A DNA stretch of 64,000 nt from an uncultured Deferribacteraceae bacterium (GTDB lineage Bacteria; Chrysiogenota; Deferribacteres; Deferribacterales; Mucispirillaceae): NCBI GenBank assembly GCA_947041165.1, contig CAMRCY010000010.1, forward strand, positions 1-64,000. Direction: 5' to 3'. Under the pieces are notes generated by a model that was not told the DNA's origin, ran no database searches, and saw only the letters and a list, made by a program, of their open reading frames with translations. The translations under genes were made by a program, and so were the position numbers. Of the stretch, positions 1 through 64,000 are shown piece after piece (position 1 is the stretch's first letter; each line of letters opens with the position of its first letter).

Positions 1-736
1 TATAGAACTTGCATGTATCTGTAGCCTTATCGTAACCAGAATTACCGATTTTTGATTTTACTTTATCAAGAGTTATCTCTATATCATTAATAGAGTTAAT
101 AGAGATATCAAGGTAATATCTAGCCATTGTAGAAAGTTTTGAGTAATCAGTTAATGCAGTATGAGCACCAGTCCAACAAGGGTTGTACTCAAAATCAGTT
201 GGTATAACTTTGCTTAAATTTGCGCCGTAAAATGCACCGTAAGAGAGTATATTCTCAAAAAACTCAGGAGGTTTATCGTAGAAAAGTTTTCTGTATAACT
301 CTTCATTAAAACCAACTATTTTTTTTGAAACATTATCAATAGTAACTGTTAGGATAAATGAACTAAAATGACCAGGCAATCTACCATTTCTATCGGTATT
401 TCCATAACCATTATATGATATAGCACTTTCAGATGGTTGTAGTGTTGCTACATCAATAGAAGGAATGTTTGTGTCCCAATATTCTGGATTAGTAAAATTA
501 TAATTAGTCCCTTTATAAATATCACATTTAGGTACTCCTTCAAGTTCTGTGCCAGTATTATTTAATTTAATATCACACCTAATAATAGATGTTTTATAGC
601 TTATATTTTCAGTAGTATTATTTTTAAATGTAAAAAATACATCATTAAATTGAACATCCTCATACGGGCTTTCTGAAACACATGATATAAAAGATAGTAC
701 GCTAAAAAGGATTACTATGTATTTGGTCAATGTCAT
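1..736 (-). CDS. Lipoprotein of unknown function, partial (runs off left edge)
   Basis: An open frame of 245 codons starts at ATG 736 and stays open to position 1, so the C-terminus is missing. The first 19 residues form a lipoprotein signal (hydrophobic core then LSFISC, with the lipid-bearing Cys at residue 19). No family is recognised in the rest, which is rich in Asn, Thr and Tyr and has scattered cysteines. Its ATG overlaps the TGA of the upstream metalloprotease gene by 3-4 bases, so the two are almost certainly translated from one message. By context it may be a partner or substrate of that protease; this is inference. Confidence 0.7.
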   Translation of the reverse strand, partial: MTLTKYIVILFSVLSFISCVSESPYEDVQFNDVFFTFKNNTTENISYKTSIIRCDIKLNNTGTELEGVPKCDIYKGTNYNFTNPEYWDTNIPSIDVATLQPSESAISYNGYGNTDRNGRLPGHFSSFILTVTIDNVSKKIVGFNEELYRKLFYDKPPEFFENILSYGAFYGANLSKVIPTDFEYNPCWTGAHTALTDYSKLSTMARYYLDISINSINDIEITLDKVKSKIGNSGYDKATDTCKFY

Positions 737-2316
737 TCCCATGTCCCCCGATACATTTTTCTAACAATTGAAACATCTTTTGTTGTGATATATCTGTTAT
801 CATCCACACCCAAACTCTCACCAGCATCTATACATTTTTCTGTTGTTTTTAATGACTGTGGAGTATCGTAAACATAACTACATCTACTATTTTTGAATCT
901 AGTGTCATTACTGTTTTTTGCAGTTATAGGCTCCTGATCTAATCCGTTCCGATAATGCATTATAGAAAAATAGTCGTAAGTAGGCGACACTTGAGTTAAG
1001 CGTGCAGTTTCATATACATTGCGGTATATAGGTGTTTTTATAGTGATTTTGAACCATAAAAATCTAACTCTTCTATAACTCCATCCTACAAATACTTTAC
1101 CTGCAAGATATGTATGGCTAACATTAATGCTTCTGTAATCCCAATCATTCGTATGAGGCATATTTATATAATTGTTTCTATCGTATCTTTGATGTTCATG
1201 TAATAACCCTATCACATGTCCTAGTTCATGTGTTGCTACTCTTTGTAAATCAGGAATGAATTCGCTATTGGGGCTATTAAACTTTGAACTTAGTTCCATC
1301 CATGGCATACTTGCTGGCAGCCAACCTATCCAAGCCGCACTACCGCTATCACTATTATTTTTCATTGAAATTCTCAAACATGAATCACCATAAAGCCATG
1401 AAAACAATAGGTATGCATTGTGATTGCATTGACGGAAATCAATAATACCTTTAGTAGTTCTTTCCCAGTCATACATAGCTGCTTTTACCTTAGTTTCTAC
1501 ATGCTGAGGAACTCCTTTGAATTTATAGTATATTCTTCCGTTATATCTCCATAGAGGGGTAGGTTTGAGATAATGTCCAGTTGGAGAAACTTCTTCATTT
1601 TCCAGTCCATCACCATATTCAGCCTCTTCAGAGTTGTCATTTATAACCTCTGTTACTAGCCCCATATCGGCTAATGCTGTATCGATATCTTCTCCACGTG
1701 CTTCGGCATTTAAAAGTTCAATAGTTATTGCTCCGCTAAGATCATCACTACGAACCATCATGTTTTCTACCATTAGAGTATTGTTATCAACACGAGATAC
1801 AAACTCAAGTGTTAGTGCGTCAGTTACATCTGGTTGAATCTCTTTGATAGTCTCTGTGAGTTCAGATTCAAGTTCCATTATTTCATCTTCTAATGTTACT
1901 TCTTCTTCAGATGCCATCATTACTCCATCAACTTCAGTATTAGTTGTTCTTTTTCTCGTAATAGAACTTAAATCTTCTGGTAGATTAGATAATATATCCT
2001 CTAAATCTAGAAAACCAGTATCAGGCTCTCCTGAAAGTCCGTCAGCTACTGCTGTTGCATAGCCTTCAGGTATACCAATATCATATTTTGCTAGAAGTTC
2101 TGCAGACTTCTCTGCAAAGGTTAACGTTGTTACCATAAATTTTTGATACGTTTTACCAGCATCCGTAGTTGGCTCAACTTCTGAAATGTTTTCAATAATA
2201 GCATTAGTTTTTTTTGCCTCACTACATGAGCTTAAAAGTAAGAAAACAGAGAATAACGATAACATAGGAATTGAATGAAATACTTTTGATAAGAAATTGT
2301 TTTTGAAGATCTTCAT
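733..2316 (-). CDS. Astacin-family (M12A) zinc metalloprotease, predicted lipoprotein
   Basis: Predicted secreted zinc endopeptidase of 527 residues. It begins with a signal sequence ending in LLLSSC, so it is probably a lipid-anchored envelope protein. Residues 35-245 form an acidic region without a recognised fold, possibly a propeptide or stalk. The catalytic domain follows: HELGHVIGLLHE at about 363-374 followed by HQRYDRNNYI matches the astacin zinc signature HExxHxxGxxHExxRxDR, and SIMHY at about 451 is the astacin Met-turn. All zinc ligands and the catalytic Glu are present. A GAGG ribosome site precedes ATG 2316. The gene overlaps the downstream lipoprotein. Substrate is unknown; mucin or host-protein cleavage would be a guess. 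Confidence 0.88.
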   Translation of the reverse strand: MKIFKNNFLSKVFHSIPMLSLFSVFLLLSSCSEAKKTNAIIENISEVEPTTDAGKTYQKFMVTTLTFAEKSAELLAKYDIGIPEGYATAVADGLSGEPDTGFLDLEDILSNLPEDLSSITRKRTTNTEVDGVMMASEEEVTLEDEIMELESELTETIKEIQPDVTDALTLEFVSRVDNNTLMVENMMVRSDDLSGAITIELLNAEARGEDIDTALADMGLVTEVINDNSEEAEYGDGLENEEVSPTGHYLKPTPLWRYNGRIYYKFKGVPQHVETKVKAAMYDWERTTKGIIDFRQCNHNAYLLFSWLYGDSCLRISMKNNSDSGSAAWIGWLPASMPWMELSSKFNSPNSEFIPDLQRVATHELGHVIGLLHEHQRYDRNNYINMPHTNDWDYRSINVSHTYLAGKVFVGWSYRRVRFLWFKITIKTPIYRNVYETARLTQVSPTYDYFSIMHYRNGLDQEPITAKNSNDTRFKNSRCSYVYDTPQSLKTTEKCIDAGESLGVDDNRYITTKDVSIVRKMYRGTWE

Positions 2317-2696
2317 CTTGCACCTCAGGTTTTAGTTTGTTTGTTGCATAAGACAAATATTAGGATATCATGCTGACTTTAAATAACGCCCCACCGTATA
2401 CTAAATTATAAAATATCAATATTAATATCGTATAATTTAAAGTATTGTTTCATGTGTGGCTTATAATGTCAACTATAGTTCATTGTTTATATTTCTTTTA
2501 TATATATGAATATATGAGTTTTATAATTATGTATTTATATATGATTTTATTCATTTTTCATTAAATAATGGTGCATTTAATTTTATGTTTCATTCTCTAT
2601 TTTTTGCTTGAAATTATATTTTTAACTTTTAACTTTGATAATTATATCATATTATATATTAGTGTTTAATATGGTTTTGATATAGGGGGATTTTAG
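2317..2696. other. Divergent AT-rich intergenic region
   Basis: 380 bases between the minus-strand protease and the plus-strand Sel1 genes. It must hold the promoters of both. I see only A+T-rich sequence and the AGGGGGA ribosome site of the next gene; no clear -35/-10 pair, hairpin or repeat stands out. Confidence 0.5.
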
Positions 2697-2993
2697 ATGA
2701 AATTTTTTACAGTTGCGTTTATGTTTATGTTTTTGGGATTAGTTAATATATCTGTATGTTATGCTGATGAGGCGACGTTATTTACCAAATATAGTAAAGG
2801 GTGTGAAGATAAAAACGCTGAAAGTTGTTACAAGCTTGGATTTATGTATGCAAGTGGTGATGGCGTTGAGCAAGATAATAAGAAGGCGAAAAAGCTTTAT
2901 AAAAAAGCTTGTGATGGTGGTAATGCCGAAGGTTGCATATCGCTTGAGATGCTGAAGAGTGCCGATAAACTATTCAAGACATTTGGTAACTAG
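2697..2993 (+). CDS. Small exported Sel1-repeat (Hcp-like) protein, type A leader
   Basis: 98 residues: a signal peptide cleaved near CYADEA, then two Sel1-like repeats. Each repeat carries the spaced Cys pair (KGCEDKNAESC, KACDGGNAEGC) that in Helicobacter cysteine-rich proteins forms a disulfide within the repeat. The protein is therefore likely periplasmic or secreted and folded by Dsb enzymes. The ribosome site GGGGGA lies just upstream. It is the shortest member of the six intact paralogues that follow and lacks the usual terminal cap (KSCELG..CDxY), ending in an unrelated 20-residue tail. It is followed by its own terminator. Function unknown. Confidence 0.8.
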   Translation: MKFFTVAFMFMFLGLVNISVCYADEATLFTKYSKGCEDKNAESCYKLGFMYASGDGVEQDNKKAKKLYKKACDGGNAEGCISLEMLKSADKLFKTFGN

Positions 2994-3097
2994 AAGTTTT
3001 AATTAACGGTTGTGATTTATATAAAAGGATATATGAGAAAATAATCGCAACTCATAAGTTCAAAATCTCAACATAAATCAATTTTATAAATATAATT

Positions 3098-3135
3098 AGA
3101 GGGTGTTTTAAATCTATAAAGCCCTCTATTTTTTT
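3098..3135 (+). terminator. Rho-independent terminator after first Sel1 gene
   Basis: AGAGGG at 3098 pairs with CCCTCT at 3122, followed by a run of T. The same hairpin with nearly the same flanks recurs at 6793 and 8213, so it was copied together with the genes. Confidence 0.8.
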
Positions 3136-3144
3136 GTTCAAAAA

Positions 3145-3175
3145 TTGCTATATTTTTTTAAAACTATATTATACT
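3145..3175 (+). promoter_or_regulatory. Possible promoter before the Sel1 lipoprotein gene
   Basis: TTGCTA and TATACT separated by 19 bases (18 if TGCTAT is taken as -35). The same block recurs before the 6918 gene, copied with the module. Spacing is not ideal, so this is tentative. Confidence 0.35.
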
Positions 3176-3219
3176 ATTAGATTAGGATTTTATATGATTT
3201 TAGTAAAGGGGTTTTAGAG

Positions 3220-4242
3220 ATGAGATTTTTTAGTAGGACGTCATTTATTGTTTGTATGTTTTCTCTCTTCATTATTTCATGTGCGAATAAATCAAGTTAC
3301 CTTCATAAAGCTTGTGATGATGGAGATACTAGTAGCTGTTATAATCTTGGATTAAGGTATTATACAGGCGAAATAGTGTCAATAGATCGTAAAAAAGCAG
3401 TTAAGTTATTTAACAAAGCTTGTGATGATGGACATGTAAAAAGCTGTTATAATCTTGGAGTTATTTACGATAACGGCAAAGGTGTACCAGTAGATTATAA
3501 AAAAGCTAGCTGGCTATATAACAAAGCGTGTGATGGTGGAGTGGCTGAGGGTTGTTATAATCTTGGACTTATGTATTCTAACGGCGAATATGTGCCAGTA
3601 GATTATAAGAAAGCTAGTGAACTATTTGATAAAGCTTGTGATGGTGGATATGTTGGTGGTTGTCTTAATCTTGGAACTATGTATTATGCAGGCGAGGGTA
3701 TGCCCGTAGATTATAAAAAAGCTAGTGAACTATTTGATAAAGCTTGTGATTATGGAGTGACTAGTGCTTGTTATAATCTTGGAGTTATGTACGCTAAGGG
3801 CAAGGGCGTAACAGTTGATCATAAAAAAGCTAGAGAGTTATATACGAAAGCATGTGATGGTGGATATACTAGTGGCTGTTTTAATCTTGGGAATGGTTAC
3901 TATAATGGCAAAGACGTGCCAGTAGATTATAAAAAAGCTAGTGAGTTATATCTTAAAGCATGTGATGGTGGAAGTACTAAAGGTTGTGTTAATCTTGGAT
4001 ATATGTATGCTAACGGCGAAGGTGTACCAGTAGATTATAAAAAAGCAGTTAAATTATATGATAAAGCTTGTGAGGATGGAAATGCAGGTGGTTGTGGCAT
4101 TCTTGGATTTATGTATGCAACAGGTGAACAAATTCCAGTTGATTACGATAAAGCGTTGAGTTTATATAAAAAAAGTTGTGAACTTGGAAGTCAAAAACGT
4201 TGCGATGCATACAAAATATTATACGACGAAATGAAAAAATAA
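3220..4242 (+). CDS. Sel1-repeat (Hcp-like) lipoprotein, type B leader
   Basis: 340 residues. The leader MRFFSRTSFIVCMF ends in FIISC, a lipobox, so unlike its type A neighbours this protein should be lipid-anchored. Eight Sel1 repeats of about 36 residues follow, of the form KACDGG-x3-GCYNLG-xMY-x-NGxGVPVDYKKA, then a C-terminal cap (KSCELGSQKRC). Every repeat has two Cys, as in Helicobacter Hcp proteins. Neighbouring repeats are nearly identical at the DNA level, which suggests recent repeat expansion. It may head a run with the three type A genes downstream, since no terminator is seen until 6793. Hcp-type proteins are usually surface or secreted scaffolds; the partner here is unknown. Confidence 0.85.
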   Translation: MRFFSRTSFIVCMFSLFIISCANKSSYLHKACDDGDTSSCYNLGLRYYTGEIVSIDRKKAVKLFNKACDDGHVKSCYNLGVIYDNGKGVPVDYKKASWLYNKACDGGVAEGCYNLGLMYSNGEYVPVDYKKASELFDKACDGGYVGGCLNLGTMYYAGEGMPVDYKKASELFDKACDYGVTSACYNLGVMYAKGKGVTVDHKKARELYTKACDGGYTSGCFNLGNGYYNGKDVPVDYKKASELYLKACDGGSTKGCVNLGYMYANGEGVPVDYKKAVKLYDKACEDGNAGGCGILGFMYATGEQIPVDYDKALSLYKKSCELGSQKRCDAYKILYDEMKK

Positions 4243-4319
4243 TTTTAACTATTTTATTTATAGTGAGAATATTATATATTGAGGTTTGATAAAATTTTAC
4301 TACAGGGGAATTTAGTGCT

Positions 4320-4928
4320 ATGAAATTTTTTACAATAACAGTTATGACTGTGTTTATATTTTTAGGTATAGTGAGTGTGTCGGTATCTTATGCATATGAT
4401 AAGGCGTTAGTTGATGAATATAGTAAAGAGTGTGAGAAAGGTAACATTGAAAGCTGTGGTGAGCTTGGACTTATGTATGCAGTGGGCGAAGGTGTACAAT
4501 ACGATTTTAAAAAAGCTAGTGAATTACTTAATAAAGCTTGTGATGGCGGGAATATTGATAGTTGTTTTCTGCTTGGAGCTGTGTATTATGAAATTGAAGG
4601 AGTATCAATAAACGATAAAAATATTATTGAAATGTTTAACAAAGCTTGTACAGGTGGATCGACTGAAAGCTGTTTTCATCTTGGAATTATGTATAATGAA
4701 GGCGATGAAGTACCAGTAGATTACAAAAAAGCTAGTGAGCTGTTTGAAAAAGCTTGTGATGGTGGAAATGCTAGTGCTTGTTCTAATCTTGGATATATGT
4801 ATTCTAACGGCGAAGGTGTACCAGCAGATTATAAGAAAGCGTTAAAAGTATTTAAGAAAAGCTGTGAACTGGGATTTCAAGAAGGTTGCGATGGATATAA
4901 AACGATACAAGACGAAATGAAGAAATAA
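4320..4928 (+). CDS. Exported Sel1-repeat (Hcp-like) protein, type A leader
   Basis: 202 residues: a signal peptide (MKFFTITVMTVFIF... cleaved near SVSYA), four Sel1 repeats with paired Cys, and the cap KSCELGFQEGC. An AGGGGA ribosome site lies 9-10 bases before ATG 4320. The 77-base spacer before it is nearly identical to the spacer before the 5669 gene, which points to duplication of a gene-plus-leader block. One repeat is diverged (YEIEGVSINDKN instead of the consensus), so the copies are evolving apart. Confidence 0.85.
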   Translation: MKFFTITVMTVFIFLGIVSVSVSYAYDKALVDEYSKECEKGNIESCGELGLMYAVGEGVQYDFKKASELLNKACDGGNIDSCFLLGAVYYEIEGVSINDKNIIEMFNKACTGGSTESCFHLGIMYNEGDEVPVDYKKASELFEKACDGGNASACSNLGYMYSNGEGVPADYKKALKVFKKSCELGFQEGCDGYKTIQDEMKK

Positions 4929-4985
4929 TTTTAACTATTATATATTAAGGTTTGATAAAATTTTACTACAGGGGAATTTAGGACT

Positions 4986-5591
4986 ATGAAATTTTTTACA
5001 ATAACAGTTATGACTGTGTTTATGTTTTTAGGTATAGTGAGTGTATCAGTGTCTTATGCAGATGACAAGAAGTCGGTTGCAAAATATATTAAAGGGTGTG
5101 ACAAGGGAGATATTAATAGTTGTTATGAACTTGGGTATATGTATGATACAGGTAAAGGCGTAACGGTTGATTATAAAAAAGCAGTTAATTTTTATGATAA
5201 AGCATGTAAAGGTTCTCATGTTGGTGGGTGTTATAATCTTGGATATATGTATGCAATGGGTGAAGGTGTAGAGGTTGATTATAAAAAAGCAAATACGTTT
5301 TATGCTAAAGCATGTGATGGTGGAGTGGCTACTGGTTGTTACAATCTTGGACATAGTTATTACAACGGCATGGGTGTACCAGTAGATTATAAAAAGACAG
5401 TCAAATTATTCAAGCAAGCTTGCGATGGTAAAGAAGCAAATGGCTGTAGCAATCTTGCAGTTATGTATATAGAAGGACGCATTCCAACAGATCATAAAAA
5501 GGCTTTAAGTTTATCAAAAAAGGGCTGTGATATGGGCGATAAAAACAGTTGTGATTTGCATGAATATATATCTGCTGAACTGAAGAAATAA
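4986..5591 (+). CDS. Exported Sel1-repeat (Hcp-like) protein, type A leader
   Basis: 201 residues. The leader is almost identical to that of the 4320 and 5669 genes, then four Sel1 repeats with Cys pairs and the cap KGCDMGDKNSC. Only 57 bases separate it from the previous gene, with no terminator, so cotranscription is likely. Sequence similarity is highest in the first 25 codons and drops in the repeats. A conserved export signal attached to variable repeat bodies would fit a diversified set of surface or periplasmic binding proteins, which is inference. Confidence 0.85.
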   Translation: MKFFTITVMTVFMFLGIVSVSVSYADDKKSVAKYIKGCDKGDINSCYELGYMYDTGKGVTVDYKKAVNFYDKACKGSHVGGCYNLGYMYAMGEGVEVDYKKANTFYAKACDGGVATGCYNLGHSYYNGMGVPVDYKKTVKLFKQACDGKEANGCSNLAVMYIEGRIPTDHKKALSLSKKGCDMGDKNSCDLHEYISAELKK

Positions 5592-5668
5592 TTTTAAATA
5601 TTTTATTTATAGTGAGAATATTATATATTAAGGTTTGATAAAATTTTACTACAGGGGAATTTAGGACT

Positions 5669-6736
5669 ATGAAATTTTTTACAATAACAGTTATGACTGT
5701 GTTTATGTTTTTAGGTATAGTGAGTGTGCCTATATCTTATGCAGATGATAAAGCGTTAATTGAGAAACATAGTAAAGAGTGTGATAAAGGCAACGTTGGA
5801 AGCTGTGCTGAGCTTGGACTTATGTATGCAGTGGGCGAAGATGTACCAGTAGATTTTAAAAAAGCTAGTGAATTACTTAATAAAGCTTGTGATGGCGGGA
5901 ATATTGATAGCTGTGTTGTACTTGGAGATATGTATTTTAACGGTGAAGGTGTATCAGTAGATAAGAAAAAAGCTAGTGAGTTGCATATGAAAGCTAGTGA
6001 GTTACATATGAAAGCTTGTGATGGTGGATTTACTGATAACTGTATTTCACTTGGATATATGTATAGTAATGGTAACGGTGAAGGTGTACCAGTAGATTTC
6101 AAAAAAGCTAATAGCTTATTTGATAAAGCTTGTATGGGTGGGAATGCTTGGGGCTGTGCTAATCTTGGATATATGTATTATGACGGCGAAGGTGTACCAG
6201 TAGATTATAAGAAAGCTAGTGAGCTGTTTAAAAAAGCGTGTGATGGTGGAGATACTGGTGGTTGTTTCAGTCTTGGAAATAGTTATTCTAACGGCGAAGG
6301 TGTAGCAGTAGATTATAAAAAAGCTAGTGAATTATATGAAAAAGCTTGTGATGGTTCTGATTCTTGGGCTTGTTATAATCTTGGAGTTATGTATTATGAA
6401 GGCGAGGGCGTGTCAGTAGATTATAAAAAAGCTAGTGAATTATATAAGAAAGCTTGTGATAGCGGAAATACTGATGGTTGTAACAATCTTGGAGTTATGT
6501 ATGCTAACAGCGAAGGCGTACCAGTAGATTATAAAAAAGCTAGTGAACTATATAAGAAAGCTTGTGATGGAGGAGATGCTATGGGTTGTAGTAATCTTGG
6601 AGTTATGTATGTTACAGGTGAGTATATACCAGTTGATGAGGATAAAGCATTAAGTCTATTTAAAAAAAGTTGTGAGCTTGGTAATCAAAAAGGTTGCGAT
6701 GCATACAAAATATTATACGACGATATGAGAAAATAA
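5669..6736 (+). CDS. Exported Sel1-repeat (Hcp-like) protein, type A leader, with internal duplication
   Basis: 355 residues: type A signal peptide, eight Sel1 repeats with Cys pairs, cap KSCELGNQKGC. Between repeats 2 and 3 a 21-base direct duplication gives KASELHM twice in a row (5969-6010), lengthening one helix by exactly two turns of seven residues. Repeat 3 also has a short insertion (NGNGEG). Both changes keep the frame. It is the last gene of the 3220-6736 run and is followed by a terminator at 6793. Confidence 0.85.
   Translation: MKFFTITVMTVFMFLGIVSVPISYADDKALIEKHSKECDKGNVGSCAELGLMYAVGEDVPVDFKKASELLNKACDGGNIDSCVVLGDMYFNGEGVSVDKKKASELHMKASELHMKACDGGFTDNCISLGYMYSNGNGEGVPVDFKKANSLFDKACMGGNAWGCANLGYMYYDGEGVPVDYKKASELFKKACDGGDTGGCFSLGNSYSNGEGVAVDYKKASELYEKACDGSDSWACYNLGVMYYEGEGVSVDYKKASELYKKACDSGNTDGCNNLGVMYANSEGVPVDYKKASELYKKACDGGDAMGCSNLGVMYVTGEYIPVDEDKALSLFKKSCELGNQKGCDAYKILYDDMRK
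5969..6010 (+). repeat. 21-bp in-frame tandem duplication inside a Sel1 gene
   Basis: Two adjacent 21-base units differing at one base (gtgagttgcat versus gtgagttacat) encode KASELHM twice. Confidence 0.85.
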
Positions 6737-6792
6737 TCTCAACTCATAAGTTCAAAAATTTTAACGTACAGTAATTATTTATAAATATAATC

Positions 6793-6832
6793 AGAGGGTG
6801 TTTTTAATCTATAAAACCCCTCTATTTTTTTT
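6793..6832 (+). terminator. Rho-independent terminator after the Sel1 run
   Basis: AGAGGG at 6793 and CCCTCT at 6818 form the stem, followed by eight T. Near copy of the hairpin at 3098. Confidence 0.8.
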
Positions 6833-6917
6833 GTTCAAAAATTGCTATATTTTTTTAAAAACTATATTATACTATTAGATTAAGATTTTATATGATTTTA
6901 ATAAAGGGGTTTTAGAG

Positions 6918-8156
6918 ATGAGATGTTTTAGTAGGACGTTATTTATTGTTTGTATATTTTCTCTCTTCATTATTTCATGTGCTAATAAATCAAGTTACCT
7001 TCATAAAGCGTGTGATGGTTCTGATACTAGTAGCTGTTATAATCTTGGATTAAAGTATCATGCAGGCGAAGGCGTGCCAGTAGATTATAAAAAAGCAGTT
7101 AAGTTATTTAAAAAAGCTTGTGATGATGGAGTGACTAGTGCTTGTTATAATCTTGGAGTTATGTATGCTAACGGCGAAGGTGTGCCAGTAGATTATAAGA
7201 AAGCTAGTGAACTATTTGATAAAGCTTGTGATGATGGAGTGACTAGTGCTTGTTATAATCTTGGATTAATGTATTATGACGGCAAAGATGTACCAGTAGA
7301 TTATAAAAAGGCAGTTAAGTTATATAACAAAGCGTGTGATGGTGGAGAGGTTCAGGGTTGTTATAATCTTGGATTAATGTATTATGACGGCAAAGGAGTT
7401 CCTGCAGATTATAAAAAGGCAGTTAAGTTATTTAACAAGGCTTGTGATGGTTCTGATGCTAGTGGCTGTTATAATCTTGGATTAAGGTATTATGCAGGCG
7501 AAGGCGTGCCAGTAGATTATAAAAAAGCTAGTCAGCTATATAACAAAGCGTGTGATGGTGGAAATACTAAAGGCTGTAGTAATCTTGGATATATGTATTA
7601 TAACGGTGAAGGCGTGCCAGTAGATTATAATAAAGCTATTGAATTATATACGAAAGCTTGTGATGGTTCTTATGCTATTGGCTGTACTAATCTTGGATTA
7701 ATGTATGATACCGGCAAAGGCGTACCTGTAGATAAGGAAAAAGCAGTTAAGCTATATGATAAAGGTTGTGATGGTGCTCATGCTACTGGCTGTTATAATC
7801 TTGGATTAATGTATGCTCACAGCGAAGGTGTGCCAGTAGATTATAAAAAAGCTAGTGAACTATATGGCAAAGCTTGTGATGGAGGATATGCTACTGGTTG
7901 TTATAATCTTGGATATATGTATGCTAACGGCGAAGGTGTGCCAGTAGATGATAAAAAAGCAGTTAAGTTATATGGTAGAGCTTGTGATGGTTCCTATGCT
8001 AGTGGCTGTACTAATCTTGGAGTTATGTATTATAACGGCGAAGGTGTTCCAGTAGATTATGATAAAGCGTTAAGTCTATTTGAAAAAGCTTGTGATCTTG
8101 AAAATCAAATGGGTTGCGATTTATATAAAAGAATATACGACGAGATGAGAAAATAA
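6918..8156 (+). CDS. Sel1-repeat (Hcp-like) lipoprotein, type B leader, longest member
   Basis: 412 residues. The leader is nearly identical to that of the 3220 gene (lipobox FIISC then ANKSSYLHKACD), followed by ten Sel1 repeats with paired Cys and the cap KACDLENQMGC. Upstream sequence including a putative promoter and the AAAGGGG ribosome site is copied from the 3220 locus, so the two lipoprotein genes arose by segmental duplication and then gained or lost repeats. Bounded by terminators on both sides, so it is probably a single-gene transcript. Lipid anchoring is predicted; function is unknown. Confidence 0.85.
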   Translation: MRCFSRTLFIVCIFSLFIISCANKSSYLHKACDGSDTSSCYNLGLKYHAGEGVPVDYKKAVKLFKKACDDGVTSACYNLGVMYANGEGVPVDYKKASELFDKACDDGVTSACYNLGLMYYDGKDVPVDYKKAVKLYNKACDGGEVQGCYNLGLMYYDGKGVPADYKKAVKLFNKACDGSDASGCYNLGLRYYAGEGVPVDYKKASQLYNKACDGGNTKGCSNLGYMYYNGEGVPVDYNKAIELYTKACDGSYAIGCTNLGLMYDTGKGVPVDKEKAVKLYDKGCDGAHATGCYNLGLMYAHSEGVPVDYKKASELYGKACDGGYATGCYNLGYMYANGEGVPVDDKKAVKLYGRACDGSYASGCTNLGVMYYNGEGVPVDYDKALSLFEKACDLENQMGCDLYKRIYDEMRK

Positions 8157-8212
8157 TCTCAACTCATAAGTTCAAAAATTTTAATGTACAGTAATTATGT
8201 ATAAATATAATT

Positions 8213-8252
8213 AGAGGGTGTTTTTAATCTACAAAAACCCCTCTATTTTTTT
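8213..8252 (+). terminator. Rho-independent terminator, third copy
   Basis: AGAGGG at 8213 pairs with CCCTCT at 8239, followed by seven T. Third copy of the duplicated hairpin. Confidence 0.8.
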
Positions 8253-8345
8253 GTTCAAAATGTTAATATCAACTTATCTACTAAATTATGCTACATTATA
8301 TTATATTAACGTACTTTTCATAATATTTTTTAGGAGAATTTTAAT

Positions 8346-8908
8346 ATGAAACCTTTTGACATCAATCTACTTATCATCACAATTTTATCTATGTTTATAA
8401 TTTCATGTGCGACTAATCTCCTCTTATTATCTATCAAGAGAGGGTAGGTGAGGCTCAAGAATTATGTTATAAAAGTGATGCAAACGGTTGTTACGATTTA
8501 GGTGTTATGTATATATATATATAGGGTGTGATCGTAGAGCAAGACGCAGACAGAGCGTTCGGTTATTTTAATAGAGCGTGCAATGGTGGCAGTATGGCAG
8601 GTTGTGGTGATCTTGGATTGTTCTATTCTGAAAATTTAGGAACGGTTGAACAAGATTTTAATAAGGCGTTTATGTTATTTAAAAAGGCGTGCGATAATGA
8701 TTATATGCTTGCGTGTTCAGATCTTGGACATATGTATTCAGATGGTGTTGGAGTTAAACAAGATTTTGAAAAATCATTAAGTTTTTATAAGAGATCGTGC
8801 GATCAAAAGTTTATGTATTCATGCAATGAGTTTAATGAGTTATATGATAAGGATGTACTAATAATTCAAAACCTGAGCCGTATTGTACAAAATATAAATA
8901 GAGTTTAG
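8346..8908 (+). pseudogene. Broken Sel1-repeat lipoprotein gene
   Basis: A ribosome site (AGGAG) and ATG 8346 open a lipoprotein leader (FIISCATN) that hits TAG at 8445. A frameshift of one base around 8411-8420 would join it to a second frame reading SPLIIYQERVGEAQELC and then a Sel1 repeat with its Cys pair. That frame meets another TAG at 8522, at the end of a TA-repeat (tatatatatatatag) exactly where the consensus has Glu of NGEGV, so the spacing is kept. From GTG 8528 the frame runs to 8908 through two further repeats. A truncated 126-residue product could still be made but would lack an export signal. The C-terminal tail differs from the intact paralogues. Confidence 0.8.
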
Positions 8909-8987
8909 GATTAAGAGTGATATTGATTTTTAATATAAACTAAAGTATCGTGTTATATTGTTAAGAGTATTAATTTTCTAGGGGGTA

Positions 8988-10508
8988 ATGTTTGATATGA
9001 TGATTGGTGTTTTATTATCAGCAGGAGTAACGATCGGTATAATTGTAGCAGTAGTTATTGCGATATATCAAGGTGTGAAATATTTTAATGGTGGAGACAC
9101 CGTATCAAAGAGTGTAGGTAATATATCTAATAGCGAAAGCGTTGATATAAACAATAATAATAGTATCTCTAAAGGGGGCAATATGAAGTGGACATCGGGG
9201 CTAGGTTTTAAGATTGTAATAATTTTTGTGTTAGGTTTTTTGATGCTTATACCAGCATCTTTTATAAATGAGATAGTTCGTGATAGAGTTGGTTATCAGC
9301 GTGATGCAGTAGAGTCTGTAGTTGATCCGATCGGTGGAGAGTTATATTTAAGTGGAGTGCTTCTTGCTATTCCGTATACGACTAGAGTATATAATGAAGA
9401 TAAGAATGTTACTACTTATTCAAATAATTATACATATGTTTCTCCTCAGAATTATATGGTAGAGGGTGATATTGAAACATTAATTTTAAATAGAGGTATT
9501 TTTAAGATTCCTACATTTTCATCAGACATGAAAATAAACGGTAATTTTGAGAAATTTGTATCGAACAAAGAGGGTGATGTAGGATTTGTTGCATATGATA
9601 TGAGCAAAGCTTTTTTAGTTGTTGGTACAGGAAACAAGAAAGGGCTTAAGAAAGTACCAGTAATAAAAATCGGTGATACAGTATTAAAAGAGAATGAAGC
9701 TCCATTGACTAAAGATATAGCATTTTTTAGTAATTCATTTATCTATAAATTACCACAAAAATATTTACAAAACGGTTTTAAGTTTGATACAAGTGTAGCG
9801 ATACAGGGTGCGAACTCTATCAATATAAGACCTCTTAATAGTCAGAACACATTTTCACTTTCATCAAAATGGAGAGATCCATCGTTTACAGGTGGTTGGA
9901 TTCCGTCTAGTAGAGATGTAACCGATGAAGGGTTTAAAGTGACATGGGAAGTTCCAGGCTTTAACACTTCACTTCCTAAGGTTTGGGATACAGAGAGTAG
10001 ATCGTATAATCAATTTTCAGAAAGCAATTATATCACTACAGATTTTTTACTGTTAAGTGATAACTATAAAAAGACTGTAAAGAGTATTAAGTACGCACTG
10101 TTATTTATATTCATACCGTTTTTCGCACTCTTTTTATCAGAGTTACGCAATAATAAACCGTTACATTTTATTCAATACTGTTTAGTTGGTTTTGCGAACG
10201 TCATATTCTTTTTACTGCTACTATCTATATCAGAGCATTTATCATTTAATCTAAGTTACTTTATATCAGCGATAATGGTAACCTCGATAGTATCGTTGTA
10301 TGCGGGGGTTATTACAAACACTAAGAAGATCGGTATAGGTATAGCTATAGTTCAAATGTTATCATATATCTTTCTGTTTGGAATTCTTCAACTTACAGAT
10401 TATGCGTTAGTTGTAGGATCTGTTGGACTGTTTGCAATAATTGCAGCTGCGATGTATATAACAAGAAATGTAAACTGGTTTAATACGATTTCAAAAGAAG
10501 ATAATTAA
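8988..10508 (+). CDS. creD: CreD-like inner membrane protein with N-terminal extension
   Basis: Matches the CreD (COG4452) layout: an N-terminal membrane anchor followed by a conserved stretch (VRDRVGYQRDAVES then GPL/AIPYT-like YLSGVLLAIPY), a large periplasmic domain, and a C-terminal block of about six membrane helices (SIKYALLFIFIPFF, LHFIQYCLVGFAN, LSISEHLSFNLSY). Family proteins are about 440 residues. Here the frame begins 65 codons earlier with an extra membrane helix and an Asn/Ser-rich linker. An internal ATG at 9183 has a strong ribosome site (AAAGGGGGC) and matches the usual family start, so two forms may be made. No creBC partner is nearby. Role in envelope stress is family knowledge, poorly defined. 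Confidence 0.75.
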   Translation: MFDMMIGVLLSAGVTIGIIVAVVIAIYQGVKYFNGGDTVSKSVGNISNSESVDINNNNSISKGGNMKWTSGLGFKIVIIFVLGFLMLIPASFINEIVRDRVGYQRDAVESVVDPIGGELYLSGVLLAIPYTTRVYNEDKNVTTYSNNYTYVSPQNYMVEGDIETLILNRGIFKIPTFSSDMKINGNFEKFVSNKEGDVGFVAYDMSKAFLVVGTGNKKGLKKVPVIKIGDTVLKENEAPLTKDIAFFSNSFIYKLPQKYLQNGFKFDTSVAIQGANSINIRPLNSQNTFSLSSKWRDPSFTGGWIPSSRDVTDEGFKVTWEVPGFNTSLPKVWDTESRSYNQFSESNYITTDFLLLSDNYKKTVKSIKYALLFIFIPFFALFLSELRNNKPLHFIQYCLVGFANVIFFLLLLSISEHLSFNLSYFISAIMVTSIVSLYAGVITNTKKIGIGIAIVQMLSYIFLFGILQLTDYALVVGSVGLFAIIAAAMYITRNVNWFNTISKEDN

Positions 10509-10541
10509 TATTAAAATAAGTTTTTAATTAGAGATTTATTA

Positions 10542-10580
10542 ATAGAGTTATCACTGTGAAAAGGGTAACTCTATTTTTTT
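10542..10580 (+). terminator. Rho-independent terminator after creD-like gene
   Basis: AGAGTTA at 10544 pairs with TAACTCT at 10566, followed by seven T. Confidence 0.75.
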
Positions 10581-10613
10581 AGATATCTATATTGATATAA
10601 ATTGGAGTGATTT

Positions 10614-11591
10614 ATGTTAGATAAAAAAGTAGTAGTTATTACAACTGGCGGAACGATCGCAATGCGTTACGATGAGGCGACAAAAGGATTAGTCCCAGCT
10701 GTTAGTGGACAAGAATTAATGGACGCAGTGCCAGAGTTGAAAACAGTTTGTGATATTGAAGTTGTAGAATTTTCAAATATACCAAGTCCACATATGACAC
10801 CGAAACTTATGAAAGATTTGGGTGATAAAGTTGATGAGATAGCATTAGATAAAACCGTTGCAGGGATAGTTATAACTCATGGTACAGATACGGTTGAAGA
10901 GAGTTCATATTTTTTAGATCTATATATTAAAACTGAGAAGCCAGTTGTATTCACAGCAGCCATGCGTGGTGCAACTGACATAAGTTCAGATGGTGCTAAA
11001 AATATTTTATGTGCTGTAAAAGTTGCAGCAACTGAGGTTGCTATATCTAAGGGAGTGATGGTTGTGCTTAATGAGTCTATTCATTCAGCTGAGGACGTTA
11101 TAAAAACTCACACAACAAATGTTGATACATTTCAATCACCATACTGGGGTGCTTTAGGTTATGTTGATAGTGATAGAGTTATATTTAAACGTGATAGAGT
11201 TAATAGATTAAAAATTGATACTGTTAAGATAGATGAGAGTGTATATATTGTTAAAACTTTCACAGGTATGAATACAGATATATTTGATTTTCTAATTGAT
11301 AAAAAAGTTGCAGGAGTTGTGATAGAGGGGTTTGGTAGAGGCAATCTTCCACCGTTAATATTGGACGGTATTAAGAGAATGATTGATGCGAATATTATAG
11401 TTGTATTAGTCAGCAGAGTTATAGAGGGGAGGGTGCTTGATGTATACTCATATGTTGGTGCTGTGAAACCTGTTAAAGAGATGGGTGCAATACTCGGAGG
11501 CGAACTTACAAGTCAGAAAGCTCGATTAAAGTTGATGTTGTTAATGGGTAGATATAGCGATAAAAAAGAGATAGAAAAATATTTTGATTAA
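10614..11591 (+). CDS. L-asparaginase
   Basis: Hydrolyses L-asparagine to aspartate and ammonia. 325 residues, the usual length. The two catalytic threonine motifs are present: TTGGTIA at about residue 10-16 and THGTDT at about 88-93, with the conserved FTAAMRG and SDGAKNI segments after it. No signal peptide is visible, so it is probably cytoplasmic (type I-like), although the sequence alone does not settle the subtype. It stands alone between a terminator and the outer-membrane protein gene. In anaerobes such an enzyme can supply aspartate for fumarate respiration; that use is inference. Confidence 0.92.
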   Translation: MLDKKVVVITTGGTIAMRYDEATKGLVPAVSGQELMDAVPELKTVCDIEVVEFSNIPSPHMTPKLMKDLGDKVDEIALDKTVAGIVITHGTDTVEESSYFLDLYIKTEKPVVFTAAMRGATDISSDGAKNILCAVKVAATEVAISKGVMVVLNESIHSAEDVIKTHTTNVDTFQSPYWGALGYVDSDRVIFKRDRVNRLKIDTVKIDESVYIVKTFTGMNTDIFDFLIDKKVAGVVIEGFGRGNLPPLILDGIKRMIDANIIVVLVSRVIEGRVLDVYSYVGAVKPVKEMGAILGGELTSQKARLKLMLLMGRYSDKKEIEKYFD

Positions 11592-11716
11592 TCTATTAAT
11601 ATAGCAATTTAAAGATGAATATATATAATGTATAAATGTTTTAATTATTTACAATATTTATTAATTACTGTATTGTTTGAAAGTGGTAAATAACATATAT
11701 TAATCTGGGGGATATG

Positions 11717-12823
11717 ATGAAACATATTACTTTATTATTTTCGATACTTCTGTTTTCAACTTCTGCAATGGCACAAGATATAGATCCATTTGATGTTGAT
11801 ATGAAACGACCAATTGATACACCAACAGCCGATACAACTAATAAAAAAGTTAAGAGTACAGCTAATAAGAAAGATAACACAACGGATACGAAGGATAAAA
11901 AATCCACTCCAGTTAAAAAAGATAAGAACGGCGGCACAGTTATTTTAGATAACGTAACGATTGAGAAAGACGGATCAGCAACAGAGGTTGATAGTAGGAT
12001 TGTTGTTCCAGCAGATAATAAAACAGCACCTCTCAAAAAAGCTACAGATAATAAATCAGTTGTAGCAGATAATAAAACTGCATCAAACAAAAATACAGAT
12101 ATTGCAACAGATAACTTAACTGTATCTAGTAACAACGGAACAACTACTACAAATAATGTGACAACAGTATTAAATGATAACGGCACAACTACAACTACGA
12201 AAGTCACGACCATTTCAAGTGGTAACGGCACAACAACCACCACAACAACAACAACTGCAGCGACTGTTGTAGCAGATAATATATCCGTATCAAGTGGCAC
12301 TGGTTCAAGCGATAATGCAACAGCGTCAGCCAATAAAGAGAGTTTCTTTAGCGGCAAACCATTTACGGGGCTTGATGGCAAACAGATATTTTATGTTATG
12401 GTAACGGGTGGGTATTCATCATCAGATGGACGAGGCGAATTTAATTCATACCCAGGAGTATTAATTGGAGCAACTGTTGGTAAGCAGTTTTTTAAATATT
12501 TTGCAGCAGAGGGTTTTATAGGTTACAACTCAGCATATTTTCAAAGTATAGAGTTGAGAGGTTACGCACTGCTTCAACGAGTTATACGTTTATCCAATAA
12601 CAAATATGTTATCCCAAGCATTGGTATAGGTGTTTCGCTTGCGACATCACAATCATCAAGTGGTGGTACAGGTGTTAATGATAGCGATATAGGGTTATCA
12701 GGTAAAGTTGGTGTTAGATTTATTATGGGAAGAGTTATGTTTGGTGCAAGTGTAGATTACACAGGAAGATTTATAGTTCACAGTTCATTTTCAGTCTTAG
12801 CAGAAGTAGGTTTAATATTCTAG
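11717..12823 (+). CDS. Thr-rich outer-membrane beta-barrel-like protein
   Basis: About 368 residues in three parts. A signal peptide (cleaved near TSAMA-QD); a low-complexity region to about residue 210 rich in Thr, Asn, Asp and Lys, including a run of eight or nine Thr; and a C-terminal region of alternating hydrophobic residues with Gly and aromatics (VMVTGGYSS, AAEGFIGYNSAYF, GLSGKVGVRF) ending in Phe, as expected for a small outer-membrane barrel. ATG 11714 is also in frame, but the GGGGGA ribosome site is too close to it, so 11717 is preferred. The Thr-rich linker could be a surface-exposed or periplasm-spanning stalk. No specific family recognised. Confidence 0.7.
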   Translation: MKHITLLFSILLFSTSAMAQDIDPFDVDMKRPIDTPTADTTNKKVKSTANKKDNTTDTKDKKSTPVKKDKNGGTVILDNVTIEKDGSATEVDSRIVVPADNKTAPLKKATDNKSVVADNKTASNKNTDIATDNLTVSSNNGTTTTNNVTTVLNDNGTTTTTKVTTISSGNGTTTTTTTTTAATVVADNISVSSGTGSSDNATASANKESFFSGKPFTGLDGKQIFYVMVTGGYSSSDGRGEFNSYPGVLIGATVGKQFFKYFAAEGFIGYNSAYFQSIELRGYALLQRVIRLSNNKYVIPSIGIGVSLATSQSSSGGTGVNDSDIGLSGKVGVRFIMGRVMFGASVDYTGRFIVHSSFSVLAEVGLIF

Positions 12824-13077
12824 AGAGATCTTGCTGTATTAATATATCCTTATTTAAGAGATGTATAGTGAAGTGTATAATAGCTACAACAACAATCCAA
12901 TCAAAGCGTTAAACCTCAATAAAATTATAGCAACAACAATCAAACCATAAACCACAAAAATAATAGTAATTAAACAGCTATAACAACGATGAAAAAATAA
13001 TCGTAATAATATTTTTTAAATGTTAATAGAGTAGGGGGTTTCTAATCTATATAGTCATGCATAATTAAGTGTAATAT
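12824..13077. other. Intergenic sequence, ACAA-rich
   Basis: Between the barrel protein and the repeat array. Contains loosely repeated words such as ataacaacaat/acaacaatcaa but no hairpin or ORF that I can support. Confidence 0.4.
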
Positions 13078-13277
13078 AGTTACTTTAAGTCTATAAAAAT
13101 AACATATAGATAATTTCGATACAGGCATTTCAAGTCTATAAAAATAATATATAACTAATTTTGACACTGTTACTTTAAGTCTATAAAGATAACATATAGA
13201 TAATTTTGATATAGGCATTTAAGTCTATAAAATTAACATATAGCTAATTTTGACACAGGCATTTAAGTCTATAAAAA
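13078..13277. repeat. Tandem repeat, about 44-45 bp, 4-5 copies
   Basis: Unit begins aagtctataaaaataacata and recurs at 13086, about 13131, 13175, 13219 and 13264 with a few substitutions. The last copy abuts the 3' end of the MFS gene, whose stop region (taagtctgttcta) shares the word taagtct with the unit. No similar sequence is seen elsewhere in the window. Confidence 0.8.
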
Positions 13278-13283
13278 TACCGT

Positions 13284-14462
13284 CTAAGTCTGTTCTATTA
13301 GCTTCATCTGTTTATTATAATAATCGTATACATAAAGTTTAAATAGTAGCATCGCAGAGAGTGCAACCATTGCGAAGATCACATACATATCTCTATATCC
13401 GATATGACCGATAACATACCCTTGTATCATAACTCCAACACCGATACCTATATCAAATGCAGTATAAAATGTTGCAGTGGCAGCACCTCTTCTTGTAGGT
13501 GGCACGATATTAATAACCATCGTCATACACGTTGGCATAATAAATCCAGTTGCAGTTCCAAGCAATACTGCTGATAGATGAAAAAACAGTGTGTTTGTTG
13601 CAAGTCCCAACATAACTAAACCTAAGACAAGCAGAGTGAATCCAGTGTATAATATTTTACCAGGACCAGTTTTGTCGATTAGTCTTCCAACATACGGTCT
13701 AAATATCCCCATAAATACTGCAAGGATAATAAAAAATAACCATAGGTGTTTAACCTTCAAATCTAATCCGTGTAGCGAACTAAATATTGTAGCAGCGCTA
13801 TAAGATGCACCGTATAACAGATACATTAAAGCGATAGGCATAACTTTTAATTCATACAAAGTTTTGATTGTGATTTTAGATTTATCTTTTACAAGTTTAG
13901 GAAGTTTTATCGAGTACGATGATAGAAGTGATAATGCAACTAATATTACGCCAGTAATACATATATCTCTAAACGATATATACTCCATCAGAAAAACACC
14001 AGCTGCAGGTCCAAGAGCCATACCGATACTTATTGATAGTGAGAAAAAACCGATAGCAGATCCTCTATATTTTTTCTCAACTATATCAGCAATCATGGTA
14101 GAGTTAGATGTTGTAATCGCAGCCCAACTCATTCCATGTATAACTCTAATAAACATAATCGCTAGAAAAGAGTATGCAAAAAGATACCCACCAACACAGA
14201 AGCCGAATATGATAACTCCAGGAATATAGATAATTTTTCGTCCAATTCTATCAAGTGAAATTCCAACGAGTGGACGAATAAAAAGTGAGCTTATAGAGAA
14301 TATTCCAAGAATTAGTCCGACACTTTTTTCATCGATATGCAGATCTCTAGTAATATGTATAGGGAGTGTTGGCATAAGCATATAGAAAGCTGTAACTATC
14401 ATTATGTTTGCGATAAAGAGCCTTGTGAAAGGCAGTGTGAAAATTTTATGGTCAGACATCAT
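13284..14462 (-). CDS. MFS transporter
   Basis: 392 residues with 12 predicted membrane helices in two halves of six. The loop after helix 2 reads GISLDRIGRK, the major-facilitator signature GxxxDRxGRR, repeated in weaker form in the second half (GRLIDKTGPGK). Substrate cannot be told from sequence; the proportions resemble drug or sugar-efflux (DHA-type) carriers. Stands alone on the minus strand, with repeat arrays on both sides. Start ATG 14462 is followed by a second in-frame ATG. Confidence 0.88.
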   Translation of the reverse strand: MMSDHKIFTLPFTRLFIANIMIVTAFYMLMPTLPIHITRDLHIDEKSVGLILGIFSISSLFIRPLVGISLDRIGRKIIYIPGVIIFGFCVGGYLFAYSFLAIMFIRVIHGMSWAAITTSNSTMIADIVEKKYRGSAIGFFSLSISIGMALGPAAGVFLMEYISFRDICITGVILVALSLLSSYSIKLPKLVKDKSKITIKTLYELKVMPIALMYLLYGASYSAATIFSSLHGLDLKVKHLWLFFIILAVFMGIFRPYVGRLIDKTGPGKILYTGFTLLVLGLVMLGLATNTLFFHLSAVLLGTATGFIMPTCMTMVINIVPPTRRGAATATFYTAFDIGIGVGVMIQGYVIGHIGYRDMYVIFAMVALSAMLLFKLYVYDYYNKQMKLIEQT

Positions 14463-14620
14463 AGCGTTAAGTTATCCTAGTAAAGTTATTGTCACGTTGT
14501 GGTCGTTATATATATCTATAACTATACGACTTAATTTTGTTTTTATCTATGTAATAATTACATATCAATTTACGCCTAAGTGTTTTACATATGTATAATT
14601 GCTTAATAATTAATAGTCGG

Positions 14621-14824
14621 TTAACCATAATGAGTTAAGTTCTTAAATACTATAACTGTATATAAATTATTTAACTGCTAATTTATTAATCATAATGAGT
14701 TAAGTTCTTAAATGCTATAACTGTATAGATATTATTTAACTGCTAATTTATTAACCATAATGAGTTAAGTTCTTAAATGCTATAACTGTATAGATATTAC
14801 TTAACTGCTAATTTATTAATCATA
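14621..14824. repeat. 65-bp tandem repeat, 3 copies, includes larB 3' end
   Basis: The word TTAAYCATA occurs at 14621, 14686, 14751 and 14816, exactly 65 bases apart. Each unit carries ttaactgctaatttattaa, which in the last copy encodes the final codons (INKLAVK-stop) of larB. The array is thus a triplication of the gene end plus its downstream flank, bounded by 9-base microhomology. Confidence 0.9.
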
Positions 14825-15471
14825 TCGGCTTGAATAGCAGCACCGAAACCGTTTCCGATATTTACAACAGACACACCGTTAGAACATGAGTTAAGCATTG
14901 CGAGCAGTGTTGTAAGTCCGTTAAAATTCACACCATATCCAACAGCTGTTGGAACAGCAATAACTGGCACTGCAACTAGTCCTGCGATAACAGATGGCAG
15001 AGCACCTTCCATTCCAGCAACTGCTATTATCACATTTGCTTGATTTAGAATATCTTGCTTACTAAGCAATCGACTAATTCCAGCAACTCCTAGATCGTAT
15101 AATCTATCAACGTTACTTCCGAACGCTTCAAGTATAATTGACGCTTCTTCAGCTACATCAATATCGGAAGTGCCAGCAGAAACAACAGCTACTCGTCCAA
15201 CTTTTTGAACCTCTTTTTTGTGCAGAGTTAGAACTCTTGCGATACGACTGTAAACAGCGTTTGGAAAAACTTTTATAATTTCAGAGGCGATATCTTCATC
15301 AATACGAGTTGCGATTGCGACATTACTATTGCCTGCAATTTTCTCAAATATAGGCAACACAAACTCTTTTCGTTTTCCTTCTGCAAAGATAACTTCGGGG
15401 TATCCGGTTCTTTTCTCTCTATCGTAATCAATCTCTACATATTGCAGAGTATCATCGTATTTATCGTTCAT
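14797..15471 (-). CDS. larB: LarB, nickel-pincer cofactor biosynthesis
   Basis: Predicted pyridinium-3,5-biscarboxylate mononucleotide synthase, the first step of the nickel-pincer nucleotide cofactor of lactate racemase-type enzymes. 224 residues with the typical N-terminal YVEIDYDREKRTGYPE and the PurE-like core VVSAGTSDIDVAEEA and GMEGALPSVIAGLV. larC and larE are not in the window, so the gene is an orphan here. The last nine codons lie inside the 65-bp repeat, and two extra copies of that gene end follow it. The stop falls correctly, so the protein looks intact. Confidence 0.9.
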   Translation of the reverse strand: MNDKYDDTLQYVEIDYDREKRTGYPEVIFAEGKRKEFVLPIFEKIAGNSNVAIATRIDEDIASEIIKVFPNAVYSRIARVLTLHKKEVQKVGRVAVVSAGTSDIDVAEEASIILEAFGSNVDRLYDLGVAGISRLLSKQDILNQANVIIAVAGMEGALPSVIAGLVAVPVIAVPTAVGYGVNFNGLTTLLAMLNSCSNGVSVVNIGNGFGAAIQADMINKLAVK

Positions 15472-15605
15472 CTTTAGTATCCTAAAATATTAGTGAGTTA
15501 GCAAGGATTTATGGTATTTATATTTATTGCAAAATATAATTAATTCATATAATATTAAGATATTATTTGTATATAGTAAAGATGATTTTATTTATGAGGA
15601 CAATA

Positions 15606-16421
15606 ATGTTAAGAAAGAAGTTAATTTTGCTCCTAATTGCTTTTTCTGTTTTTATTTTAAGTTGTGAAAGGCGTAAGATAAATACAAGTTCAAAACTTCC
15701 AGTAGATAATCCAAGCTACGTAATCAAAGATAGATTAGTTGTCGGTTTAGACGATTATTTTCCACCACTAGGTTTTAGAGGTAAAGATAATCAGATCAGA
15801 GGGTTTGAGGTAGATATAGTAAAAGAGATAGCAAAGCGTTTAAATGTGGATCTAATTTTACAACCTATCCACTGGGATCTAAAAGAGTTTGAGTTAAAAC
15901 GAGGCACAATAGATGTCATCTGGAGCGGTTTAAGTATCGATAAGGAGAGAGGCAAAAACATGCTTCTGTCAGAGCCTTATATGTCATCAAAGATGGTGAT
16001 TGTTGTAAGGATTGATTCTGTTATTAAATATAAAGCAGGGTTAAAAGGTAAAGTTATCGGAGTGCAGACGGCATCATCAGCTCTTAAAGCTATACAATCT
16101 GATTCATTAAGTAAGGAAACTTCGCAGGTTGTTGAGTTTCCAAACAATATAATGGCATTTGGTGATCTTAAAGATAAATTAATTGATGCAGTTATAGTTG
16201 ATGAAGTGTTTGCAAATTATGTTATTCACAAGATGGGTAACGATGATTTTATGATATTGAGAGAGTCGATAGGTAATAATGTTTATGTAGTCGGTTTTAG
16301 AAAGAGCGATTATAAGTTACGCAATAAAATAATGTCTACATTCAACAGTATGATAAAAGATGGTACAGCTGTTAAGATATCTGAAAAATGGTTCGGTAAA
16401 AACGTTTTTATGAAAAAATAG
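15606..16421 (+). CDS. Amino-acid-type ABC transporter substrate-binding lipoprotein
   Basis: 272 residues. Lipoprotein leader ending FILSC, then the family 3 solute-binding fold (LVVGLDDYFPPLGFRG, GFEVDIVKEIAKRLN, VIWSGLSI, DAVIVDE). Binds small polar solutes, commonly amino acids, in the periplasm. ATG 15606 is chosen because GAGGA sits just before it; a TTG 39 bases upstream is in frame but has no ribosome site and would bury the leader. No permease or ATPase is adjacent, so its transporter must be elsewhere, or it serves as a sensor. Confidence 0.88.
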   Translation: MLRKKLILLLIAFSVFILSCERRKINTSSKLPVDNPSYVIKDRLVVGLDDYFPPLGFRGKDNQIRGFEVDIVKEIAKRLNVDLILQPIHWDLKEFELKRGTIDVIWSGLSIDKERGKNMLLSEPYMSSKMVIVVRIDSVIKYKAGLKGKVIGVQTASSALKAIQSDSLSKETSQVVEFPNNIMAFGDLKDKLIDAVIVDEVFANYVIHKMGNDDFMILRESIGNNVYVVGFRKSDYKLRNKIMSTFNSMIKDGTAVKISEKWFGKNVFMKK

Positions 16422-16480
16422 GTTGAATATGATTAGATTGATAGTTTTATACACTAAATTGTTAGAGAAATATTAATAAT

Positions 16481-16885
16481 ATGTTTAAAAATCTTAAATT
16501 TAAGAAGTTAGATATATTTTTTGTACTCTTTTTTGCAACACTCTCTATTTTGTTAATAGTGAGATCATCGTATCGTTTTTATGATAACGGAACAGGCGAG
16601 AAGAAGCTAGTTATCGTGAGTGGAACAAACTCATCTAAGATTAGATTATCGTTTGAAAATAATGAGTATGATTTCAACAAATCATTTATAGACTATGATG
16701 GAGCAGATAGATCATTATACTCTGACGATGATCTATATATGACAGTGAAGAACGGCGAAGTGAATGTGATATCATCATCTTGCCAAGATCAGATCTGTGT
16801 AAAAACACAGACAGCTAAAAAGTGTGGCGATCAGATAATATGTTTGCCGAACAAATTTATGGTTATGATAGATTGTGGTGAATAA
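16481..16885 (+). CDS. NusG domain II-containing membrane-anchored protein
   Basis: 134 residues: one N-terminal membrane helix (about residues 10-28) and a small outward-facing domain ending in SCQDQICVKT...GDQIICLPNKFMV, the NusG_II (PF07009) signature with conserved Cys and the CLPNK motif. Proteins of this type are often found next to Gx-transporter genes, as here (17250). Weak ribosome site. Function is not established; a link to electron-transfer complexes or flavinylation has been suggested by gene context in other bacteria, which is recall rather than something seen here. Confidence 0.85.
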   Translation: MFKNLKFKKLDIFFVLFFATLSILLIVRSSYRFYDNGTGEKKLVIVSGTNSSKIRLSFENNEYDFNKSFIDYDGADRSLYSDDDLYMTVKNGEVNVISSSCQDQICVKTQTAKKCGDQIICLPNKFMVMIDCGE

Positions 16886-16988
16886 TATTTTGAGTGTCGT
16901 GTTAACGGTTCGTATATTTAATGATTAGCTGTGAAGAATAATTTTGTGATTGTAATTTATGATTATGATTATGATTTTGTTTACGGTT

Positions 16989-17078
16989 ACGGTTAGCATA
17001 TTTGAAAGTTATATAGTTTATGTTTAGTGATTATGATTACGGTTAGCATATTTGAAAGTTATGTAGTTTATGTTTAGT
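16989..17078. repeat. Direct repeat, about 49 bp, two copies
   Basis: ggttagcatatttgaaagtt then atRtagtttatgtttagt occurs twice back to back (16990 and 17041). It sits in the 364-base gap between the NusG-II and Gx genes; the rest of the gap is simple AT-rich sequence rich in gattatgatta words. Confidence 0.75.
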
Positions 17079-17249
17079 TGTGGCAAATAGTGCAAGTTTT
17101 ACAATCACATTATTTTATTTGTCATATCGCTATCACTCAGTATGTATATATTTCATCAATTAGCTACAATAAAATAGATAGTCACAATCAATATGTAATC
17201 ACGATGAAGCATACGGCTACAATGATAAGTTTATAGAGGATATTTAAGG

Positions 17250-17780
17250 TTGAAAGTTAAAAAATCAATTAGAATTCCAGTATTAATAGGGGTTTTAGGT
17301 GCATTTACAGTTGTTCTTGGTATATTGGAAAATTTTATACCAACGCCAATTCCAGCCGTAAGGTTAGGGCTTGCGAATATACCTATAATGTTTATGCTAT
17401 ACCTATCAACTGCTAGATCTGCGTTTTTATTGATGATAATAAAATCTGTACTAGTGCCAGTATTTTCAGGAAGTTTTATTTTTAAAATGATATTAGGGTT
17501 TCCATCAACATTTATTTCGTTTATAGTAATGGTTGTAATGCTAAAAGTGTTAAAAGACAAAGTAACAGCGATATCAGTAGGTGTTGCATCGTCATTCACA
17601 CATATGTTTATACAGCTTTTAATCGCAAACACGTTATTTATAAATAACATTTTATCAACACCGATAGTGGGAGTTTTATTACTAATATCTGTAATTTCAG
17701 GCATTTTGACAGGTGCATTAACGGAGCTTATTCTTTCAAACAACTCATTTAAACAGTTACTAATAGGTAGCAAGGATTAG
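17250..17780 (+). CDS. Gx transporter family protein (Hpre_diP_synt_I)
   Basis: 176 residues with five or six membrane helices and the family segment AVRLGLANIPIMF. Annotated in databases as heptaprenyl diphosphate synthase component I or Gx transporter; the true substrate is uncertain and it resembles small ECF-type binding units. Begins at TTG 17250 after AGAGGA, with no ATG nearby in frame at the N-terminus. Follows the NusG-II gene, a recurring pairing in other bacteria, and precedes pgk by 74 bases. Confidence 0.82.
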   Translation: MKVKKSIRIPVLIGVLGAFTVVLGILENFIPTPIPAVRLGLANIPIMFMLYLSTARSAFLLMIIKSVLVPVFSGSFIFKMILGFPSTFISFIVMVVMLKVLKDKVTAISVGVASSFTHMFIQLLIANTLFINNILSTPIVGVLLLISVISGILTGALTELILSNNSFKQLLIGSKD

Positions 17781-17854
17781 GTTTTAATAACGCACAAAAT
17801 TTAGATGTATAGAAGTTGTAATACGATTGTAAAAATATAATTGGAGCTACAAAC

Positions 17855-19027
17855 ATGTTAAAAGTTATTAAGGATTTAGATTTAAAAGGCAAGAAAGTTT
17901 TTATAAGAGTTGATTTTAATGTTCCCGTAAAAGATTGTAAAGTTTCAGATGATACAAGAATTGTTGAGGCGTTAGAAACTATTTTATACGCTAAAAACTC
18001 TGGAGCAAAAGTTATACTAGGCTCACATCTGGGCAGACCTAAAGGCGAGAAAAACTTAGATTACACATTAAAAGTTGTTGCAGATTATATTAATGAGAAG
18101 AAGTTTTTTGATATTAAATTTGTAGATGATTGTATAGGTGTAGATGTTGAACACGCTATTGAAGCTATGAACTACGGCGACGTGTTACTTCTTGAAAATC
18201 TACGTTTCTATAAAGGTGAAGAGAAGAACGATAAAGATTTCACCGCTCAACTAGGTGCGTTTTATGATGTATATATAAATGATGCATTCGGCACATCACA
18301 TCGTAAACATTCATCAACTTACGGTTTAGCAGAATTTATCAAAATTAAAGCTGCAGGATTTTTAGTAGAGAAAGAAGCAAAATATTTTGATGCGATTATA
18401 AAATCTCCAGCACATCCGTTTGCAGCGATAGTTGGTGGTGCTAAGATATCTGATAAGATCGGTGTTATCAATTCATTAATAGATGTTGCAGATATTATTC
18501 TGATCGGTGGTGCAATGGCGTACACTTTTCTAAAATATAATGATTACTCAGTTGGCACATCGATGGTAGAAGATGATGCGATGGATACAGTTAGAAAGAT
18601 ATACGAGAAAGCAGATCAGAAAAATGTATCAATAAATCTTCCTTTAGATCACATTGTATCAGACAAGTTTTGTGGCGATCCTGTAATATGTTCAGAGATA
18701 TCAATCCCAGATAACTATATGGGACTTGATATTGGAGAGAGAAGTGTCGCTGCGTATAAAGAATTACTTTTACCGTGTAAAACAGTTCTTTGGAACGGGC
18801 CGATGGGTGTTTTTGAATCAGATGCGTACGCTAAAGGAACATTTAGTATCGCAGATATTTTATCAAAATTAGATAATGCAACAGTAATAGTTGGTGGTGG
18901 TGATTCAGTTTCAGCTGTCAAAAAAGCTGGAGTATCTGATAAGATCGCACACATATCAACAGGTGGTGGAGCATCACTTGAGTATATAGAATTTGGCAAA
19001 CTTCCATGCATAGAAGTTTTAAGATAA
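17855..19027 (+). CDS. pgk: Phosphoglycerate kinase
   Basis: Converts 1,3-bisphosphoglycerate and ADP to 3-phosphoglycerate and ATP in glycolysis. 390 residues, full length. Diagnostic segments are present: RVDFNVPVKD near the N-terminus, LGSHLGRPKG, LLENLRFYKGEEKND, AAIVGGAKISDKIG, the nucleotide site NGPMGVFE and the C-terminal GGGDSVSAVKKAG..STGGGASLEY. Ribosome site GGAG before ATG 17855. Its usual partner gap is not adjacent. Upstream of the ATP synthase operon with a 157-base gap. Confidence 0.97.
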   Translation: MLKVIKDLDLKGKKVFIRVDFNVPVKDCKVSDDTRIVEALETILYAKNSGAKVILGSHLGRPKGEKNLDYTLKVVADYINEKKFFDIKFVDDCIGVDVEHAIEAMNYGDVLLLENLRFYKGEEKNDKDFTAQLGAFYDVYINDAFGTSHRKHSSTYGLAEFIKIKAAGFLVEKEAKYFDAIIKSPAHPFAAIVGGAKISDKIGVINSLIDVADIILIGGAMAYTFLKYNDYSVGTSMVEDDAMDTVRKIYEKADQKNVSINLPLDHIVSDKFCGDPVICSEISIPDNYMGLDIGERSVAAYKELLLPCKTVLWNGPMGVFESDAYAKGTFSIADILSKLDNATVIVGGGDSVSAVKKAGVSDKIAHISTGGGASLEYIEFGKLPCIEVLR

Positions 19028-19184
19028 GTGTATATTGTATCAATATATTTAGGTATAATTTACAGAATTATTAATTCTACTTGATTTTTTATATAATAGA
19101 TGTTATCTTCAAAAGGTACTGTCTTATAGTACTACACTGTTGTGGTCTAACTGCTAAAATAGATCAATAATCTAGGGGAATAGT

Positions 19185-19613
19185 ATGATTCAAATAGGTC
19201 TTGATGAAACTTTCTTTTTTCAATTTATTCTTTTCTTAATAGTAGTATTTGTTTCTAATAAACTTATTCTCAAACCAATGAAAAAAGTTATTGATAGTAG
19301 AGATGATAAAATATCTGCTATGCACGAATCAGTAGCGAACATTTTCAACATATTGGAAAAAGAGAGTAAAGAGTATGAAGAGAAATTAACTAACAGCAGA
19401 AAAGAGTTGTCAGAGCACACCGAATTACTACGTTCAAAAACATTAGCTAAGATAGATGCGATGATATTATCAACTAAAGAAGAGATATCATTAGATAATG
19501 CAAAACATCTTAAAGAGCTTAATAAAATGATAAAAACCACAAAAGAGTCTTTGAAGAAAGATATTCCAGCTATGAGTGAATCAATTTGTGTGCAATTATC
19601 AAAATTTTCTTAA
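19185..19613 (+). CDS. atpF': ATP synthase Fo subunit b' (second b-type stalk subunit)
   Basis: 142 residues: one membrane helix near residues 8-27 followed by a long charged helix, as in b-type peripheral-stalk subunits. It ends in a Lys/Glu-rich coiled coil. The residue pattern after the helix (NKLILKPMKKVIDSRDDKI) is typical of b'. First gene of the operon, 55 bases before atpF. The b/b' heterodimer arrangement is known from cyanobacteria, alphaproteobacteria, Campylobacterota and Deferribacterota. Confidence 0.88.
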   Translation: MIQIGLDETFFFQFILFLIVVFVSNKLILKPMKKVIDSRDDKISAMHESVANIFNILEKESKEYEEKLTNSRKELSEHTELLRSKTLAKIDAMILSTKEEISLDNAKHLKELNKMIKTTKESLKKDIPAMSESICVQLSKFS

Positions 19614-19668
19614 ATAATTATAGATATATCGGATTTGTATATAAATTAGGGATAAGATAGGATATTAT

Positions 19669-20223
19669 ATGTTTAACATTTTAAAATCTTTTGCAGTATT
19701 CATGTTTTTAATAGCTCCTACGTATGCGTTTGCATCGATAGAAGGTGGGCTTGATTGGACAGGATTATACTGGCGTATAAGTATGTTTGTTCTTTTCATT
19801 ATAATACTAGTTCTAGCTATCGGCAAAAAGATATCAAGTATGACTGCAAGTCGTAGAGATGGTATTATAAAAGCATTGCACGGTGCAGAGATGGGATTAG
19901 ATGAGGCGAATATACGTTTAGAAGAGCATCGTATAAAAATGAGCAAATTAGATTCAGAACTTAGCGAGCTTAGTAAGAACGCAAAAGATGCGGCTAAGGT
20001 TGAAATTGATAGCTTGCTTGTAGAAGCAGGTAAACAGATTGAGTTCTTGCGTGAAAAGTCTAAAGCTACAATGAACAATGAAGTTTTAAAAGCTATCACA
20101 GATATCCGTAAAGGTATTACATTGGAATCTATAGATAAAGCAGAAGTTCTTCTAAAGAAAGAGATAAAAGCAGACAAAAGCAGAAAAATAGATATGAATT
20201 ATATTAAAAATATAGGAAATTAA
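19669..20223 (+). CDS. atpF: ATP synthase Fo subunit b
   Basis: 184 residues. A cleavable-looking N-terminal segment (FLIAPTYAFA-SIEG) precedes the membrane helix at about 43-62 (ISMFVLFIIILVLAIGKKI), a layout seen in b subunits of several anaerobic phyla. The rest is a long amphipathic helix that binds delta at the top of F1. Ten bases separate it from atpH. Confidence 0.9.
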   Translation: MFNILKSFAVFMFLIAPTYAFASIEGGLDWTGLYWRISMFVLFIIILVLAIGKKISSMTASRRDGIIKALHGAEMGLDEANIRLEEHRIKMSKLDSELSELSKNAKDAAKVEIDSLLVEAGKQIEFLREKSKATMNNEVLKAITDIRKGITLESIDKAEVLLKKEIKADKSRKIDMNYIKNIGN

Positions 20224-20233
20224 TCGAGAATAT

Positions 20234-20770
20234 ATGAAAAATAGAGTTTTATCAAAAAGATACGCTGAAGCATTATTTGATGAGTTAAAAACAGCTCCTT
20301 TAAAGAAGAAAGTTTTAGCTGAGATGGATTTAGTTTCATCAATGTTATCAGAGTCGGCTGATTTTGAACGTTTAGTTTCTAATCCTATGATATCTGTTAA
20401 TGACAAATCGAATGTTTTTAGAGAAATTTTCAAAGTTAAAAAGATGAACGAACAGTTTTTAAATCTAACTTTAATTTTAATAGAGAATAATCGTCTATCA
20501 TTACTTGCATCTATTCCAGAGTATTTTAAATCTAAAATGATAGAGTCACAAGGTGAAGTGTTAGTTGATGTTACATATGCAACTAAACCAACTCCGACGA
20601 TTAAGAAAGATGTAGAGAAGAGATTAACTGAGATCACTAAGAAGAAAGTTCTTGTTAATGAAATGGTAGATGCATCATTGATAGCAGGCGTAAGAATTCA
20701 ATACGGTTCTATCCTTTACGATGCAACGGTTAAGGCAGCGTTAGATGAAATGAGAGAAGAGTTCTCATAA
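20234..20770 (+). CDS. atpH: ATP synthase F1 subunit delta
   Basis: 178 residues, normal length. The conserved start RYAEALF (here KRYAEALFDELK) and the C-terminal ASLIAGVRIQYGSILYDATVKAALDEM match OSCP/delta. It links the peripheral stalk to the F1 head. Tightly spaced after atpF. Confidence 0.93.
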   Translation: MKNRVLSKRYAEALFDELKTAPLKKKVLAEMDLVSSMLSESADFERLVSNPMISVNDKSNVFREIFKVKKMNEQFLNLTLILIENNRLSLLASIPEYFKSKMIESQGEVLVDVTYATKPTPTIKKDVEKRLTEITKKKVLVNEMVDASLIAGVRIQYGSILYDATVKAALDEMREEFS

Positions 20771-20859
20771 TTGTTTTAAATCAAGTTATTTTGTAAGAAA
20801 GTTGTTAATATTATTTTAAATAAGATAAAAATAAATTACCTCGATAGGAGTTTAGCTTT

Positions 20860-22365
20860 ATGCGTATAAAAGCGGAAGAGATCAGTCAAATTATTCGTAG
20901 CCAGATCAAAAATTTTGATAAAATGGTATCGAAGAAAGAGGTTGGAACAGTTATCAGTACTGGAGACGGTATTGCAAAAGTTTATGGTTTAGAAGGAGTT
21001 ATGGCTGGTGAGCTAGTTGAACTTCCTGGCAAACTTTTTGGAATGGTTCTAAACTTAGAAGAAGACAGTGTTGGTATAGTTGTTATGGGTGATGCCTCTT
21101 CATTGAAAGAGGGTGACGTGGTTAAGCGTACAGGTAGGATTGCTTCTGTTCCAGTAGGTCCAGAGCTTATCGGTAGAGTTGTTGATGCATTAGGTCAACC
21201 TATTGATGGTAAAGGTCCTATCAACACGAAGAAAACAGATGTAATTGAAAAAGTTGCACCTGGTATTATTCTACGTAAACCAGTTAATCAGCCAGTACAA
21301 ACGGGGATAAAAGCGATTGATGCAATGATACCTATCGGTAGAGGGCAGAGAGAGTTAATTATCGGTGATAGACAAACTGGTAAAACAGCTATCGCTATAG
21401 ACACTATAATAAATCAGAAAGGTCAAGATTTAATATGTGTATATGTTGCGATCGGACAGAAACGATCAACTGTTGCACGTGTTGTTCAAACATTAGAGAA
21501 GCATGGCGCTATGGAATATACAATTATCGTTGCAGCTACTGCATCAGATCCATCACCATTACAATTTATGGCACCACTAGCAGGTTGTACGATGGGTGAA
21601 TATTTTAGAGATAACGGTCAACATGCACTACTTATATATGATGATCTATCTAAACATGCTGTTGCATACCGTCAGATGTCATTACTATTAAGACGTCCTC
21701 CAGGAAGAGAAGCGTATCCAGGTGACGTTTTCTATCTTCACTCAAGATTACTAGAGCGTGCTGCTAATATGTCAGATGAAATGGGTGGTGGTTCATTAAC
21801 TGCTTTACCTATTATTGAAACACAAGCGGGTGACGTTTCTGCATATATTCCTACAAACGTAATATCAATTACTGATGGACAGATATTTTTAGAAACAGAT
21901 CTATTTAACTCAGGTTTCAGACCAGCGGTTAATGCAGGTATTTCGGTATCAAGAGTTGGTGGAGCTGCACAGATCAAGGCTATGAAACAGGTAACTGGTA
22001 GATTAAGATTAGATCTTGCAGATTATCGTGCAACAGTAGCATTTGCTCAATTCGGATCAGATTTAGATGCGGCTACTCAAGCGCAGTTAACTCGTGGTAG
22101 CAGAATGATGGAACTTCTTAAACAGAGTCAATATAAACCAGTAAAAGTTGAAGAGCAGGTTGCAATATTCTTCGCTGGTATTAACGGATTTATGGATGAT
22201 GTTCCATTAAATAAAATAGCTAAATTTGATGAAGAGTACATAAAGTTTCTTAAAACAACTAAAACTGGTATTTTGGAAGCTATTCTTAAGACTAAAACTA
22301 TTACAGATCCACTTTCAGATAAGATGAAAGAGGCGTTGAAAAAGTTTAAAGATCAATTTATTTAA
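20860..22365 (+). CDS. atpA: ATP synthase F1 subunit alpha
   Basis: 501 residues. Non-catalytic nucleotide-binding subunit: Walker A GDRQTGKT near residue 170, the alpha signature [22 protein letters not shown], and [26 protein letters not shown]. Preceded by GGAG and 89 bases after atpH. Confidence 0.98.
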
Positions 22366-22427
22366 TAGTTACAACAATCAGCTTATATATAATTTATGGT
22401 GATTTTTTTATCATGAGGATTTAGTGA

Positions 22428-23321
22428 ATGGCAAATACAAGGGATATTAAACGTAAGATAGTATCTGTTCAAAATACGCAGAAGATAACCAAAGCGATGA
22501 AAATGGTATCGGCTGCGAAGATGCGTCGTGCAGTTGAAAATATGTACACTGGCAGAGCGTATACTGATAAACTAAAAAGTTTAGTTATAGAGCTTCGTCG
22601 CAGACTAAAAGAGGATACTTCACATCCATATTTAACAGATAGGAAAGAAGTTCGTAATGTTGGTCTGCTCGTTGTAAACTCTGATAAAGGTTTATGTGGA
22701 GCATTCAATTCAAGTGTTGTAAAGATGGCGAATGAGTTTATCGGCAAACAGTTGGCTGATGGCAAAACAGTTAAGTTATATATTGTTGGCAAGAAAGCGT
22801 ACGATTATTTTAAGAACAGACAAGCAGATAATATAAAAGCATCATGGATAAGTTTCGGTGGAAAATACACTTATTCAAATGTATCATTAGTTACCTCAAA
22901 CATGATTTCGGATTTCGAGTCAGAGGATATTGATGAAATTTATATGGCATACAATAAATATGAATCAACAGCAACTCAGACAACAACTTTAGATAAAGTT
23001 GTGCCAGTTGATATAAGTTCAATTGAAACAACTGAAATAGAAGAGTCAGAGAAAGCGACAGTTTTAGATTTTATATTTGAACCGAGTAAAGAGAGTATAT
23101 TGGAAGATATACTACCGAAATATATTAACACCGTATTATATCAGAGTATGCTAGAGTCAGCAGCAGGTGAACATAGTGCCAGAATGGTTGCTATGGAAAG
23201 TGCTACTCAAGCAGCAGGTGATATGATTAAACGTCTTGTTGTTTATTATAACAAAGCAAGACAAGGTGCTATTACGAAAGAGTTATTAGATATTGTTAAC
23301 GGTGCAGAAGCATTAAAATAG
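22428..23321 (+). CDS. atpG: ATP synthase F1 subunit gamma
   Basis: 297 residues, the central shaft. The N-terminal helix (IKRKIVSVQNTQKITKAMKMVSAAKMRR) and C-terminal helix (ESATQAAGDMIKRLVVYYNKARQGAITKELLDI) are both conserved. Followed by an unusually long 231-base gap before atpD that contains two small repeat sets. Confidence 0.97.
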   Translation: MANTRDIKRKIVSVQNTQKITKAMKMVSAAKMRRAVENMYTGRAYTDKLKSLVIELRRRLKEDTSHPYLTDRKEVRNVGLLVVNSDKGLCGAFNSSVVKMANEFIGKQLADGKTVKLYIVGKKAYDYFKNRQADNIKASWISFGGKYTYSNVSLVTSNMISDFESEDIDEIYMAYNKYESTATQTTTLDKVVPVDISSIETTEIEESEKATVLDFIFEPSKESILEDILPKYINTVLYQSMLESAAGEHSARMVAMESATQAAGDMIKRLVVYYNKARQGAITKELLDIVNGAEALK

Positions 23322-23342
23322 ATATCAACCTTGGGCATATTG

Positions 23343-23398
23343 GGGCATGGTTTAGCAAGTTGGGCATGGTTTAGCAAGTTGGGCATGGTTTGCAAGTA
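23343..23398. repeat. 19-bp tandem repeat, 3 copies, inside the atp operon
   Basis: gggcatggtttagcaagtt recurs at 23343, 23362 and 23381 (last copy lacks two bases). Lies between atpG and atpD and is G-richer than its surroundings. Confidence 0.85.
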
Positions 23399-23440
23399 AC
23401 ATCATTTGTGAATGGGTATAGTTTTATAAGCGATGCGTAC

Positions 23441-23515
23441 CTTAGTTTATAGTAGTTATTAAACGAGCATAATTTAGTTTATGGTAGTTTGTTAGAGAAT
23501 ATAATTTAGTTTATA
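23441..23515. repeat. Spaced repeat ttagtttatrgtagtt, about 32-bp period
   Basis: The word (aat)ttagtttat followed by rgtagtt recurs at about 23442, 23474 and, degenerate, 23506. Lies just before the ribosome site of atpD. Confidence 0.6.
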
Positions 23516-23543
23516 ATTAATTTAAAAGATTGTATATGATTAG

Positions 23544-24953
<1,410 letters not shown>

Positions 24954-24972
24954 ATATTAGGATTGATATATT

Positions 24973-25383
24973 ATGATAAAAAAACTTTATATTGAGGTTA
25001 TCTCTCCTATGGCTACAGTATTTACAGGCGAGGTAGATGAAGTCGTTGCTGTAAACGAGATAGGTGAGTTTGGTGTTTTGAAAGATCACGCACCATTTTT
25101 TACCTCTCTTAAATTAGGTGAGTTGAGATTGAGAGATGATGAGAAGTATGAAAGATTTGTTATCTCTGGTGGTTTTTTCAAAGTTTCAGATAATAGCGTT
25201 ACAGTTCTTACAGAAGTTTGTGAGAATGTTAAAGAGATAGATGTTAAGGTTGCAGAAGATAAAATCGTTGAGTTACAAACTAAACTTGAAGATGATACAT
25301 TAAGCAAAAATGACATCAACTTATTTAATTCAGAGATCGCATTTAATACAGTAGCTATAGAAACAGCTGCGAAATATAAATAG
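24973..25383 (+). CDS. atpC: ATP synthase F1 subunit epsilon
   Basis: 136 residues: N-terminal beta sandwich (EVISPMATVFTGEVDEVVAVNEIGEFGVLKDHAPF) and a short C-terminal helical part. Regulatory subunit on the rotor. 19 bases after atpD; last F1 gene of the operon. Confidence 0.95.
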   Translation: MIKKLYIEVISPMATVFTGEVDEVVAVNEIGEFGVLKDHAPFFTSLKLGELRLRDDEKYERFVISGGFFKVSDNSVTVLTEVCENVKEIDVKVAEDKIVELQTKLEDDTLSKNDINLFNSEIAFNTVAIETAAKYK

Positions 25384-25401
25384 TAGCGATACAACGAACT
25401 T

Positions 25402-26049
25402 ATGAAACGATTATCAAGTATTATTTTAGCAATTAGTTTATTTATGTCTGGTTGTGGAAATGAATATTTAGACAATTTAGATGATATACAGACTCTTGTT
25501 GATGGTGCTTATTATCGTGTTAATCGGTTCGGTGTTAATCTATCTATATTAGCCATAAAAGATATCACTGATTCTGTTTCGTACAATAATAAGTATTGGG
25601 TTCCTGAAGATAAGATAGTTCCAGTAGATAGAGAGTATCTAGGTACTTATATACGCAATTTCTCAAAAAACGATTCTATGTTTACATATTACGTTTTTAA
25701 GTCTGATCCTAATCGATATGCAATTTATCAAACAAATAAGTCAAATAAAGAAAACTATTACGTTGTTTACAACGAACCGTTAGCAGTTGAAGGGATTTTT
25801 TCTGTTGTATTAAAGTCTAAATCAAGATTTGACACAGCAGCTAAAGCGATAGAGTATGCTAATGACAATTTGATACCTAAGCTGATATTTACATCGACTA
25901 CAACGTCGACAACTGTAGATGAGCATGTTAAGTCAGTAAGTACAAATTTTGAAATAATTGAAATATTTAGTCCATCAGAATTTACGACAAGTGAAGAGGC
26001 AATTAAGAAAATTTATCCATCGTTATTAATTGAAGATTTGATTATTTAA
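25402..26049 (+). CDS. Lipoprotein of unknown function
   Basis: 215 residues with a lipoprotein leader ending in FMSGC. The mature part has no domain I recognise; it is rich in Asp, Tyr, Ser and Thr. The gene starts 18 bases after atpC, so it is probably cotranscribed with the ATP synthase genes, but that does not imply a role in the enzyme. It ends just before a 1.2-kb repeat-rich region. Confidence 0.7.
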   Translation: MKRLSSIILAISLFMSGCGNEYLDNLDDIQTLVDGAYYRVNRFGVNLSILAIKDITDSVSYNNKYWVPEDKIVPVDREYLGTYIRNFSKNDSMFTYYVFKSDPNRYAIYQTNKSNKENYYVVYNEPLAVEGIFSVVLKSKSRFDTAAKAIEYANDNLIPKLIFTSTTTSTTVDEHVKSVSTNFEIIEIFSPSEFTTSEEAIKKIYPSLLIEDLII

Positions 26050-26139
26050 TTATTACTAGTTAAATTGCTCTTAAAAACAGTAGATGCCTAACTATAGGTT
26101 TTCAAAAATAGTAAGCCAATAAATAACAATCAATTAACT

Positions 26140-26340
26140 TATCCCTTCTCCACTATCCCTTTATAAACTATCCCTTTATACACACTATCCCTTTATACAC
26201 TATCCCTTTGTACACTATCCTTTGTATACGATCCTTTATACACTATCCCTTTGTACACACTATCCCTTTATAAACATTATCCATTTATAAACTATCCTTT
26301 ATACACTATCCCTTTGTACACTATCCCTTGATACAATCCT
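26140..26340. repeat. Short tandem array, 14-18 bp unit actatccctttRta(ca)
   Basis: About 13 imperfect copies of actatccctttata/actatccctttgtaca with length variation between units. Simple minisatellite; no matching sequence elsewhere in the window. Confidence 0.85.
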
Positions 26341-26561
26341 ATTTATTAGAAGTAATATCAATATCTATAGATAAAAAGCACCTAGATAACTCTATAACTG
26401 TTCTTTCTCAAAAATTGTGTCTAAATATATTGCAATAATCTAATCTCATAAATCAAAAACATTACGTTTAACTTTATATATCCAATGCATGCTAGTTATC
26501 TGTTTTACCAGCTAATATTTAATGTGTTTTTAAATCTATTATTTGTCAGCCACAATACATT
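26341..26561. other. Intergenic sequence without recognised feature
   Basis: AT-rich sequence between two repeat arrays. No ORF, hairpin or promoter that I can support. Confidence 0.4.
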
Positions 26562-26869
26562 GATAACCAAACTTAGATACTTAAACATGGATAATTAAGC
26601 TTAGATACTTATACATGGATAATCAAGCTTAGATACTTAAACATAGGTAATCAAACTTAGATACTTAAACATAGGTAATCAAACTTAGATACTTAAACAT
26701 GGGTAATCAAACTTAGATACTTAAATATGGATAACCAAACTTAGACACTTATACATAGATAATCAAACTTAGATACTTAAACATGGATAATCAAACTTAG
26801 ATACTTAAACATAGATAATCAAACTTAGATACTTAAACATAGATATTCAAGCTTAGATACTAAAATTTA
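26562..26869. repeat. 28-bp tandem repeat, 11 contiguous copies
   Basis: Eleven units of exactly 28 bases (consensus gataatcaaacttagatact then taaacata) run head to tail with 1-4 substitutions each. There are no spacers, so this is a minisatellite and not a CRISPR array. Confidence 0.95.
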
Positions 26870-27199
26870 TGTATCTTTACTATATCTAGATACTGATTGT
26901 GAGGTAATTATACTTAGATGTTAATAATTTTATACTAATAACTCACAAATATAGTGCTTGTTGATTGATACATCTAGTTTAGTAGGGTCTAATTACTCTA
27001 GGAGTCTTAAATTCTAACTAGTTTTGAAGTATAGCTGTCTAAGTAGCTTAGCAGTCATAATCATTAATTTTATAGAATAAAATAGTGTATATACTCAATT
27101 TATGGAGTACAAACCCACTCTTAAGATTATAGTAAACTAATATAACTTTAAATTAAGATATCTAAGGTTTATCATCTAAGTTTACCAAAAGTGAATACA
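26870..27199. other. Intergenic sequence without recognised feature
   Basis: About 330 AT-rich bases between the 28-bp array and the terminator of the cytochrome gene. Contains scattered tctaagt/cttagat words that look like worn remnants of the array, but no ORF. Confidence 0.4.
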
Positions 27200-27231
27200 A
27201 AAAAAGCCCATAACTAATTATAGGCTTTTTA
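27200..27231 (-). terminator. Rho-independent terminator of the cytochrome gene
   Basis: AAAAAGCC at 27201 pairs with GGCTTTTT at 27223. Read on the minus strand the stem is followed by T residues; the symmetry would also allow function in the other direction. Confidence 0.8.
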
Positions 27232-27264
27232 TTAGATCTAAATCTGTATCTTAAGGTAAGTTAA

Positions 27265-27612
27265 TTACTTAGGACCAGTGTGACATTTAGTACAAGTTCT
27301 CTTAACTGGATCTGGAGTAAGTTTTGCATGACATGCAGTGAAACAGAATTTGTGTGCAGGGTTGTTTGGACCAGCACCACTTATTTTGCCTTTCATAACA
27401 ATTTTTGTTCCACCTGCTGGAGATGAGTGACAATCAGCACATGTTTGAACTTTTGTGTGAACAGCGTGGTTAAACATAACTGCTTTTTGAGAACCTTTAA
27501 CAGCCCATGCTGTTTTAAGATTGATAATTTCTTTGCCAGCAGGAACAGTTGCTGCCATTGCCATTACTGCGAAAACTAAAACGAATGAAGCTAATAATAC
27601 GATTTTTTTCAT
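27265..27612 (-). CDS. Small exported multihaem cytochrome c (c7/c3-like)
   Basis: 115 residues with a Sec signal peptide (cleaved near VMAMA-AT). Three haem-attachment motifs are seen: CADCH, CFTACH and CTKCH. The middle one has three residues between the cysteines (CX3CH) instead of two. Extra His residues (NHAVH, AHKF) are available as axial ligands, so a periplasmic three-haem electron carrier of the c7/c3 class is likely. It has its own strong promoter, terminator and an AGGGGGT ribosome site, so it may be highly expressed. Partner reductases are not in the window. Confidence 0.87.
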   Translation of the reverse strand: MKKIVLLASFVLVFAVMAMAATVPAGKEIINLKTAWAVKGSQKAVMFNHAVHTKVQTCADCHSSPAGGTKIVMKGKISGAGPNNPAHKFCFTACHAKLTPDPVKRTCTKCHTGPK

Positions 27613-27638
27613 AAAATACCCCCTAAATATCTATAGTA

Positions 27639-27667
27639 ATATTACTCGCTTAATATATGTTTGTCAA
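27639..27667 (-). promoter_or_regulatory. Sigma-70 promoter of the cytochrome gene
   Basis: On the minus strand TTGACA (27667-27662), a 17-base spacer and TAATAT (27644-27639). Transcription would start near 27632, about 20 bases before the ATG. The best promoter match in the window; it lies right after the tsaC stop. Confidence 0.75.
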
Positions 27668-27671
27668 GATG

Positions 27672-28247
27672 TTATCTAATATATATCGGCTCGTGTGATG
27701 TTAAGTCTACAATGATTGAGCTTTGCTCTGATACGCTATTGCCATGGATATAGAAATCTACAATATTCATATATTTATCAAATATATTTTTGAAAGAGTT
27801 GAGTTCTTTTTCGCCAGATATATTCACACTAGTAGCAGTAATCGGTTCACCAACAGTTCGTATAATATCTGATAAAATTTTTGATGAAGATAACCTTATT
27901 GCGACTTTTCTATCTTTTTTATAGATATCGTTTAGATTGTTTTTTGCATTTAGTATAAATGTTGTTTGTGCTTGCCAAGATGGATAGATCAATTTTTTAC
28001 AACTTTCAGATATATTATCAATATCGGCAATTGTTTTAACCATTTCAATATCTGATACAAGTATCGGAAAAGGGGAGTTGGGGTTACGTTTTTTAATTTC
28101 AAAAATTTTTTCTTGTGCTTTTATATCAGACAACACAGCACCGATACCGTAGATAGTATCGGTTGGAAATATCACAGGAGATGAGTGTTTTTTTGCTAAT
28201 AAAAAAATATTCGCAACACTCTGTGAGTGAATAGATCCTATTGTCAT
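27672..28247 (-). CDS. tsaC: Threonylcarbamoyl-AMP synthase (TsaC/YrdC/Sua5 family)
   Basis: 191 residues. Makes L-threonylcarbamoyladenylate for t6A modification of ANN-decoding tRNAs. The YrdC signature is clear: PVIFPTDTIYGIGA, EIKKRNPNSPFPIL, and the later VAIRLSSSKI and GEPITATSVNISGE. Length fits the short TsaC/YrdC type without the Sua5 domain. Its ATG overlaps the purE stop by four bases, so translation is coupled. Confidence 0.92.
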   Translation of the reverse strand: MTIGSIHSQSVANIFLLAKKHSSPVIFPTDTIYGIGAVLSDIKAQEKIFEIKKRNPNSPFPILVSDIEMVKTIADIDNISESCKKLIYPSWQAQTTFILNAKNNLNDIYKKDRKVAIRLSSSKILSDIIRTVGEPITATSVNISGEKELNSFKNIFDKYMNIVDFYIHGNSVSEQSSIIVDLTSHEPIYIR

Positions 28248-28747
28248 ATTGTTTTTAATTCTTCTTGTAGAGCTAGATTGTCTTTAGCAATTTTATTTTT
28301 CATATCATCTCTAAACTGTTCTAGTTTAGTGTATAAAGATGTATCTTGAATAGCTAAAATTTGTGCGGCAAAAATAGCTGCATTTTTTGCACCAGCTTTA
28401 CCAATAGCCATAGTTGCAACAGGAATACCACCAGGCATTTGAACAGTTGCAAGTAGTGCATCAAGTCCATTAAGTGATGTTGCAGATATCGGCACTGCGA
28501 TGATAGGCAGATTACATTTTGATGCAACAACGCCAGCTAAATGTGCAGCTGCTCCTGCAAAACAGATTATAATATCTATACCAGTTGTTTTTGCTGACTT
28601 AACCCACAAAGCTGTTTCATCAGGCGTTCTATGTGCTGATGAGATAATTACTTCGTGTGCAATTCCAAAATATTTTAACTGTGATATTGTTTCTTTAACA
28701 ATATCTAAATCAGATTTACTTCCCATGATTAAACCAATTTTCGCCAT
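28244..28747 (-). CDS. purE: N5-carboxyaminoimidazole ribonucleotide mutase
   Basis: 167 residues. Rearranges N5-CAIR to CAIR in purine synthesis. Motifs GSKSDLD, SAHRTP, GAAAHLAGVVA and LPIIAVPISAT are in place. Separated from purD and purH by an 805-base repeat region but in the same orientation. purK is not in the window. Confidence 0.95.
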   Translation of the reverse strand: MAKIGLIMGSKSDLDIVKETISQLKYFGIAHEVIISSAHRTPDETALWVKSAKTTGIDIIICFAGAAAHLAGVVASKCNLPIIAVPISATSLNGLDALLATVQMPGGIPVATMAIGKAGAKNAAIFAAQILAIQDTSLYTKLEQFRDDMKNKIAKDNLALQEELKTI

Positions 28748-28854
28748 CTATTTATCTCCTAAATTTTACATATATTAAATATATTTATTACTCTCAATTC
28801 TCTCTCAATACATTTGTAAAGCTACAAGTTGTTACGCATTATTGTGAATACGAA

Positions 28855-29405
28855 ACTCTCACTAAACACGCTTACAACATGGTGTGTTATCAAGCTAAAC
28901 TATCTCACTAAACACGTTTGCAACATGATGTGTTATTAAGGTAAGCTATCTCACTAAACACGCTTACAACATGATGTGTTATTAAGCTAAACTATCTCAC
29001 TAAACACGTTTACAACATGATGTGTTATTAAGGTAAGCTATCTCACTAAACACGTTTACAACATGATATGTTACTAAGCCTAAACTATCTCACTAAACAC
29101 ACTTACAACATTGTGTGTTATCAAGCTAAACTATCTCACTAAACACGCTTACAACATGGTGTGTTATCAAGCTAAGTTATCTCACTAAACACGTTTACAA
29201 CATGATATGTTACTAAGCCTAAACTATCTCATTAAACACGTTTACAACATTGTGTGTTATCAAGCTAAACTATCTCACTAAACACACTTACAACATGATG
29301 TGTTACTAAGCCTAAACTATCTCACTAAACACGTTTACAACATGATGTGTTACTAAGCTAAACTATCTTACTAAACACGTTTGCAACATGATGTGTTACT
29401 AAATT
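28855..29405. repeat. 46-bp tandem repeat, 12 copies, with internal inverted repeat
   Basis: Twelve units of 45-47 bases, each starting ctatctcactaaacacg, run head to tail between purE and purD. Within each unit AACAC and GTGTT flank a 14-base loop (for example aacacgtttacaacatga then tgtgtt), so every unit could form a small hairpin on either strand. Variants of one unit recur at non-adjacent positions, which suggests duplication of blocks of units. Confidence 0.95.
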
Positions 29406-29515
29406 TACTTATCTATCAAAATTTCATAAACCGATAAACTTATTAATTTATCAACTCTTGAAACCTAAACTTTAAGTATATCAATCTATCAAAACACCTG
29501 TGTTGATAAGGTAGT

Positions 29516-29545
29516 ATAAAAAACCCCTACTATAAAATAGGGGTT
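29516..29545 (-). terminator. Rho-independent terminator after purD
   Basis: On the minus strand AACCCCTA, loop, TAGGGGTT followed by T residues (29545 to 29516). It closes the ileS-lspA-purH-purD operon and separates it from purE. Confidence 0.85.
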
Positions 29546-29552
29546 ATATAAA

Positions 29553-30920
29553 TTAAATATTTTTGAATGCTTTATCTGATATATCAGTTCTATAATACAT
29601 ATCTTTAAAGTTAATTTCTTTGATAGCTTTATATGCGTTCGCTTTTGCTTCTTCTAATGTTGTAGCCATTGCTGTAACAGATAGCACTCTTCCACCATCT
29701 GTAACTAATTTACCGTTTTCATCAATTTTTGTACCTGCATGATAAACTTTAACACCTTCAATTTCTTCAGCTTTTTCTATACCAGTTATTTCGTGTCCAG
29801 TTTCATATTTTGAAGGGTATCCTTTAGATGCGATAACAACTGTAACAACTTCACTCTCGTTACGTTTAACTTCTATATCGCCGAACTCACCTTTAGCAGA
29901 ACCTAGAAGAACATCAAGAAATCCAGTGTCTAATCTTGATACGATAACTTGACACTCAGGATCACCAAATCTAGCATTGAACTCAACAACTCTAATCTCG
30001 TTTGTATTAATAGTGTTAGATGCACAACCACAGCTAGATCCACAACCGCCTCTTTTAGTATCATCTTTATCTTTAGCAACTGAGTGATCAATCATAAGTC
30101 CTGCGTATATAACTCCATGATATGGAATTCCTCTGCTATGAAGTTCTCTAAGCATAGGTACAACAACATTACGAGTTACAAAACTGAATGTAGCGTTATC
30201 TACTAACGGTACAGGAGTGTATGCACCCATACCACCAGTATTAGGTCCAGCATCGTTATCAAAGATCGGTTTATGATCTTGCGACATGTCAAGAGGATAG
30301 ATACTATCTCCGTCAGTAATAGCAGTGTATGTAGCCTCTTCACCTTTCATAAACTCTTCAATAATAACTTTATTTCCAGCAGTGCCGAAAACTTTATCGT
30401 TGAATATAGAGTTTAAGAATGTTTTAGCTTCGTCTAATCCGTAAGCGATAGTTACGCCTTTCCCAGCAGCCAACCCATCGGCTTTAATAACGATAGGGTA
30501 GGTGTTGTTCGTTTCAATATATTTTACACTATTGTCGTAATCTTCAAACTGCTCATAACTAGCAGTAGGAATAGATGCAGCACTCATAATATCTTTAGCA
30601 AATGCTTTAGATGCTTCAATTTCAGCAGCAGCTTTAGTAGGTCCAAATATTGTTAATCCTTCTTCAACAAATAGATCTACGATACCAAGTGACAACGCTT
30701 CTTCTCCGCCAGTGATAGTTAGATCGATGCTATTTGTTTTAGCAAACTCTAACAATGCTTTTATGTCATTTGCTTTTATGTCTATATTTTTAGTTTTAAA
30801 TTCACTAGCTGTACCGCCGTTACCTGGTGCTACGAAGATTTCTTCAACTCTTGTATCTTGCGATAATTTATAAGCTAATGAATGCTCTCTTGCACCATTT
30901 CCGATTATTAATAATTTCAT
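29553..30920 (-). CDS. purD: Phosphoribosylamine-glycine ligase with cysteine-rich insertion
   Basis: 455 residues; typical PurD is about 420-430. ATP-grasp enzyme joining glycine to phosphoribosylamine. Conserved parts: IGNGAREHSLAYKL, GPTKAAAEIEASKAFAKD, VIKADGLAAGKGV, DAGPNTGGMGAYTPVP and VVEFNARFGDPE. Between YAGLMID and the VVEFNARFGDPE strand, where only a short turn is expected, there is an insertion of about 25 residues (about 279-308) that contains GGCGSSCGC. The Cys cluster could bind metal or be merely a tolerated loop. Last gene of the operon; 29 bases after purH. Confidence 0.94.
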   Translation of the reverse strand: MKLLIIGNGAREHSLAYKLSQDTRVEEIFVAPGNGGTASEFKTKNIDIKANDIKALLEFAKTNSIDLTITGGEEALSLGIVDLFVEEGLTIFGPTKAAAEIEASKAFAKDIMSAASIPTASYEQFEDYDNSVKYIETNNTYPIVIKADGLAAGKGVTIAYGLDEAKTFLNSIFNDKVFGTAGNKVIIEEFMKGEEATYTAITDGDSIYPLDMSQDHKPIFDNDAGPNTGGMGAYTPVPLVDNATFSFVTRNVVVPMLRELHSRGIPYHGVIYAGLMIDHSVAKDKDDTKRGGCGSSCGCASNTINTNEIRVVEFNARFGDPECQVIVSRLDTGFLDVLLGSAKGEFGDIEVKRNESEVVTVVIASKGYPSKYETGHEITGIEKAEEIEGVKVYHAGTKIDENGKLVTDGGRVLSVTAMATTLEEAKANAYKAIKEINFKDMYYRTDISDKAFKNI

Positions 30921-30949
30921 TTTCTTTACCTCAAATTTTTTTCAATTTC

Positions 30950-32518
30950 CTAATGTTTGAAATGTCTGATTGATGTAAATATCATAGCTATGTTGTTTTC
31001 ATCACAAGCAGCAATAACTTCATCATCTCTAACAGATCCACCAGGAGATACGATAGCTGTAACTTTATAAGCAGCAGCCGTATCTATATTATCTCTGAAC
31101 GGGAAGAATGCATCCGATGCCATTACTGATCCATCAATTGCGTTTTCGCCGTAAGCGTTTTCAGCTTTCATAGCTGCAAGTTTAGTAGAATCAATACGAC
31201 TCATTTGTCCAGCTCCGATACCAATAGTCGTTTGATTTTTTGCATATATAATAGTATTTGATTTAGCATGTTTAGCTACCTTCCACGCAAACGCTAGATC
31301 TTTCAATTCGTTTTCAGTTGGTTTACGTTTAGTAGGAGAGGGTAGTGCTTTAAACATTTCAAAATCAAATGCGTGTAGATCTCTATCTTGTAGAAGCATA
31401 CCACCGACGACTTTTTTGAAATCATATTCGTATGATAGATCTTTTATGTCAGCCGTTTTCATAAGTCTTATAGATGGTTTTTTAGATAATAATGCAAACG
31501 CATCATCAGAGAATGATGGAGCGATTACAGCTTCAAGAAATATCTTAGATAACTCTTCAGCTAATTTAAGGTCTACATTAGCGTTTAAACTAACTATACC
31601 ACCAAAAGCAGATGTTGTATCAGTTGAGTATGCGTTTAAGTATGCAGTAAGAAGGTTATCTGCTTCTGCAACACCACAAGGGTTGTTGTGTTTGATGATA
31701 ACAGCTGCAGGGTTTTTGAACTCTTTAACAAGTTCGTATGCAGAGTTTAGATCGACTATATTATTGAATGACAACTCTTTTCCGTGCATCTGAGTAGTGT
31801 TCGTAACTGATGACTCAATCATTAACGGTTCTTTATAGAACGCTGCATTTTGATGAGGGTTCTCACCATATCTCATCGGTTGCAACAATCTTCCACCAGT
31901 TGTGAATTCATCAGGAAATTGTATATCGAATTTATTGTTAAGATAGTTAGATATAACGCTATCGTATAGAGATGTATGAGCGTATGCTTTTGCTGCTAAT
32001 TTTTTACGAGTATCAATTGATGTGTTACCATCAGCTTTAAGTTCAGCTATAACTTGATCGTAATCTTTTGGAGCTACAAGCACAGTTACATAGTTATGAT
32101 TTTTAGCAGCCGATCTAATCATTGCAGGTCCACCGATATCGATGTTTTCAATGATATCTTCTAGAGTTGATGCTTTATTTAAAACAGTTGATTCAAATGG
32201 ATAAAGGTTTACAGCGACGATATCGATATTTTCAATGCCGTGTTCTTTTGCTGTTTTTTGATGATCAGCATTATCTCTAATATTTAGGATACCGCCGTGA
32301 ACTTTAGGATGTAATGTTTTAACTCTTCCATCAAAAATTTCTGGAGAGCCTGTAAAGTCAGCAACTTCCATGCAGTCTATACCAGCATCTTTCAATGCTT
32401 TTGCCGTTCCACCAGTAGATAGGATTTTAATACCTAACTCTTTTAATGCTTTTGCAAATTCTACGATACCGTTTTTATCTGAGACAGAAATAAGTGCAGT
32501 TTTAGCTTTGTTCATCAT
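30950..32518 (-). CDS. purH: Bifunctional AICAR formyltransferase / IMP cyclohydrolase
   Basis: 522 residues, full length. N-terminal MGS-like IMP cyclohydrolase domain (ALISVSDKNGIVEFAKAL, HPKVHGGIL) and C-terminal AICAR transformylase with the catalytic KHNNPCG motif. Catalyses the last two steps of IMP synthesis. Its start overlaps the end of lspA by 17 bases, with an AAGGGGA ribosome site inside lspA. Confidence 0.96.
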   Translation of the reverse strand: MMNKAKTALISVSDKNGIVEFAKALKELGIKILSTGGTAKALKDAGIDCMEVADFTGSPEIFDGRVKTLHPKVHGGILNIRDNADHQKTAKEHGIENIDIVAVNLYPFESTVLNKASTLEDIIENIDIGGPAMIRSAAKNHNYVTVLVAPKDYDQVIAELKADGNTSIDTRKKLAAKAYAHTSLYDSVISNYLNNKFDIQFPDEFTTGGRLLQPMRYGENPHQNAAFYKEPLMIESSVTNTTQMHGKELSFNNIVDLNSAYELVKEFKNPAAVIIKHNNPCGVAEADNLLTAYLNAYSTDTTSAFGGIVSLNANVDLKLAEELSKIFLEAVIAPSFSDDAFALLSKKPSIRLMKTADIKDLSYEYDFKKVVGGMLLQDRDLHAFDFEMFKALPSPTKRKPTENELKDLAFAWKVAKHAKSNTIIYAKNQTTIGIGAGQMSRIDSTKLAAMKAENAYGENAIDGSVMASDAFFPFRDNIDTAAAYKVTAIVSPGGSVRDDEVIAACDENNIAMIFTSIRHFKH

Positions 32519-32999
32519 GTTTCCCCTTAAAAAATAAAAGATCTATTATCATCAATGAAACGCCAACAGTAATACTACTATCAGCGATATTAAATATATA
32601 CCAACCATGCCCAAAAAATTGAAAATCAAGAAAATCTACAACAGCTCCAACAAAAATTCTATCTATCAAGTTACCTAACGCACCTGATAAAATTAAAATT
32701 AATGATAGACGTACAAGATATTTTTTCTCTTTAAAAATCATATAAATTATAACAGCGATTATCAGTAAAGATGTAACTACAAAGAAAAGTCTTTTATAAC
32801 TACTATCTATATCTGCCATAAATCCAAATACAACACCAGGATTTAACACATATGTAAAATAGAAAAAGTTCTCTATTATTGTTTTAGATTCCCCTAAAAG
32901 AAACTCACGACTAATTATTATTTTGCTCACAACATCCATTGCAAGTGTAACAATTAATACTATTAGTAATGACAAATTCGCTTTTGATAATTTTAACAT
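32502..32999 (-). CDS. lspA: Lipoprotein signal peptidase
   Basis: 165 residues, four membrane helices. Aspartic protease that removes signal peptides from lipoproteins. Catalytic aspartates lie in the conserved segments GNLIDRIFVGAVVDFLDF and FNIADSSITVG. Starts directly after the ileS stop, a common pairing, and overlaps purH. Relevant to the many predicted lipoproteins in this window. Confidence 0.94.
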   Translation of the reverse strand: MLKLSKANLSLLIVLIVTLAMDVVSKIIISREFLLGESKTIIENFFYFTYVLNPGVVFGFMADIDSSYKRLFFVVTSLLIIAVIIYMIFKEKKYLVRLSLILILSGALGNLIDRIFVGAVVDFLDFQFFGHGWYIFNIADSSITVGVSLMIIDLLFFKGKHDEQS

Positions 33000-35813
33000 T
33001 TAACTTTCTCCACCTAAGACTTCAACACATCTAGAGCATATTGTTGGATGAGCAGTATCAGCCCCAACGGTTTCAGAATAGTTCCAACATCTTTCACATT
33101 TTATATGTTGAGATTGGGTGATTTTTATAGATATTGTACCATCTTCTGTTGTGTGTGTTGCATCAGCCAATTCTGATAGTTTTACAAACGATATTTTTGA
33201 AACAATAAAGAATTTTTCAATACCTTCATCTATATTTATCGAGTTTAATATATCAGTGTTATCAGTTGCAACAGTAACCTCAGCATCAAGTGGGTGACCG
33301 ATAATTTTATCACGTCTTGCAATCTCTAATGCTTTATTAACCTCTTTTCTAAGGTTTAATAGATGTATGAATTTTTCATCACGTTTAAGCTCTAAAGTTT
33401 TAGGAAACAGTTCATAAAATACAGACTCTGATTTATCTTTATAATCAGGAAGATACGACCAGAACTCATCAGCTGTAAAAGTTAGAATAGGAGATGTGAT
33501 AACCGATATTTCTTTCATCAATATAAACAGAACAGTTTGAGCTGAACGTCTTTTATGACTATTTTTTTCAGATGAATATAATCTGTCTTTCAATATATCA
33601 AGGTAGTACGCTGATAGATCGTTTATGCAAAAATTTAAGAACGTATGATAGAAAGCATGAAATTGAAAGTTATTATACGACGAGTAAATCTTCTCTTTAA
33701 TCTCTTGCCATATAGCTAAAATATCTCTATCTAGTTCCATCATATTATCTATTTCAACAGCATCTTTATTAGGGTCGAAATCGTATAAATTACCAAGTAG
33801 ATATCTTGCAGTGTTACGAATTTTTCTATAACTTTCTATAAGTCTTTTTATTATATCATCAGATATTCTTACATCATCAGTATAATCTTCTGATGCAACC
33901 CATAGACGTAATATCTCTGCACCGTATTTATCAATAATATCGTTAGGATATATAACATTCCCTACCGACTTACTCATCTTTTTACCTTTACCATCAACGA
34001 CAAATCCGTGAGTTAAAAGTTCATCAAACGGTGCTTCACCTCTTGTGCCAACTGATTCAAGTAGTGAGCTATGAAACCAACCTCTATGCTGATCAGATCC
34101 CTCTAGGTATAGGTTTGCACGACCACCAATAACCTCTCTTTTCTCACAAACAGCAGCGTGACTTGTGCCAGAATCGAACCATACATCAAGAATATCTTTC
34201 TCTTTCTTAACATTTGAACTATTACATTTTGGACATTTAAACCCTTCGCCTAAAAAGAACTCTTCATCATGAGTAAACCAAGCATCAGCCCCTTCTTTTT
34301 CAAAAGATGCTAAGACACGTTTTTTAATATCTTCATTGATTATTATTTCGCCGCAATCATGACAAGTAAACACAGCGATCGGAACTCCCCAAATACGTTG
34401 ACGAGATATACACCAATCAGGACGATTTTCAACCATTGCGAAAATTCTATTTTTGCCCCATGCAGGAATAAATTTAATTTTGTTTTGAATAGCATTAATC
34501 GCTTTAGCTCTAAGATCGTTTGTAGTCATAGATATAAACCATTGAGGTGTTGCTCTAAAAATAACTGGTGAATGACATCTCCAGCAATGTGGATATGAGT
34601 GTTCAATCTTTTTAGCCATAATTAAAGAACCGTTGCTCTCTAATAATTTAACTATATCTTCGTTTGCTTGATTTATATGTACGCCTGCAAAAAGCTCAAC
34701 GTCATCTTTATATTTACCGTGATTATCAACAGGAGATAGAATAGGTAATCCATATTTTAAACCAGTTTCATAATCATCTTGTCCATGACCTGGTGCTGTG
34801 TGAACAAGCCCAGTTCCAGCTTCCAGTGTAACATAATCAGCTAAAACTATTCCAGACTCTCTATTATAGAAAGGGTGGCTAGGTTTCATTTTTTCAAGTT
34901 CAGCACCTTTAACAGTTTTAACTATTTCATAATCTGTTATAAAAAATATAGGAGCGATTTTGTCAAGCATTTCAGTTGCAAGAACTAAATGTTCGCCAAC
35001 TTTAAGGTTTCTATTTTCAGTTGTTGTAACTTTTATAATTGAGTAATCGAAATCTTTATTAACAGCTATTGCTAAATTTGCAGGAAGTGTCCAAGGAGTT
35101 GTTGTCCAGATAACAGCAGATAGATCTATATTTTTATCACCTACTAATTTCTCTTTAGCGATATCATCGAACTGAAATTTAACATAGATTGAGCTTGAAG
35201 TATGATTTTCATATTCAACCTCAGCTTCCGCTAAAGCAGTTACGCATGAGTGACACCAGTATACAGGTTTAGAACCTTTATATACGCCACCGTTATCAAA
35301 AAACTTATATAATTCAGCTAAGGTTGTAGTTTCATAAGCGTAATCCATAGTTATATATGGATTATCCCAATCGGCAAAAACACCTAGACGTTTGAAATCT
35401 TCTCTTTGTATATCAATATATTTAGCTGCATGAGTTCGGCATTCTTTTCTTATCTCATGAACTTCCATAGACTGTTTTTTACTACCAAGTTGTTTATCAA
35501 CTTGCAGTTCAATAGGCAGACCGTGACAATCCCAGCCTGGTATATATGGCGATGAAAATCCTTCACAGGTTTTAATTTTGATAACAAAATCTTTTAAAAT
35601 TTTATTTAATGCTGTGCCTATGTGGATATTTCCGTTAGCATAGGGAGGGCCGTCATGCAGTACATACATAGGTGAATTTTTTCTTCTATCACGAATTTCT
35701 TGATAGATATTCATCTCTTTAAATTTATGAAGTCTCTTAGGTTCTTCCTCAGAAAGATGAGCTTTCATAGGTAGATCTGTTTTAGGAAGGTTTAACGTAT
35801 TCTTATAATCCAT
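33000..35813 (-). CDS. ileS: Isoleucyl-tRNA synthetase
   Basis: 937 residues. HIGH motif as PPYANGNIHIGTA, KMSKS as GKKMSKSVGNV, and a C-terminal zinc finger (CERCWNYSE...CSRC). Editing domain is present (TTPWTLPAN). First gene of the ileS-lspA-purH-purD run on the minus strand. Confidence 0.98.
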   Translation of the reverse strand: MDYKNTLNLPKTDLPMKAHLSEEEPKRLHKFKEMNIYQEIRDRRKNSPMYVLHDGPPYANGNIHIGTALNKILKDFVIKIKTCEGFSSPYIPGWDCHGLPIELQVDKQLGSKKQSMEVHEIRKECRTHAAKYIDIQREDFKRLGVFADWDNPYITMDYAYETTTLAELYKFFDNGGVYKGSKPVYWCHSCVTALAEAEVEYENHTSSSIYVKFQFDDIAKEKLVGDKNIDLSAVIWTTTPWTLPANLAIAVNKDFDYSIIKVTTTENRNLKVGEHLVLATEMLDKIAPIFFITDYEIVKTVKGAELEKMKPSHPFYNRESGIVLADYVTLEAGTGLVHTAPGHGQDDYETGLKYGLPILSPVDNHGKYKDDVELFAGVHINQANEDIVKLLESNGSLIMAKKIEHSYPHCWRCHSPVIFRATPQWFISMTTNDLRAKAINAIQNKIKFIPAWGKNRIFAMVENRPDWCISRQRIWGVPIAVFTCHDCGEIIINEDIKKRVLASFEKEGADAWFTHDEEFFLGEGFKCPKCNSSNVKKEKDILDVWFDSGTSHAAVCEKREVIGGRANLYLEGSDQHRGWFHSSLLESVGTRGEAPFDELLTHGFVVDGKGKKMSKSVGNVIYPNDIIDKYGAEILRLWVASEDYTDDVRISDDIIKRLIESYRKIRNTARYLLGNLYDFDPNKDAVEIDNMMELDRDILAIWQEIKEKIYSSYNNFQFHAFYHTFLNFCINDLSAYYLDILKDRLYSSEKNSHKRRSAQTVLFILMKEISVITSPILTFTADEFWSYLPDYKDKSESVFYELFPKTLELKRDEKFIHLLNLRKEVNKALEIARRDKIIGHPLDAEVTVATDNTDILNSINIDEGIEKFFIVSKISFVKLSELADATHTTEDGTISIKITQSQHIKCERCWNYSETVGADTAHPTICSRCVEVLGGES

Positions 35814-35898
35814 ATTTATGGTATCCTTTATTTAACAATGGAACATCTTTTAACATTTTTTATGAACTTTTGCAAGTTAATTAAATCATAATATTACC

Positions 35899-35927
35899 TT
35901 GAATTAGTTAAACCTTTATGTTATATT
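35899..35927 (+). promoter_or_regulatory. Putative sigma-70 promoter of the Dsb-like gene
   Basis: TTGAAT (35899), 17-base spacer, TATATT (35922). Lies between the divergent ileS and the Dsb-like gene, about 50 bases before its ATG. Confidence 0.55.
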
Positions 35928-35979
35928 AACGGTCGTAAACTAAGAAAAACTAATAAATTATATAAGAGGATCGAATTTA

Positions 35980-36825
35980 ATGAAAAAATTACTTTTACTT
36001 GTTTCTGTTTTTATGTTGTCTGTATCAACTGTATCTGTGTATGCGAATGAGGCTAAAGTTAAGAAAAATGTAGCTGACTCAGTATCTAAATCAATGGCTG
36101 AAAGAAATGTTAGTGTTAATGTTGATGTTCAAATATTAAAAAAACTTGAAGATCCTAAAGGTTATTACTTCCTTAAAGTTGTATATTTTGACAAAACAGC
36201 TCCTAAAAAAGTAGCTGGAGAACAGTTCCTTTTCTCAAATGGTGATTTTATCGTTGAAGATTTTATTGATTTAAAGAATTTTTCATCACTATCTAAAGAT
36301 TTATCGTATGACTTATCTTCTGTAAAAGTTGATACATCAAATCTTACTTTAGTATCTGGTAATCCAAAATCTAAAAACATTTTAGTTGAAGTTTCTGATT
36401 ACCAATGTAATTTCTGTAAAGAGATGAGTGGCTATCTTAAAACAGCTCTTAAAAATAAGAAAGATTATGCACTTTATATCATGCACCTACCAATTAGAGC
36501 AATTCATCCAAGAGCTGAAACTTTAGCACTTGCTTATGAAGCTGGTAAAGAGATGGGTAAAGATTTCATGATGCAATTATTTGATCCATCTAACGGAAAC
36601 TTATCTGATATTGAGATTGTTGAAAAATATTCTAAATTATCTGGTAACCCAAGCAAATTTAAAAAGCTTATTAATTCTAAAGAATTAAAAGCGAAAGTTG
36701 CAGCAGCTGAAGCCCAAGCACTTGAGTTAGGCATCTCAGCTACACCTGTATTATTTGTTAATGGTAAAAAAATTACTGGTTTTGATAAGCCATTAATAGA
36801 GAAAGCGTTAAAAGGTATTAAGTAA
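35980..36825 (+). CDS. Periplasmic thiol-disulfide oxidoreductase, DsbA/DsbC-like
   Basis: 281 residues: Sec signal (cleaved near VSVYA-NE), an N-terminal domain of about 110 residues, then a thioredoxin-fold domain with the active site QCNFCK (CNFC) near residue 143 and the cis-Pro loop SATPVLFVNG. The two-part layout resembles DsbC/DsbG or thioredoxin_4 proteins. The many Cys-paired Sel1 proteins in this window would be plausible substrates, which is inference. Ribosome site GAGGA; own promoter and terminator. Confidence 0.85.
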   Translation: MKKLLLLVSVFMLSVSTVSVYANEAKVKKNVADSVSKSMAERNVSVNVDVQILKKLEDPKGYYFLKVVYFDKTAPKKVAGEQFLFSNGDFIVEDFIDLKNFSSLSKDLSYDLSSVKVDTSNLTLVSGNPKSKNILVEVSDYQCNFCKEMSGYLKTALKNKKDYALYIMHLPIRAIHPRAETLALAYEAGKEMGKDFMMQLFDPSNGNLSDIEIVEKYSKLSGNPSKFKKLINSKELKAKVAAAEAQALELGISATPVLFVNGKKITGFDKPLIEKALKGIK

Positions 36826-36875
36826 ATTTATTAGTTTTTTCTAACTAGATTATAATATAATCACAGTTATATAAT

Positions 36876-36907
36876 TGAGCCTGTTTATTGCAGGCTCATT
36901 TTTTTTA
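36876..36907 (+). terminator. Rho-independent terminator after the Dsb-like gene
   Basis: TGAGCCTG (36876) pairs with CAGGCTCA (36891), followed by eight T. Confidence 0.9.
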
Positions 36908-36989
36908 TTTAAAATTATATTTTAGATTGAAAATCATATAGATTACTAATATCATATAGATTGTACTCTTGAATTAGGAAGTGTTGTTA

Positions 36990-38900
36990 ATGAATAGAAT
37001 AAAAATTTTAAAAGCAGAAGTTGCTTCAAAGATTGCAGCAGGCGAAACTTGTGAAAAACCAGTGAACGCTGTTAAAGAGCTTGTTGAAAACTCAATTGAT
37101 GCTGGTGCTGATAAAATAAAGATAGAAATTGTTGATGGTGGATTAAAATATATATCGATAGCCGATAACGGTGCAGGGATAAATAAAGACGATCTACATC
37201 TAACTGTTGAGAGGTTTGCAACGAGTAAAGTTGTAAATCTTGATGATGTATACTCAGCTTCAACGTTCGGTTTTAGAGGAGAAGCATTAGCTGCTATTTC
37301 ATCTATATCTGATTTTAGTATAACGTCAGGCACGAGCGATAATGATATCTATCAATTAATATCAAAGTTCGGTGTTAAAGAAGATATTAAACCATCAGCT
37401 GGACTTAAAGGAACAACTATTGTAATAAGTAGCTTGTTTGAAAACTTTCCTGCAAGAAAGAAATTTCTTAAAGGTATTAAATCGTTAGAGTCGGAAATAA
37501 TTAAATTTATACGATCGTTCGTTTATCTAAATAACGATATAGAGTTAGAGTTTGTTGTGAACGGCAAAATTAATCACTCTGTTAAAAAAGATGAAACACT
37601 ATTTAAAAAATTATCTAACCATTATAAAGATAAAGTATTCCTTGAGGGAGAGTTTAATAAAGAACATGTAACAGTGAATGTTGTTACAACTGATATCGAA
37701 CATAGTAACAGACTTAGACGTGATAATATTATCGTAGGAGTTAACGGCAGAGTTATAACGGATAGATCATTAATTCAAGCAGTATGCCAAGCTTACTACA
37801 GAATTATACCTGATGGAAACTCTCCTATTGCTGTTGTTGATATAAGATTGAAACCAACTGAAATGGATGCTAATGTTCATCCTGCTAAAGCTGAAGTTCG
37901 GTTTAAGGAATCTAAATTAATATATTATGCTGTGCTTGAAGCCACTAAAAACGCTATTAATAAATCTACATTTTTTTCAACTGTACATCAATCAATTATT
38001 AATCAAGATACTGGTGAAGTAAGTGATAATATAGATAGTGGTCACAATATAGACAGTGGTAATAATAAGGGTAGTCGTAGCAATACTACAGGTAGTAGAT
38101 ACGATAATTATAATAATGGAGGAGCTACGGCACAACGGTTTGATAAATACACAAACTCACCAACTTTAGCCGATCATTATAAAACAAGCAAAAGTGCTTA
38201 CAGTCAATCAACTGATTTTAAATCTCAAAACACATCAATATCAGAACCTGAACTATCATCAAACTACGGGGCATCAAACTATGAAATGGCTCAACCTGAT
38301 AGTAATAGTTTATATTTTGATTCTGTAATGATTAACCGAGAAGATAATTATAAAATTATAGGACAACTTTTCAACACTTTCATATTGATTGAGAGAGAGG
38401 GGGAGTTAATTTTCATAGATCAACATATAGCACATGAGCGTCTATTATATGAAAAAAAGATGGTTGATGCAGAGAATAATAAATCATCAATCGTTCTACA
38501 TATCCCAATAAAAGTTACATTAGATGAAGATCTTGTAGCGATGATTGCTGATGATATAACATCTATTACATCAATTGGATATGTGATAAATTGCGTGTCT
38601 GATGTTGAGATAGAGATTTTAGAAATACCACTTGCATCAGCAAGATTAGATATATCAAAAGTGTTTACAGAGTCTGTAGAAGAGATTTTTAGTAAAGGCT
38701 CAAGTCAACATAAAGATAATAGATTAATCTCAAAATCGTGCAGAAGTGCAATCATGGCAGGGGATATTTTATCTATTGAAGAGATCAGATATTTAGTTGA
38801 TGAAATTATAAGATGTAAAAACAATCAAACTTGTCCACACGGCAGACCTATTATATTTAAAATGTCGCTTTCAGAACTATCTAGAAAATTTGGTAGATAG
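36990..38900 (+). CDS. mutL: DNA mismatch repair protein MutL
   Basis: 636 residues. N-terminal GHKL ATPase (ELVENSIDAGAD, DNGAGI, FGFRGEALAAI), an Asn/Ser-rich linker at about 340-440, and a C-terminal endonuclease-type domain with DQHIAHERLLYE (a variant of DQHAx2Ex4E with Ile for Ala) and CPHGRP near the end. It is therefore probably a nicking MutL of the kind found where MutH is absent. ATG 36990 is preferred over an in-frame GTG at 36981 because AGGAAG lies at the right distance from it. Its TAG directly abuts the miaA ATG. Confidence 0.95.
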   Translation: MNRIKILKAEVASKIAAGETCEKPVNAVKELVENSIDAGADKIKIEIVDGGLKYISIADNGAGINKDDLHLTVERFATSKVVNLDDVYSASTFGFRGEALAAISSISDFSITSGTSDNDIYQLISKFGVKEDIKPSAGLKGTTIVISSLFENFPARKKFLKGIKSLESEIIKFIRSFVYLNNDIELEFVVNGKINHSVKKDETLFKKLSNHYKDKVFLEGEFNKEHVTVNVVTTDIEHSNRLRRDNIIVGVNGRVITDRSLIQAVCQAYYRIIPDGNSPIAVVDIRLKPTEMDANVHPAKAEVRFKESKLIYYAVLEATKNAINKSTFFSTVHQSIINQDTGEVSDNIDSGHNIDSGNNKGSRSNTTGSRYDNYNNGGATAQRFDKYTNSPTLADHYKTSKSAYSQSTDFKSQNTSISEPELSSNYGASNYEMAQPDSNSLYFDSVMINREDNYKIIGQLFNTFILIEREGELIFIDQHIAHERLLYEKKMVDAENNKSSIVLHIPIKVTLDEDLVAMIADDITSITSIGYVINCVSDVEIEILEIPLASARLDISKVFTESVEEIFSKGSSQHKDNRLISKSCRSAIMAGDILSIEEIRYLVDEIIRCKNNQTCPHGRPIIFKMSLSELSRKFGR

Positions 38901-39818
38901 ATGACGATAGATATTATAACAGGGCCAACTGCATCAGGAAAATCATCGGTTGCGTACGAGCTTGCTCAAAGAGATAGCAATATTGAGATAATCTCAGCTG
39001 ATGCGTTTCAAGTTTATAAATATTTTAATATAGGTACAGCCAAACCATCGGTTGATGAACAAAACCTCTGCAAGCACCATTTAATAGATATTTTAGAACC
39101 TTCAACATCATACACAGCTGGACGATTTTTTATCGAAGCTGAAAGGTTAATAGATGAAATTATATCAAAAGGTAAGAAGCCGTTGATAGTTGGTGGAACA
39201 GGTTTATATATTCAAACTTTAACAGATGGGTTATTTTTAGTGCCTGAGATAGATCAAACGATCAGAGAAAATCTAAAAAATGAGATTGATTTAAACGGGT
39301 TAGAAGCGTTATATGAACGGTTGTTATCGGTTGATAACGATTACGCTATTCGGATATCTGCAAACGATTCTGTTCGTATAATTCGTGCTTTAGAGATTTA
39401 TGAAGCCTTAAATATGCCATTAACAGAAGCACATAAAAAATATCATCAAGAACCTAAATATAAGTATAGATTAAATGTTATTCATAGAGATCGTGCTGAG
39501 TTATATCGCAATATAAATAAACGAGTAGAGTTAATGTTCAGTAACGGTTGGGTAGATGAAGTTGTGTCAATTATAGATAAGGTGGGATATAATAAAGAGA
39601 TGTCAGCGTTCAGAGCGATCGGCTATAGAGATATCGCAGGACATCTACTTAACTACGGTAAAGATAGTATCGATAGCGTGAAACAAGATGAACTGATAGA
39701 GGTGATTTCACGTGACACAAGACGTTTTGCAAAAAGACAGTTAACATGGTTTAGAAATAAAAAAGATGCGATGTTTTCAACCTCAAAAGAAGAGTTGATA
39801 GATATTTTATCTAAGTAA
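38901..39818 (+). CDS. miaA: tRNA dimethylallyltransferase
   Basis: 305 residues. Transfers a dimethylallyl group to A37 of UNN-decoding tRNAs. P-loop GPTASGKSS, then DAFQVYKYFNIGTAKP, HHLIDILEP and GGTGLYIQ are diagnostic. It starts on the base after the mutL stop; mutL-miaA is a common pair across bacteria. Confidence 0.96.
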   Translation: MTIDIITGPTASGKSSVAYELAQRDSNIEIISADAFQVYKYFNIGTAKPSVDEQNLCKHHLIDILEPSTSYTAGRFFIEAERLIDEIISKGKKPLIVGGTGLYIQTLTDGLFLVPEIDQTIRENLKNEIDLNGLEALYERLLSVDNDYAIRISANDSVRIIRALEIYEALNMPLTEAHKKYHQEPKYKYRLNVIHRDRAELYRNINKRVELMFSNGWVDEVVSIIDKVGYNKEMSAFRAIGYRDIAGHLLNYGKDSIDSVKQDELIEVISRDTRRFAKRQLTWFRNKKDAMFSTSKEELIDILSK

Positions 39819-39828
39819 CACAATCTGA

Positions 39829-39920
39829 TAATTGCAGTTGATATGCTAGTCACAACTACTTAATAATTGCAGTTGATATAATAGTCGTAACTACGTAATA
39901 ATTGCAATTAATATGATGAT
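39829..39920. repeat. 35-bp tandem repeat, about 2.6 copies
   Basis: aattgcagttgatat recurs at 39830, 39865 and 39900 within the 135-base gap between miaA and the ABC ATPase gene. Confidence 0.8.
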
Positions 39921-39953
39921 TAAAAGCTTATACAATATTTAAATGGAGATAGA

Positions 39954-40916
39954 ATGATTGAAGTTAAATCTGTAAATATAAATACATATAGAGATGATGC
40001 AAAATATAATATTCTGTACGATCTTTCGCTTGATGTTATAGAGGGTGAGATTTTAGGGGTAGCAGGTGAGTCAGGATCAGGCAAATCTGTTTTTGCAAAA
40101 TATTTACTAGGTTTGAACGATAGTAATCTAATTCTGAATGGTGGCGAGCTTATAGTTGATAAAAAGATAATCGTATCGGTTGATGATTATAAAGAGATTA
40201 GAGGCAAAACAATATCTATGATATTTCAAGATGCAGCATCGGCATTAAACCCTACATTTACGATCGGTTCGCAGTTAATTGATACAATCATGCTACATAA
40301 TCCATTGATGGATAAGAAAGAGGCTCGAATTAAGGCTATTTCGTGCCTTAGAGAGGTGGAGATAGATTATCCTGAAGATAGACTTGATTCATGTCCTCAT
40401 CAGCTCTCAGGCGGTATGAGTCAGAGAGTAATGATAGCGTTAGCGTTAGCAACAGAGCCTAAATATTTAATAGCAGATGAGTCAACGACGGCTTTAGATA
40501 AGTTGATTGAGCGACAGATTTTAGATTTATTATTAAAACTTAATAAAGAGAGAAAATTGACAATAATATTTATTTCACACGATCTATCAATTTTAGAATC
40601 TATGTGCGATAGGGTGGCGATTTTATATGCTGGCGAATTGATGGAGATTGTTGATAGGGATAATATGGTAAGCAATAAGTTTTCACATCCATACACCAGA
40701 GCATTAAGGGATTGTGTCCCTAGAATAACGAGAGAAACTCTACCTTCAACTTTTAGACTTAAAACGATTAATGGGCAGATAGAGCAGAACGATAAAGCGA
40801 TGGAAGGACGATGTGTTTTTACAAATAGATGCACACAGGCGACAGATGAGTGCATAAAATCTAAACCAAAATTTAATGGCAAGTTCAAATGTGTTAATCC
40901 GATTAAGATCGCTTAG
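39954..40916 (+). CDS. Peptide/nickel-type ABC transporter ATP-binding protein (DppD/OppD-like)
   Basis: 320 residues. Walker A GESGSGKS, signature LSGGMSQR, Walker B LIADESTTALD, and the C-terminal oligopeptide-transporter domain with Cys residues (GRCVFTNRCTQATDEC). Powers uptake of peptides or nickel. No permeases or binding protein are adjacent, so it is an orphan here. Its last 10 codons and stop lie inside a triplicated 117-bp repeat. Confidence 0.88.
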   Translation: MIEVKSVNINTYRDDAKYNILYDLSLDVIEGEILGVAGESGSGKSVFAKYLLGLNDSNLILNGGELIVDKKIIVSVDDYKEIRGKTISMIFQDAASALNPTFTIGSQLIDTIMLHNPLMDKKEARIKAISCLREVEIDYPEDRLDSCPHQLSGGMSQRVMIALALATEPKYLIADESTTALDKLIERQILDLLLKLNKERKLTIIFISHDLSILESMCDRVAILYAGELMEIVDRDNMVSNKFSHPYTRALRDCVPRITRETLPSTFRLKTINGQIEQNDKAMEGRCVFTNRCTQATDECIKSKPKFNGKFKCVNPIKIA

Positions 40917-41241
40917 ATAAAATCAATTAAAATATCTTACTTATGTTTATAGATAAATGGTTTTATATCGACTAAATTATTGCCACAAGTTTCATCAAGT
41001 TCAAATGCGTTAATCCGATTAAGATCGCCTAGATTAAAATCAATTGAAACATCTTACTTATGTTTATAGATAAATGGTTTTATATCGACTAAATTATTGC
41101 CACAAGTTTCATCAAGTTCAAATGCGTTAATCCGATTAAGATCGCCTAGATTAAAATCAATTGAAACATCTTACTTATGTTTATAGATAAATGGTTTTAT
41201 ATCGACTAAATTATTGCCACAAGTTTCATCAAGTTCAAATG
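40881..41241. repeat. 117-bp tandem repeat, 3 copies, spanning two convergent gene ends
   Basis: AAGTTCAAATG occurs at 40881, 40997, 41114 and 41231 (spacing 116, 117, 117). The first lies inside the ABC ATPase gene and the last inside mqnA, so each unit holds the 3' ends of both genes (…NPIKIA-stop and stop-KHKYIF…). The later two copies are almost identical to each other; the first differs at a few bases. Confidence 0.95.
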
Positions 41242-41977
41242 CATACTTATAAAACAGTTCTAAGCCTTTTATATGGTCATCAGTAAAACTATAATCAATC
41301 GTATTCCAATATTGTAACATCTGTTCTTTTGTTATTCCAAAATCAATATACTTATTTATAAATTTTAGATTTTCGGTTTTGTCCTTCTTACTGATCTCAA
41401 TTATTGTTTTAATAAAATTGTCTAAATTGGGGTTGCCTATAACGTCCTTATTCATAATCCATAATCCAAACACAAAGGGGAGGGATGTTGCTTTATACCA
41501 CTCCTCTCCGAGATCGATAATATTTTTAGATGTCGCAGATGATGAGTAATACTCTTTTAATGCACTGTCCCCAATAATCAATTCAGCAGAGATATCTGTG
41601 TCATCTCGATCAACAGTGTACACAGGGTTTATATTGTAAAACTTCTCTAAAACAATACGAGATAAAATTGTAGAGGTGTTAGATTCTTTTGAGAAATATA
41701 CTTTTTTACCATCTAACTCTTTAACAGGAAGATCAGATATTATAAATACACTTTTGACTTTACCAGTAGAGGATATAGATAACGGAATAATATTATACTG
41801 TTCATAATTTCTTATAAACTCTATTGATGATGAAGGAGAGATATCAATAATCTTATCTCTAATAGCAATATTTAAATTAGATGGATAACTTTTAAGAAAG
41901 TCAACACCTTCCATATTTTGAATATAATGGAATATAGGATAGACATTTGCGTAATCCATAAAACCTATTTTTAACAT
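41171..41977 (-). CDS. mqnA: Chorismate dehydratase MqnA (futalosine menaquinone pathway)
   Basis: About 268 residues. Predicted to convert chorismate to 3-[(1-carboxyvinyl)oxy]benzoate, the first step of the futalosine route to menaquinone. The start KIGFMDYANVYPIF and the later SPSSSIEFI and STILSRIVLEKFY fit the MqnA/MqnD solute-binding-like fold. ATG 41977 has AAGGTGA before it; a longer TTG-started form has no ribosome site. The 3' end is inside the 117-bp repeat. mqnB, C and D are not in the window. Confidence 0.82.
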   Translation of the reverse strand: MLKIGFMDYANVYPIFHYIQNMEGVDFLKSYPSNLNIAIRDKIIDISPSSSIEFIRNYEQYNIIPLSISSTGKVKSVFIISDLPVKELDGKKVYFSKESNTSTILSRIVLEKFYNINPVYTVDRDDTDISAELIIGDSALKEYYSSSATSKNIIDLGEEWYKATSLPFVFGLWIMNKDVIGNPNLDNFIKTIIEISKKDKTENLKFINKYIDFGITKEQMLQYWNTIDYSFTDDHIKGLELFYKYAFELDETCGNNLVDIKPFIYKHK

Positions 41978-42028
41978 ATAATCACCTTGAAACTTTTTTT
42001 GATGCATATAGGTATGATAAGGTAACAA

Positions 42029-42775
42029 TTATTTAAGTTCGGTTTTATCATTATTATCTTCTTTAATATAGAGAAACTCATAAACTAGTTTAATGGTAAG
42101 ATATGTGAAAATCCCTGCAAACACAATATCGGATAAGAAGTGAGCACCATCCATAACTCTAGAGAAAGCGGTGAAAGATGCTAAAATCAAGAGAGCTATC
42201 CACGCCATTAATCTCTTTCTTCTATTTGTGATAAGGAACGCAAAACTCATAAGAAAAAATCCAAATGATGCGTGTCCAGATACAAACGAGCAATTTGTTT
42301 CGCATTCATTTACAATCATAAAAGCAGGTGTAAATTCTTGTGTGCCACCAAACTCGGTAACATGAAGAGGTCTTGCTCGTCCAACATGCTCTTTAAGTAT
42401 AGCGTTAACTAATATACCAGGACCTAGTGCAAGCGTTATGACTATAAATAGTGTAGATTTAAGTTTAATAAATTTTAATTTATCTTTAAATATCAGTTTT
42501 AATACTAAAAGTGATAGAGAGGATACTATTATAATATTAGCTAGATACGGTACGCCGTAATAAAATATATTAGAAACAAATGATTCTTTATATTCAAACA
42601 ATCCGTCATCAATATTGTAAAACAAACTGCTCACATATAGATCAATATCTGGGAAACATCTAAAAACAACTGCTAAAACAATCGCTATAATTATTAAAAT
42701 CTTATTATGTTTAATAAAAGATAGAAATTTATTTAATATTAAAGAGGTATAACTTTTCTTATAAGTTTTCTGCAA
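42029..42775 (-). CDS. PAP2-family membrane phosphatase
   Basis: About 248 residues with five or six membrane helices. The three phosphatase motifs are present: KEHVGRARP, SFVSGHASF and SRVMDGAHFLSD. Likely acts on lipid A 1-phosphate, undecaprenyl diphosphate or a similar lipid phosphate at the periplasmic face. There is no ATG near the N-terminus; TTG 42775 has GGGAG at the right spacing and is preferred over TTG 42802. Either start overlaps the leuB end by 17 bases or more, so translation is coupled. Confidence 0.86.
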   Translation of the reverse strand: MQKTYKKSYTSLILNKFLSFIKHNKILIIIAIVLAVVFRCFPDIDLYVSSLFYNIDDGLFEYKESFVSNIFYYGVPYLANIIIVSSLSLLVLKLIFKDKLKFIKLKSTLFIVITLALGPGILVNAILKEHVGRARPLHVTEFGGTQEFTPAFMIVNECETNCSFVSGHASFGFFLMSFAFLITNRRKRLMAWIALLILASFTAFSRVMDGAHFLSDIVFAGIFTYLTIKLVYEFLYIKEDNNDKTELK

Positions 42776-43835
42776 TTTTATCTCCCATCTCAACTGTTCC
42801 AAGGATGGTGATATCAGTGCTTTGTCCAGCTATATCTCTAGTTCTAAATCCTTCGTTTAAGGTTTTAGAAACAGATTCTTCTATTATAGTAGCGTATTCG
42901 TTCATATCAAATGAGTAACGGAGCATTAATGCAAGTGACAATATTTGAGCAATAGGATTAGCTAAATTTTGTCCAGCAATATCAGGAGCTGATCCACCGA
43001 TAGGCTCATATAGTCCGAACGATTTATCATTAACAGATGCTGATGGCAACATACCTAATGAACCAGTTAGCATTGCAGCTTCATCAGATAATATATCTCC
43101 GAAAAGGTTTTCAGTTAATATAACATCAAACTGTTTAGGTGCTCTAACTAATTGCATAGCAGCGTTATCAACAAACATGTGTGTAAGTTCAACAGATGGG
43201 TATTTAGATTTATGAAGAGCCGTTACAATCTCTCTCCATAAAACAGATGTCATAAGAACATTTGCTTTATCAACAGAGCATACTTTGTTAGATCTTAATT
43301 TTGCAGCCTCAAAAGCTTTGATAGCAATTCTTGTTATCTCTTCTTCTGTGTATAGCATAGTATCCACAGCTGATTTTCTGTCAGGAGCAATCATTTTAGG
43401 TTGTCCAAAATATATACCACTTGTTAATTCTCTAAAGAAGATGATATCAAGTCCACCTTCAATAAGATTATTTTTAAGTGATGATGATTCAATAAGTGCT
43501 GGGAAGATTTTTACAGGTCTAATATTTGCAAACAGAGAGAAATGTTTTCTTAAAGGCAGTAATGCACCACGTTCAGGTTGTTTTTCAGGAGCTAAACCTT
43601 CCCATTTAGGGCCACCAACTGATCCAAATAATATAGCTTGAGACTCTTCACAAATTTTGATAGTTTCATCAGGCAGTGGAGTTCCAGTTTCATCATATGC
43701 GATACCACCGATTAATGCTTCAGTTCTCTCAAATTTTGTATTAGATTTACATTCAATTATATCAAGTATTTTTAATGCTTGAGACATTACCTCTGGTCCA
43801 ATTCCATCTCCAGCTAATACAGCTATTTTATTCAT
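42759..43835 (-). CDS. leuB: 3-isopropylmalate dehydrogenase
   Basis: 358 residues. Oxidative decarboxylation in leucine synthesis. Motifs LAGDGIGPEVM near the N-terminus, LPLRKHFSLFANIRPVK, and the metal/NAD site NLFGDILSDEAA with GSLGMLPSAS and EPIGGSAPDIAG. Full length. The other leu genes are not in the window. Confidence 0.96.
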   Translation of the reverse strand: MNKIAVLAGDGIGPEVMSQALKILDIIECKSNTKFERTEALIGGIAYDETGTPLPDETIKICEESQAILFGSVGGPKWEGLAPEKQPERGALLPLRKHFSLFANIRPVKIFPALIESSSLKNNLIEGGLDIIFFRELTSGIYFGQPKMIAPDRKSAVDTMLYTEEEITRIAIKAFEAAKLRSNKVCSVDKANVLMTSVLWREIVTALHKSKYPSVELTHMFVDNAAMQLVRAPKQFDVILTENLFGDILSDEAAMLTGSLGMLPSASVNDKSFGLYEPIGGSAPDIAGQNLANPIAQILSLALMLRYSFDMNEYATIIEESVSKTLNEGFRTRDIAGQSTDITILGTVEMGDKIAENL

Positions 43836-43917
43836 CTAATATATACCTCTCAAATTATAATTATGTTAAAAGATCATTATATTGATCAAATATCTTAAAA
43901 TCAACAAATATTTACAA

Positions 43918-44982
43918 TTACTTTGTAACTCTTCTAAATGATATTAACAGTAATATTAAAAATATTATGTTGGTGAGCCAAGCCCCTAAAACAGGGTTGA
44001 GTGTTCCTGAGTATGAAAGTTTTTCAGCATAGATCTGTAAAAAATTATACACAATAGCTATTAAAATAGCTATAATCACTCCGAAACTTGCACCACTACG
44101 AGCAGCAGATACTCCCAATGTAAATCCAAATAATGCCAATATGATTGAAGAGAGAGGTATTGCAAAACGTTTATTTAGTTCAAATTGATATCTACGATCG
44201 GTTGAATACTTATTGAATAAGTCGGTAGTAGATAAAGTCATTGGAGTGTCTACGATATCGGTTATTTTTATGTTCATCGGTATATTTATAACCATATCTT
44301 GAAACTTAATAACTGATGTATCGTATATATTGCCAACTTTAGTTATCCTGCCGTCCATTAAGATCATCTGTATACTTTTCTCTTTTGTTGGAGTGATAGC
44401 TGCTTTAGTTGCTGTGATAATAGAGTTATCACTTTTATTTACTAGCACTAGACCTTCGTAATCTATATTGTTAAACTTCTTTTTAACATATAGAAGAATA
44501 CCAGGAATACGTTCATATATTTCATTTTCGTTTATATCATTAATGGATATGTTTTCTGTGATTTTATTAAGGTTGTTGATAGTTAGTATAGATGATTTTC
44601 TAACTAAGCTAAGACTTAACGCTAAAGCTAAACATGTAGCGATAATTGCAAATATAATAACTGGTTTTAATACACTGAATGTGCTAACTCCGATTGATCT
44701 GATTGCAATCATCTCACTATCTGATGATAGCCTGCTAAAGACAAGCATAACAGCAAGTAGTGATGCAAGAGGTATAGTTAATACAAGTAGGGCAGGCGTT
44801 AGAAGTAGAATAGTTTCAAGAATAAGCACAATAGAAACATTATTTCCAAGAAATAAGTCAGCGATCTGTATAAGTTTTTCAATTAGCAGTAAGAATATAA
44901 AAAAGATATTAGCAAAAACAAATAAAGGGTATAGCTCTTTAAAGATATAAAGTGGTATTTTTTTAAATAAGATATTTTTCAA
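43918..44982 (-). CDS. LptF/LptG family permease
   Basis: 354 residues. Six membrane helices split three and three around a periplasmic beta-rich domain, the YjgP/YjgQ layout. IPLASLLAVMLVFSRLSSDSE MIAIRS (helix 2-3 region) is typical of LptF/LptG, which pull lipopolysaccharide from the inner membrane. LptF versus LptG cannot be decided here and only one such gene is in the window. Its ATG overlaps the TGA of the small gene upstream by four bases. Confidence 0.86.
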   Translation of the reverse strand: MKNILFKKIPLYIFKELYPLFVFANIFFIFLLLIEKLIQIADLFLGNNVSIVLILETILLLTPALLVLTIPLASLLAVMLVFSRLSSDSEMIAIRSIGVSTFSVLKPVIIFAIIATCLALALSLSLVRKSSILTINNLNKITENISINDINENEIYERIPGILLYVKKKFNNIDYEGLVLVNKSDNSIITATKAAITPTKEKSIQMILMDGRITKVGNIYDTSVIKFQDMVINIPMNIKITDIVDTPMTLSTTDLFNKYSTDRRYQFELNKRFAIPLSSIILALFGFTLGVSAARSGASFGVIIAILIAIVYNFLQIYAEKLSYSGTLNPVLGAWLTNIIFLILLLISFRRVTK

Positions 44983-45311
44983 AGTATTCTATCTATTTTG
45001 CTTTTAGCTGTTGGACTAGGTGATGTATAAGAATTGAGAAGTGATCTTCTATTCACAGATACATTTTTTTCTTGTTTAGTTTTTTTATGCTCTACACTAA
45101 TTTTTTCTTCTATAATAGGGAGCATAGAGCGAAGATATGTTACGTCTACTTTATCGCTCAGTTCACCTACATCGATAATTTGCATCAGTTGTGCAAAAAA
45201 GTTATCGAAGATATCTAATTTACTAAAGAATGCCTCACCAACAGGCTCAAGCAGTAACTCTTTAGCAATCTCTTCACATTGTTTTAGCATTATAGAAAAT
45301 TCTACCCTCAT
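44979..45311 (-). CDS. Small protein of unknown function between fliS and the LptF/G-like gene
   Basis: 110 residues, mostly helical by composition; N-terminal half acidic and hydrophobic (EELLLEP-like), C-terminal 35 residues basic and Ser-rich. No family recognised. A 7-bp stem hairpin covers ATG 45311, which lacks a ribosome site; the in-frame ATG at 45290, after GAGGG, may be the true start. Position after fliD-fliS hints at a flagellar chaperone-like role, but the four-base overlap with the permease gene is the firmer link. Confidence 0.6.
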   Translation of the reverse strand: MRVEFSIMLKQCEEIAKELLLEPVGEAFFSKLDIFDNFFAQLMQIIDVGELSDKVDVTYLRSMLPIIEEKISVEHKKTKQEKNVSVNRRSLLNSYTSPSPTAKSKIDRIL

Positions 45312-45321
45312 AACGAGGGTA
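45303..45321 (-). terminator. Hairpin after fliS, possible terminator or attenuator
   Basis: TACCCTC and GAGGGTA (7-bp perfect stem, 5-base loop) followed on the minus strand by GAATTTT. The T tract is poor, and it overlaps the first possible start codon of the next gene. Confidence 0.45.
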
Positions 45322-45381
45322 TATTAAATCATATTTAGATATTTTGCAAGCAGTTCAGTTAATTATCTTTTAGAACAATTA

Positions 45382-45816
45382 TTAACCTGCAATATTTACT
45401 GATGCTTTCTCAAAGTTTTCAGCAATAACTGGAGTGTCTTTTTTGTTTTCTTTCTCAACAACTTCTTTCCAAGCATCTCTAAGAGGCTCGACAAGTTTCA
45501 TCACATCTTCAACTAATTGTTTATTTTTAGTTTTATTAGCTTCGATTAATTGCCATACCATAAAGTCATATAACTTCATCAGGTTTGTTGAAATCTCTTT
45601 AACATCCATATTAAGGGTAGACATTAATTCAAAAATTATGTTTTCAGCCTTAATTATATTATTGTGCGCACCTTCAATATCAGCATTATCGATTGATTTA
45701 CAAGCAATTCTTAGAAATTTTAAAGTACCATCAAGTAAAAATAGAACGATTTTTCCTTTAGATGCACCATCTATTCCTTGTTTCTGATAGATGTTCATTG
45801 TAGATTTTTGTCTCAC
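45382..45816 (-). CDS. fliS: Flagellin chaperone FliS
   Basis: 144 residues, all helical. Starts YQKQGIDGASKGKIVLFLLDGTLKFL, close to the FliS pattern YxxxxVxTAxPxxLxxMLYDGxLxxL. Binds flagellin C-termini and prevents premature assembly. Directly downstream of fliD, the normal order. Confidence 0.9.
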   Translation of the reverse strand: MRQKSTMNIYQKQGIDGASKGKIVLFLLDGTLKFLRIACKSIDNADIEGAHNNIIKAENIIFELMSTLNMDVKEISTNLMKLYDFMVWQLIEANKTKNKQLVEDVMKLVEPLRDAWKEVVEKENKKDTPVIAENFEKASVNIAG

Positions 45817-45872
45817 GTTAGCCTCCAGTATTAAAATACTTTATTAAATTTATTATATTCTTTTGTTATAAG

Positions 45873-48629
45873 TTACTGTCCACCGATTTGTGATAATGCA
45901 CCAGATTGTTGTTGAATTTGTTGCATTCTTATCTCCATATCAGTGAAACTCTGCCATAATCTTTCAAGATAATCTTCTACTCTAGCTGATTGAGTTGTAA
46001 TCTGCTTTTGTAATGAATCAAGTTGATTTTCTATTGCACCGTTAGGTCCAGCCTTCTTATATAGCACAGATGATGAATCAGAGTTAGCTGTAGTCCATTT
46101 ATCGTATCTAGTACCCCAACCTTCATTAACTGTTTTTTTACTACCATCAATATCGGTCACAGTTTTATCTTCATTAAAGAATTTTAGAACTTCATCTGTA
46201 TCAGATTTTAAAGTATCCACAAATGTTCCATTTTTAATCACTTCTGTTATCTTCTCTACATCAGTAGATGTGTCAATAAACAAACCTTTTTGTGTAGTTG
46301 ACCAGTCACCAGCATTACCACCAGCAATGTTTAATCCTATATCAGTTAAGTTATTAAACTTACTAGAAGTGTTAACATTATTTGTAAGAGTTGATCTAAG
46401 GTTAGTTTTAATATTTTTCAACTCACTACTTCTTCTATATGTTTCATTGTTTCTCATTTTAAGATGGTTTTCTTCATATATCGCTACTTCACTTTCTGAC
46501 ATCTGTTGTTTTTGTTCAGTTGATAACGGTTCCCAGTATTTATCTTTCTCCTCTTGAGTAGGAACTTCAGGAGAGAGCAATAACATTAGTTCGTTATATT
46601 TCACAGCAAACTCAGCCACAGCATCAACTGCTTTATCGGTATCAAGATTAACTGTCAACGTTGTCATTCCGATATCGGTGATAGTCATTTCCACTCCTGG
46701 TATAATACCTTTAACTTCGTTAGATGTTCTTTCATATTTAACACCATCAATTGTGAAAACACTATTTTGTCCAGGAGTTCCAACAGTTGCTTTCTCTTTA
46801 TATGTATCAGTTATACCGATTGCATCAAGAAAGTTAGATGTATCTTGAGGACTTCCAACAGTGATAGGTGCAATGCTATTATAAGAATCTAATCTGAATT
46901 TATCTAACTCTTTATCATATGTCATAGTTACGCCAGCTCCAGATGAGTGTACTTTACGCATAACATCATCAACAGTATCTTTAGCAGTATCTATAAAGAT
47001 TGACACTCCATTGATTGTAAATATCCCTCTTGCAGGCTCTATTACAGCTGTAATGCCAGACTCTTTAATAGGAGCAGCTGTATCAACAACTCCTTTGTCT
47101 GATCCACGAATATGGATCGCACCTGCTGGAAGAGACATTTTCATGAAACTTAAAATATCTGATGTATCTGAAGTTGAACCTAATCTAATATCATTAGGAC
47201 CTTCTTGATTTGATTCTAATTTAAAGAAATTATTCTCATAATCCCAACTAGCTGTAACACCTGCACCTGATGAGTTTATTAACGCCATCAAGCTGTTTGG
47301 AGTTAATATTGATATATCAGGGATTTCTATTTTAACATCATTTATATGAAAGAAACCATTTAGTTCTTTAACTTTATCCCCAACAACAGGTTCATCAAAC
47401 ATTGAATCTGATGTTGATGTAAAGTAACTACCAAGCCATTTATCTATATCTCCTTTACTAGGAGGAGTAGTACCTGTTGGAAGGTTTGATATTTTATCAA
47501 AAGTGTTACCAAGAACTTGTGTTTTTGATCCTAACTTTCTATTCACAGAACTGTCATAAAGCACACCAAACGTACCTGGTTTAACTTCAGTTTCATCTTC
47601 AGTCAATTTAAGTTTCATACCTGGGATAATTCCACCTTTAGGCTTCATCATTTTAGATGTTAAGTCAGAGAAATCATCATCCATCACTTGATTGATCATT
47701 GTATCTACTCTACCACTTGATGTTAATTGTGAGCCAACAGCTGGTAAGCCTAATTGACCTGCAAGTGTAGCATCACTACCAGTGGCAACCTTGATATTCA
47801 TATCTTTTTTGCCGTCTGAGTTATAGAATGCTAATTTATGTTCACCCGTTAAAACGTCATATTCTGTTTTAACAGCCATTTTTTGATCGTATTTTGCAGT
47901 ACCAAGTCCAATGTTTAATTGATCTTCTATATCTTTAGCGATCTCTTGTACAAAAAGAGGGTTAGTATATCCATCAAGAGTTACTGGAACAGTTTTTGTA
48001 ACGCCATCTACAACTATTTCAAAATTAATCTGTTTACCGTTGATGTCAGTTAATGGTTGATCGTATCTTCCTGAAGCATTAATACCTGTCATATTACCGT
48101 TTAGAAATTTCTCAAACGTACGACCATCAGCAGCTTTAAATTCATCTGTTGCCATTACTACTGGAGGAGTAGTACCTTCAACGTCTTCAACTGTTACAGA
48201 GTGCATGCCTTCAAGTTGATAATCGAATGTTGTATCGGTTGATATTTCACCAGAAGCCATATTTGCACCTTGAAAGAAAGATGTTTTAGGCACATATGAT
48301 GATGCGAATGAGTTTGCAGCTAATTGATCGACATCGACATTATAAACACCAGGTTTAGTGTCAGTTGATGCGGTTGCTGATAAGACGTTTTCGTTTGCAA
48401 CAGAAACTGTTTTACTTGTGAATGTACTTTCCAGCTTAAGTGGAAAAAGTGAATCTTTTAGGTTAGTCATGGCATCTATAACCGTATTATATGCTGCCTG
48501 CTCCATTGCGAGAAACATTGACTTCTCATTTAATCTATCTACGGGTATCATAGCCGAAGCTACCATTGAATCTACTATTGCGTTGGTATCAAGTCCTGAA
48601 ACGATACCACCTACTCTTAAAGCTTCCAT
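45873..48629 (-). CDS. fliD: Flagellar cap protein FliD, unusually long
   Basis: 918 residues, where 450-700 is usual. N-terminal FliD_N (GGIVSGLDTNAIVDSMV...P, then coiled coil) and C-terminal FliD_C (NLDTDKAVDAVAEFAVKYNELM, ending in Gln-rich coiled coil) are intact. The extra length lies in the middle, which contains two or more repeated flagellin-hook-like segments (INSSGAGVTASWDYENNFFKLES and VHSSGAGVTMTYDKELDKFRLDS share a pattern). AAGGAGG ribosome site before ATG 48629. The cap surface domains would be enlarged. Confidence 0.92.
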   Translation of the reverse strand: MEALRVGGIVSGLDTNAIVDSMVASAMIPVDRLNEKSMFLAMEQAAYNTVIDAMTNLKDSLFPLKLESTFTSKTVSVANENVLSATASTDTKPGVYNVDVDQLAANSFASSYVPKTSFFQGANMASGEISTDTTFDYQLEGMHSVTVEDVEGTTPPVVMATDEFKAADGRTFEKFLNGNMTGINASGRYDQPLTDINGKQINFEIVVDGVTKTVPVTLDGYTNPLFVQEIAKDIEDQLNIGLGTAKYDQKMAVKTEYDVLTGEHKLAFYNSDGKKDMNIKVATGSDATLAGQLGLPAVGSQLTSSGRVDTMINQVMDDDFSDLTSKMMKPKGGIIPGMKLKLTEDETEVKPGTFGVLYDSSVNRKLGSKTQVLGNTFDKISNLPTGTTPPSKGDIDKWLGSYFTSTSDSMFDEPVVGDKVKELNGFFHINDVKIEIPDISILTPNSLMALINSSGAGVTASWDYENNFFKLESNQEGPNDIRLGSTSDTSDILSFMKMSLPAGAIHIRGSDKGVVDTAAPIKESGITAVIEPARGIFTINGVSIFIDTAKDTVDDVMRKVHSSGAGVTMTYDKELDKFRLDSYNSIAPITVGSPQDTSNFLDAIGITDTYKEKATVGTPGQNSVFTIDGVKYERTSNEVKGIIPGVEMTITDIGMTTLTVNLDTDKAVDAVAEFAVKYNELMLLLSPEVPTQEEKDKYWEPLSTEQKQQMSESEVAIYEENHLKMRNNETYRRSSELKNIKTNLRSTLTNNVNTSSKFNNLTDIGLNIAGGNAGDWSTTQKGLFIDTSTDVEKITEVIKNGTFVDTLKSDTDEVLKFFNEDKTVTDIDGSKKTVNEGWGTRYDKWTTANSDSSSVLYKKAGPNGAIENQLDSLQKQITTQSARVEDYLERLWQSFTDMEIRMQQIQQQSGALSQIGGQ

Positions 48630-49117
48630 TCTAACCTCCTTGCTGGATAGTTACTTTATAACTAAAAACACGTTGTAATTCATATTTTGAATTACGTTAT
48701 TTATAAAGTGTGATTTAATCCTTTAAATCTCTTACTCTCTCTTTATCGTTCATACTTTAAATAACTTTAGGTTTTTTTTAATATTTATTTTTTTATATCT
48801 TACCTTATAGTTATTATCGACTATTTCACCTATTTCTTGAGCTGTTTTTAAAAAAGTTGCCATCTAGTTTTTTTGATAGAATAAAGACGATTATTCTTTA
48901 TGTTTACAAGGTTTTATTAGAGATATGTTATTTGAAATTAATAAAGATTTTAGATGTGTTTTAACAATTTTATAGAGATTTTATTATATGATATTTTTTT
49001 TAGATTTTATAAAAACATAGCATTTGTTAGCAAAACTCATTAAATATCTTTATTTTCAATAGAGTATCAGAAGGGAGAATAGTTATTAGCAAAATTTCTT
49101 AGATATTTTTATCTTTT
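48630..49117. other. Intergenic region upstream of fliD, downstream of modC
   Basis: 488 AT-rich bases. It should hold the fliD promoter; I could not pick out a sigma-28 or sigma-54 site with confidence. Apart from the inverted repeat at 48675 nothing else is recognised. Confidence 0.45.
48675..48695. promoter_or_regulatory. Perfect inverted repeat upstream of fliD, possible operator
   Basis: GTAATTCA, five-base spacer, TGAATTAC. The 8-bp arms match exactly and sit about 46 bases before the fliD start, where a repressor or activator could bind. Confidence 0.45.
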
Positions 49118-49804
49118 TTACAAAGTATCAGATGTAATAACGGTTTTGATTGAGAAATCTTCAATAATAATTGTTTGGCTAGATATCTTTTTTAATTCGT
49201 CTTTAGAGTGGGTGACAAAGATTGTAGGGATATGAAATTCTGTAGCGATCATTTTGTATAAATCAAGCAACTGTTCTTTCTTTTTGCTATCAAGCGAGGC
49301 GTTCGGCTCATCCATTAGTAACAGTTTAGGGCGGGATAAGATAGCTCTACCGATAGCCACACGGCTTTTTTCACCACCTGATAGTTTGTTAGGTTTTCTT
49401 TCGAGTAACGCCTCGATCCCTAAGACAGATATAATATTATCAAAATTTACATCGTTTTTATCGCCTGTTGCAGATCTGCATCCAGCTGGTCTTTTACAAC
49501 CGTAAAGTAGGTTAGATTTTACCGATAAATGAGGAAAAAGTTTTGTGTCTTGAAAGATAACTCCTACATTGCGTTTATGAATAGGTATATCTATTTTATT
49601 TTCAAAATCGAATAAAACTGTATCAGATATTTTTATATATCCAAAATCTGGTTTAATAAGCCCAGCTATCATATTTATGAACGTACTTTTACCAACTCCT
49701 GAATCTCCAAATACGCCTAAGATATCGAAACTATCTATTTTAACGGTATAGTTGAATATATTCTCACCAAGCTGTTTTTTAATATTGATATCGATACTAT
49801 TCAT
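49118..49804 (-). CDS. modC: Molybdate-type ABC transporter ATP-binding protein
   Basis: 228 residues. Walker A GDSGVGKST, signature LSGGEKSRVAIGRA, Walker B LLLMDEPNASLD. By operon position it energises molybdate (or tungstate) uptake. It stops after the ATPase domain and lacks the C-terminal mop/TOBE domain of Escherichia coli ModC. Starts right after the modB stop. Confidence 0.88.
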   Translation of the reverse strand: MNSIDINIKKQLGENIFNYTVKIDSFDILGVFGDSGVGKSTFINMIAGLIKPDFGYIKISDTVLFDFENKIDIPIHKRNVGVIFQDTKLFPHLSVKSNLLYGCKRPAGCRSATGDKNDVNFDNIISVLGIEALLERKPNKLSGGEKSRVAIGRAILSRPKLLLMDEPNASLDSKKKEQLLDLYKMIATEFHIPTIFVTHSKDELKKISSQTIIIEDFSIKTVITSDTL

Positions 49805-50512
49805 CTATCTATCCTTTGATCCAGCGATTGTTCTTCTTATAAACAACTCAGATAATATAAGTGATAAGAACGCTATAACGATAGATATCACTACAAGTTT
49901 TATAATTGATGCATCAGCTGATGATGGATTTTGTATAAGTGAGTAGATCTCAATAGGTATCGTATTTGTTTTGCCAGGAATGTTTGATACAAATGTGATA
50001 GTTGCTCCAAACTCGCCTAAACTTCTTGCAAATGCAGTAACTGTGCCTGCGATAATACCGTTCATTGCAAGCGGTATAGTGATTGTGAAAAACACCTTCA
50101 ATTTTGATGCACCAAGCGTTCCTGCAACTTTCTCATACGATGGATCAACTTGTTCTATAGCAACTCGGATCGCTCTCACCATTAATGGAAACGAAACAAC
50201 GGCAGAAGCTAGAACTGCTCCTTTCCAATTAAATGCGAAGGATATATTGAATAGATCGTATAGATATTTGCCGATATATCCGTTCTTACCGAATGTTAGT
50301 AGAAGAAGATAACCTGTTATAACTGGTGGCAGAATTAAAGGTAGGTTTACAATTGAGTCTAATAATATTTTTCCTTTAAATGAAAACCTTGCCAAAACAT
50401 ATCCACACAATATACCGAAGGGTAGGGTTGCCAATACTGAACACAACGCAACTTTTAACGATAACTTTATCGCTGTTATTTCGTTATAATTAAGGCTTAA
50501 AAAATCTTCCAC
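49805..50512 (-). CDS. modB: Molybdate-type ABC transporter permease
   Basis: 235 residues, about five membrane helices. The EAA loop reads VAGTLGASKLKVFFTITIPLAMNGI and ARSLGEFGATITF is typical of ModB. The start overlaps the modA stop. Confidence 0.92.
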   Translation of the reverse strand: MEDFLSLNYNEITAIKLSLKVALCSVLATLPFGILCGYVLARFSFKGKILLDSIVNLPLILPPVITGYLLLLTFGKNGYIGKYLYDLFNISFAFNWKGAVLASAVVSFPLMVRAIRVAIEQVDPSYEKVAGTLGASKLKVFFTITIPLAMNGIIAGTVTAFARSLGEFGATITFVSNIPGKTNTIPIEIYSLIQNPSSADASIIKLVVISIVIAFLSLILSELFIRRTIAGSKDR

Positions 50513-51360
50513 TATACTGACTTATATCCATATTTTTTAATAATCTCTATAGCTTCTTCAGAGAGTAAATAATTATAAAAACTTTTTGTTATAAGTGAAT
50601 GATTTTCTGCAACGATAGCTGCTGTGTATCTTATATCTCCATATAATAATGGGTTAAGAGTTTCTAATAAATTATATTCATTTTTCTTTAACGATACAGC
50701 ATCTGTAGAGTATACTATTGCAAGTTCAACTTCGCCTAATTGAATATATCTTGTTGCTGTTCTTACAGAGTTCACAAATACAGCATATTTTTCTATTTTG
50801 TTAAACAGTCCACTATTAGTAAGAAACTCTTTAGAATACTCGCCAACAGGCACAGTGTTTGGATCACCTAACGCTATTTTCCCTTTATTTTTTGCAAGGT
50901 ATGCGATCATATTACTCGTATCAACTTTTTTAACTTTTTTATTACCGATTAAAACTAATACATTTCTGATAGGTAGTCTATTGATGTAATGTTTATCTAA
51001 TAAAGATTTCTCATCAAGATAGTTAATCCATTTAGATGAGGCTGAGATAAATATATTAAACGGTGCACCATTTTCGATTTGTCTTGCAAGAGTTCCTGAT
51101 CCTGAGCTAGATATATTGATTGTATGTTCTGGATATTTTTTCTGATAATTGTTTGCAATCTCTGTAATCGCATCTATTAATGATGACGCAACAGCGATAT
51201 TAATTTCACCTGAAAGAACTCTATCAAGCTTAACCATTTTATACTCTGGGTTCAGAGGTTTATGTATTGCTTGAGTTTCTGAGATATTGCTAAAAATAAA
51301 TACTGTCAATAAAACCATCTTTAATAAAAAAGCTGAAAATGTAAAAGTTGTTCTTTTCAT
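50512..51360 (-). CDS. modA: Molybdate-type periplasmic binding protein
   Basis: 282 residues with a signal peptide (cleaved near ETQA). Family pattern: INIAVASSLIDAITEIA, SSGSGTLARQIENGAPFNIFISAS, ALGDPNTVPVGEYS. ATG 51360 has AAGGTGG upstream; a TTG 18 bases earlier overlaps that ribosome site and is not used. Molybdate or tungstate cannot be separated by sequence alone. Confidence 0.9.
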   Translation of the reverse strand: MKRTTFTFSAFLLKMVLLTVFIFSNISETQAIHKPLNPEYKMVKLDRVLSGEINIAVASSLIDAITEIANNYQKKYPEHTINISSSGSGTLARQIENGAPFNIFISASSKWINYLDEKSLLDKHYINRLPIRNVLVLIGNKKVKKVDTSNMIAYLAKNKGKIALGDPNTVPVGEYSKEFLTNSGLFNKIEKYAVFVNSVRTATRYIQLGEVELAIVYSTDAVSLKKNEYNLLETLNPLLYGDIRYTAAIVAENHSLITKSFYNYLLSEEAIEIIKKYGYKSV

Positions 51361-51525
51361 TTCAATAACCACCTTCAATAATTAATGTACTGATACCTAA
51401 TTAAAAATAAATATAGATAACAGATATGCTAAAATTAACATTAAACAATTGTATAGTCAAGACGAAAGGGGGAAAGTTGTGATTTTTATACACCTTTTAA
51501 GTAAAATTGATAACAGTTTATCTGT

Positions 51526-51554
51526 TTGACAAAAGTTCTTATAGATAGTAGAAT
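51526..51554 (+). promoter_or_regulatory. Sigma-70 promoter of the DMT transporter gene
   Basis: TTGACA (51526), 17-base spacer, TAGAAT (51549). Just upstream is GATAA-CAGT-TTATC, a short inverted repeat that could be an operator shared with divergent modA. Confidence 0.65.
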
Positions 51555-51649
51555 TTCCAACATATTAAAAAATAAATAGTTATTGATTGTTAGTAAGTTA
51601 CTGTGATTACAACTTATTGATTAATTACAACTTAAAACATGGAGCAGTT

Positions 51650-52624
51650 ATGAACAGACAAGCAGTTACAGCGATTATAGCTCTTCTAATAGCATCATTA
51701 ATTTGGGGCGTTGCATTTATTCCTACGAGATATAACGGTGATTTAGGGATAGGTGTATTTTTTGAGATATTATTCAGATACACAGTGCCACTTATAATAT
51801 TCGGTGTTATGGCATTTAAAAAGATTAAAAACACATCAAGAATTGTTATACGTAACTCTATTATAACAAGTGTATGTTTATTTCTAGCGTTAAGCTGTTC
51901 GATATACGGCGTTCGTGCCGTAACTTATGGATCAATAGGGATACTGCTAATTTCATTAAGTGTAATACTCGTTCCGATCGTTAGTATGTTGATATATAAA
52001 AAGAGAGTACCCTTAATATTATTTCTTTCAGCAACAGTGTCACTCACTGCTATCATAATATTAACACGTGAACAAGGTGCGTTACTTATATCCACTGTTG
52101 AACCATCAGACATTACAAGTTTGATATCATCGACAGTTAATGGTGCGACAAATAAAATTTCGCCACAGATAGGTATATTAATTTGTGTGATCGCAAGTTT
52201 TGGATACACTGCATATTTATTGCTCACTAACAGAATGATGAAGAACGATACACCTCCTGATGTATTACTATTTTTTCAAAGTTTGACGTTTGTTGTTCTA
52301 AGTATCCCGCTTGTGTTGATTGTTGAAAGAGAAAGTTTGATGGCGATAGATGTGTCAGTATGGACAGATTTAAGAACTTGGTTATCGCTCGGATACATCG
52401 GTTTATTTGCAGGAACGATCGCATATTATTTATATTTTTTCGGACATAAATATAGTGCACCAACAACGGTTGCCGTAATACTCTCATCACAGAAAATATT
52501 CGCAACTATAGCCGATATAGTGATCGTTAAGATAACGCTTAACACAAGTCAGATTGTAGCGTACTTGATGATAATTGTTGCAACTTTTACCGTTGCAATT
52601 TATACGAGTATGAAAAAACAGTAA
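51650..52624 (+). CDS. EamA/DMT-family transporter
   Basis: 324 residues with ten membrane helices in two EamA repeats (ALLIASLIWGVAFIPTRY... and ...GLFAGTIAYYLYFFGHKYSAPTTVAVILSSQ). Family members export metabolites such as amino acids or nucleosides; the substrate here is unknown. ATG 51650 follows GGAGCAG. Divergent from modABC. Confidence 0.88.
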   Translation: MNRQAVTAIIALLIASLIWGVAFIPTRYNGDLGIGVFFEILFRYTVPLIIFGVMAFKKIKNTSRIVIRNSIITSVCLFLALSCSIYGVRAVTYGSIGILLISLSVILVPIVSMLIYKKRVPLILFLSATVSLTAIIILTREQGALLISTVEPSDITSLISSTVNGATNKISPQIGILICVIASFGYTAYLLLTNRMMKNDTPPDVLLFFQSLTFVVLSIPLVLIVERESLMAIDVSVWTDLRTWLSLGYIGLFAGTIAYYLYFFGHKYSAPTTVAVILSSQKIFATIADIVIVKITLNTSQIVAYLMIIVATFTVAIYTSMKKQ

Positions 52625-52680
52625 CAAGAATTCTTAACCGATTTATAATTAAAATATTTAGCCGACGTGAGAAGGTTTTA

Positions 52681-53035
52681 GTTGTTGCAATAGTCGTTGC
52701 GATGAGGCTGAATATTATTAAAAAATTAGATGTTCTAATGATGGTTTATTCATCGTGATGATAGGCTGTAATAGTCATTGTGATGAAGCTGAATATTATT
52801 AAAAAATTAGATGTTCTAATGATGGTTTATTCATCGTGATAATAGGCTGTAATAGTCGTTGTGATGAGGCTGAATATTATTACAAATTAGATATTATAAT
52901 GATGATTTATTCATCGTGATGATAGGCTGTGATAGTCATTGTGATGAAGCTGAATATTATTACAAATTAGATATTATAATGATGATTTATTCATCGTGAT
53001 AATAGGCTGTAATAGTCGTTGTGATGAGGCTGAAT
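52681..53035. repeat. About 80-bp tandem repeat, 4.5 copies, alternating variants
   Basis: Unit starts near gctgtaatagtcattgtgat and contains tgaatattatta and tttattcatcgtgat. Copies alternate between two forms (gatgatag...cattgtgatgaagctg and gataatag...cgttgtgatgaggctg), so a dimer of about 160 bp was itself duplicated. Occupies the first half of the 699-base gap after the DMT gene; the second half is plain AT-rich sequence. Confidence 0.9.
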
Positions 53036-53323
53036 TGTGATGGTATTATAATTCTTAAAGAGTTTCAATAGTTGTAATAACTTTAAAATAACACGATTAA
53101 AACCTGTTCAATTTTATTCAATATTTGATCAATATGTTTAAAATAATTTAATGATTTATAAATACAATTATTTGCTGTTTTACACTACTTTCACAATCAA
53201 TATGAATTAAGTAATATACTATAACTCGTTGATAATTAAGAACTTTATCATTTGTATGAATTTGTGTATTTTTTGATGATTTAGTATAAATAATATTATT
53301 GGCTCTCTACTTGGTTTATAAAT

Positions 53324-54121
53324 CTACTGATTATTTGATACAAATAACTCTACAATTTTATCAATTTTATTTGCATCTATTTTTGCTTTATCGTTAGTTG
53401 TAAGGTATGTGACAAGATTTTTAACACCTTGTTGTTGTGTTGAAAAAATTGGGATATTGCTTTCGCCTGTAATCTCAACAGACACCATACCACTTGAGAA
53501 GAAAACAGATGCTTCTACCCAGCTATTTATATTATTTTTTTTAAGATAATCTATCAAGCAACGCAACTGTCTTTTAACTTGTTTCACGGGGTTGTGCAAA
53601 GAGCTAACATATGCTTTAGGATAACGATATCCTCTTCTTTTTATCTGTGTCCAGTTTTGATCGTAGACATCGCCTTTTATCTCTCCTATCCAGTTTTTTA
53701 TCTCAACAATATACACTCCAGTTTCGCCTACAACAATGATATCTATTTCAGCTTTTGATGAAGGAGATGAGATCACAATATTTCTTAACACATAATAATT
53801 TTGAGGAAGATATTTCACAAGCATGCTAGTTAAAAATCTCTCACCTTGCACCCCATGTTTAATCATCTCTACTTCTGTTTTATCAATTTTAAATGGGTTC
53901 CAGTGTATAATATTGGTAAATATTATAACTATGATTGCAAAAAATATAGCATGGAAAAAGAAGTTTTCAACTGTGCCTGCAAACAGTTTAAGGTATAATA
54001 TTATGATGGCTGGAATGACTGGCATTATCAATATTTTGATAAGCACAGTTTTTAGTCGTAACCGTTTATAGAACGATAATTTAATCTCTAATTCATTTTT
54101 TGTCTTACATAGTTTTGCCAT
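53324..54121 (-). CDS. NERD-domain protein with membrane helices
   Basis: 265 residues. Two membrane helices near residues 25-75, then a nuclease-related (NERD) domain: GVQGERFLTSMLVKYLP, AEIDIIVVGETGVYIVEIKNWIGEIKGD, with the Glu, Asp and E-x-K residues of the restriction-endonuclease-like fold all present (EID, EIKNW). NERD proteins are thought to act on nucleic acids; some sit in defence or plasmid loci. Stands alone here, between two AT-rich gaps. Confidence 0.82.
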   Translation of the reverse strand: MAKLCKTKNELEIKLSFYKRLRLKTVLIKILIMPVIPAIIILYLKLFAGTVENFFFHAIFFAIIVIIFTNIIHWNPFKIDKTEVEMIKHGVQGERFLTSMLVKYLPQNYYVLRNIVISSPSSKAEIDIIVVGETGVYIVEIKNWIGEIKGDVYDQNWTQIKRRGYRYPKAYVSSLHNPVKQVKRQLRCLIDYLKKNNINSWVEASVFFSSGMVSVEITGESNIPIFSTQQQGVKNLVTYLTTNDKAKIDANKIDKIVELFVSNNQ

Positions 54122-54708
54122 TTTTATTATACCTCTAGATTTTTATTATTATGTATAACTGTATTAAATTTTAATATTTAACTGTACATCAATTGATATT
54201 TAATTATCAAATTATTACAATCAAATCTATTATATATTAATTTATAAATATATGAAGGTTTTTATACTTATTTTTTATATGTAACTTTGTTTATTTGATT
54301 GATTTTATATTGTAATGTTCTTACCTTACATATGTTTAAATCAGATTATGTGAAAAATATTATATTGAGAAGTATAAGTCAAAAAATGTTACAAACCATT
54401 GCAAGAGAGAGTATGTTGAAAGTTGATATTATAAATTTATTACTATTTTTATCAGTTTTTGTATTCCTAGTATTGGTGATAATATAGTCTATTCATACTT
54501 TCTAATTAGTAAGATACACTTAATTTATATCAATTGTTGTAGGTTCGAGATAGCGATTAGTTGTGCTGATTGACAATAAGTAAGAAATATAATACTTTAT
54601 AGATAAGTAAATAAACAAATACTATAATGTTGTGTATCTATTTTGCAATAAATTAATAGTTATAGTAATTATATTTTGTTATTATAAAAGAAGAGGGAAG
54701 GGGATAAG
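54122..54708. other. Intergenic region, no firm feature
   Basis: 587 AT-rich bases. A frame from ATG 54331 to 54487 (51 codons) ends in one strongly hydrophobic helix and could be a small membrane protein, but it has no ribosome site, so I do not call it. The end of the region holds the GAGGGAAGGGG ribosome site of the lyase gene. Confidence 0.4.
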
Positions 54709-56226
54709 ATGCGTAAAATATTTTTAGCAGTTGTTACAGTTCTTTTAGTTTCACAGGTTGGTTATGCAGAGGTGATTTTAAATGCGAAGCAAGAACCACG
54801 TGATAACTTTTTTTGGTTAAGCCAGATGAATAAAGCGACGTTAGTAACCAGTACTCAATCAGGTATTATCAGTAAGGAGAATGCAAAAACATATGCATTA
54901 GCAATTAAGACGGTTATTGAAAATGCAAATAAACAAGGTGCATCTCGTCCTAACTCTGTTTTAAAATATGAGCCGTTATTAATTAAAGAAGCAGGTCAAG
55001 ATATAACAAAATTACATGCAGGAAGAAGTTCTCAAGATATGCATGCGGCCTATACTGTGGCTATTATTCGTGATTATTTATTAGAACTTGCAACATCATT
55101 AAATAAAGTTAATAAAACATTACTTCGTTTAGCTTCTGAAAATATAGATACAATTGTTCCTAACTATACAAATGGAGTTGTAGCATTACCTAATAGTTTA
55201 GCGCATAACTTGCTTGCATATTATTCTGCTTTTCAGCGTGATGAGGAGAGAATTCGTGAGCTTTATAATCGTATAGATATGTCACCACTAGGCTCAACAG
55301 TTTTAAACGGTACAAGCTGGCCACTTGATAGAGAAAATCTTGGCAAATATTTAGGTTTCTCAAAACTTGTTTATAATGCATATGACGCAACACAAATATG
55401 GACGATAGATATACCTATTGAATCAGGTGCAGTGATACAAGGTATCGCATTTCATATCGGTTCAATTATTGAGGATATCTTTTTACAGTATTCACAAACT
55501 ATCCCTTGGATGATATTATCAGAAGGAGCAGGAACAACATTTGCATCAACAGCTATGCCACAAAAACGTAATCCAGGTGCAATGATAACTGTTAGACAAG
55601 AAGCGTCAGATGCGATAACTTTAGGAATGTCACCACTTATGCGTGCACATAATTTGCCTTACGGTTTCGTAGATGGTGAAGATGCTGAACCTAACTCAAA
55701 AATGTTTATAATGATATTAAGTGCAACAAATAAACTGAATAATGTTTTAAATAGATTGCTTATCAATCCAGAAAGAGCGTTAGCTGAAGTTAATAGTGAT
55801 TGGTCATCATCTCAAGAGATCGCAGATCTATTAATGCGTAAGTATGATATTCCATTTCGTGTTGGACATCATTTTGCATCACAGTTAGTTACGTATGGCA
55901 GAAGCAACGGTCTAACACCTCTTACTTTTCCATATGATGTTGCACAAAAAATATATAAAGAAACAATGATTAAAACTTACGGCGATAATGCGAATGATAC
56001 TACATTTCCTATTCGTGCTGATGAGTTCAAAGCAACTGTTGATCCGTCAAACATAATGTTAAATAGACAAACAATGGGCAGTTCAAATCCTAAAGAACTT
56101 CAAATTATGATTAAGCAAGGAAATGCTGAAATCAAAAAACAAGATGCTTGGATCAATAAAAGTGTAAATCATATAAACTCAAGTCTTGAAAAACTTGATA
56201 ATGATTTTACAAAACTAGCGAAATAA
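54709..56226 (+). CDS. Exported argininosuccinate-lyase-like enzyme
   Basis: 505 residues. A Sec signal peptide (cleaved near VGYA-EV) precedes a fumarase/aspartase superfamily fold. Motifs point to argininosuccinate lyase: AGRSSQDMHAA (compare GRSRNDQ), TNGVVALPNSLAHNLLAYY (compare HLQxAQP), and ASTAMPQKRNPG (compare GSSxMPQKxNP) with the catalytic Ser kept and Gly changed to Ala. Argininosuccinate lyase is cytosolic, so an exported relative suggests another amino-acid adduct or a scavenging role. Strong ribosome site. A porin gene follows 100 bases later on the same strand. Confidence 0.82.
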   Translation: MRKIFLAVVTVLLVSQVGYAEVILNAKQEPRDNFFWLSQMNKATLVTSTQSGIISKENAKTYALAIKTVIENANKQGASRPNSVLKYEPLLIKEAGQDITKLHAGRSSQDMHAAYTVAIIRDYLLELATSLNKVNKTLLRLASENIDTIVPNYTNGVVALPNSLAHNLLAYYSAFQRDEERIRELYNRIDMSPLGSTVLNGTSWPLDRENLGKYLGFSKLVYNAYDATQIWTIDIPIESGAVIQGIAFHIGSIIEDIFLQYSQTIPWMILSEGAGTTFASTAMPQKRNPGAMITVRQEASDAITLGMSPLMRAHNLPYGFVDGEDAEPNSKMFIMILSATNKLNNVLNRLLINPERALAEVNSDWSSSQEIADLLMRKYDIPFRVGHHFASQLVTYGRSNGLTPLTFPYDVAQKIYKETMIKTYGDNANDTTFPIRADEFKATVDPSNIMLNRQTMGSSNPKELQIMIKQGNAEIKKQDAWINKSVNHINSSLEKLDNDFTKLAK

Positions 56227-56326
56227 TTACTTACGTTATTACGTTAATGATGTAATAATATAGTACTTGATAGACAGGGTAGAGAAAGAGGCAGAAAAAA
56301 ATATAATTATTAGGAAGTGAAATAGT

Positions 56327-57460
56327 ATGAAAAAACTTTTAGTACTTTTATCGGTGTTTTTTATCTCAGCACCATCTTACGCATTTACTATTTATGAAAA
56401 TGAGGAAATGAATTTTGATTTCTATGGTAGTATAAGGGCAGTTGGTAATCTTACTTATGAAGGGAACACAGCTATCGATAGTGCAGGGGTTGCAGGTGCT
56501 CAGTCATTTTCAACAGACATACCTTTTAAAATTCAAAACAACTCAAGGTTCGGTTTTAAATTTGGATATAAGCAATTTAAAGCAGTATTAGAGATGGCTT
56601 TATCAACAGAGGTCGGCACAACAGATCCATTACGTTTTCGTTTAGCTTATGTGCAATATGATGTTAATGATAAGTTTGGTTTTTCAATAGGTAAGATGTC
56701 GTTAGCTCCATCTGTTGCATCAGGAAATGTTTTTAGAAATGATACATTAAGTGGTTATGGTGGATTGAGTGCTTCTCGTAGAGGAGCTGTACAAGTAGCA
56801 TTTTATGGTGTTGAATTCAATATCGTATCATTAGATTCTTATACTCAAACAATTGAGAATATGGGAGGCAATAACTCTAAATTAACAAATAGCTTACCAT
56901 CAGTATTGATCGCATATAACCTACCAAAAGTTGTTAAAGGTAAAGTATGGGCACAATATCTTAACGCTATAGTTGAAGATAGCACTGTTCCAAATAGTGT
57001 CACAAAAACTACTCTTCAATCATGGATTACAGGCTTTCATATAGCTCCTAAGTTCTCAGGATTTACTATATTAGCAAGTGCATATATCGGTGAGAATGTA
57101 GGATTTTTAGCATCTAGTTCTGGTGCGATTGCAGGTGCAACACCGATTGATAATGACGAAGGTTCTTTAATAAATAGCAATGATTCGTTGAGCATGGGTT
57201 TCTTAATTGCACCACGATATGCCATAAACAACAGCATGAGTGTTGAGATTGGTTACGGTATGGCAAGTGCGAATGTATACGGTCTTGAAAATAAAGAAGA
57301 TAGTATGTCGGCATATTTTGTTTATAAATACAAACCTATAAAATATTTAACTATTGCAGCAGAGGTTTTATATCTTTCTTTAAAAGCTACGAACTCGATG
57401 AAAGCTGTAAAGAAAACAGAAACCATAATGGCAGGTATACAAGCAAGGTTTGATTTCTAA
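56327..57460 (+). CDS. Outer-membrane porin-like beta barrel
   Basis: 377 residues. Signal peptide (cleaved near PSYA-FT) then an all-beta protein with strands of alternating hydrophobic residues and a C-terminal Phe (GIQARFDF), typical of Gram-negative porins. Segments such as DFYGSIRAVGNLTYEG and FRLAYVQYDVNDKFGFSIGKM resemble general porins of the gram-neg porin superfamily. It probably shares a transcript with the exported lyase and could admit its substrate. Confidence 0.85.
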   Translation: MKKLLVLLSVFFISAPSYAFTIYENEEMNFDFYGSIRAVGNLTYEGNTAIDSAGVAGAQSFSTDIPFKIQNNSRFGFKFGYKQFKAVLEMALSTEVGTTDPLRFRLAYVQYDVNDKFGFSIGKMSLAPSVASGNVFRNDTLSGYGGLSASRRGAVQVAFYGVEFNIVSLDSYTQTIENMGGNNSKLTNSLPSVLIAYNLPKVVKGKVWAQYLNAIVEDSTVPNSVTKTTLQSWITGFHIAPKFSGFTILASAYIGENVGFLASSSGAIAGATPIDNDEGSLINSNDSLSMGFLIAPRYAINNSMSVEIGYGMASANVYGLENKEDSMSAYFVYKYKPIKYLTIAAEVLYLSLKATNSMKAVKKTETIMAGIQARFDF

Positions 57461-57561
57461 AAAGTTTTAAAGATATTTATTAAAGTTATAATCTTGATGA
57501 AGATTATAGTTAAGATAAATATTAAGATTAATAGTATATGTTTTAAATTAGTTGTTCTATA

Positions 57562-57590
57562 AAGCCCTGTAATTTGCAGGGCATTTTTAT
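57562..57590 (+). terminator. Rho-independent terminator after the porin gene
   Basis: GCCCTG (57564) pairs with CAGGGC (57577), followed by ATTTTTAT. It separates the porin from the convergent Kiwa genes. Confidence 0.85.
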
Positions 57591-57624
57591 TGATAAGTTT
57601 ATGAAAAAGATGAGTAAGAGGTAT

Positions 57625-58626
57625 TTAGATAGAATTATTTGAGATATTAGATAACTTATGTGGTATCTTGTGAGTAAGTCTATCTTTTGCTAAGGAGTCG
57701 TAGCTTTGTTTTGTAAGTTCTGATTGCAGGAAGTCATCATTTAATAATTTGATAAAAGCAATTTTTGATGCTTTGGTGTCTAAAATTATTTTCAAGTTAT
57801 CGTGAGAATATTTAAACTTACCGATAAGTCCTGAATGCGTCTTGCTAAATTTTATAATTTCACTACTATCAATATTATTATTTAAGATAAATGAATTGTT
57901 ATTCGCTTTTGCTAACTTCTTAGCTAGTGAGGTATCAGTTTTGAAATCTTTTAAAACTTGTATTTCATTCATTAAGTTCTTAGTATTAATTTTACCAATT
58001 ACCTCATCAAATTGTTCCATAATCATTTCTGTAAAACCGAAGTGCTTTTCTAAAATATCAAGCTTCGAGATATAGGTGTTGTCTTTTATCTGCATTATTT
58101 GAAAGTCACCATTTAGACGAAGTATATCGTCACCATCCAGCTTAACCAAGCGTTCTGCTTTTTTGATAAGCAGAAATGTACCTCTTTTAATCAACGAAAT
58201 AGGATAATGTTTCTTGTAAATTAATAATCCCTGATCCATTGTTCCTAGATAAATAAGGAACCCTTTTAAATTAGCAAGGCTATCACTGTTAAAAGAAAAA
58301 TTTGGCAATGTGTGAGCTTCATGAATATTAAAATCTTTAATAAAGTGTAATTTCTCGGGATATTTACTATAATCATACTTGTAAATTGCATCCTTCCTTT
58401 GATCAGAGATTGATAAGTTTACAACACTCATCTCTTCATTTTCAATAACCACATGTTTTAGAGTAGTTGAAAATATATGCTTTATACCTTTTGATGTTTC
58501 CCCATCCTCAATATCAGCACTTTTAATTGTGCTATTCTCGCCATCCCCAAGAATTAAGAACACTCGAGCATTGTCACTACTATCGATAACTGTTTTTACA
58601 TATTGTTTTAATTCTTCAGTGTTCAT
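57625..58626 (-). CDS. kwaB: Kiwa anti-phage protein KwaB (DUF4868)
   Basis: 333 residues. The central part (about 110-215) reads LANLKGFLIYLGTMDQGLLIYKKHYP... then LLIKKAERLVKLDGDDILRLNGDFQIMQIKDNTYI, which fits DUF4868, the defining domain of KwaB. KwaB is a soluble partner that binds the membrane protein KwaA and acts on phage DNA processes, from published work on Kiwa. ATG 58626 has AAGGAGAA before it and shares one base with the TAA of the upstream gene (TAATG), so the pair is translationally coupled. Identified by pattern memory, not by a search. Confidence 0.75.
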   Translation of the reverse strand: MNTEELKQYVKTVIDSSDNARVFLILGDGENSTIKSADIEDGETSKGIKHIFSTTLKHVVIENEEMSVVNLSISDQRKDAIYKYDYSKYPEKLHFIKDFNIHEAHTLPNFSFNSDSLANLKGFLIYLGTMDQGLLIYKKHYPISLIKRGTFLLIKKAERLVKLDGDDILRLNGDFQIMQIKDNTYISKLDILEKHFGFTEMIMEQFDEVIGKINTKNLMNEIQVLKDFKTDTSLAKKLAKANNNSFILNNNIDSSEIIKFSKTHSGLIGKFKYSHDNLKIILDTKASKIAFIKLLNDDFLQSELTKQSYDSLAKDRLTHKIPHKLSNISNNSI

Positions 58627-59207
58627 TAATTCTCCTTTTTTACGTACCAAATATTTTGTTCAAGTTCAATCCAGGTTACTCTATTGTTTTTTTTCAAGGT
58701 GTCTAAACTAATCACCAAGATACTGTTCTTAATACTATCAATTTCTATCTCTATTTCATATAATTTATAATTCAATAAAGCTAGTGTAGGGTTTGCTAAA
58801 TATAATTTTGTTTTAATAAACAAAATTCCAATAATAATTAGTAATATAAATAAAACAATAGTGTTTTGTGCTTCACTTATATCGATAGATATTAAGGGAA
58901 TAGTGTACGTAATTAAAAAAGTGAGAGGTTCAAAGCTTTTATCCTTTATTTCTAAGATATTATATGAAGGGTTCATAGTTCCTTTGAAAATAAATTTAAT
59001 ATTTAGGTAAGTGATAAATGAATAAATGATAAAGACAAAAAATATCATAGGGACGATATTAGCACTTAATAGTTTTTTCCACCCAATAAAAACTGCATCT
59101 GATTGAAAGGAAATAGGTATATTGATTGTTAAACAAGTTATTAAGAAAAAAAACACTAAAAGAGATAATATATATAATTTAACTTTCAGACAGTTGTTCT
59201 TACTCAA
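58626..59207 (-). CDS. kwaA: Kiwa anti-phage membrane protein KwaA
   Basis: 193 residues with four predicted membrane helices (about 10-30, 48-70, 94-110, 113-132) and a soluble C-terminal tail ending near a Trp-rich segment. Size, topology and the position just upstream of a DUF4868 gene match KwaA, the inner-membrane sensor of the Kiwa system. The primary sequence alone would not identify it. It starts at TTG 59207 after a full AGGAGGT ribosome site. Confidence 0.7.
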   Translation of the reverse strand: MSKNNCLKVKLYILSLLVFFFLITCLTINIPISFQSDAVFIGWKKLLSANIVPMIFFVFIIYSFITYLNIKFIFKGTMNPSYNILEIKDKSFEPLTFLITYTIPLISIDISEAQNTIVLFILLIIIGILFIKTKLYLANPTLALLNYKLYEIEIEIDSIKNSILVISLDTLKKNNRVTWIELEQNIWYVKKEN

Positions 59208-59795
59208 TATGGCTACCTCCTAGCATCTTCCATTAGATAATATTTATAACTCATCAGTTATTTGATTTTATAAAACATTCTAATTATCGATACATATAAC
59301 TTTAAATATATTTGATAGATAGTTTATATAAATTCTTGCTTTTGATAAATCCATAACCTTTAGTTATAACTACTTAACTATTCTTTATTTATTGGAAAAA
59401 TATGTAACTTCAATTATTTTCAATACTAACATACACAATATGTTTATTGCAATGTATTTGTTAAATAGCAATATTAATTAAATTAATTCAAATGATGTGA
59501 CTAACTAGAATTTTAGATTGTATTGAATTGCGATAATTTTATAACTTATTGTGTGATAGGATAGAGATTGAGTATAGAGCAGTTTGTTGCAGTTGAGTTA
59601 ATATAGAGTTTATTAAAATGATTTTAATAAATAAAACAGATGAGTTTGATAATTGTAACAACCTATAATTATAAAAATGATATATAATGAGAATTGTTTT
59701 AGATCACGTTAATATAAATAGATCAAGGTATATCAATAAAGAGAAAAAATCAGGACATGCTTATAGATGGTTTTATTATATAGCCGTCCTAAATC
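59208..59795. other. AT-rich gap between Mor-like gene and Kiwa genes
   Basis: 588 bases, very AT-rich. No ORF of useful length. It should contain the promoter of kwaAB and possibly an end of the Mu-like element, but I cannot recognise transposase-binding repeats or a target-site duplication. Confidence 0.4.
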
Positions 59796-60089
59796 TCACT
59801 CTTCTTGATCTAAGAAATTTTCTATTGTGATATACTTTGCAGATACAATATTTCTAATTTGCACCTCAGTAAGATTATGTTTAATTGCAAGTTCTGCTGT
59901 ATTAAAACCAGTGTGTTCTTTTCTGATTTTACTATTTCTATCTTTACGATATAAAGCATCAACTTTAGGGATATATTGAATAGTGCCACCGATTTTTTTT
60001 GATAATTCTATCGCTTTGTCGATACCGATAATCTCAACTACATCCCTATAATTTTCTGCAAAATCATCTATAATTATTTTATTAGACAT
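59796..60089 (-). CDS. Mor transcription activator family protein
   Basis: 97 residues. The pattern IGGTIQYIPKVDALYRKDRNSKIRKEH followed by TAELAIKHNLTEVQIRNIV matches the Mor/C family of phage Mu middle and late gene activators: a dimerisation strand with YIP, then a helix-turn-helix. AAGGTGA ribosome site before ATG 60089. Located two genes after the MuB-like gene, it probably activates element genes. Confidence 0.82.
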   Translation of the reverse strand: MSNKIIIDDFAENYRDVVEIIGIDKAIELSKKIGGTIQYIPKVDALYRKDRNSKIRKEHTGFNTAELAIKHNLTEVQIRNIVSAKYITIENFLDQEE

Positions 60090-60196
60090 ATAAATTCACC
60101 TTGTTCATTATTAGAGTATGCAACTGATTTTTGATTTTCAAAATCATAATACAATGTTAATTTTTTCTCACAACTATATGGTATTATTTTTTTCAT
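60074..60196 (-). CDS. 40-codon small protein between MuB-like and Mor-like genes
   Basis: ATG 60196 follows GGAGAG at good spacing. The 40 codons start MKKIIPYSCEKKLTLYYDFE and end in FICLIK before TAA. It overlaps the Mor-like start by 16 bases and starts six bases after the MuB-like stop, so the three genes form one tight run. No family recognised. Confidence 0.55.
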   Translation of the reverse strand: MKKIIPYSCEKKLTLYYDFENQKSVAYSNNEQGEFICLIK

Positions 60197-60201
60197 AATT
60201 A

Positions 60202-61437
60202 TTACTCTCCTAAATTGATATTATTTACAACATCAGCTGTTATAGTTTTTTCTCCATAATTAGCACAATAGTTCATCAAACGTATCATTATATTATTGAT
60301 AGCAAGCGGATAAGCGAATGATATTTGATTGCCTAATCTATCTGTTTTAGATAAACCTTTTTCAACGAGTGAGATCGCATCAACACTTATTATTTTAGTG
60401 ATATCGCCTTTTGCCATACGCACACGATGAGTAATATAATCGGTTACTTGTTTATCAATAGGATAAACTTTTGCATGTGTAATTCTTGCAGCAACTTCAC
60501 GAATATCTGTATTTGCAGAACCGAACAATCTTGTTTCAAGCTCACTTTGACCAACTAAAATAATACCTAGTAATCTTGTTAATCCATCTTTCATTTCCCA
60601 TATTCTTTTTAAAAATTTAAGAGTCATTACAGGTATGTCATGAGCTTCCTCGATTATAAGAATTGTTTTTTCATTATTAACAGATCTATCAATTAACAGC
60701 TTTTTAACTTGTCTTGATAACGCTTCAATACCTGATTTTGGTTGCTGTTCTGTTAGATCATAAACACAGGCTTGAAGTATTAATTTTGCATTAAGTCTAG
60801 TTTTATCTATCGACTCTGGATATATGACATGACATTTTTTATTAACCTTTAGCTCTTCAATAAATTTAGATAGTATTGTTGTTTTACCACTTCCTACTTG
60901 TCCTGTTATAACTGCAAACCCTCCAAACTCTGCAACTTCTTTCATCACTTCTAGTGCGTATGCATGAGGAGATGCAAGATATATTTCTGACTCTCTTTTA
61001 ATATCTAGTGAGAACGGATTATTTTTTAATCCAAAAAACTGTAATGTGTGTTGCTCTAACATAGTAACCTCCATAAAATAATTTAGTAACTCTTCTTCTG
61101 TTTTAATATCAATATCTACTTTGTTTTTATCATTGTCTTTGTCGCTATTTCGAGATAGATTATTAATCTGAAGTTCTCTCCAAATATCACTTGTTGCGAT
61201 GTTTTTTGCTAATAGAATATGTTTAAAGTTTTCCTCTACAGCTCTTTCAATCTTCTCTCTAAAATTAGTAACTCGTTTTAACTCTGTTCCATTATTTATG
61301 AGATACCCTATTGATGTTTTACTTATATTAATTTCATAACTAGCAAGTATCTTTGCGAACTTTCCAACGGAACAGCTTGCCGTATTTAAAATAGTTTTAA
61401 GAATTATTGGTGATGGTTTTAATATTACTCTTGGCAT
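60202..61437 (-). CDS. MuB-like AAA+ transposition ATPase
   Basis: 411 residues. N-terminal helix-turn-helix-like region, then an ExeA/MuB-type AAA+ domain: FFGLKNNPFSLD (typical lead-in), Walker A GQVGSGKTT at about 179-187, Walker B TILIIEEAHD at about 250-259. In Mu, MuB binds target DNA and activates MuA. GGAGG ribosome site; starts 66 bases after the transposase stop. Confidence 0.88.
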   Translation of the reverse strand: MPRVILKPSPIILKTILNTASCSVGKFAKILASYEINISKTSIGYLINNGTELKRVTNFREKIERAVEENFKHILLAKNIATSDIWRELQINNLSRNSDKDNDKNKVDIDIKTEEELLNYFMEVTMLEQHTLQFFGLKNNPFSLDIKRESEIYLASPHAYALEVMKEVAEFGGFAVITGQVGSGKTTILSKFIEELKVNKKCHVIYPESIDKTRLNAKLILQACVYDLTEQQPKSGIEALSRQVKKLLIDRSVNNEKTILIIEEAHDIPVMTLKFLKRIWEMKDGLTRLLGIILVGQSELETRLFGSANTDIREVAARITHAKVYPIDKQVTDYITHRVRMAKGDITKIISVDAISLVEKGLSKTDRLGNQISFAYPLAINNIMIRLMNYCANYGEKTITADVVNNINLGE

Positions 61438-61503
61438 ATATTAGCCTCCATTATTTTTAGCTGTATCTCTTTTTATAGTTTTATTGTTTCTAATTTAATT
61501 CTT

Positions 61504-63258
61504 TTAAGCATTTAATTGTTTAGTGTTTACATCTTTATCAATCATTTTATGTATGTCAGTTAAGGTTATGGATATCGGAACTCCAGCAGGGTAGAGGCTT
61601 TTAATCTTACTGTTTATTATAGGTGTAATTCTTCCATATTCTGCAACATATTGACGTAGGATTTCGTTAATAGGTATCAATCTATAGTCATCAGGATTTG
61701 GCACAACATCATATTTTTTCTGCTCTTTAGTAAGTGGCAAATGGATATTAGGTGTAATTGATTGCACACCTTTTCTTCTAATAGCAGATATATTATTTTG
61801 CGTTGTTTTAACTTCATACTCACCAATATTTGAAGGTGGTATAGATTGCCTTTTACCCTTGTTACCTTTATATTCTACGCCCCATTTTTCATATGCTATT
61901 AGTTCAAGTTCTTGTTTACTCTTCTCCAACTTAGTTAGAGGAAGAGATTTGTAATCACCAAATATTACTGCATCATCAGTTATATGACGTCCATATTTAT
62001 CAGCTATTAATGGTTTACAAGTCCAAACTTTTCCATCGTAATGTATATCAATAGATGGGTACTCATATGCGTTTGCTTTAATAATTACTCTTTGTTTTAC
62101 AGCATTAACATCAGGACATTGATAGATACGTCCATCGTAACTAATTCTACGATTTCCATCAGCTTTACGAGTAACAGCAGGTTTATGTTGTAATGTTTTA
62201 AATAATATTTCATTAGGAACAATTCTTAATTCTTTATCTTTAATATTGAGCCATAAATCAGTTCTACGTTTATTATTTCTAAATACTTTATTGCAATTAA
62301 AGTTGATACACCAATCAAGTGCTACTTTATTTAACATCTCTAAATTATCAATTTTCATACGTTTGAGATTGCTTTCAAAATTGTTACCTATGATACGCAT
62401 AAGCCCTTCAACCATACCTTTAGCTCTAGGATTACCTGCTTGATGTAACTCAATTTTAACATCAAGTGCTTCAAATAAATTTTGCATAACTTTTGAACGC
62501 AGTATCGATCCTTTGTCAGAGTATAAAATATTTGGAACACCATGAATTTGATACTTACCTTTATAATCAACATTAAGCGTTTTAAATATTAACGAACTTT
62601 TCTCCTGAAAAGCTCTATAGAAAAAATCTGCACCATCTTCTGCACGTTCTCCAGATGTATAATAATACCAGAAGAAAAACGATCCAGAACAGTGATCAAC
62701 TATTACAAATCGTAGCAGTTCTTGTCTAATCTTTTTAGCTTCTTTTACAATTTTATTTTTATAAAATAAACGATCAACATCACGTTCAGCAAGTCCACCT
62801 TTATTTTTAAGATGCCACTGCAAACAGTTCGTAATATCAAACTGCCAAACATGATTAGGATATAAACTAATTAATTGTTTATGTGGAGTAGGTAGGGATA
62901 ACGACTTTCTATCAAGGTTACGCATTTGCAATAAAGTGCATATACGAGCATATCCTACAGGTATAATAATTCCAGATTCAATCATATCTGAAACAGCCTT
63001 TTTAACAGAGTTTGTAAAATCACCATTTAACCTTTTTGATATATTAACTCTTGTCGCAATTTCATTAAGAATATCATCAGTAACTTTTGTCTCACCTTTG
63101 TCTACCCTTACAGCACGTTTACGCACGCCAGCATTGTTTAGTGAACGCCATATTGATTGACGAGCTACACCGTAAAATTCTGCAAGTTGATCGATACGAT
63201 TTGATAGTTCTCTACCTTTAAGTAAATGTATTTCATTTAAAATATAATTAATATCCAT
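61504..63258 (-). CDS. MuA-like DDE transposase
   Basis: 584 residues. N-terminal helix-turn-helix (EFYGVARQSIWRSLNNAG), then an integrase-type RNase H core with the catalytic triad D141 (WQFDIT), D248 (YSDKGS) and E284 (AKGMVEG), spacing D-35-E. A Mu-type C-terminal region follows (RRISYDGRIYQCP). The gene looks intact. Ribosome site AGAGG before ATG 63258. Confidence 0.9.
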   Translation of the reverse strand: MDINYILNEIHLLKGRELSNRIDQLAEFYGVARQSIWRSLNNAGVRKRAVRVDKGETKVTDDILNEIATRVNISKRLNGDFTNSVKKAVSDMIESGIIIPVGYARICTLLQMRNLDRKSLSLPTPHKQLISLYPNHVWQFDITNCLQWHLKNKGGLAERDVDRLFYKNKIVKEAKKIRQELLRFVIVDHCSGSFFFWYYYTSGERAEDGADFFYRAFQEKSSLIFKTLNVDYKGKYQIHGVPNILYSDKGSILRSKVMQNLFEALDVKIELHQAGNPRAKGMVEGLMRIIGNNFESNLKRMKIDNLEMLNKVALDWCINFNCNKVFRNNKRRTDLWLNIKDKELRIVPNEILFKTLQHKPAVTRKADGNRRISYDGRIYQCPDVNAVKQRVIIKANAYEYPSIDIHYDGKVWTCKPLIADKYGRHITDDAVIFGDYKSLPLTKLEKSKQELELIAYEKWGVEYKGNKGKRQSIPPSNIGEYEVKTTQNNISAIRRKGVQSITPNIHLPLTKEQKKYDVVPNPDDYRLIPINEILRQYVAEYGRITPIINSKIKSLYPAGVPISITLTDIHKMIDKDVNTKQLNA

Positions 63259-63273
63259 AGCTAAATAATACCT

Positions 63274-64000
63274 CTACTTCTCATCAATATTATGCTTTCT
63301 AAAATCTCGAGGAAGTAGCATTCTATCTGATTTTTCTATTTCATTATCATCCATATAAAGTCTATCAAGATACACACCACTGTTATTTAATTTCACTCTT
63401 ATATCATCCAGTAACTTAAAACTTAACACAAGACAACCGCCAAAAATATGTTGATTTCTCTCTGATAAATCGATGTCAGTTAGTTTGTTCATATCAAAAA
63501 ATATTGATGTTATTCTGTCCTCTATAGATTTTAATTCTTTAAATGCAGGCAGTTCACATTCATCTATGTTAAACTCTTTTCCAGTAGTATAATTATTGAT
63601 TTTACGTTTATACTCCTCAGACTCAAGGCGTGCATCTTCACGTCCTTTTGATAACTCTCTATTTAATTCTTCTTTAGCAATAATTACTCTTTCTTTCTCT
63701 TTTATGATCTCGTCTTTAGCTTCAATTACAGTAATAAGTGCCTCTTTAAGTTTATCTGTATCAGCGAGGTTTACGATCTCTCCATCGATTGATATTGCAT
63801 CATCAAGTATTTCAAACGTACCTGATTTGGTTGAAGATTTTAATTTTCTAAGTTCTTTATATCCGATTCCAAGATTGCCGATGGTCAGTAAAAACTGTTC
63901 TCCAAATGTTTCAAGATTAGATAAATCTTCATCTATCTTTGATCTTGTGTAGCCTATTGATATACAATATTTTTCCCAAGTTTCAGCCCCTTTAATTTCT
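63274..64000 (-). CDS. Coiled-coil protein of a Mu-like element, partial (runs off right edge)
   Basis: The frame is open from 64000 to TAG 63274-63276, 242 codons, so the N-terminus is missing. The visible start reads ..EIKGAETWEKYCISIGYTRSKIDED, similar to phage proteins that begin with WxxYCxxxGxSR-type segments, then a long Glu/Lys coiled coil and a compact C-terminal part. 15 bases before the transposase. Possibly an early regulatory protein; family not recognised with confidence. Confidence 0.65.
   Translation of the reverse strand, partial: EIKGAETWEKYCISIGYTRSKIDEDLSNLETFGEQFLLTIGNLGIGYKELRKLKSSTKSGTFEILDDAISIDGEIVNLADTDKLKEALITVIEAKDEIIKEKERVIIAKEELNRELSKGREDARLESEEYKRKINNYTTGKEFNIDECELPAFKELKSIEDRITSIFFDMNKLTDIDLSERNQHIFGGCLVLSFKLLDDIRVKLNNSGVYLDRLYMDDNEIEKSDRMLLPRDFRKHNIDEK

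What the first reader, a model, noticed from the sequence alone, without database searches (positions are those of the whole stretch)
57625..59207. Kiwa anti-phage pair identified by DUF4868-like KwaB and four-helix KwaA
The two overlapping minus-strand genes match Kiwa in order, size, topology and the central DUF4868-like segment. Seen directly: four hydrophobic helices in the first protein, TAATG coupling, and the LIYKK..P and LKGFLIYLG-type pattern in the second. Known: Kiwa (KwaA + KwaB) is a membrane-linked defence system. If right, it may be a diverged homologue in an uncommon host phylum.
Basis: partly seen in the sequence, partly recalled or inferred. Interest (0 to 1): 0.8.

Follow-up and report, generated by a model that had tools for sequence, protein, structure and literature searches.

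The report
Ordinary two-gene Kiwa phage defence
This is a normal copy of Kiwa, a known two-gene bacterial defence against viruses, found in a bacterial group where it is rare (1 of 51 sampled species of its phylum), so it extends Kiwa's known range but is not a new kind of system.

Summary
Confirmed: 57625-59207 (-) is a canonical kwaA-kwaB (Kiwa) operon. KwaB (333 aa) passes NCBIfam NF041623 (305 bits, cut-off 200) and Pfam PF16162 KwaB (111 bits, cut-off 26.3). KwaA (193 aa) passes NF041622 (170.5 bits, cut-off 100). The best PADLOC models are KwaB (5e-90) and KwaA (8e-58). Both match solved Kiwa proteins in the PDB by sequence (about 1e-30 and 1e-35) and by predicted fold (6e-21 and 1e-17). 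The genes overlap by one base (TAATG), each with a ribosome-binding site. In 13 of 13 relatives with the region intact, KwaA lies directly upstream of KwaB. Identity to relatives is 33-41%, so this copy is diverged, but the C-terminal KLLNDDFLQSELT stretch of KwaB is invariant. KwaB was found in 1 of 51 species genomes of the window's phylum and in none of 14 other genomes of its family, which suggests horizontal acquisition. Kiwa sits about 340 bp outside the inferred left end of a Mu/B3-like element, in a slot filled differently in related species; I judge it neighbour rather than cargo. Most likely function is the published one: a KwaA membrane sensor with KwaB binding incoming phage DNA. 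New member of a known kind; low interest.

The parts
58626..59207 (-). kwaA, 193 aa, membrane protein with four predicted helices and a C-terminal beta domain; TTG start with AGGAGG at 59221-59216
   Evidence: NF041622 170.5 bits (cut-off 100); PADLOC KwaA 8.1e-58; PDB 9mrg 9.6e-36; fold match 9mrx_A 1.2e-17, TM 0.76
57625..58626 (-). kwaB, 333 aa, KwaB (DUF4868) DNA-binding effector; ATG overlaps the kwaA stop (TAATG)
   Evidence: NF041623 304.9 bits (cut-off 200); PF16162 111.1 bits; PADLOC KwaB 4.8e-90; PDB 9o0i 1.3e-30; fold match 9mtn_K 5.7e-21
57564..57582 (.). terminator-like hairpin between the convergent porin-like gene and kwaB; T run on the + strand
   Evidence: pattern scan, 1 found against 0.4 in shuffles; consensus match only
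59548..64000 (-). left part of a Mu/B3-like transposable element next to Kiwa: inferred left end at about 59548, Mor 59796-60089, MuB 60202-61437, MuA 61504-63258, early gene from 63274 on. Not part of Kiwa
   Evidence: Pfam Mor, rve, AAA_22; PHROGs transposase and late activator; homology with G002 stops just outside Mor

Best explanation
A complete, intact Kiwa anti-phage operon, acquired horizontally by this lineage and lying in a variable chromosomal slot beside a Mu-like element. Inferred working, by homology to studied Kiwa: KwaA sits in the inner membrane as a tetramer and senses phage attachment or injection; KwaB dimers bound to it engage the incoming DNA and block its replication and late transcription without cutting it. 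Shown here: the two families, gene order, translational coupling, predicted fold and conserved residues. Not shown: expression, complex formation and anti-phage activity of this copy.
For: Curated equivalog models for both proteins exceeded; PADLOC and Pfam agree; PDB sequence hits are only Kiwa chains; predicted folds match only solved Kiwa structures at E<=0.001; KwaA directly upstream of KwaB in 13 of 13 relatives with the region present; invariant blocks across phyla; kwaB frame open without stops in the genome; only 1 of 51 phylum genomes and 1 of 15 family genomes carry KwaB. Mechanism of studied Kiwa: review PMC12904381; a Streptococcus thermophilus Kiwa shown active against phages, PMC11514479.
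Against: 33-41% identity to the relatives compared, so trigger and phage range may differ. No functional data. Predicted models are of middling quality because only 14 sequences were used (KwaB pLDDT 79, KwaA 71).
Confidence: 0.96

Rival explanations
1. Kiwa is cargo of the neighbouring Mu-like element, carried between Mor and the true left end and moved by the element's transposase.
For: Same strand as the MuA-MuB-Mor operon and only about 590 bp beyond Mor; porin and Kiwa are absent from the matching slot in G002 and G003; no target-site duplication was found by eye at the inferred end.
Against: In G002, G008 and G009 the element stops just outside Mor with flanks that differ from one another. 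The G000 stretch 59548-59610 aligns with those ends while sequence further out does not. The elements seen in the relatives carry no Kiwa: KwaB is absent from their genomes.
Confidence: 0.15
2. A decayed or repurposed Kiwa-like pair that no longer defends.
For: It has the longest branch among the KwaB proteins compared.
Against: Both frames are full length, both have ribosome-binding sites and the intact overlap, and the invariant residues are kept.
Confidence: 0.04

Closest known systems
Kiwa (KwaA-KwaB), structures 9mrx, 9mtn, 9nyu, 9o0i, 9mrg, 9mrr
   Same: Both protein families, gene order, one-base overlap, KwaA membrane helices plus beta domain, KwaB fold and invariant C-terminal residues.
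   Different: 33-41% identity to the genome relatives compared; in the structural alignments to PDB entries 26-28% (KwaB) and 36-39% (KwaA); residues 146-167 of KwaB are poorly modelled; the host lineage otherwise lacks Kiwa in the genomes held.
Kiwa of Methylophaga, Achromobacter, Pseudomonas, Aeromonas, Paenibacillus and Emticicia plasmids
   Same: Same two-gene arrangement where checked; full-length homology.
   Different: The chromosomal ones share 39-98% KwaB identity with each other, whereas the window copy shares 35-40% with all of them.

Membership tests
Kiwa | KwaB (DUF4868) protein | tested here: met
   NF041623 304.9 bits over cut-off 200; PF16162
Kiwa | KwaA membrane protein | tested here: met
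   NF041622 170.5 bits over cut-off 100; PADLOC 8.1e-58
Kiwa | kwaA immediately upstream of kwaB, same strand, coupled | tested here: met
   TAATG overlap; same arrangement in 13 relatives
Kiwa | KwaA has four membrane helices and a C-terminal soluble domain | tested here: met
   AlphaFold model and match to 9mrx_A, TM 0.76
Kiwa | KwaB fold as in the solved structures | tested here: met
   Foldseek 9mtn_K 5.7e-21, TM 0.64-0.70
Kiwa | KwaA tetramer bound by KwaB dimers; KwaB binds DNA | not testable with these tools
   Known only for studied homologues (PMC12904381)
Kiwa | protects cells from phage | not testable with these tools
   needs a phage assay

The most novel reading that the evidence does not exclude
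Kiwa here is carried by a Mu-like transposable element that also bears contractile-tail and conjugation-type genes, so that a defence pair travels with a transposase rather than with a plasmid or an ordinary prophage.
Probability: 0.1. Interest if true: 0.35.

Novelty: new member of a known kind. Interest (0 to 1): 0.13.

Why it matters
It adds a diverged Kiwa from a lineage in which it is otherwise unseen in the genomes held. That is useful for mapping the host range of Kiwa and for finding residues conserved at about 35% identity. It opens no new question on its own.

Tried and rejected
Related Kiwa in viral contigs and phage records: none found. Plasmids: three weak-to-moderate hits, the best 38% identical, from Emticicia. 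Flanking repeats that would mark a separate Kiwa island: only short two-copy repeats of 13-16 nt. A target-site duplication around the Mu-like element: none seen by eye. The original Kiwa paper is not held. KwaB tree: the window protein sits on a very long branch (4.66), so its placement among donors is not informative. Promoter scan: fewer matches than shuffles, so uninformative. Literature search for Kiwa with Deferribacter gave mostly papers on deep-sea vents and the crab genus Kiwa.

Full report
Observation. The two reported genes are exactly where stated: kwaA 59207-58626 and kwaB 58626-57625, both on the minus strand. The stop of the first and the start of the second share one base (TAATG), and each gene has a good ribosome-binding site. 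The KwaA TTG start is preceded by AGGAGG at 8 nt.

Identity. KwaB is hit by NCBIfam NF041623 'anti-phage protein KwaB' (equivalog, 304.9 bits, cut-off 200), Pfam PF16162 KwaB (111.1 bits, cut-off 26.3) and PADLOC KwaB (4.8e-90). KwaA is hit by NF041622 (170.5 bits, cut-off 100) and PADLOC KwaA (8.1e-58). No other family is a serious competitor. Against the PDB, the only significant sequence hits are KwaB (9o0i, 9mrx, 9mtn, 9nyu) and KwaA (9mrg, 9mrr, 9mrx, 9o0i). AlphaFold models built from 14-sequence alignments (KwaB pLDDT 79, KwaA 71) have as their only matches at E<=0.001 the solved Kiwa chains.

Relatives. A scan of GTDB genomes gave 14 KwaB loci, in Pseudomonadota and Paenibacillaceae. 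In the 13 where the upstream region is held, KwaA lies directly upstream with a few bases of overlap; the fourteenth (L017) is cut by the contig end. The window proteins share 35-40% (KwaB) and 33-41% (KwaA) identity with these, less than most of these share with each other. The C-terminal KLLNDDFLQSELT and AKD residues of KwaB and many positions of KwaA are invariant.

Distribution. KwaB occurs in 1 of 15 genomes of the window's family and 1 of 51 of its phylum. Together with low G+C (27.9% against 32.0% for the window; 4.9% of equal-sized stretches of the window are as low) this suggests horizontal gain, though the G+C evidence is weak.

Surroundings. On the same strand lie Mor (59796-60089), a MuB-like ATPase (60202-61437) and a MuA-like transposase (61504-63258); the transposase is nearest to B3-type Pseudomonas phages among phage records (25-30% identity). 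Past the window the contig runs to 66284, with a repressor, and ends in an AACC/AACT repeat. The element appears to resume at the start of contig C1 of the same genome, which shares that repeat (C10 against C1) and carries tail genes colinear with species G002. In G002 the element is an insertion relative to G003, where the two flanking genes lie together.

Is Kiwa inside the element? In G002, G008 and G009 the element ends a few hundred bases beyond Mor. In the window, similarity to those ends fades at about 59548, leaving about 340 bp and then Kiwa. The stretch from the lyase-like gene (ends 56226) to about 59548, holding a porin-like gene and Kiwa, has no counterpart in G002 or G003, where an unrelated membrane-protein gene fills that position. 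So I place Kiwa in a variable chromosomal slot beside the element. No target-site duplication was found, so cargo is not excluded.

Mechanism. From the literature read here: KwaA forms inner-membrane tetramers bound by KwaB dimers, is activated at the phage injection site, and KwaB binds the incoming DNA and blocks replication and late transcription without cleaving it (PMC12904381). A Streptococcus thermophilus Kiwa gives phage resistance when cloned (PMC11514479). That this copy works the same way is inferred from homology.

Verdict. The finding is a new member of a well-described system.

Noticed in passing
window 59548-64000, then G000:C10 to 66284 and G000:C1:1 to about 39540 (L002, L061, L062): Mu/B3-like early region (transposase, ATPase, Mor, S24-type repressor) apparently continuing into contractile tail genes (DUF2586 sheath-like, baseplate J) with no capsid or terminase recognised among the open frames read, then Trb-type secretion genes (TrbL, TrbI, CagX/TrbG, TrbE, a VirB11-like ATPase) and ParB. 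It could be a tail-like particle locus next to a conjugation island; other species have one module without the other.
   Followed up: partly
window 60089-60202: Relative to G002, the element in this genome lacks the Mu Gam-like gene and most of GemA (about 935 bp); only a GemA C-terminal remnant is left between MuB and Mor.
   Followed up: partly
L072 and L073 (G003:C11; joined coordinates 17061-22153), L045 791-2211 (G002:C10): Variable slot between a lyase-like gene and a zinc-ribbon/ankyrin region: porin plus Kiwa plus element in the window's genome, membrane-protein gene plus element in G002, membrane-protein gene alone in G003.
   Followed up: yes
G000:C1:12083-17211 (L061) and G002:C10:22260-25445: Repeated near-copies of tail-fibre-like and tail-assembly-like genes, possibly a switchable fibre cassette.
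   Followed up: no
G000:C1:36202-38303 (L062): Tandem near-identical genes (start MINKII[TP]DSSFYNITKSSN) between ParB and the inferred right end of the element, absent from G002.
   Followed up: no
window 3220-8156: Tandem run of Sel1-repeat-like lipoprotein genes of similar sequence.
   Followed up: no
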